Shown: positions 1 to 20,706 of the stretch, in pieces | Layout: the number at the start of each line of letters is the position of its first letter | How positions within the stretch are numbered: the first letter of the stretch is position 1 | Source of the DNA: a virus | DNA: 20,706 bases | Reading direction: 5' to 3' (one strand) | Virus record (IMG/VR): IMGVR_UViG_3300039106_000534 | Location: 1-20,706 of that record | Notes under the pieces: generated by a model | The model's input: the letters and a program-made list of their open reading frames with translations, nothing else | What the model was told of the DNA's origin: nothing | Databases searched by the model: none | Position numbers and translations under genes: made by a program

Positions 1-1915
1 CTACCCATGTTGAAGATGTTACTATTGCATTAAACTCTATATCAGCTCCATTTATAGCAACATCCCAATCAAATACACTAGTATCTCCTATATCCATTGT
101 AGTGATGTCTGTGTAGTTAATTTGACCATTCAACCAAACTACTTTGAGTTGTCCTGATCTTGCGTTTGTTGAATCACTAATAGTATAATCTACAAATGCA
201 CTTGTGTAATCTGCTAATAGTACGGTGTGTACTGTGGTTGTACCTGTACTAACTGTCTTTTTGTTTGTTGTATATAAAGCTGGTACTGATGCTAGTCCTA
301 TTGTTGCTTGAGCTACATTAACATTACCATTCACATAAGAAGCTGTTGCAGCGTATGATGCACTTGCAACTGAGTTGTTATTGGTAAAGATAGAACCTGT
401 TACATACGATGCTGTTGCTGCAGTTGTTGCTGTTGTAGCATTACCATTTAAACTTGCTGTTAAAACAGATTGGTTTTGCCATTTAGTAGCTACTGTGTTG
501 TATACTAAAGGCTGTCCGTTTGTAGGACCTGATATTGCTACGTCTGATAGTCCTGATAAAGTTTGAGTGATTGTAGAGCCACCTCCTCCTGATCCTCCTA
601 TCTGACGAAATAAACCTCCAGGTAATATTTTATAAGAGGCAGCTACTGTAAAATCAGCATCGTTTCTTAACACTAAAGCTCCAACATAAATTGCGTTTGC
701 TGCTGTATTAGGAGCTTCTGTAAAAGCTTCTGTGCTTAAATTGGCAATTGCTTCTACTTCTGTATCGTATGTTGCATTACCGTAATAAACTACTATTGCT
801 TTGGTAACAGAATTAGGATACCAAAATGCCCTTTGTATAGACCATTGTTTATTTGATCCTCCACCTGGTACTGCTGTTAATACACCATTGTTTGAGTATT
901 GAGTTGGATCTATTGCTCCATATCCTGCTCCTCCATTTGTATCATATACCCAAGCTGCTGAACCTGATTGACGATATCTGAATATTTTTGATACTGTTGT
1001 TCCAGGATCGGTTACGTAAGATGGATTATTAGGATCTGTTGGATAGTTAGCTCCATCGGAAAATGATGTTCCACTTGGAACAATTAAGCTGCCTGTTGAT
1101 GAACCGCTTACAGATAAAACATGTCCTGATAGTTTTAAAGGTCCGAAAGCATCAACAAACAAATGAGTTCTTTGTTTCAATGCATATGCTACTTCAGGTT
1201 GTGTTTTTACACCATTAATAGTTGATCTATTTTGATGTAATACAATACCTAAAGGAATTTGGGTATCTCGCTGGCCTCCCTCAAACGGAGTTCCTTGAGC
1301 AAATAAAGTTCCATTTGATAATACAGATATAAACTGTTGATCGTATGAAGCTGTTAAAGGAGCAATGCTAGCAGATAAAATTCCCCAAGTTACATAAGTA
1401 ACTGTTGGATATGGGTTGTCATTAAGTGATGCGTTCAAATTTACAACAAGACCACTACCACTTCCTACTTGATAAACAGTAGATGATTGAGTTGTAATTA
1501 AACCTCCATTCAATAAACCTGAATACATGTTTCCTTCTAGCCAGCGTAAACGAGTTACATTATTGTACCCAGAACCATTTTGAGAAAAGTACAAGTCATT
1601 TGTAGAACCAGAAACGTAGATATAAGATGCTGATACGGAAGTATCTATATTTTTAGTAACGGGTAAAAACTTAATTACACCATTAGTCTCCATATCACCA
1701 AATACTTTAATAGTTGGTGTTGCGGGAAAAGTCGTTGAGCCTGATATAATGACACTACCCGATAGTATAGTGTTACCTAATAGTGTATTATTACCTATTT
1801 GAGTTGTTGAACCAGTTACATTTAGCGAACCAGTAACTTGAACTCCGTTTGATACGGTTAGTGAGTTTAGTGTAGCATCTGAACCAGATACTATGACCTT
1901 TTTCCAATTTGGCAT
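1..1915 (-). CDS. Tail-fibre-like structural protein, 3' end outside window
   Basis: About 638 codons are open from ATG at 1915 to the left edge with no stop, so the C-terminus is missing. I translated it by hand. The N-terminus MPNWKKVIVSGSDATLNSLT shares WKKVIVSGS (residues 4-12) with the 693-aa protein at 3816-5897. Then come VTGS/SGS-type beta repeats (to about 60), a long mixed region with LHQNRSTINGVKT near 226-238, FRYRQSG near 310 and WSIQRAFWYPNSVTKAIVVY near 358-378, a Gly-rich hinge GGSGGGGS near 440, and ASYVTGS/ASYAATASYVNG repeats near 490-520. This layout is typical of fibre or receptor-binding proteins of T4-like environmental phages. The gene has its own promoter-like motif 87 nt upstream and a leader hairpin, so it is probably a separate late transcript. 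Fibre assignment is inferred from composition and context. No enzymatic motif is seen. Confidence 0.75.
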   Translation of the reverse strand, partial: MPNWKKVIVSGSDATLNSLTVSNGVQVTGSLNVTGSTTQIGNNTLLGNTILSGSVIISGSTTFPATPTIKVFGDMETNGVIKFLPVTKNIDTSVSASYIYVSGSTNDLYFSQNGSGYNNVTRLRWLEGNMYSGLLNGGLITTQSSTVYQVGSGSGLVVNLNASLNDNPYPTVTYVTWGILSASIAPLTASYDQQFISVLSNGTLFAQGTPFEGGQRDTQIPLGIVLHQNRSTINGVKTQPEVAYALKQRTHLFVDAFGPLKLSGHVLSVSGSSTGSLIVPSGTSFSDGANYPTDPNNPSYVTDPGTTVSKIFRYRQSGSAAWVYDTNGGAGYGAIDPTQYSNNGVLTAVPGGGSNKQWSIQRAFWYPNSVTKAIVVYYGNATYDTEVEAIANLSTEAFTEAPNTAANAIYVGALVLRNDADFTVAASYKILPGGLFRQIGGSGGGGSTITQTLSGLSDVAISGPTNGQPLVYNTVATKWQNQSVLTASLNGNATTATTAATASYVTGSIFTNNNSVASASYAATASYVNGNVNVAQATIGLASVPALYTTNKKTVSTGTTTVHTVLLADYTSAFVDYTISDSTNARSGQLKVVWLNGQINYTDITTMDIGDTSVFDWDVAINGADIEFNAIVTSSTWV

Positions 1916-1947
1916 ATTACGTTATAAATTTGATTGTGGTTAGATAC

Positions 1948-1967
1948 ATACACTTTATGCCGTGTAT
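1948..1967 (-). other. Leader hairpin of the tail-fibre-like gene
   Basis: A 6-bp inverted repeat (ATACAC/GTGTAT) around an 8-nt loop lies between the promoter-like motif and the start at 1915. It has no T-run, so it is not a terminator. It may shape the leader or be chance in AT-rich DNA. Confidence 0.25.
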
Positions 1968-2002
1968 ACGCCTACTTCCTTTTCAGGCCAACAATACTTT
2001 TA

Positions 2003-2010
2003 TATAAATA
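2003..2010 (-). promoter_or_regulatory. Promoter-like TATTTATA motif, tail-fibre-like gene
   Basis: The coding strand reads GCATATATTTATATAAAAG. It is one of six exact copies of the octamer that I found between genes. It lies 87 nt upstream of the start at 1915 and just after the preceding gene's stop. A role in late transcription is inferred from recurrence and position only. Confidence 0.45.
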
Positions 2011-2014
2011 TATG

Positions 2015-2188
2015 CTACTTTGCTTTAGACTTAATTAATGCGTCTAATTCTTGAGCTTTTGATTGCTCCTGTGCGATTACAGATTCTAGTTTCTGTTGTA
2101 AGTTGGCAACCTTCTTTGCATCCTTACCTAAAATTGTTATTACGTCTAAAGATTGACGTAATAGTTGTAACTCTACTAATTCAAACAT
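2015..2188 (-). CDS. Tiny helical protein (57 aa), unknown function
   Basis: This is a complete ORF of 57 codons, from ATG at 2188 to TAG at 2015-2017. The translation begins MFELVELQLLRQSLDVITIL and ends ELDALIKSKAK. The body is rich in Leu, Gln, Lys and Glu with heptad-like spacing (ANLQQKLESVIAQEQSKAQE), consistent with one long helix or coiled coil. No signal peptide or membrane segment is present. It starts 2 nt after the stop of the 64-aa gene upstream, so the two are almost certainly co-transcribed and possibly translationally coupled. Position after three fibre-like genes and before a fourth suggests a role in fibre oligomerisation or assembly, but nothing in the sequence proves it. 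No family is recognised. Confidence 0.6.
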   Translation of the reverse strand: MFELVELQLLRQSLDVITILGKDAKKVANLQQKLESVIAQEQSKAQELDALIKSKAK

Positions 2189-2190
2189 AA

Positions 2191-2385
2191 CTACTCTTGT
2201 TGATTTTGTAATGCAATATATTGTTGTTGTAACTTAATAACAGTACCATAAACTGTTTCTAAAGTTTTACCTTTAAAGTTTGAGTTTTTAATAAGGATTA
2301 ACAAGAACTCAATTTCTGATGCACTGAGTTGTGCAACTGGTTGTGCTGCTTCCTTAGCTTTAATAAGCGATGATATACTTCCCAT
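2191..2385 (-). CDS. Small helical protein (64-77 aa), unknown function
   Basis: The ORF is open from ATG at 2424 (77 aa), but that start lies inside the upstream gene. I prefer the ATG at 2385, which gives MGSISSLIKAKEAAQPVAQL and begins 19 nt after the upstream stop behind an A/T-rich leader. The protein is soluble and mostly helical. A segment near residues 22-45 (LSASEIEFLLILIKNSNFKG) looks like a compact helix-turn-helix core. It is followed by a Gln-rich helix (VIKLQQQYIALQNQQE). It forms a pair with the 57-aa gene 2 nt downstream. Similar small proteins commonly lie among structural genes of such phages. I infer a virion-assembly role and cannot name it. A chaperone or minor structural subunit is possible. 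Confidence 0.6.
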   Translation of the reverse strand: MGSISSLIKAKEAAQPVAQLSASEIEFLLILIKNSNFKGKTLETVYGTVIKLQQQYIALQNQQE

Positions 2386-2404
2386 GACGTAACTATTTAA
2401 TTTT

Positions 2405-3802
2405 TTATGTATAGATGTAAACATCTCCTGTGTTTGAGTCTATATGCAAGTTACCATACCCTTTTGTAGATCCTCCGTATGTTGGATTAGCTGGTGGTCC
2501 TCCTGCAGACTTTTCTGCTGTTACAATATATTCAGCTGCTGTTACTGAAGTTGCTGTTGGAGATACTGAACTTGATATTGCCCAACGACCTACAGTAGCT
2601 GGATCATTTTCCCAATATAATGCTTCACCTGCGTTTGCTGCATTTTGTACTATGATACCACCATCAATAGTTGAACTAGATCCTGATGCTAATAAGATAA
2701 ATTGATCTTCAATAGCTACATTGGTAGTATTTAGTGTTACTGTTGTACCTTGAACAGTTAAGTTTCCACTTACTGTTAAGTCATTTCCAATAGTTACATT
2801 ATCTGGTAATCCAATTGTAATTGTTTGACCTGAACCTGATACTTCTACTTCGTTTGAAGTACCTTGTATGGTTAAAGCTTGTGATGCAAGATTTACACTT
2901 ACATTTCCAGCTGAAGAAGTAACTGCTAATGTTGTAGCTATTCCAGTTAATTGCGATCCATCACCATAAAAAGATCCTGTAAATGAACCTGTTGCTCTTA
3001 GAGTTCCACCACTGTATACTAGAGTTGGAACACCACCAAAAGCACTACTATTGTTGTATTGAATTTGACCATTAGATCCTCCTGCTACTGCACCACTTGC
3101 TGATACTGCTTGAATTGAAGCAGATAAAGTAGCGAGACTAGCATCAACACTTGTTAAACGAGTAGATAATGCTTGACCTACATACTGATAAGCTGTTAAG
3201 TAAACACGACCATTAGTAGCATCAGCAATTATTGTTGATGTGATTGCGGAGGAGGTGAATTGGAATATACCAGTTTTATAATCAAAATTATAGTAATTTG
3301 GATTAATATCTGTGGTTGTGCTTAAATTATTATTTGAGTAGACAGCTTTTACTACGTAGCCTGGAGTGGACGCTTCTGCATTGTTTGTTGATATATCTGC
3401 TATTGAGTATTTAGGAGATATAAAGCTAGTTTGTTGACTACCAGTTATTAATTGAGCTCCAGCTGAAATAGTAGAAGATCCAGAAATAAACATCCATACT
3501 TGCTCTCCTAGTGGAGATGCTAAGTCAGACTTAACTAATGCATGACGATACCAAAATCTCATTACATCATTTCCAGTAGGTGTAGCTGACACAGTGCTTC
3601 CTGTTGTGAAGTAGTAGCTGTTTTGACTTGACCCTGAAAAAGGAAGTGATGCTGAAGGTATGAAATTAGCTTGTGTGTAAACCTCACTAGAGTTAATGTC
3701 AAATACACTTGTAAATGCATCTTGACCATCAGAATACGCGTCTGTAGTGTAGCGTTTACTTAGTAAGGTTCTATTGGATTTTTTAATTAAATCTACTGCC
3801 AT
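2405..3802 (-). CDS. Virion structural protein with fibre-type repeats (465 aa)
   Basis: Three parts are visible. Residues 1-210 form a globular N-terminal region (MAVDLIKKSNRTLLSKRY to VYLTAYQYVGQ) including a FDYKTGIFQF strand pair. A short Ala/Ser-rich helix (213-238) follows. The C-terminal half contains GSNGQIQYNN (242-251), FTGSFYGDGSQLTG, and a run NVTIGNDLTVSGNLTVQGTT near 335-354 with IEDQFILLASGS. The last type of run recurs in fibre and decoration proteins of T4-like environmental phages, where it builds repetitive beta structure. No catalytic residues or signal peptide are visible. The gene starts 13 nt after the 693-aa structural gene and ends just before the two tiny genes, so it belongs to the same transcription unit. 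The likely role is baseplate/tail fibre or head fibre; which one cannot be told. Confidence 0.7.
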   Translation of the reverse strand: MAVDLIKKSNRTLLSKRYTTDAYSDGQDAFTSVFDINSSEVYTQANFIPSASLPFSGSSQNSYYFTTGSTVSATPTGNDVMRFWYRHALVKSDLASPLGEQVWMFISGSSTISAGAQLITGSQQTSFISPKYSIADISTNNAEASTPGYVVKAVYSNNNLSTTTDINPNYYNFDYKTGIFQFTSSAITSTIIADATNGRVYLTAYQYVGQALSTRLTSVDASLATLSASIQAVSASGAVAGGSNGQIQYNNSSAFGGVPTLVYSGGTLRATGSFTGSFYGDGSQLTGIATTLAVTSSAGNVSVNLASQALTIQGTSNEVEVSGSGQTITIGLPDNVTIGNDLTVSGNLTVQGTTVTLNTTNVAIEDQFILLASGSSSTIDGGIIVQNAANAGEALYWENDPATVGRWAISSSVSPTATSVTAAEYIVTAEKSAGGPPANPTYGGSTKGYGNLHIDSNTGDVYIYT

Positions 3803-3815
3803 GGTTATTTATTTA

Positions 3816-5897
3816 TTAAGATACTGATAATTGTGTTACTGCTGTTGTTGGTTCTCCTTTGTATCTAATTATAACATAGAACTGATCGTATGATGAACCA
3901 TTCATAAAAACTTTGTTAGCATTGCTAATTTCCACTGTGTAAGTGTTGCCAACAACATTGTTATTAATACCATAATAGCTAATTGTTGATCCAAATGGAT
4001 TAGATCCTGCTGTGTTTGCTGCTATGTCGTTTTTGTATGCAGTTGAATAGTATGGATCAAACAAACGTGTTTGAGTTAAACCATTCTGACCATTAACAGC
4101 ACTTTCAAAAACAATTGCTACAGATACACCATTTGTAGTTGATGTATCATCCCAAGGCACTAAGGTTTGACCTACACTTAGTGTGAAGGAAGCAATGGAT
4201 GTAGTTCTTTGGAACTTACGTACATAGTACTGAAAAGTGTCTCCGTATCCAGATGGATACCAATACCTTCTTGAACCACCTGAAGCTACTAAGTAGCCTG
4301 GTTTTACTTGTAGTTCTTTGGTTGGCAATGTACTTGATGATACAAAAGCAGTTCCAGCAAATGTTAGTATGTTGTCGTCTAATGTAATACGATTTGCCTC
4401 ATCCTTAAAAGTTTCAGATGTAGCTGTTTGAGTAGTGTTAGTTGGAAAACCAAAATAAGCCATAGATCCAGATGATGCTGGTTGTCCGTAACTACCTGCA
4501 TCATGGTAAGGATATGTTTGTGTGTCTGTTGTTGATGAATTGGATCTGTTAACACCAGTTGAGGTAACACTAAAAGTTGATGGGTTAAACCCACTTGCAG
4601 AAAGTGCTTGAATATTGGTAAGGCCTGCAACACCTGCGTTAAAGGATAAACTACCAGATAACAAAGCTATATCAGTTTCAAATGGAATTGTACTTGTTGC
4701 TCTACGAGTAGTTCCTGTGGAATCAAAAACCGTATTAGCTGAGCTAACTTGAGCTGATCCATTTATTGTTGCACTTGAACCACTGTTTGAAGCAGCTGTT
4801 AAAGTTACTAGGGAGTTAGTTGAAGTAGCTGTTAAAGATGCAATAGTCGTATTAGCTATATATAAAGGATTGAATATTCCGTTTATTTGGCTTCCTACAT
4901 ACCAAGTTGCTGTCCTTAAGTAAGGAGCTCCTGATAATGATCCAGAAGTTACTGTGAGTGAACCACTAGTCTTATTAGTTACTGTTATAGTTTGGGTTGG
5001 TAAGTTACTATTAATAGTTGCTGTTGGAGCCCAAAAGAATCTTTCAACTGAAGTATTTGCTGTATTATATACGGATGATCCACTTGCAATCTTGATAGAT
5101 GCACTAATGTGGTAATATCCAGATGAAGATACACTTGTTACAGATAACGATCCAGTGTATAATCCTGAACTAAAAATACTTGCAAACTTACCATCTTGAT
5201 AAGCTGCTGGAATTACAGCTGCATTTGCAGTCGGTATCTTACCTACTGTTAATCCATTTGCTGTTGTAAATGAAGATAATGATAGTAGATTTTGAGATTG
5301 TGATGTAGCTGTTACACCACCAGTACTTGCACTTTCATAAGCCCAGTTGATTGTTCCAGATACGTAAAATGTATTTGGAGTATTGGCATCAAATATCGTT
5401 CCTAAACCAAATAACTGAGCATCTACCGAAGATGATACACTTGTTGTTCCTGCTGCAACACTTGTGTATGTATTTGCATAGGCAGAGTTATTATATACCG
5501 TAAGACCAGTGTACAATAACGATCCAGCTGATGCAAACCCTTTACCAACTATATAAGTTACATCTGCTGCAGAGTATCCTTGTGGTACATATCCGGCTAT
5601 TGTACCGGTACCATTGTTAGCAGAGGTTTTTGAAATAGAGCTTAATGTCTTGGTATTTGGAGCTGCATCAGGTGCTGATGAACTCAGTAGTCCTGCTACA
5701 AACCGTAAAATTTCTGATACGTTTGTTTGTGCTGTAAAGTTGTTGAAGTATGAACCATTTAGGCTGTTTTGCCAAGCATTTGATGATGGAACACCTACGT
5801 TTATATTTGATGAACTTATAGCTGAACTAGCAGTCACTGCAGTTAACTCTGCCGTACTTCCAGATACTATTACTTTTTTCCAAGTTGCCGTTGCCAT
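3816..5897 (-). CDS. Large Ser/Thr-rich virion structural protein (693 aa)
   Basis: The N-terminus MATATWKKVIVSGSTAEL carries the WKKVIVSGS element (residues 6-14) also found at the start of the fibre-like protein at the left edge. The two probably share an attachment or folding module. The rest is low-complexity, dominated by Ser, Thr, Ala, Gly and Asn, with many SGS and TSS steps (for example GSLTVTSGSLSG) that suggest stacked beta strands. The last 140 residues are less repetitive and rich in aromatics (YWYPSGYGDTFQYYVRKF), ending in FYVIIRYKGEPTTAVTQLSVS-like beta strands, which looks like a globular tip domain. No Cys-rich, enzymatic or membrane motif is seen. It opens a transcription unit with a TATTTATA motif 36 nt upstream. 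Fibre, tip or decoration protein are the likely options. Confidence 0.7.
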   Translation of the reverse strand: MATATWKKVIVSGSTAELTAVTASSAISSSNINVGVPSSNAWQNSLNGSYFNNFTAQTNVSEILRFVAGLLSSSAPDAAPNTKTLSSISKTSANNGTGTIAGYVPQGYSAADVTYIVGKGFASAGSLLYTGLTVYNNSAYANTYTSVAAGTTSVSSSVDAQLFGLGTIFDANTPNTFYVSGTINWAYESASTGGVTATSQSQNLLSLSSFTTANGLTVGKIPTANAAVIPAAYQDGKFASIFSSGLYTGSLSVTSVSSSGYYHISASIKIASGSSVYNTANTSVERFFWAPTATINSNLPTQTITVTNKTSGSLTVTSGSLSGAPYLRTATWYVGSQINGIFNPLYIANTTIASLTATSTNSLVTLTAASNSGSSATINGSAQVSSANTVFDSTGTTRRATSTIPFETDIALLSGSLSFNAGVAGLTNIQALSASGFNPSTFSVTSTGVNRSNSSTTDTQTYPYHDAGSYGQPASSGSMAYFGFPTNTTQTATSETFKDEANRITLDDNILTFAGTAFVSSSTLPTKELQVKPGYLVASGGSRRYWYPSGYGDTFQYYVRKFQRTTSIASFTLSVGQTLVPWDDTSTTNGVSVAIVFESAVNGQNGLTQTRLFDPYYSTAYKNDIAANTAGSNPFGSTISYYGINNNVVGNTYTVEISNANKVFMNGSSYDQFYVIIRYKGEPTTAVTQLSVS

Positions 5898-5933
5898 GTG
5901 TTAATGTTATTTTATTTGATTGTATGTCTTATG

Positions 5934-5941
5934 TATAAATA
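5934..5941 (-). promoter_or_regulatory. Promoter-like TATTTATA motif, 693-aa structural gene
   Basis: The coding strand reads GACTATTTATACATAAGACA, an exact octamer 36 nt upstream of the start at 5897. The GACTATTTATA context matches the copy before the portal gene, and AAGACA downstream is shared with the portal and gp13 leaders. Confidence 0.5.
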
Positions 5942-5961
5942 GTCTATGTTGCATTAAAATA

Positions 5962-6357
5962 TTATTCCAATCCAACATAAAATGAGGAAGAAGTAAAATA
6001 TACTCCTCCATTTGGTGCTGCTCCAGATAGTATAGCTGATTGGGTTGCAAACACTACTACACCACTCTGACTTACTCTCAATATGTTTTGATTGTTTGCA
6101 TTTTTGATTAGAAACAAATCTGTCGCACTGCCTGATATTGTTACAGATCCTAGATTAGTTACACTGAATGGTGTGAATGTTCCAGATTGTATTAAGAAAA
6201 TATTACTTGTTAAAGCAACACTTGCTGTTACGCTACCGCTTGTTATGGAAAAGCCAGATCCACCACCAGTTCCTCCGTTTAAGGCATAAGAAGCTGTTAA
6301 AGCATATGATGCTGATGCTACACTTCCTGATATTTGACCACCTCTTATTAATGCCAT
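5962..6357 (-). CDS. Small virion structural protein with ASYAL repeat (131 aa)
   Basis: The protein begins MALIRGGQISGSVASASYAL and contains the tandem ASYALTASYAL (residues 16-26), a Gly-rich hinge GGTGGGSG, and then a beta-rich body with SVTISGSATDLFLIKNANNQ near 70-89. It ends VVVFATQSAILSGAAPNGGVYFTSSSFYVGLE-like, in short alternating strands. The ASY repeat type recurs in the fibre-like protein at the left edge, linking this small protein to the fibre set. It starts 1 nt after the stop of gp15, so it is the last gene of the neck operon. Its position directly after the sheath stabiliser suggests a tail- or fibre-associated component, but no defined family function is known to me. Confidence 0.65.
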   Translation of the reverse strand: MALIRGGQISGSVASASYALTASYALNGGTGGGSGFSITSGSVTASVALTSNIFLIQSGTFTPFSVTNLGSVTISGSATDLFLIKNANNQNILRVSQSGVVVFATQSAILSGAAPNGGVYFTSSSFYVGLE

Positions 6358-6358
6358 G

Positions 6359-7552
6359 TTATGCGAACTTTCCTATTGCTACTATTTCATCAGTTGCTGC
6401 TAAAGTGAATCCTAGCTGTGATGTGTTTATTACTAATGTGCATACACCACTACCCTGTGTAAAGCTTGTTATTGCTGTTGGCTCTACGTACTGACCGTTT
6501 ATAAAGAATGTAAAATTAGACACACTTGTTGCTGGTAATCCCATTGGAGCAGTTAAGAAGACTCCGTTAAAGTAAGCTGTGTCTGGAGCTGATACTGATG
6601 TTGCTGTTACTGTGTTGTTTGCGTATAAGTAGCTCACAGTTGTTCCATCAGCTAATGATAATGGATTAAGTGATGTTCTTACTGTAGGTGTTGTGAATGT
6701 TGTTTGACCTCTAGCAACCATATCTTCTTTTTGTTGAAATACTCCTGGATCTGCATCTGGTGTTACTTCAAGTATAATCTGCCTCACATCAAAGGATTTC
6801 TCAGATTGTTTTTTGCTTAACTCTTTTGCCAATACGTCTGGTACTATTTGACCAAACAAAGTTATTGTGAATGATGAACGTACCATTCTATCAGCATCTT
6901 GTAGTAGATCTGTTGTATTGGTGATAGAATCAATCTTAGTTCTAAACTTAAACTTCTCCATATCACCCCAATAAGTGCCTTCTGTATAGATAATGCTTTC
7001 AAGAATTTTATTCATTCCTTCTATGTAATCAGTCCATACAACCACGTCATACGTGATGTCAACGTAATCTGGCACGACAGTATTAATAAACGTTTTAATG
7101 GGCTTAGAGTTCGTTAAAACACTAAATTGATCGTATTTATTTACCTGGTTGTACTTTAGCTCTTGTGAATAGTATAGACTAGGGAAGTTGGCATCTATCT
7201 TATTACCTAAGGTTTTATTTCTTGTAATAGATGTTCTTTTGTAAGCAATAAGTGGTGATTGTATCTTACCACTTTTATCTCTAAAATATCCATCAGCTTG
7301 TACGTTCTTCCACTTTTCTGGAGAGCCATACATTACTGGTACTTTAACCATATTACCAAACTCTTCGATTTCTGGTTTAATAACTTCATCAAAATAATAC
7401 TTGATAGCGTAATCAATATCATAAAGACCAATCGATAGCTGCTTTACAGTATCATCATCTCTACGCACATCATTAGCACGATCAAATGCATGATTCTCTT
7501 CACCCTTACTAAGTTCGAATTGTGTTTTGGGTATTTGCTTTCTAGTATACAT
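6359..7552 (-). CDS. gp15: gp15-like proximal tail sheath stabiliser with C-terminal extension
   Basis: In T4, gp15 forms the ring that caps the contractile tail and joins it to the neck. From memory of T4 gp15, three blocks match in order. VPVMYGSPEKW (71-81) corresponds to its VPITYAS block, VDITYDVVVWTDYIEGMNKI (164-183) to its YELSIFTRYEDDM block, and KFKFRTKIDSIT...MVRSSFTITLFGQIVPD (200-239) to its region of two long strands ending in a YP motif. T4 gp15 is about 270 residues and this protein is 397. The extra part (about 285-397) is a beta-rich Thr/Ser/Ala segment ending FINGQYVEPTAITSF...TDEIVAIGKFA, which looks like an added virion domain. The start overlaps the gp14 stop by 1 nt (TAATG), and gp13-gp14-gp15 order is as in T4. 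Confidence 0.82.
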   Translation of the reverse strand: MYTRKQIPKTQFELSKGEENHAFDRANDVRRDDDTVKQLSIGLYDIDYAIKYYFDEVIKPEIEEFGNMVKVPVMYGSPEKWKNVQADGYFRDKSGKIQSPLIAYKRTSITRNKTLGNKIDANFPSLYYSQELKYNQVNKYDQFSVLTNSKPIKTFINTVVPDYVDITYDVVVWTDYIEGMNKILESIIYTEGTYWGDMEKFKFRTKIDSITNTTDLLQDADRMVRSSFTITLFGQIVPDVLAKELSKKQSEKSFDVRQIILEVTPDADPGVFQQKEDMVARGQTTFTTPTVRTSLNPLSLADGTTVSYLYANNTVTATSVSAPDTAYFNGVFLTAPMGLPATSVSNFTFFINGQYVEPTAITSFTQGSGVCTLVINTSQLGFTLAATDEIVAIGKFA

Positions 7553-8061
7553 TAGTATCTACTTCTTACAATTTGCAGTCTTGTTACTCTTGTGTAGTGT
7601 CCTATACAAATTATACTCAAACTCTCACCAAACTCAGGTCCTACACTCTTTCCATAGTCGTTATCTTTACCTGCAAAGAATTGGTTTTCATTTACTTGAT
7701 CAATTTCAAAGTAAGCACCTCTTACCTCTATTATGTCTCCTGCATTTGGTACTAGGTTTATCTCTCTTAACTTTGGCTTTAAAAAAGCAAAAGTCATTGG
7801 TTGTGTAACATCAATACCAAATTGATCATCTTGTACATATGCTTGATCACCTCTAGTAAGCAGACAAGTTAAACGTGTTGCTGTATAGTATGTTTTTTGT
7901 GATGATGCTTCTCCATACAAGTTGTCAGTGTCTTTACCTTTGGTTTCTGGCAGATAGTACTTGTAATAATCTACCTCTTGTTGAATGATGTCATCTAACA
8001 GTTCCTTGTTGATTTGCTTTATAAAGGATATATCCCTTGAGGATCCAAAAAGTGCACACAT
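7552..8061 (-). CDS. gp14: gp14-like neck protein
   Basis: gp14 and gp13 form the neck that closes the filled head and accepts the tail. A longer start at 8121 exists, but it lies inside gp13. The ATG at 8061 gives MCALFGSSRDISFIKQINKE and begins 1 nt after the gp13 stop, so I use it (169 aa). Matching T4 gp14 from memory, a helical N-terminus running to YYKYYLPET (32-40) corresponds to its CYYVPRE block. NAGDIIEVRGAYFEIDQVNE (106-125) followed by FFAGKD corresponds to the GDLIYFP...LFEINWVEP...FYQLGK block. It is shorter than T4 gp14 (about 256 aa), lacking most of the C-terminal part. Flanking gp13 and gp15 genes make the assignment firm. Confidence 0.8.
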   Translation of the reverse strand: MCALFGSSRDISFIKQINKELLDDIIQQEVDYYKYYLPETKGKDTDNLYGEASSQKTYYTATRLTCLLTRGDQAYVQDDQFGIDVTQPMTFAFLKPKLREINLVPNAGDIIEVRGAYFEIDQVNENQFFAGKDNDYGKSVGPEFGESLSIICIGHYTRVTRLQIVRSRY

Positions 8062-8062
8062 C

Positions 8063-9238
8063 TTATTTAATATATATGTATAAAGGTACTTTATTGAGTG
8101 TTGTTTGCATTGCAGCTGCAACTGCAGTCTCTTGTTCCATTTGACTTTGCCTTGTCATTGAATTTAGTAATTCTTTCAAGTCAGTAATTAAAGCTAACTT
8201 ATCTTCACGACCTTGTGCAATTAAGTCAGCTCCATTTAGAGTTACTTCTGCTCCTGGAATAGGTACAGTACTATACTTACTACGGACTAATCCTAACATC
8301 TCTTTTGAGATTGATAATGTGTATTTGTATATCCACTGAATCCCTATATCTTTAATGTTAGTGAATTGGATTCTGCTGTATGGTACATTACTTAAATCGC
8401 TTATTGATCCTGTTGGAGCTTTTAATGGGTTATTTCTTTCAGAAACTACAACGTACTCAAACCACACAGTATAATCTGCTGTTGGTATTGGATAAATGTT
8501 TAGTTTATTATTTCTTAGCTCAAAACTATAAGATGATTTTCTAATCTGGTCATTCATCTCAATTGCTTGAATACGCAATAAATCTGCATATAAAGGCATT
8601 ACTAAAAACGATACGGCTGGTGAAAATGATCCCCATCCAAAACTATCTAAGAGTTGTTGTGTACCTGCTCCAGTACCAACATATGGGTCAAAGTATCTGA
8701 CAATAGCTGGGCTAAAATCATGGTAGATTCGCTTAATCTCAATAGCACTACCACTCTCACGAGTAGCTGCAAACAAAGCATCTAAGTCGTATGTCTGTTG
8801 ACCTGGAACAAGGCTAATATAACCTTTTTTCCAGTTTACATTACCACCACTTCCAACTTCGTTACCATAGCTTTTTGCTAGTTCAATTGTCCTACCAAAG
8901 TTTGGACTAATTACTCTACCACTTAATTGATTGCTAGTAGGTGTTCCAACTAAAGTAAGCATGTAGTCTTTAGCATTGTTCATGTTAACTTGAGTACTAA
9001 ACTCAGTTACTGCTTCTTCAAATGCTGCGTATAAGTTGATATCTTGTAGTTCAATTTCTGTTATTGGATAACCTAATCTTTTAGCACACCAATCTGCAAC
9101 TTTGTCAGCTTCGACTTTAAATGTAGCATCACCATCATAATAACCAAACGGAGTTGGTCTAACTGCACTAGATCCAGTATAATATGATGCAGACATTGCT
9201 ATGAAGCTGCTTGATCCGGGCCAAATTGGAATATTCAT
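8063..9238 (-). CDS. gp13: gp13-like neck (head completion) protein
   Basis: This is a neck protein needed to stabilise the packaged head before tail joining. Two T4 gp13 blocks are visible. VADWCAKRLGYPITEIELQD (48-67) corresponds to the RRLGAPIINVELTP block, and IPGAEVTLNGADLIAQGRED (327-346) corresponds to the [20 protein letters not shown] block, with the same following helix. Between them lie beta-rich stretches with YDLDALFAATRE and LNIYPIPTADYTVWFEYVVV. It has 391 residues against about 309 in T4, the extra length being at both ends. It is the first gene of the neck operon, with a TATTTATA motif 16 nt upstream and no Shine-Dalgarno sequence (leader GTAAAGTAAAGACACATG). The tail end of the gene is almost contiguous with gp14. 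Confidence 0.82.
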   Translation of the reverse strand: MNIPIWPGSSSFIAMSASYYTGSSAVRPTPFGYYDGDATFKVEADKVADWCAKRLGYPITEIELQDINLYAAFEEAVTEFSTQVNMNNAKDYMLTLVGTPTSNQLSGRVISPNFGRTIELAKSYGNEVGSGGNVNWKKGYISLVPGQQTYDLDALFAATRESGSAIEIKRIYHDFSPAIVRYFDPYVGTGAGTQQLLDSFGWGSFSPAVSFLVMPLYADLLRIQAIEMNDQIRKSSYSFELRNNKLNIYPIPTADYTVWFEYVVVSERNNPLKAPTGSISDLSNVPYSRIQFTNIKDIGIQWIYKYTLSISKEMLGLVRSKYSTVPIPGAEVTLNGADLIAQGREDKLALITDLKELLNSMTRQSQMEQETAVAAAMQTTLNKVPLYIYIK

Positions 9239-9254
9239 GTGTCTTTACTTTACA

Positions 9255-9262
9255 TATAAATA
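9255..9262 (-). promoter_or_regulatory. Promoter-like TATTTATA motif, neck operon
   Basis: The coding strand reads TTACTATTTATATGTAAAG, an exact octamer 16 nt upstream of the gp13 start and downstream of the PhoH gene stop. The flanking ACTATTTATAT is shared with the copy before PhoH, and part of it with the portal copy. Confidence 0.5.
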
Positions 9263-9317
9263 GTAATCATTTGAATTAAAAAGACTGCCTGTTGGCCTTA
9301 TTATCGGGTATTACTAC

Positions 9318-9986
9318 CTATTTACCATACTCATAGTCGAGTATCTTACCTACTAGATCCGATCTGTGGTTTTCTTTTAGTTTAACCCACTTTATCTCTT
9401 GAATCTTTTTTGATATCTCGATAACATAGGATAACCCATTCATCTCACCAGTTGGTGTTTTAATATCCATCTGCTCATTATCCCCATTTATAATAATCTT
9501 ACCATTTTTACCCAAACGAGTAAGAATAGCTAACATTTCAGATTTAGTTAGGTTTTGAGCCTCTTCTACTACTAATACGTCATCAATAGTCTTACCTCGT
9601 ATAAACTGCACTGGGAGTGCTTTTATCTTTTCAGCTTCCACTAGCTTTGCTACTTCTCCTTTGTCTGTACAGCATTTCTTTAAGTTTTCAAGTAATGCTT
9701 CCATGTAAGGATCAAACTTTTCACCCAATGCTCCTGGTAAGAATCCAAGACTTTTTCCTACTTCAATTGTTGCTCTGGTGTTGTAGATACAACTAACTTG
9801 TTTCTTTTTAAGAAAATCTAAAGCAGCTTGTGCACAAACTAAAGACTTGCCTGATCCTGCTCTACCTGTTATTACAACGATTTGATTTTCTACTATTAAA
9901 GCTTTTGCAGCTTTTTGTTCTTCATTCAGCTGAACTGCATTGATTGCTTTAATTTCAGCTTTTCTTTCTCTCTTAGGTTCGATCAT
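9318..9986 (-). CDS. phoH: PhoH-like P-loop ATPase
   Basis: The 222-aa protein has the hallmarks of the PhoH family of P-loop ATPases. These are a Walker A GRAGSGKS (41-48), the GFLPGALGEKFDPYMEALL block (81-99, the family's LPG..EK..PY element), RGKTID (130-135), a Walker B VLVVEEAQN (137-145), and a sensor-like GDNEQMD (168-174). The C-terminal KENHRSD (204-210) also fits. About 25-30 residues precede the ATPase core, and no extra RNA-binding domain is seen. PhoH genes are common auxiliary genes in marine and freshwater phages. Phosphate-starvation and RNA-metabolism roles have been proposed, but the phage function is not settled. Here it is a monocistronic cassette between the capsid terminator and the neck operon, with its own promoter-like motif 12 nt upstream. 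Confidence 0.88.
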   Translation of the reverse strand: MIEPKRERKAEIKAINAVQLNEEQKAAKALIVENQIVVITGRAGSGKSLVCAQAALDFLKKKQVSCIYNTRATIEVGKSLGFLPGALGEKFDPYMEALLENLKKCCTDKGEVAKLVEAEKIKALPVQFIRGKTIDDVLVVEEAQNLTKSEMLAILTRLGKNGKIIINGDNEQMDIKTPTGEMNGLSYVIEISKKIQEIKWVKLKENHRSDLVGKILDYEYGK

Positions 9987-9998
9987 ATAACAATTTTA

Positions 9999-10006
9999 TA
10001 TAAATA
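9999..10006 (-). promoter_or_regulatory. Promoter-like TATTTATA motif, phoH cassette
   Basis: The coding strand reads CAACTATTTATATAAAATTG, an exact octamer 12 nt upstream of the PhoH start. It lies immediately downstream of the major-capsid terminator, exactly where a new transcription unit is expected. This is the best positional support for the motif being a promoter. Confidence 0.55.
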
Positions 10007-10017
10007 GTTGTATAAAC

Positions 10018-10043
10018 AAAAAAGCCCCACATTTCTGTGAGGC
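10018..10043 (-). terminator. Intrinsic terminator of the major capsid gene
   Basis: In minus-strand RNA, GCCUCAC pairs with GUGGGGC (7 bp including one G-U wobble) around a 6-nt AGAAAU loop, followed by six U. The wobble pair becomes a mismatch if read on the plus strand, so the structure works in the direction of the genes. It starts 24 nt after the major capsid stop. Confidence 0.85.
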
Positions 10044-10067
10044 CTTTTAATCTAAGACTGATTAGTA

Positions 10068-11678
10068 TTAGTAGTTGTTTAATTGACCTACATATACTTT
10101 TCCGTAGAACTCTGGACGAGTTACAACTTTCGCGTAACGAGTCATAACACCACGACGTGGTACGAAGTTGTTTGGATCGTACACAAGTGGAGTTAACATT
10201 AACGGAATGTATGGAGCGTATACAGCACCAGTTTCTAAGAACTGAGTACCACGGAAGCCCATTAATACAGTGTTTTCTTGCATGTATGGATTCTTGTACA
10301 CTTCGTAGCGGCTAGTTAAAGCACCTACTTTTTGTACACCCATTGCAAACTTCATCTTAGTTCCATCACCGTCAGCAGCATATCCTGGGATTGATTCGAG
10401 GATAGTAGCGATATCAGGAGAACAAACTAAGAAGTTAGCACCACCACGTAAGGTTTTAGCGTGGATTTTGTTTGATACTTTTTGTAATTTAGTTCCTAAA
10501 GTTGCGAACCAAGTACCTTGAATATAAGCGTTACCACTTACGTTAGGATCAGCGATAAATGAAGTACCATTCCAGATCTCATTTGTACGTGCAGACCAGT
10601 AGTCAGTTGTAGCAGCAGCAGAGATTAACATATCTAAGATCTCTAAATCGATTTCCATAGAAACGTATTCAGATAACATAGCAGTTAATTCACCTTCAGC
10701 ATCTACTGAGTGGTAAGCATTCAAATCTTGAGCAAATTCTGGAGTCCAGCTTGCTTTCAACTTACGAGTCTTAGCAGTAACTGGAATAGAACGCATTTGG
10801 AGTTCAATTTCAGGAATGTTTAAGTTAGTATCTAAAGAACGACCGTTTGCGGTTTCGAAATCGCTACGAGCATCATTAGTAGGTTGGATAGAGTAAGATA
10901 CTGCATAAGTTTGAGTACTTCCTGAACCAGCTACACTTGCACTAATAATCATTACTAAGTCATTACCACTTTTAACAGAGAATGCAGGGAAATAAGTAGT
11001 ACCAGCAGTCAAAGTTACAGGAGTAGAACCTGAAGCAGGGATAAATCCACGAACCGCGTAAGCGTCAGCAGTTGTACCAGCTCCAGTAAAGAAGTTAGAG
11101 AAAGTTAATTTACGGTAGTTAGCTAAAGATGCAGTGAAATCACCATCAAAGTTAACGTCAGTAGCAGCAACTGAACCAGTAGTTACAGTTAATCCACCAG
11201 TAATGGCAGTATTCATTGAGTAGCCGAAACGACCAGCACCATAAAGACCGTCAGATGGAGCACCAGCTGCGTTAGTGATACCTTGCAAAGTACCAGTTTG
11301 GTTTTGTCCTTGTGGAGCGAAGCCAAATGGTTGTTTGCTGTTAGCATATTTAAAATCTAGATAGAATACTAGACCTGAAGGCAAGTTCATTGGTTGTACG
11401 CTTACAAATTCTTTAGCAGCGATCTCAGCGAAGATACGACGTACTAAAGGTAAAGCAACACCATGCCATTGTTCAAATCCAGCACCAGATGTACCAGACA
11501 TTTCTGCTGATCCCTCTTTAATTAATTGTCTTGCTTGGTTTTCTAAAAGGACTGCAACAGTTGATTTCTCATTACCGCCTTTTAAACCTTCCATTAGGCC
11601 TGTTTTAGACCATTTGGTAATTAACGGCTTCACTTCGTCAGCACGATTTACATTACCCATGTTTTCAAATAAATTCAT
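10068..11678 (-). CDS. gp23: Major capsid protein, T4 gp23 family
   Basis: This is the subunit of the hexameric head lattice. The gp23 signature is clear: VALPLVRRIFAEIAAKEFVS (74-93) followed by VQPMNLPSGLVFYLDFKYA (94-112), matching the T4 MVRRAIPNLIA...GVQPMNSPTGQVF region. Its length (536 aa) is close to T4 gp23 (521). A probable prohead-protease site of the L/I-x-E type is LIKE|GSAE at residues 52-59, near the T4 cleavage position (residue 65). Residues about 120-290 are Thr/Ser/Gly-rich and poorly recognisable, and may form the insertion domain. The gene follows the scaffold gene by 34 nt, with an A-rich leader (AACAAACAAACAAATG) lacking a Shine-Dalgarno sequence, and is closed by a strong terminator, as expected for the most expressed late gene. 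Confidence 0.92.
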   Translation of the reverse strand: MNLFENMGNVNRADEVKPLITKWSKTGLMEGLKGGNEKSTVAVLLENQARQLIKEGSAEMSGTSGAGFEQWHGVALPLVRRIFAEIAAKEFVSVQPMNLPSGLVFYLDFKYANSKQPFGFAPQGQNQTGTLQGITNAAGAPSDGLYGAGRFGYSMNTAITGGLTVTTGSVAATDVNFDGDFTASLANYRKLTFSNFFTGAGTTADAYAVRGFIPASGSTPVTLTAGTTYFPAFSVKSGNDLVMIISASVAGSGSTQTYAVSYSIQPTNDARSDFETANGRSLDTNLNIPEIELQMRSIPVTAKTRKLKASWTPEFAQDLNAYHSVDAEGELTAMLSEYVSMEIDLEILDMLISAAATTDYWSARTNEIWNGTSFIADPNVSGNAYIQGTWFATLGTKLQKVSNKIHAKTLRGGANFLVCSPDIATILESIPGYAADGDGTKMKFAMGVQKVGALTSRYEVYKNPYMQENTVLMGFRGTQFLETGAVYAPYIPLMLTPLVYDPNNFVPRRGVMTRYAKVVTRPEFYGKVYVGQLNNY

Positions 11679-11712
11679 TTGTTTGTTTGTTTGGTTTTTT
11701 GTTAATTAATAA

Positions 11713-12756
11713 TTACTTGTTGTTGTACTCTACAAGAGTTTTGAAACGATTGTAAACATTGTTACTTTCTGCAATGATCTTAGTTGCTTTAGACGGAGCT
11801 GAAGCAAGACCTTCGTTCATTTTAGTTTTTGGTTTCGGTGCTGGTTTTTTAGCTTTGCTGTTTACTGATTCAGATAAAGTAGCATAAATCAATTTAGCTT
11901 CGCGTACATTCTTAGCACGATCAAAAGTTTCAATAATTTTTACTTTTTGAGTTTCAGTCAATTCACCTTTTTTGAATAACTTGTTAACGAATAACAATTT
12001 AGCATTAAGTAAATTTACTTCATTCAATTTAGAACGTAAGAACTTAATCACATTGTAAGCTTCTTCAAGCTCTGCTTCTGTTTTCATGTTCTCTTCTTCT
12101 TCCTCTTCTTCTTCATCTTCTTCATTCAAAGCTGCGATGATTTCTTCTAAGTTGATTTCTTCGTCCTCTTCGTTTACAGCATCTGGATCTTCTGACTCTT
12201 CGATGTCGTCTGTTTCACCAGCCATGTTCTTCTCACCCCAATTGCGTTCTTCACCGTGTGGTTGTTCCACTTCAGTGTCATCTTCGCCTTCGAGTTCACG
12301 TAAGATTTCTTCCATATCCAAATCTTGTTCCTCTTCTTCGTCAGAATACTCTTCTTCTTCTTCAGGATACTCATCTTCCTCTTCTGGCATGTCATCTACT
12401 GGCATGTCCATAGAATCTTCCTCTTCTTCAGATTCGTCAGAATATTCTTCTTCTTCCATGTAGTTCTTCATACCTTCGTTGTCTGGATCTTCGTCATTTG
12501 TGATTCCAGCCATTCTTTTCATCTGCTCCACTTGCTCTTGGTCTTCCATAGAAGTTTTTTTATCTTCACCCTCACCATTCATACCCATCTCTTCTTTAAT
12601 CTTGTGAGATAGCATTGATTGTAGTTTTGGTGCAAAAGCTTCTTCCAAAGCGACCTTAGCATTAGCAAGAGCAGTTTCGCGTACGGCTTTAGCGTCAGCG
12701 ATTGCGTCTTTTAATAGTTTGTTCATTTTGTTTTTTGATTTTTTGACTACTGTCAT
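11713..12756 (-). CDS. gp22: Prohead core scaffold protein, gp22-like
   Basis: The protein sits directly before the major capsid gene, the place of T4 gp22, the main internal scaffold of the prohead. Residues 11-57 are a basic/helical segment (KLLKDAIADAKAVRETALAN). Residues 60-225 are extremely acidic, with long Glu/Asp runs. Residues 228-300 form a helical domain (EAYNVIKFLRSKLNEVNLLN, then LTETQKVKIIETFDRAKNVR) similar to the T4 gp22 C-terminal half with LTESQKEKV. The tail (303-347) is basic with KKPAPKPKTK. Several L-x-E sites (LNE, LRE, MNE) would allow destruction by gp21. A second ATG at 12726 (MNKLLKDA) sits behind an A-rich stretch like that of the capsid gene and may be the true start. 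The exact scaffold name rests on position and domain pattern. Confidence 0.78.
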   Translation of the reverse strand: MTVVKKSKNKMNKLLKDAIADAKAVRETALANAKVALEEAFAPKLQSMLSHKIKEEMGMNGEGEDKKTSMEDQEQVEQMKRMAGITNDEDPDNEGMKNYMEEEEYSDESEEEEDSMDMPVDDMPEEEDEYPEEEEEYSDEEEEQDLDMEEILRELEGEDDTEVEQPHGEERNWGEKNMAGETDDIEESEDPDAVNEEDEEINLEEIIAALNEEDEEEEEEEENMKTEAELEEAYNVIKFLRSKLNEVNLLNAKLLFVNKLFKKGELTETQKVKIIETFDRAKNVREAKLIYATLSESVNSKAKKPAPKPKTKMNEGLASAPSKATKIIAESNNVYNRFKTLVEYNNK

Positions 12757-12776
12757 ATAGCTATTGAAAAGCTATA
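12757..12776 (-). other. Inverted repeat next to the scaffold start codon
   Basis: ATAGCT and AGCTAT form a 6-7 bp stem around a 7-nt loop directly before (and partly touching) the ATG at 12756. It could hide that start and favour the ATG at 12726. A role is speculative. Confidence 0.25.
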
Positions 12777-12795
12777 ATAAAATTCGGTTAATAGA

Positions 12796-12817
12796 ACACT
12801 ATATAGTAGGATAGTGT
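12796..12817 (-). other. Leader hairpin of the scaffold-capsid operon
   Basis: A perfect 7-bp inverted repeat (ACACTAT/ATAGTGT) with an 8-nt loop sits downstream of the promoter-like motif. It may stabilise the 5' end of a highly expressed mRNA. The fibre-like gene has a similar ACAC/GTGT leader hairpin. Confidence 0.3.
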
Positions 12818-12824
12818 ATTTGGA

Positions 12825-12832
12825 TATAAATA
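12825..12832 (-). promoter_or_regulatory. Promoter-like TATTTATA motif, scaffold-capsid operon
   Basis: The coding strand reads GATATATTTATATCCAAATA, an exact octamer 68 nt upstream of the start at 12756. It lies in the largest intergenic gap of the window (116 nt), which also holds two hairpins and a weak terminator candidate. Confidence 0.5.
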
Positions 12833-12851
12833 TATCATTTATAACCAAAAT

Positions 12852-12871
12852 ATATTTTTTTAGAAAAATAT
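12852..12871 (-). terminator. Possible weak terminator after the 145-aa gene
   Basis: An 8-bp all-A/T stem (ATATTTTT/AAAAATAT) with a 4-nt loop follows the stop at 12873 and is followed by ATTTT. It is positioned to separate the protease operon from the scaffold operon, but an A/T-only stem is weak evidence. Confidence 0.25.
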
Positions 12872-12872
12872 T

Positions 12873-13310
12873 TTATTTTTTAGGTTTGAAAAACCTTTTA
12901 ACGCTTTCTGAGATATCATCAAAGTTTACAAGCACATCTACTTGATCAGGCTGTGTTGTTACTACGATTCCATCTTTACTAATACTCTTTACAACACCAG
13001 TATCGCTTAAAAAGTTTGCTGTGTTATACTTCTTTACTTTACTGACGTTAAACTTGATTGGAATGCCTGCTGGTTTTTCTGCAGGTGCTTTCTTTTCCTT
13101 ATCTTTACCTTCTTCTCCTTCTGCATCATCTGCAGGTGCATCGTCTGCAGGAGCTTCATCACTACCCTCATCACCAGCTGCTGCAGCAAATGGGTTGTCT
13201 TCTCCTCCTTCTTCGGCAGGAGCATCTTCTTCCTTATCTTCAGCTTCTTTTAGATACTGCTTGAATGAGGCAGATATACGACTCCAGTCTATGCTCTTAG
13301 TGGATTTCAT
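12873..13310 (-). CDS. Acidic prohead-region protein (145 aa), unknown
   Basis: A longer frame reaches 13382, but those residues lie inside the upstream gene. The ATG at 13310 gives MKSTKSIDWSRISASFKQYL and overlaps the upstream stop by 14 nt, which is usual here. Three parts are seen. The first is a short amphipathic N-terminus ending YLKEAED, with an L-x-E site for the prohead protease. The second is an acidic Ala/Glu/Asp/Pro-rich linker of about 70 residues (EEDAPAEEGGEDNPFAAAAG). The third is a compact C-terminal domain (about 85-145, VSKVKKYNTANFLSDTGVVK then VLVNFDDISESVKRFF) that looks like a small beta/alpha fold. Location between gp21 and the scaffold suggests a prohead core or minor capsid component. 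No family is recognised. Confidence 0.65.
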   Translation of the reverse strand: MKSTKSIDWSRISASFKQYLKEAEDKEEDAPAEEGGEDNPFAAAAGDEGSDEAPADDAPADDAEGEEGKDKEKKAPAEKPAGIPIKFNVSKVKKYNTANFLSDTGVVKSISKDGIVVTTQPDQVDVLVNFDDISESVKRFFKPKK

Positions 13311-13656
13311 AATAACGTGATAAGGTGTGACCCATTTCTTCGTATAACGATTCCAATCTTTGTTGTAATTTACTAACTTCATTCACAGTTTTCATAAACT
13401 GTTCATTGTTAGCCTTTAATGACTTCATGTTACGTTTAACGGTAATGTCATCAAAAGAGTCATCAGTCTCTTGCAAAGCAATTCGTTCTGCATTCTCAAC
13501 AATATTGCTAACAGCTTTTGCTGCTTCTCTTAGACTATCTGTACGGTAGATTGTATTACCATACTCATTAAACTTGGCTACTTCTTGTAGGAATGCTGCT
13601 TTTTCGTTTAATCCGACCTTTTGATCGATACTTTCTTTAATTTTTGTTAGTTTCAT
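13297..13656 (-). CDS. Helical prohead-region protein (119 aa), unknown
   Basis: The protein begins MKLTKIKESIDQKVGLNEKA and is almost wholly helical, with a Leu/Gln/Glu-rich coiled-coil segment near residues 80-110 (ANNEQFMKTVNEVSKLQQRL). An L-x-E motif (GLNE, residues 15-18) near the N-terminus resembles prohead-protease cleavage sites, and a similar LNE occurs in several neighbours. There is no membrane segment and no catalytic motif. It starts 2 nt after the gp21 stop and overlaps the next gene by 14 nt, so it is inside the head operon. T4 has small internal prohead proteins (gp67, gp68) nearby but on the other side of gene 21. Equivalence is only a suggestion. Confidence 0.65.
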   Translation of the reverse strand: MKLTKIKESIDQKVGLNEKAAFLQEVAKFNEYGNTIYRTDSLREAAKAVSNIVENAERIALQETDDSFDDITVKRNMKSLKANNEQFMKTVNEVSKLQQRLESLYEEMGHTLSRYYEIH

Positions 13657-13658
13657 GA

Positions 13659-14261
13659 TTACATTATTGAGATTATATCACTGATGAGTGAGTTAATTTT
13701 TGAATACTTGTTTGTTTGTGTAACTACTTTTACACCTTCATTAAGGTTATCCATAAAAGCTCCTTGAGTAGATGGATTAGATACTAAGTCCCAGCATACA
13801 ATTTCAAAATCGTCTGCTACAACTACCTTACCTTCACCTAACTCTCTTACACTGCCCATACCACGGGAACTAATCCCTAATCTGATACCAGCTTTTAATA
13901 GCTCTTTTGCAATGTTTCCTGATGGTGTAGGTAGAATTTCTATCTTACCCATCAAGTCACTACCTTCCCACCATAAGTCAATTACATTGTGGCATACATT
14001 GGATAGATTCACTACTGAAGATTCTGGATGATCCAGTTCTCCTAAAGCTCTTTTTTCAGCTACAAAAGTGTTTTTATATTTGTTAGCTTCACGTTTTAAA
14101 ATATCTAATGGATACTTTCTTTGGTTTTGATTGAAGGCATCACCTCTTTGCATTACACCACTTACGATCAATTTGCCTTGATTTGAGCTAATTGATTCAT
14201 TAATCTGTTCTGGTGTAAATTGAATTGAACCTATATAATCTACTATTACTTGCTTGTTCAT
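13659..14261 (-). CDS. gp21: Prohead protease, T4 gp21 family
   Basis: This is a serine protease that matures the prohead by cutting core and capsid proteins after L/I-x-E. The family pattern is complete. QRGDAFNQNQRKYP (38-51) is the substrate-groove region, RALGELDHPES (71-81) carries the catalytic His78, and GISSRGMGS (129-137) carries the catalytic Ser (131 or 132). VCWDLVSNPS (155-164) contains a conserved Asp158. At 200 residues it is close to T4 gp21 (212). A possible self-cleavage site is NLNE|GV at residues 172-177, leaving a C-terminal tail that could be removed on inactivation. The start overlaps the upstream stop as ATGA, indicating translational coupling. The other head genes around it supply its presumed substrates. 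Confidence 0.9.
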   Translation of the reverse strand: MNKQVIVDYIGSIQFTPEQINESISSNQGKLIVSGVMQRGDAFNQNQRKYPLDILKREANKYKNTFVAEKRALGELDHPESSVVNLSNVCHNVIDLWWEGSDLMGKIEILPTPSGNIAKELLKAGIRLGISSRGMGSVRELGEGKVVVADDFEIVCWDLVSNPSTQGAFMDNLNEGVKVVTQTNKYSKINSLISDIISIM

Positions 14262-15052
14262 GGTTTAAATGTTTGTGCTATGCTTTTACCCCCAGTTAAT
14301 CTCTTTGCTAATCCTGCTATGTTTTTAAAGAGTTCTTCTTCTTGGTTCATATTTCCTAACCTCTCTTCTTTGTCCATACCTTGGTATAAAACCTCTCCTT
14401 TTATGTAGTCTATTGCACAAGAAGGCTCTCCTGCTATATAAATATCAAACTCATAAATATCAGTACCTTTTTGTTCATATTCTACTTCTGATGCTTTGAT
14501 GTCCATACCAGCTTTGTTAAATAACTTCACTAGTTTGTCTTTTACAGATGATGCAGCTAATTCTTTTAAGTTTGCAAGTTTACGAGCTTTTTTATTTACT
14601 TCTGCTAAACGTCTGCTTATCTTTAAAATAGCTTCGTTAGTACGTTTCCAATACTTACTATCATCTAATTTTGATTCTTGTTTTAGTTTAATGCTATGAT
14701 CTAGTGATCTTGAGATCTCTCTAAGCATTTTACTAACTTCTATAATCTTATTGTTAACTTTCTGTACTTCACTTGTGTTTGCATCTTCTTTGAAGTTTTT
14801 ATAACTTACTTCATGCAATTTAATAAAATGTGGTTTCTTTTTAGAAGCTTTTACTGAGTAGGCATATTCACCTTTCTCTAAGTCAATTGAGTCAGTACCA
14901 TCACCACCTTCTTTACCTGTAAAAGCTGCAGGAGATAGGTATCCTGGGACACCAGCTGTTGTGCTGCCTTCTTCTTTTAATTTGTCAGATTGCTGCTTTG
15001 TATAAGCCTTTATTTCTTCCAGCTCTTCTTGTGTCAGTTTATTACTTAACAT
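14258..15052 (-). CDS. Head-module protein (264 aa), unknown
   Basis: It lies between the portal-linked 285-aa gene and the protease, overlapping both neighbours (11 nt and 4 nt). The N-terminus is charged, with GVPGYLSPAAFTGKEGGDG (about 34-52), a Gly/Pro-rich element that I recall from proteins near portal genes in other T4-like environmental phages. The middle (about 90-165) is long helical and basic (VQKVNNKIIEVSKMLREISR; WKRTNEAILKISRRLAEVNK). The C-terminus (about 170-264) appears to be a mixed fold with YEFDIYIAGEPSCAIDYIKG. No catalytic motif is evident. A prohead core or portal-associated assembly protein is plausible from location; function is unknown. A TATTTATA octamer lies inside the gene at 14437-14444, possibly by chance (it encodes IYI). 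Confidence 0.7.
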   Translation of the reverse strand: MLSNKLTQEELEEIKAYTKQQSDKLKEEGSTTAGVPGYLSPAAFTGKEGGDGTDSIDLEKGEYAYSVKASKKKPHFIKLHEVSYKNFKEDANTSEVQKVNNKIIEVSKMLREISRSLDHSIKLKQESKLDDSKYWKRTNEAILKISRRLAEVNKKARKLANLKELAASSVKDKLVKLFNKAGMDIKASEVEYEQKGTDIYEFDIYIAGEPSCAIDYIKGEVLYQGMDKEERLGNMNQEEELFKNIAGLAKRLTGGKSIAQTFKP

Positions 15053-15899
15053 TCTTTAACTCTTTTAATAGTTCGTGGTAGAGTAATAACGATAAAACAT
15101 GATCTTCTTTAATTGTCTTAACTTTTTCCAGCTTAACAAGCATATTACATACTTCATTAAGTTTGATAGTTGTGATCTTGTCTTTTATCTTTGGTAAAGT
15201 CTTTTTAATAGATACATTTAATAATTTACCTTCTAACAATACAAAGTCTTTCAGAGCTGTTGTATTTGATATGTTATTGATGTATTCTTTTAAAATGCTC
15301 TTTTGTTTGATTGACAAGTCTACATACTTTTCATTAAACTTATCAATCATTAATTTATAAGCTAATAAACGTATTTCGCTATCTTGGTTCAAGTAATCAT
15401 CAGCTACAGTAGTTTTTCCTTCACTTAGCTTGTTTTTAGACTTTCTAACTAAATGCTCAAGTATTGTATAGCGACTTTGTACTACTTCAGACACCTTAGC
15501 AACACTCACCCCTTCAAATACCCTATAAGTAGATGCATAGATTTTATACTCGCTAATGTTGGTTTTGAAGAAATTAGTCAGATCGTAGTGTTTTTTAATC
15601 TCACGAATTAAATTATACTTTTGCTCTCTTAACTGATTAGCATCTATCTTGTTACGCAGTTTAATTACTGTGTTGAGTAAGTAGTTAGCTTTCTCAGTGT
15701 TGCTATACTTTTCGTTAAGAAGTGTTTGGTAGAGCATAAGCTCTTTTGCAAGAACTGAGTCAGCTTTAAAAAACTCTTTAATGATAGAAAGAGCTGGCGA
15801 CTTCTCTACACCCTTGATTGTATCTGCTGCAACTTGACGCGACAGTAATTCGAACAGAATTGCCGTGTTCTTAATCTTGGAGTGAGTTGATTTTTTCAT
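15042..15899 (-). CDS. Helical head-module protein (285 aa), unknown
   Basis: The protein starts MKKSTHSKIKNTAILFELLS. It is helical throughout, Lys/Leu/Asn-rich and basic, with blocks such as LLSRQVAADTIKG (18-30), KELMLYQTLLNEKYSNTEKA and IREIKKHYDLTNFFKTNISE. No signal, membrane or enzymatic motif is visible. Proteins with the N-terminal IKNTAILFELLSRQ pattern are, as far as I recall, conserved next to portal genes of T4-like marine phages but uncharacterised. The place right after gp20 is where T4 keeps core genes 67 and 68, so a portal/core assembly role is a reasonable guess. It begins a transcription unit, with a variant promoter-like motif (TATTTATTA) 12 nt upstream, and overlaps the next gene by 11 nt. 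Confidence 0.7.
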   Translation of the reverse strand: MKKSTHSKIKNTAILFELLSRQVAADTIKGVEKSPALSIIKEFFKADSVLAKELMLYQTLLNEKYSNTEKANYLLNTVIKLRNKIDANQLREQKYNLIREIKKHYDLTNFFKTNISEYKIYASTYRVFEGVSVAKVSEVVQSRYTILEHLVRKSKNKLSEGKTTVADDYLNQDSEIRLLAYKLMIDKFNEKYVDLSIKQKSILKEYINNISNTTALKDFVLLEGKLLNVSIKKTLPKIKDKITTIKLNEVCNMLVKLEKVKTIKEDHVLSLLLYHELLKELKNVK

Positions 15900-15911
15900 T
15901 TAGTTATCTGA

Positions 15912-15920
15912 TAATAAATA
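15912..15920 (-). promoter_or_regulatory. Variant promoter-like motif TATTTATTA
   Basis: The coding strand reads GCATATTTATTATCAG. It shares the first seven bases of the TATTTATA octamer, and GCATAT matches the flank of the copy at 2003-2010. It lies in the 33-nt gap between the portal gene and the 285-aa gene, 12 nt before the start. Confidence 0.35.
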
Positions 15921-15932
15921 TGCTCGTTTTTC

Positions 15933-17798
15933 TTATTCCTCTGGTAAGATGTTACTTTCATCCAACAAACTAGATGATTCTTGTATGTTTTCTTTTTCAA
16001 AAGTCTCGTTTAAAGCTTTTTTCTTTGCAGTACGCAAACCTTTCATACTATTTAATAAACTTCCATAAGCATCTAAACTGTTCTTTGAACCTTCGTATAC
16101 TTTTCTATTAGTCTTGTTACCTAATGGATCCCATCCTAGTGGATGTTCATGAGTACCATGTGATCCAGGTTCAGTTGGTCTTCCAGCTCCTGGCCAGCCT
16201 TTTGGAGGCATTTCATTATTTTTCTCATCATATCCTCTTGGAACACCACCATCACCTTTATATAGAGAAGCGATGTCGTGAGCAGTACCAAATGATTGAC
16301 CTGTTTTTATAGGGTCGTTACCCTCTGTTTTAATTTGTTCTAATCTAAATGCTGTCTTAGCATCTTCGATAATTTTGTTTTGCTCTTCGAGGTATTGTTC
16401 TTCTGATAAGTTGAATAGATTTTCATAGATCCACGGTTTGCTAAATAAAGCTTTTTCTACCATATCACCAGCTAGAGTCACCTTACTTGTCCACAACTCA
16501 ACTTTCTCTTTCTCATATACTGAGGACGGAGCAGTTAAACTTAAACTAAAATCAACTAAGTCTTCATCTGTAAAGCCTTGTGCATATAAGTGTACAATAC
16601 CTATTTTATACAACTCAGATGCAATGATTCTTTGTACACGTTCGATTGTTCTTGCAAAACGAAAATCTTGTGATGCTAGAGTAGCTTTACCAGAGGTATC
16701 TTCTTCATAGCCTAAATAAGCTTTTGGTATTTTAAGAGATCCTAATAATCTGTTCTTTAAATACTCAATATCCTGAATGCTATCGAAGTTAATACCTGCC
16801 AAAGTGTCTATTGAAGTCCCACTTTCAGTACCACGTACTGGAAGGTAGAAATCCTCTAGTAGGTTTTGCATGTTGTACTTCAAGTTATAATCTCCAGTTG
16901 TAGGATCCATATAAGGAACCTTTTTCATTTTGCTCACCATACCTTCCATAAAAGCATCTACTTCATTAGGTGGTATGTTACCAATATCGATTTTAAAAAT
17001 ACGTTTGTCTGGAGCTCTCATGATACGATGGATTAACATCGCATCTTCCATCAGTGTGATTTGTTTCCAAACCTTTCTAGTTGGTTCAATAAGAGCACGG
17101 CCGTAAGGTAAGAAGTTTGTATCTGTTAGTAAGCGAAAGTGAGCAATTTCATAATTATCATAAGTTTGAGCAGTTTCATTTGTAGAAGCTACGTGTGACT
17201 TTGAAGACAATGCTGTGTAATCTCTTTTAAATCGAACCCTTTGTGGATTCTCAGGATCAAAGTTTTCTTCTCTGATCATTTCATAAGGAGATATTGGATC
17301 AATACCAGTTACACCATAACCTTCTGCTATATGCATGTGTAAGAAGAAATCACCATATTTTACTGTGTTTCTAATCCATGGCCATAAGTTGAACTCAACA
17401 TTCATTATGTCATAGAAAAGATTGTGCAATACTTTTTGTACTTTTGGATTACTTGTTTTGACTGTGAGAACATCACCAAACTCATTCTTAGCTGTACATT
17501 CGTCGGCATAAATGTCTAACGCAGATGATATGATACTATCAGTATCCATTGCTTCGTAATCACGAAATAATTCTAAACGAGTGTATAGCTGTAATTGTCC
17601 TGCTGAATAAGAATATCCTGGAATAGCTGAGAATAGTCTAGAAAACCTATCTACCCTACGATTGGTTGCAATATTACCATCCGATTGGATGTGCTCTATA
17701 TCAACAACCTTTATTTGATCCCCACCTACATTACGAATGATAACATCCGTACTGAATAGTTTACGTAATCTGCTAAATAAAGTTGTATTTTCTGCCAT
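15933..17798 (-). CDS. gp20: Portal vertex protein, T4 gp20 family
   Basis: The portal forms the dodecameric ring at one head vertex, starts prohead assembly and is the channel for packaging. The strongest match to T4 gp20 is EDAMLIHRIMRAPDKRIFKI (251-270) followed by DIGNIPPNEVDAFMEGMVSK (271-290), as in the T4 [27 protein letters not shown] block. RLELFRDYEAMDTD (74-87) and SGKATLASQDFRFARTIERV (369-388) also fit. It has 621 residues against 524 in T4. The excess is a C-terminal tail of about 130 residues, Gly/Pro/His-rich (PPKGWPGAGRPTEPGSHGTH) then charged, with a possible protease site ALNE|T (595-599). The leader holds the octamer 14 nt before ATG and no Shine-Dalgarno sequence. Confidence 0.92.
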   Translation of the reverse strand: MAENTTLFSRLRKLFSTDVIIRNVGGDQIKVVDIEHIQSDGNIATNRRVDRFSRLFSAIPGYSYSAGQLQLYTRLELFRDYEAMDTDSIISSALDIYADECTAKNEFGDVLTVKTSNPKVQKVLHNLFYDIMNVEFNLWPWIRNTVKYGDFFLHMHIAEGYGVTGIDPISPYEMIREENFDPENPQRVRFKRDYTALSSKSHVASTNETAQTYDNYEIAHFRLLTDTNFLPYGRALIEPTRKVWKQITLMEDAMLIHRIMRAPDKRIFKIDIGNIPPNEVDAFMEGMVSKMKKVPYMDPTTGDYNLKYNMQNLLEDFYLPVRGTESGTSIDTLAGINFDSIQDIEYLKNRLLGSLKIPKAYLGYEEDTSGKATLASQDFRFARTIERVQRIIASELYKIGIVHLYAQGFTDEDLVDFSLSLTAPSSVYEKEKVELWTSKVTLAGDMVEKALFSKPWIYENLFNLSEEQYLEEQNKIIEDAKTAFRLEQIKTEGNDPIKTGQSFGTAHDIASLYKGDGGVPRGYDEKNNEMPPKGWPGAGRPTEPGSHGTHEHPLGWDPLGNKTNRKVYEGSKNSLDAYGSLLNSMKGLRTAKKKALNETFEKENIQESSSLLDESNILPEE

Positions 17799-17812
17799 TG
17801 TGTCTTATTATA

Positions 17813-17820
17813 TATAAATA
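17813..17820 (-). promoter_or_regulatory. Promoter-like TATTTATA motif, portal gene
   Basis: The coding strand reads GACTATTTATATATAATAAG, an exact octamer 14 nt upstream of the portal start and 9 nt after the terminase stop. The AAGACAC that follows is repeated in the gp13 leader. Confidence 0.5.
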
Positions 17821-17829
17821 GTCCTGTTA

Positions 17830-19404
17830 TCAAAGAAGCCAATTAATATCTTCACTATTACCATCAGGCAAATGCATTTTATATGGATCATTTTGTATTG
17901 ATGGTCTGTTATATATAGATACTGTAGATTTTATATTTGCTACCGCCATTCTATTTATTTCAATACCAGCTTGTCTTAGTTTAAGTGCTGTATCTCTAAC
18001 CCACAATCCTTCACAAAAACTCATAATTAAATCGTCATTATAACCTGATGCTGCTTCTGCTCTTGCGTTTCTCCAAATAAAGACATAAAGCTCTTCTAAT
18101 AACCTCTTGCTTCTAATAATACAGCTTTTTTCACGTATATACAACTCCATCTTACTAATCGCAAGTGGTCTAGTTTTTTGACTCATTGTAAATCCTGCAA
18201 CCATGTCTGACTTGTTTGTTAAGTCATACCCCTTTGTTAAGAATCTGTCTGAATCCAATACATCGTTCTTGTAGGTATAGTATAGGTTTCTATAGTTCCT
18301 ATCAATAACTTGTTGTATTGTAGCCCATCCCACATTAGCATTCTCTATAACAAGCAATGCATCGTTGTATTCGGTTCCTACAGCTACTAACATGTTGCCA
18401 TAATCCTTTGTTCCAATTTGTCCTCTATACTCAGCAACTTGTCTGCAGGATTCAACATCAATAACATGAAATGCAGAATTGTCACTACCATCTCCACGAG
18501 CAACGTCAGCTGCAACAATATAGTTTTTTGTGTAATCTGGTATTTCCCAAACCCATAGATTTCCATCAAAGCCTCTTTTTTCAATTGGCTCTTGTGCATA
18601 GGTTTGCATGTAATATGTAATGAGTTCTGGTGATACTACTGTATTACCTGATGTGGAGAAGTCACAGTCACACTCTTGTGCTGCAAGTCTTATACCTAAT
18701 TCCTCATCTTGTCTGTCTCTCCAAGTTTGATCTCTATCAGGATGTACTTGCCAAGGTAGTCGTTTTGTTTTAAACTTGTTCTCTCCTGCTTCTGCTTTAA
18801 CCCAAGTCTTATGAAAAAAGTTACCAGTTCCATTTGGAGTCGATAATATGATACCTTGACCACCAGTATTTAGTGTTTGTTGTAGTGATGCCCAAAGTTC
18901 TTCTGCTCCTTCAACGAAAGCAGCTTCGTCAATAACTACCATTGATAACGCTTCTGAACGTCCTGATGTTCCTGTACTTGCTACTGCTTTGATCTGAGAT
19001 CCGTTTGATAATCTCATTGATAGCTTGTTACTCTCTGTTGTTTTTAGTTTAAGCCAACTTGGTAGATTATCAAACATTACCCTAACCTTTGTTACAAGGT
19101 TTTTAGATGTGTTTTGATCTATCGCTACTACTAATACGTTCTTATCGCTGTGGAATAGAATCATCCACAAAGCATATCCTCCAACTAAAGTTGATATACC
19201 TAACTGACGAGATTTTAGGATAACCATCCTATCATTCTCTTGAAAATCTTCTAAAGTATCTTCTTGGTATGGGTATAAATGAAATGGAACTTTTCCTTTA
19301 GTAGGATGTTGAATCATACAATACTTCTTCATGAAGTATGATGCTGATTTAGCGCATTTAACGTACTCTTCCTTGATTATGTCTTTAAGACTCTTCTCAG
19401 CCAT
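17830..19404 (-). CDS. terL: Large terminase subunit (packaging ATPase/nuclease), gp17-like
   Basis: This is the motor that cuts concatemeric DNA and pumps it through the portal. ATPase domain: Walker A-type SRQLGIST (65-72), where T4 has SRQLGKTT, Walker B VVIDEAAF (156-163, Asp159, Glu160) and coupling motif STPNG (188-192). RNase H-like nuclease domain: AADVARGDGSD (298-308, Asp300), VIENAN (352-357, Glu354) and YNDDLIMS (455-462, Asp457/458), the three acidic positions expected in T4 gp17. At 524 aa it is shorter than T4 gp17 (610), mainly at the N-terminus. The usual P-loop Lys is Ile here, a variant I recall in many phage terminases. It follows the spanin-like gene by 15 nt; no small terminase gene is recognisable beside it. 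Confidence 0.93.
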   Translation of the reverse strand: MAEKSLKDIIKEEYVKCAKSASYFMKKYCMIQHPTKGKVPFHLYPYQEDTLEDFQENDRMVILKSRQLGISTLVGGYALWMILFHSDKNVLVVAIDQNTSKNLVTKVRVMFDNLPSWLKLKTTESNKLSMRLSNGSQIKAVASTGTSGRSEALSMVVIDEAAFVEGAEELWASLQQTLNTGGQGIILSTPNGTGNFFHKTWVKAEAGENKFKTKRLPWQVHPDRDQTWRDRQDEELGIRLAAQECDCDFSTSGNTVVSPELITYYMQTYAQEPIEKRGFDGNLWVWEIPDYTKNYIVAADVARGDGSDNSAFHVIDVESCRQVAEYRGQIGTKDYGNMLVAVGTEYNDALLVIENANVGWATIQQVIDRNYRNLYYTYKNDVLDSDRFLTKGYDLTNKSDMVAGFTMSQKTRPLAISKMELYIREKSCIIRSKRLLEELYVFIWRNARAEAASGYNDDLIMSFCEGLWVRDTALKLRQAGIEINRMAVANIKSTVSIYNRPSIQNDPYKMHLPDGNSEDINWLL

Positions 19405-19419
19405 ATGTAACCAGTTTTA

Positions 19420-19839
19420 TTAGCGAACTAGCAAACTTGTTGCTACTCCTGCTATTGCTATTCCGGTAACTATTTTAATTACCCTTTTTTGTTTTTTCTT
19501 GAGCTTTTTATTATCTTGCTCAAGTCCTGTAACGATGCTTTTGTACTCTATTTCTTTATCCTTGTACAAATCAATTTGTGCTGTGTAATTTGCTACTTTA
19601 GCTACATACGCGTTGATTAGTCTCTGATTAGTAGAGTTTTTTTCTTCTAGCTGTTCAACTAATACTTTTGTCTCAGTCAGTTCGGTTCGTGCTGAATCAC
19701 CTCTTACTAAATCTTTTGCTATCTTTTTTACAACACTATCTGGAAAGCAGTGCATTTGTGTTTTACTTGTACCTGTCTGTGAAAAAGTTGCCAAGCTCAT
19801 CATGAGTAGCATTATCAATAGCTTTAATCTTGTTGCCAT
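19420..19839 (-). CDS. Putative spanin component with N-terminal signal and C-terminal TM (139 aa)
   Basis: Residues 1-20 (MATRLKLLIMLLMMSLATFS) look like a signal peptide: two basic residues, a hydrophobic core, then AxFS before Gln. The body (about 33-118) is periplasmic-type coiled coil, rich in Glu/Lys/Thr (TETKVLVEQLEEKNSTNQRL). KKKQKR (114-119) precedes a hydrophobic C-terminal segment VIKIVTGIAIAGVATSLLV (120-138). I recall the CFPDSVVKKIAKDLVRGDSA type of N-terminal block from proteins of Bacteroidota phages. Signal, coiled coil and C-terminal anchor is the layout of unimolecular spanins, though a lipobox is not evident (Cys31 is not in a lipobox). The start overlaps the preceding gene by 77 nt in another frame, as in Rz/Rz1 pairs. 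Lysis function is inferred. Confidence 0.6.
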   Translation of the reverse strand: MATRLKLLIMLLMMSLATFSQTGTSKTQMHCFPDSVVKKIAKDLVRGDSARTELTETKVLVEQLEEKNSTNQRLINAYVAKVANYTAQIDLYKDKEIEYKSIVTGLEQDNKKLKKKQKRVIKIVTGIAIAGVATSLLVR

Positions 19840-20116
19840 ATTGGTTTTGAATTTGTGTTATTTTGTGTTTTGTTGAGTCAATTTTTTGATCAGCAATAAT
19901 CAAGTCGTTTTTATAACACTTAATTAAACTATCTTGAACAAGTTGTTCTTTTTCTAGTGCATTAATTAAGGTTGTTAAGCTATCGATTTGACTCTTTTCT
20001 TTAGCATACGGATCTACATCAGATCCTCTTGTAGACATAAACAAGTAACCACTCAACACAAGTATGGTGATGAATATGGTAAGCAACAATCCTGTTGTTA
20101 ATTTGCTTATTGTCAT
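19763..20116 (-). CDS. Putative inner-membrane spanin (Rz-like, 117 aa)
   Basis: One N-terminal membrane anchor is visible (residues about 8-27, TGLLLTIFITILVLSGYLFM), with a short Lys-containing cytoplasmic start (MTISK). It is followed by a periplasmic coiled coil rich in Gln, Lys, Asp and Leu (about 38-95). The C-terminus ends ATHDELGNFFTDRYK. This is the layout of an Rz-type i-spanin, which spans the periplasm from the inner membrane and meets an outer-membrane partner during lysis. The C-terminal 26 codons overlap the start of the 139-aa gene in a different frame. No holin or endolysin is seen in the window, and both genes sit directly before the terminase, so the lysis assignment is a topology-based inference. 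An unrelated membrane-tethered coiled-coil protein remains possible. Confidence 0.6.
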   Translation of the reverse strand: MTISKLTTGLLLTIFITILVLSGYLFMSTRGSDVDPYAKEKSQIDSLTTLINALEKEQLVQDSLIKCYKNDLIIADQKIDSTKHKITQIQNQYGNKIKAIDNATHDELGNFFTDRYK

Positions 20117-20128
20117 AACTGTGTTTTA

Positions 20129-20365
20129 CTAGTTCTCGTCTTTAGCTTTGTAGTTGTTATCTACATAGTCAAAGAATTCTTTTTTCTTTGCTGGATCTTT
20201 TAAATCTGCTGGGGAGCTGATTTTAAATTTATCCATAGCTTTTTTAAAGAACTCTTGATAAGCTGTATCTTCTTTAAGACGCTTTACGATCATTTTAGTT
20301 TTGTTTTCGTTTAAAGCTTTTTTAACTTCTTCACGAATTGCTTTTCTTAGATTGGCCGTTTTCAT
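20129..20365 (-). CDS. Small basic protein (78 aa), unknown, head-module type
   Basis: The protein begins MKTANLRKAIREEVKKALNE and is helical and highly charged. Its second half, EFFKKAMDKFKISSPADLKD then KKKEFFDYVDNNYKAKDEN, looks like a small defined domain with a Ser-Pro-Ala-Asp-Leu turn that I associate with small proteins of T4-like environmental phages, without known function. The KKALNE element (residues 15-20) also occurs in the portal C-terminus and fits the L-x-E protease rule. The start overlaps the stop of the upstream gene by 1 nt (TAATG), so the two are coupled. It precedes the spanin-like pair by 12 nt. A structural or core role is only inferred. Confidence 0.6.
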   Translation of the reverse strand: MKTANLRKAIREEVKKALNENKTKMIVKRLKEDTAYQEFFKKAMDKFKISSPADLKDPAKKKEFFDYVDNNYKAKDEN

Positions 20366-20700
20366 TAGTGTACAATGTTTGTTCTGATTGTTTTCAGAAT
20401 GTTTAATTTCTGCTCGCTTGAGGCAGTAAACTGCTCAATTACAGTAGATAGCATTTCTACCAACTCTTCTGTACCTACCTCAGCACCACTATCTTTCAGC
20501 TTCCTGATGTAGTACCTAGTTATTCCTTCTAATTTTGGATTCAATCCTTGCTCTTCTTCAGGCTCTTCTTCAGGTTCAGGTTGCTCTTCTTGTTCCGGAG
20601 CTTCTTGTTCCTCTTCAGCTTCTAACAACTTAACAATTTCTTTTCTAAGCATTAAGCGTAGAGCGTTTTCGTTTATTTTAGATTTTTTAGTAGTTTTCAT
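20365..20700 (-). CDS. Acidic small protein (111 aa), unknown; 5' end near window edge
   Basis: From ATG at 20700 the protein has a basic helical start (MKTTKKSKINENALRLMLRK), an LLEAEEE step, a Pro/Glu-rich acidic linker (about 28-51, EQEEQPEPEEEPEEEQG) and a helical C-terminal part (about 55-111, ITRYYIRKLKDSGAEVGTEE). The layout of basic helix, L-x-E, acidic linker and compact domain resembles the 145-aa protein between gp21 and the scaffold. Only six bases lie upstream and they contain no in-frame stop, so a start outside the window cannot be excluded, though MKTTKKSK is a natural start. The stop overlaps the next start by 1 nt. No family is recognised. Confidence 0.6.
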   Translation of the reverse strand: MKTTKKSKINENALRLMLRKEIVKLLEAEEEQEAPEQEEQPEPEEEPEEEQGLNPKLEGITRYYIRKLKDSGAEVGTEELVEMLSTVIEQFTASSEQKLNILKTIRTNIVH

Positions 20701-20706
20701 TTTTAT

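Follow-up and report, generated by a model that had tools for sequence, protein, structure and literature searches.

A spanin-like gene pair encoded in overlapping frames in T4-like myoviruses of Bacteroidota

In two-component spanins of the Rz/Rz1 class, an i-spanin (a type II inner-membrane protein with a periplasmic domain) is matched with an o-spanin (an outer-membrane lipoprotein with a lipobox), and the two genes are embedded, overlapped or adjacent. In lambda, Rz and Rz1 contact each other through their two C-termini, the ends opposite their membrane anchors. The lambda Rz-Rz1 complex is described in the accessible part of PMC5295617. In the accessible text of PMC6139136 spanins are defined by the lipobox and other topologies are not considered; the same text places the separated spanin genes of B40-8 about 1 kb apart, and counts Croceibacter phage P2559S, Bacteroides phage B124-14 and Rhodothermus phage RM378 among the spanin-less phages. 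According to excerpts of PMC12596118, o-spanin candidates without a lipid box were removed from a 2025 data set, and Bacteroidetes phages use unimolecular spanins exclusively. Partial texts of three further papers annotate "unimolecular spanins" in Cellulophaga phages Nekkels and Ingeline (PMC8776804), mention spanin candidates of Porphyromonas phages that carry signal peptides (PMC10367356) and mention spanins for crAss-like phages (PMC10136315).

Here, we analyse two overlapping genes in a 20.7 kb IMG/VR record (the window, by which we mean the whole stretch of DNA analysed), whose minus strand carries T4-like myovirus head genes (terminase, portal, protease, major capsid protein and a PhoH-like gene). 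As in the overlapped two-component spanins (the LysB/LysC type of phage P2, within the Rz/Rz1 class), the upstream protein (P1) has an N-terminal transmembrane segment and a coiled-coil periplasmic domain, the genes overlap, the downstream protein (P2) is predicted to be exported and begins inside the upstream gene in another frame, and some relatives of the pair lie in a lysis-gene neighbourhood. Unlike in those systems, the second protein exceeds the first in length, its N-terminus carries a signal-peptidase-I (Q-rule) signal where a lipobox would be expected, and its C-terminal end is hydrophobic; no sequence homology was found for P2. The unimolecular spanins (T1 gp11 type) share with P2 an export signal at the N-terminus and a transmembrane segment at the C-terminus, but P2 is without a lipobox and always paired with P1. 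T4 itself offers PseT.3/PseT.2, in which PseT.3 also has 117 residues and an N-terminal transmembrane segment, in a T4-like myovirus whose lysis genes are unclustered; however, PseT.2 has the lipobox LVGC, the T4 genes overlap by only 4 nt, and hhalign of our pair against PseT.3 and PseT.2 gave no homology (probability 0.3% and 0.5%). We found no published description of the pair in open-licence PMC papers.

Gene order, overlap and conservation

P1 (117 aa) is encoded at 19763-20116 and P2 (139 aa) at 19420-19839, both on the minus strand. An earlier note on the window had described a 77-nt overlap in different frames, directly upstream of the terminase, and had read the DNA for the FFTDRYK tail of the first protein as also encoding the signal peptide of the second. 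These statements hold: at 19763-19839 (minus strand, 77 nt) the last 24 P1 codons and the stop codon lie within the P2 signal peptide region, the same DNA giving the P1 tail GNKIKAIDNATHDELGNFFTDRYK and the P2 signal peptide MATRLKLLIMLLMMSLATFSQ, and the codons for FFTDRYK also specify ATFSQTGTSK, the end of that signal peptide. A gap of 15 nt separates the P2 stop from the start, at 19404, of the T4-like terminase large subunit (17830-19404, minus strand; phrog_2, E=3.7e-46), which belongs to the context and not to the pair. Also part of the context is a 78-aa ORF directly upstream of P1 (20129-20365, minus strand), which matches phrog_28651 (unknown function, E=4.6e-5) and recurs in L002 and L003. 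Very acidic, repetitive E/D-rich proteins are encoded at 11713-12756 and 20365-20700, both on the minus strand; the former, whose gene has the protease and capsid genes on either side, is a possible scaffold.

Relatives were collected from viral contigs, using either protein and the corresponding profiles as queries, and from phage records by tblastn. This gave at least 48 loci including the window, from at least 47 records (L014 and L045 lie on one contig), with repeats omitted (L001, L011, L012, L040 and L042); among the matches listed there are 41 distinct pairs, whose P2 sequences form 22 identity clusters at 70% and nine at 50%. Although each locus was found through one partner only, both proteins are present in all 48 loci listed, and the relatives keep the overlap together with both topologies throughout (48/48). 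Its length ranges from 71 to 101 nt with an identical frame offset in every locus listed, 77 nt being the commonest value (28 of the 41 distinct pairs listed). At conserved P1 residues the frequency of an identical codon is 0.746 inside the overlap vs 0.565 outside, and at conserved P2 residues 0.687 vs 0.534, an excess in both frames, as would be predicted for selected dual coding.

The pair is shared by many related T4-like viruses of Bacteroidota. A tblastn search of phage records with the window P2 gave no match, and the same search with a distant member (L009) led to two named phages, immuto (an isolate, with Flavobacterium as host according to its record) and PAU, whose host is given as Sphingobacterium in the accessible part of PMC3738902. 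With P1 of the window, tblastn matched only two records of one Lactobacillus phage (E=5), which we took as chance. The bacterial genomes searched contained no confirmed relative of the pair, so no prophage was seen, and the pair is also absent from Croceibacter P2559S, Bacteroides B124-14 and Rhodothermus RM378, and so does not account for these three spanin-less phages.

Layout of the two proteins

The anatomy given in the earlier note, namely one N-terminal anchor followed by a coiled coil in the 117-aa protein, and a signal-like N-terminus, a coiled coil and a C-terminal membrane segment in the 139-aa protein, agrees with hydropathy, heptad periodicity and AlphaFold2 models. In P1 of the window, the N-terminal transmembrane segment covers approximately residues 6-27 (hydropathy peak 2.3 at 9-27), the model has helices at 5-29, 38-98 and 105-116, and the heptad (3.5-residue) periodicity exceeds that of shuffled sequences (p=0.004; p<0.05 in 38 of 38 P1s). 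A single N-terminal transmembrane segment, as expected of a type II i-spanin, is found in all 38 P1s with an ATG start (P1 of L017, L021 and L022, having no ATG start, was left out of the scoring), and the charge distribution points to an N-in orientation with the helix in the periplasm. The most conserved part is the C-terminal tail, ELxxFFTxRY(K). Judged by these predicted features, the layout of P1, with an N-terminal transmembrane segment and a heptad-periodic helix, is that of an inner-membrane spanin (Rz).

A profile search against spanin families, which had been proposed earlier, gave matches for some P1s and for no P2. Among 31 P1s, the commonest PHROG family is phrog_739, "Rz-like spanin" (nine at E<=0.01, best 1.9e-5); three P1s match phrog_214, also "Rz-like spanin" (E<=0.01), and three match phrog_8545, "superinfection exclusion Sie-like" (best 0.0012). 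Seven of ten chosen P1 members match phrog_739 at E<=0.01 over both the transmembrane segment and the coil; P1 of the window scores only E=0.86 against it. These matches can be taken as a hint, not as proof, of spanin identity for P1, given that unrelated coiled-coil families match P1s at similar E-values. Neither P1 nor P2 of the window has a weighty match in PHROGs or Pfam, and for 38 P2s NCBIfam and PHROGs returned scattered weak matches and no spanin family. A BFVD fold search with the P1 and P2 models gave nothing below E=0.5, an outcome to be expected for bare helices.

P2 of the window begins with a hydrophobic stretch, and glutamine 21 is invariant in all 41 distinct pairs listed, being one of only two invariant columns. 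According to the accessible part of PMC5837995, Bacteroidetes follow a Q-rule, in which cleavage by signal peptidase I leaves a glutamine at the new N-terminus, where it is converted to pyroglutamate; an invariant Q21 is as expected for such substrates, and it would be the mature N-terminus of P2. As annotated, immuto gp85 (L051:8155-8556, equivalent to MW353175 46087-46488) and PAU gp292 (L052:5287-5745) begin too far downstream and are without all or part of the signal peptide; upstream starts restore a Q-rule signal peptide. In the mature protein the region C-F-P...DLxRGDSA is conserved, with cysteine 31 absent from L039, L041, L051 and L052. The AlphaFold2 model has helices at 2-21, 34-46 and 48-138, the last running into the C-terminal hydrophobic segment, and heptad periodicity is again above shuffles (p=0.006 in the window; p<0.05 in 36 of 41 P2s). 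On the minus strand of G021 (L059), at position 2768, lies the gene of a far smaller protein laid out like P2: it has 90 residues, a Q-rule signal peptide, a helix-like middle and a C-terminal transmembrane segment.

The C-terminal hydrophobic segment (hydropathy peak 2.15 at 120-138 in the window) is present in 41 of 41 P2s, with 0-2 residues between it and the C-terminus, and in all of them it follows a stretch rich in lysine and arginine (4-7 in 12 residues, seven in the window). It is marginally hydrophobic and clearly less so than the P1 transmembrane segment: the median membrane-insertion energy is about -0.3, vs about -2.2 for P1, with +0.97 for P2 of the window, values that are based on an approximate hydrophobicity scale and position weight and serve for ranking only. 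Cleavage of P2 at Q21 would place the positive charges on the periplasmic side, against the positive-inside rule, so that the membrane placement of this segment is putative.

The second protein had been noted to have no clear lipobox, and this extends to all members listed: none was found in 48 P2 frames listed, nor in 49 P1 frames, from any ATG, GTG or TTG start, in a scan that recovered LVGC of T4 PseT.2 as a control. A sequencing or start-codon artefact masking a lipobox was rejected, given that all these starts were tried and that Q21 is invariant. Neither protein of the pair thus has the lipobox of an outer-membrane lipoprotein, as in an o-spanin. The "unimolecular-spanin topology" once attributed to P2 stands for the C-terminal segment (41/41) and falls for the lipobox that such spanins require, which occurs in no P2. 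It is on the lipoprotein that the pair falls outside the spanin class.

Genomic neighbourhoods

Among the 48 loci listed, the pair lies directly upstream of the terminase in 27, near an Amidase_2 gene (0.5-3.0 kb away) in 15, and upstream of a gp15-like tail-sheath stabiliser in four (L006, L007, L008 and L046; PF16724 with E=6.6e-6 in L007, the other three sharing the downstream start). In those Amidase_2 loci that were inspected, a sigma-70 gene and a multi-TM protein are also near the pair. In immuto, the order is a GH19-type endolysin (phrog_181, E=3e-63), a holin (gp81; phrog_199, E=3.1e-4), two genes of unknown function, P1 and P2, with the endolysin and holin 1-1.5 kb upstream of the pair. 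Endolysin genes are thus near the pair in 16 of the 48 loci listed (the 15 Amidase_2 loci and immuto). In the remaining 32 (the 27 pre-terminase loci including the window, the four pre-gp15 loci and PAU) no peptidoglycan hydrolase adjoining the pair was identified; the window itself has no identifiable holin or endolysin, and in PAU none of the eight neighbours, nor the next one searched, was identified as a lysis gene. In G021, a nearer relative of the window, an endolysin is encoded about 12 kb further on the same strand, among late genes; this genome also has a gene homologous to the holin gene of immuto (E=4.8e-50).

On a P2 tree with weak deep branches, in which immuto and PAU are long branches, the five contexts need four changes, the minimum, and with at least four changes of context the pair travels as a unit, independent of the terminase.

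Two further observations concern these neighbourhoods. Near the amidase, between the sigma-70 gene and a protein with 3-4 transmembrane segments, lies a gene for an 89-95 aa protein with an N-terminal transmembrane segment followed by a K-[GS]-C motif (L009:7967-8254; L030:3541-3822; L041:3573-3842). Its family is found in 14 loci listed, with a match at 6.8e-12 between the P1 profile and the copy in L031 (3222-3563), and the protein is possibly a second lysis component. In L043 and L044 (6632-8724) the terminase frame stops after about 282 aa, approximately 1.2 kb before the portal gene, possibly by an intron, an intein or a frameshift.

Possible role of the pair and rival explanations

The proposal of a spanin-like pair is supported, at the level of sequence, by the overlap and topologies (48/48), the nearby endolysins (16/48 listed) and the phrog_739 matches (9 of 31 P1s). 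None of the refuting outcomes named in the earlier note was observed: among the homologues listed none has been assigned a role outside lysis, and none of the pairs listed has a canonical lipoprotein spanin nearby. We consider it reasonably probable that P1 and P2 together form a spanin-like lysis complex in T4-like myoviruses of Bacteroidota, each protein supplying one half, with expression late in infection; the lysis function, the P1-P2 binding and the late timing are inferred. In such a complex, P1 would be the i-spanin and thereby the inner-membrane half (N-in, with one transmembrane segment, a helix into the periplasm and the conserved FFTxRY tip). P2 would take the place of the lipoprotein: after export by Sec, signal peptidase I would cut it just ahead of the invariant glutamine, and with the C-terminal hydrophobic segment as its anchor, P2 would have its conserved N-terminal region at the end far from the membrane. 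The conserved parts, at the C-terminus of P1 and the N-terminus of P2, would thus both be distant from the anchors, as are the meeting ends of Rz and Rz1, and the free ends of the two coiled rods could pair. Once the endolysin had cleared the peptidoglycan, the complex would disrupt or fuse the outer membrane.

A more specific form of this proposal, to which we give somewhat less than an even chance, is a two-component spanin in which no lipoprotein takes part, P2 being a mirror-image o-spanin. The C-terminal tail helix would anchor P2 in place of an N-terminal lipid and would drive the disruption of the Bacteroidota outer membrane, and the pyroglutamate-capped N-terminal region would meet the FFTxRY tip of P1, with the tail either in the outer membrane or in the inner one as a type I protein. 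The inner membrane seems the more likely location for the P2 C-terminus; the outer membrane would give true bridging.

Alternatively, P1 could be an ordinary i-spanin whose o-spanin is a distant lipoprotein, P2 being an accessory (clamp, regulator or antiholin-like protein). Lipoproteins are indeed encoded away from the pair in the three large genomes checked (gp30, of 75 aa, and gp149 in immuto; five candidates each in G021 and G017) and one could be a separated o-spanin, an arrangement recorded for B40-8 in the accessible text of PMC6139136, so that a distant canonical o-spanin remains a candidate partner. Yet the overlapping partner of P1 is P2, which is no lipoprotein, in all 48 loci listed; the 800 nt around each of the 48 pairs listed contain no lipoprotein-like ORF with an ATG start; and in immuto over 25 kb separates the lipoproteins from the pair, gp30 having only a borderline match in G021 (E=0.019). 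We regard this explanation as unlikely.

An envelope role outside lysis, for example in superinfection exclusion or as a packaging adaptor at the membrane, with expression alongside the late genes, would fit the 27 loci in which the terminase adjoins the pair and the Sie-like phrog_8545 matches of three P1s. We judge it quite improbable, since the pair is away from the terminase, with its partner retained, in 21 of the 48 loci listed and beside endolysins in 16. Moreover, a pairing in overlapping frames is unusual for Sie genes.

A holin/antiholin-type pair comparable to T4 T and RI, with P1 as a single-TM holin with a periplasmic domain and P2 as a periplasmic regulator, is very improbable. 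T and RI have broadly the layout of P1 (one N-terminal transmembrane segment and a periplasmic domain), but RI is unlike P2, which has a long helix and a C-terminal transmembrane segment; immuto has a separate holin beside its endolysin, G021 encodes a homologue of that holin, and P1 scores favour Rz-like families over T-like holins. A small-terminase role was rejected, since both proteins carry export or membrane signals.

Returning to the spanin-like complex, it is the location of the P2 tail that decides whether P1 and P2 would bridge the periplasm, like Rz/Rz1, or act from the inner membrane by pushing against the outer one. Spanin searches rely on the lipobox, and this conserved pair would pass neither of the filters set out in the accessible part of PMC12596118. 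If the lipoprotein-free mechanism is true, the disruption of the outer membrane needs no lipid anchor, and phage immuto, being named, isolated and a carrier of the pair, provides a system in which this can be tested.
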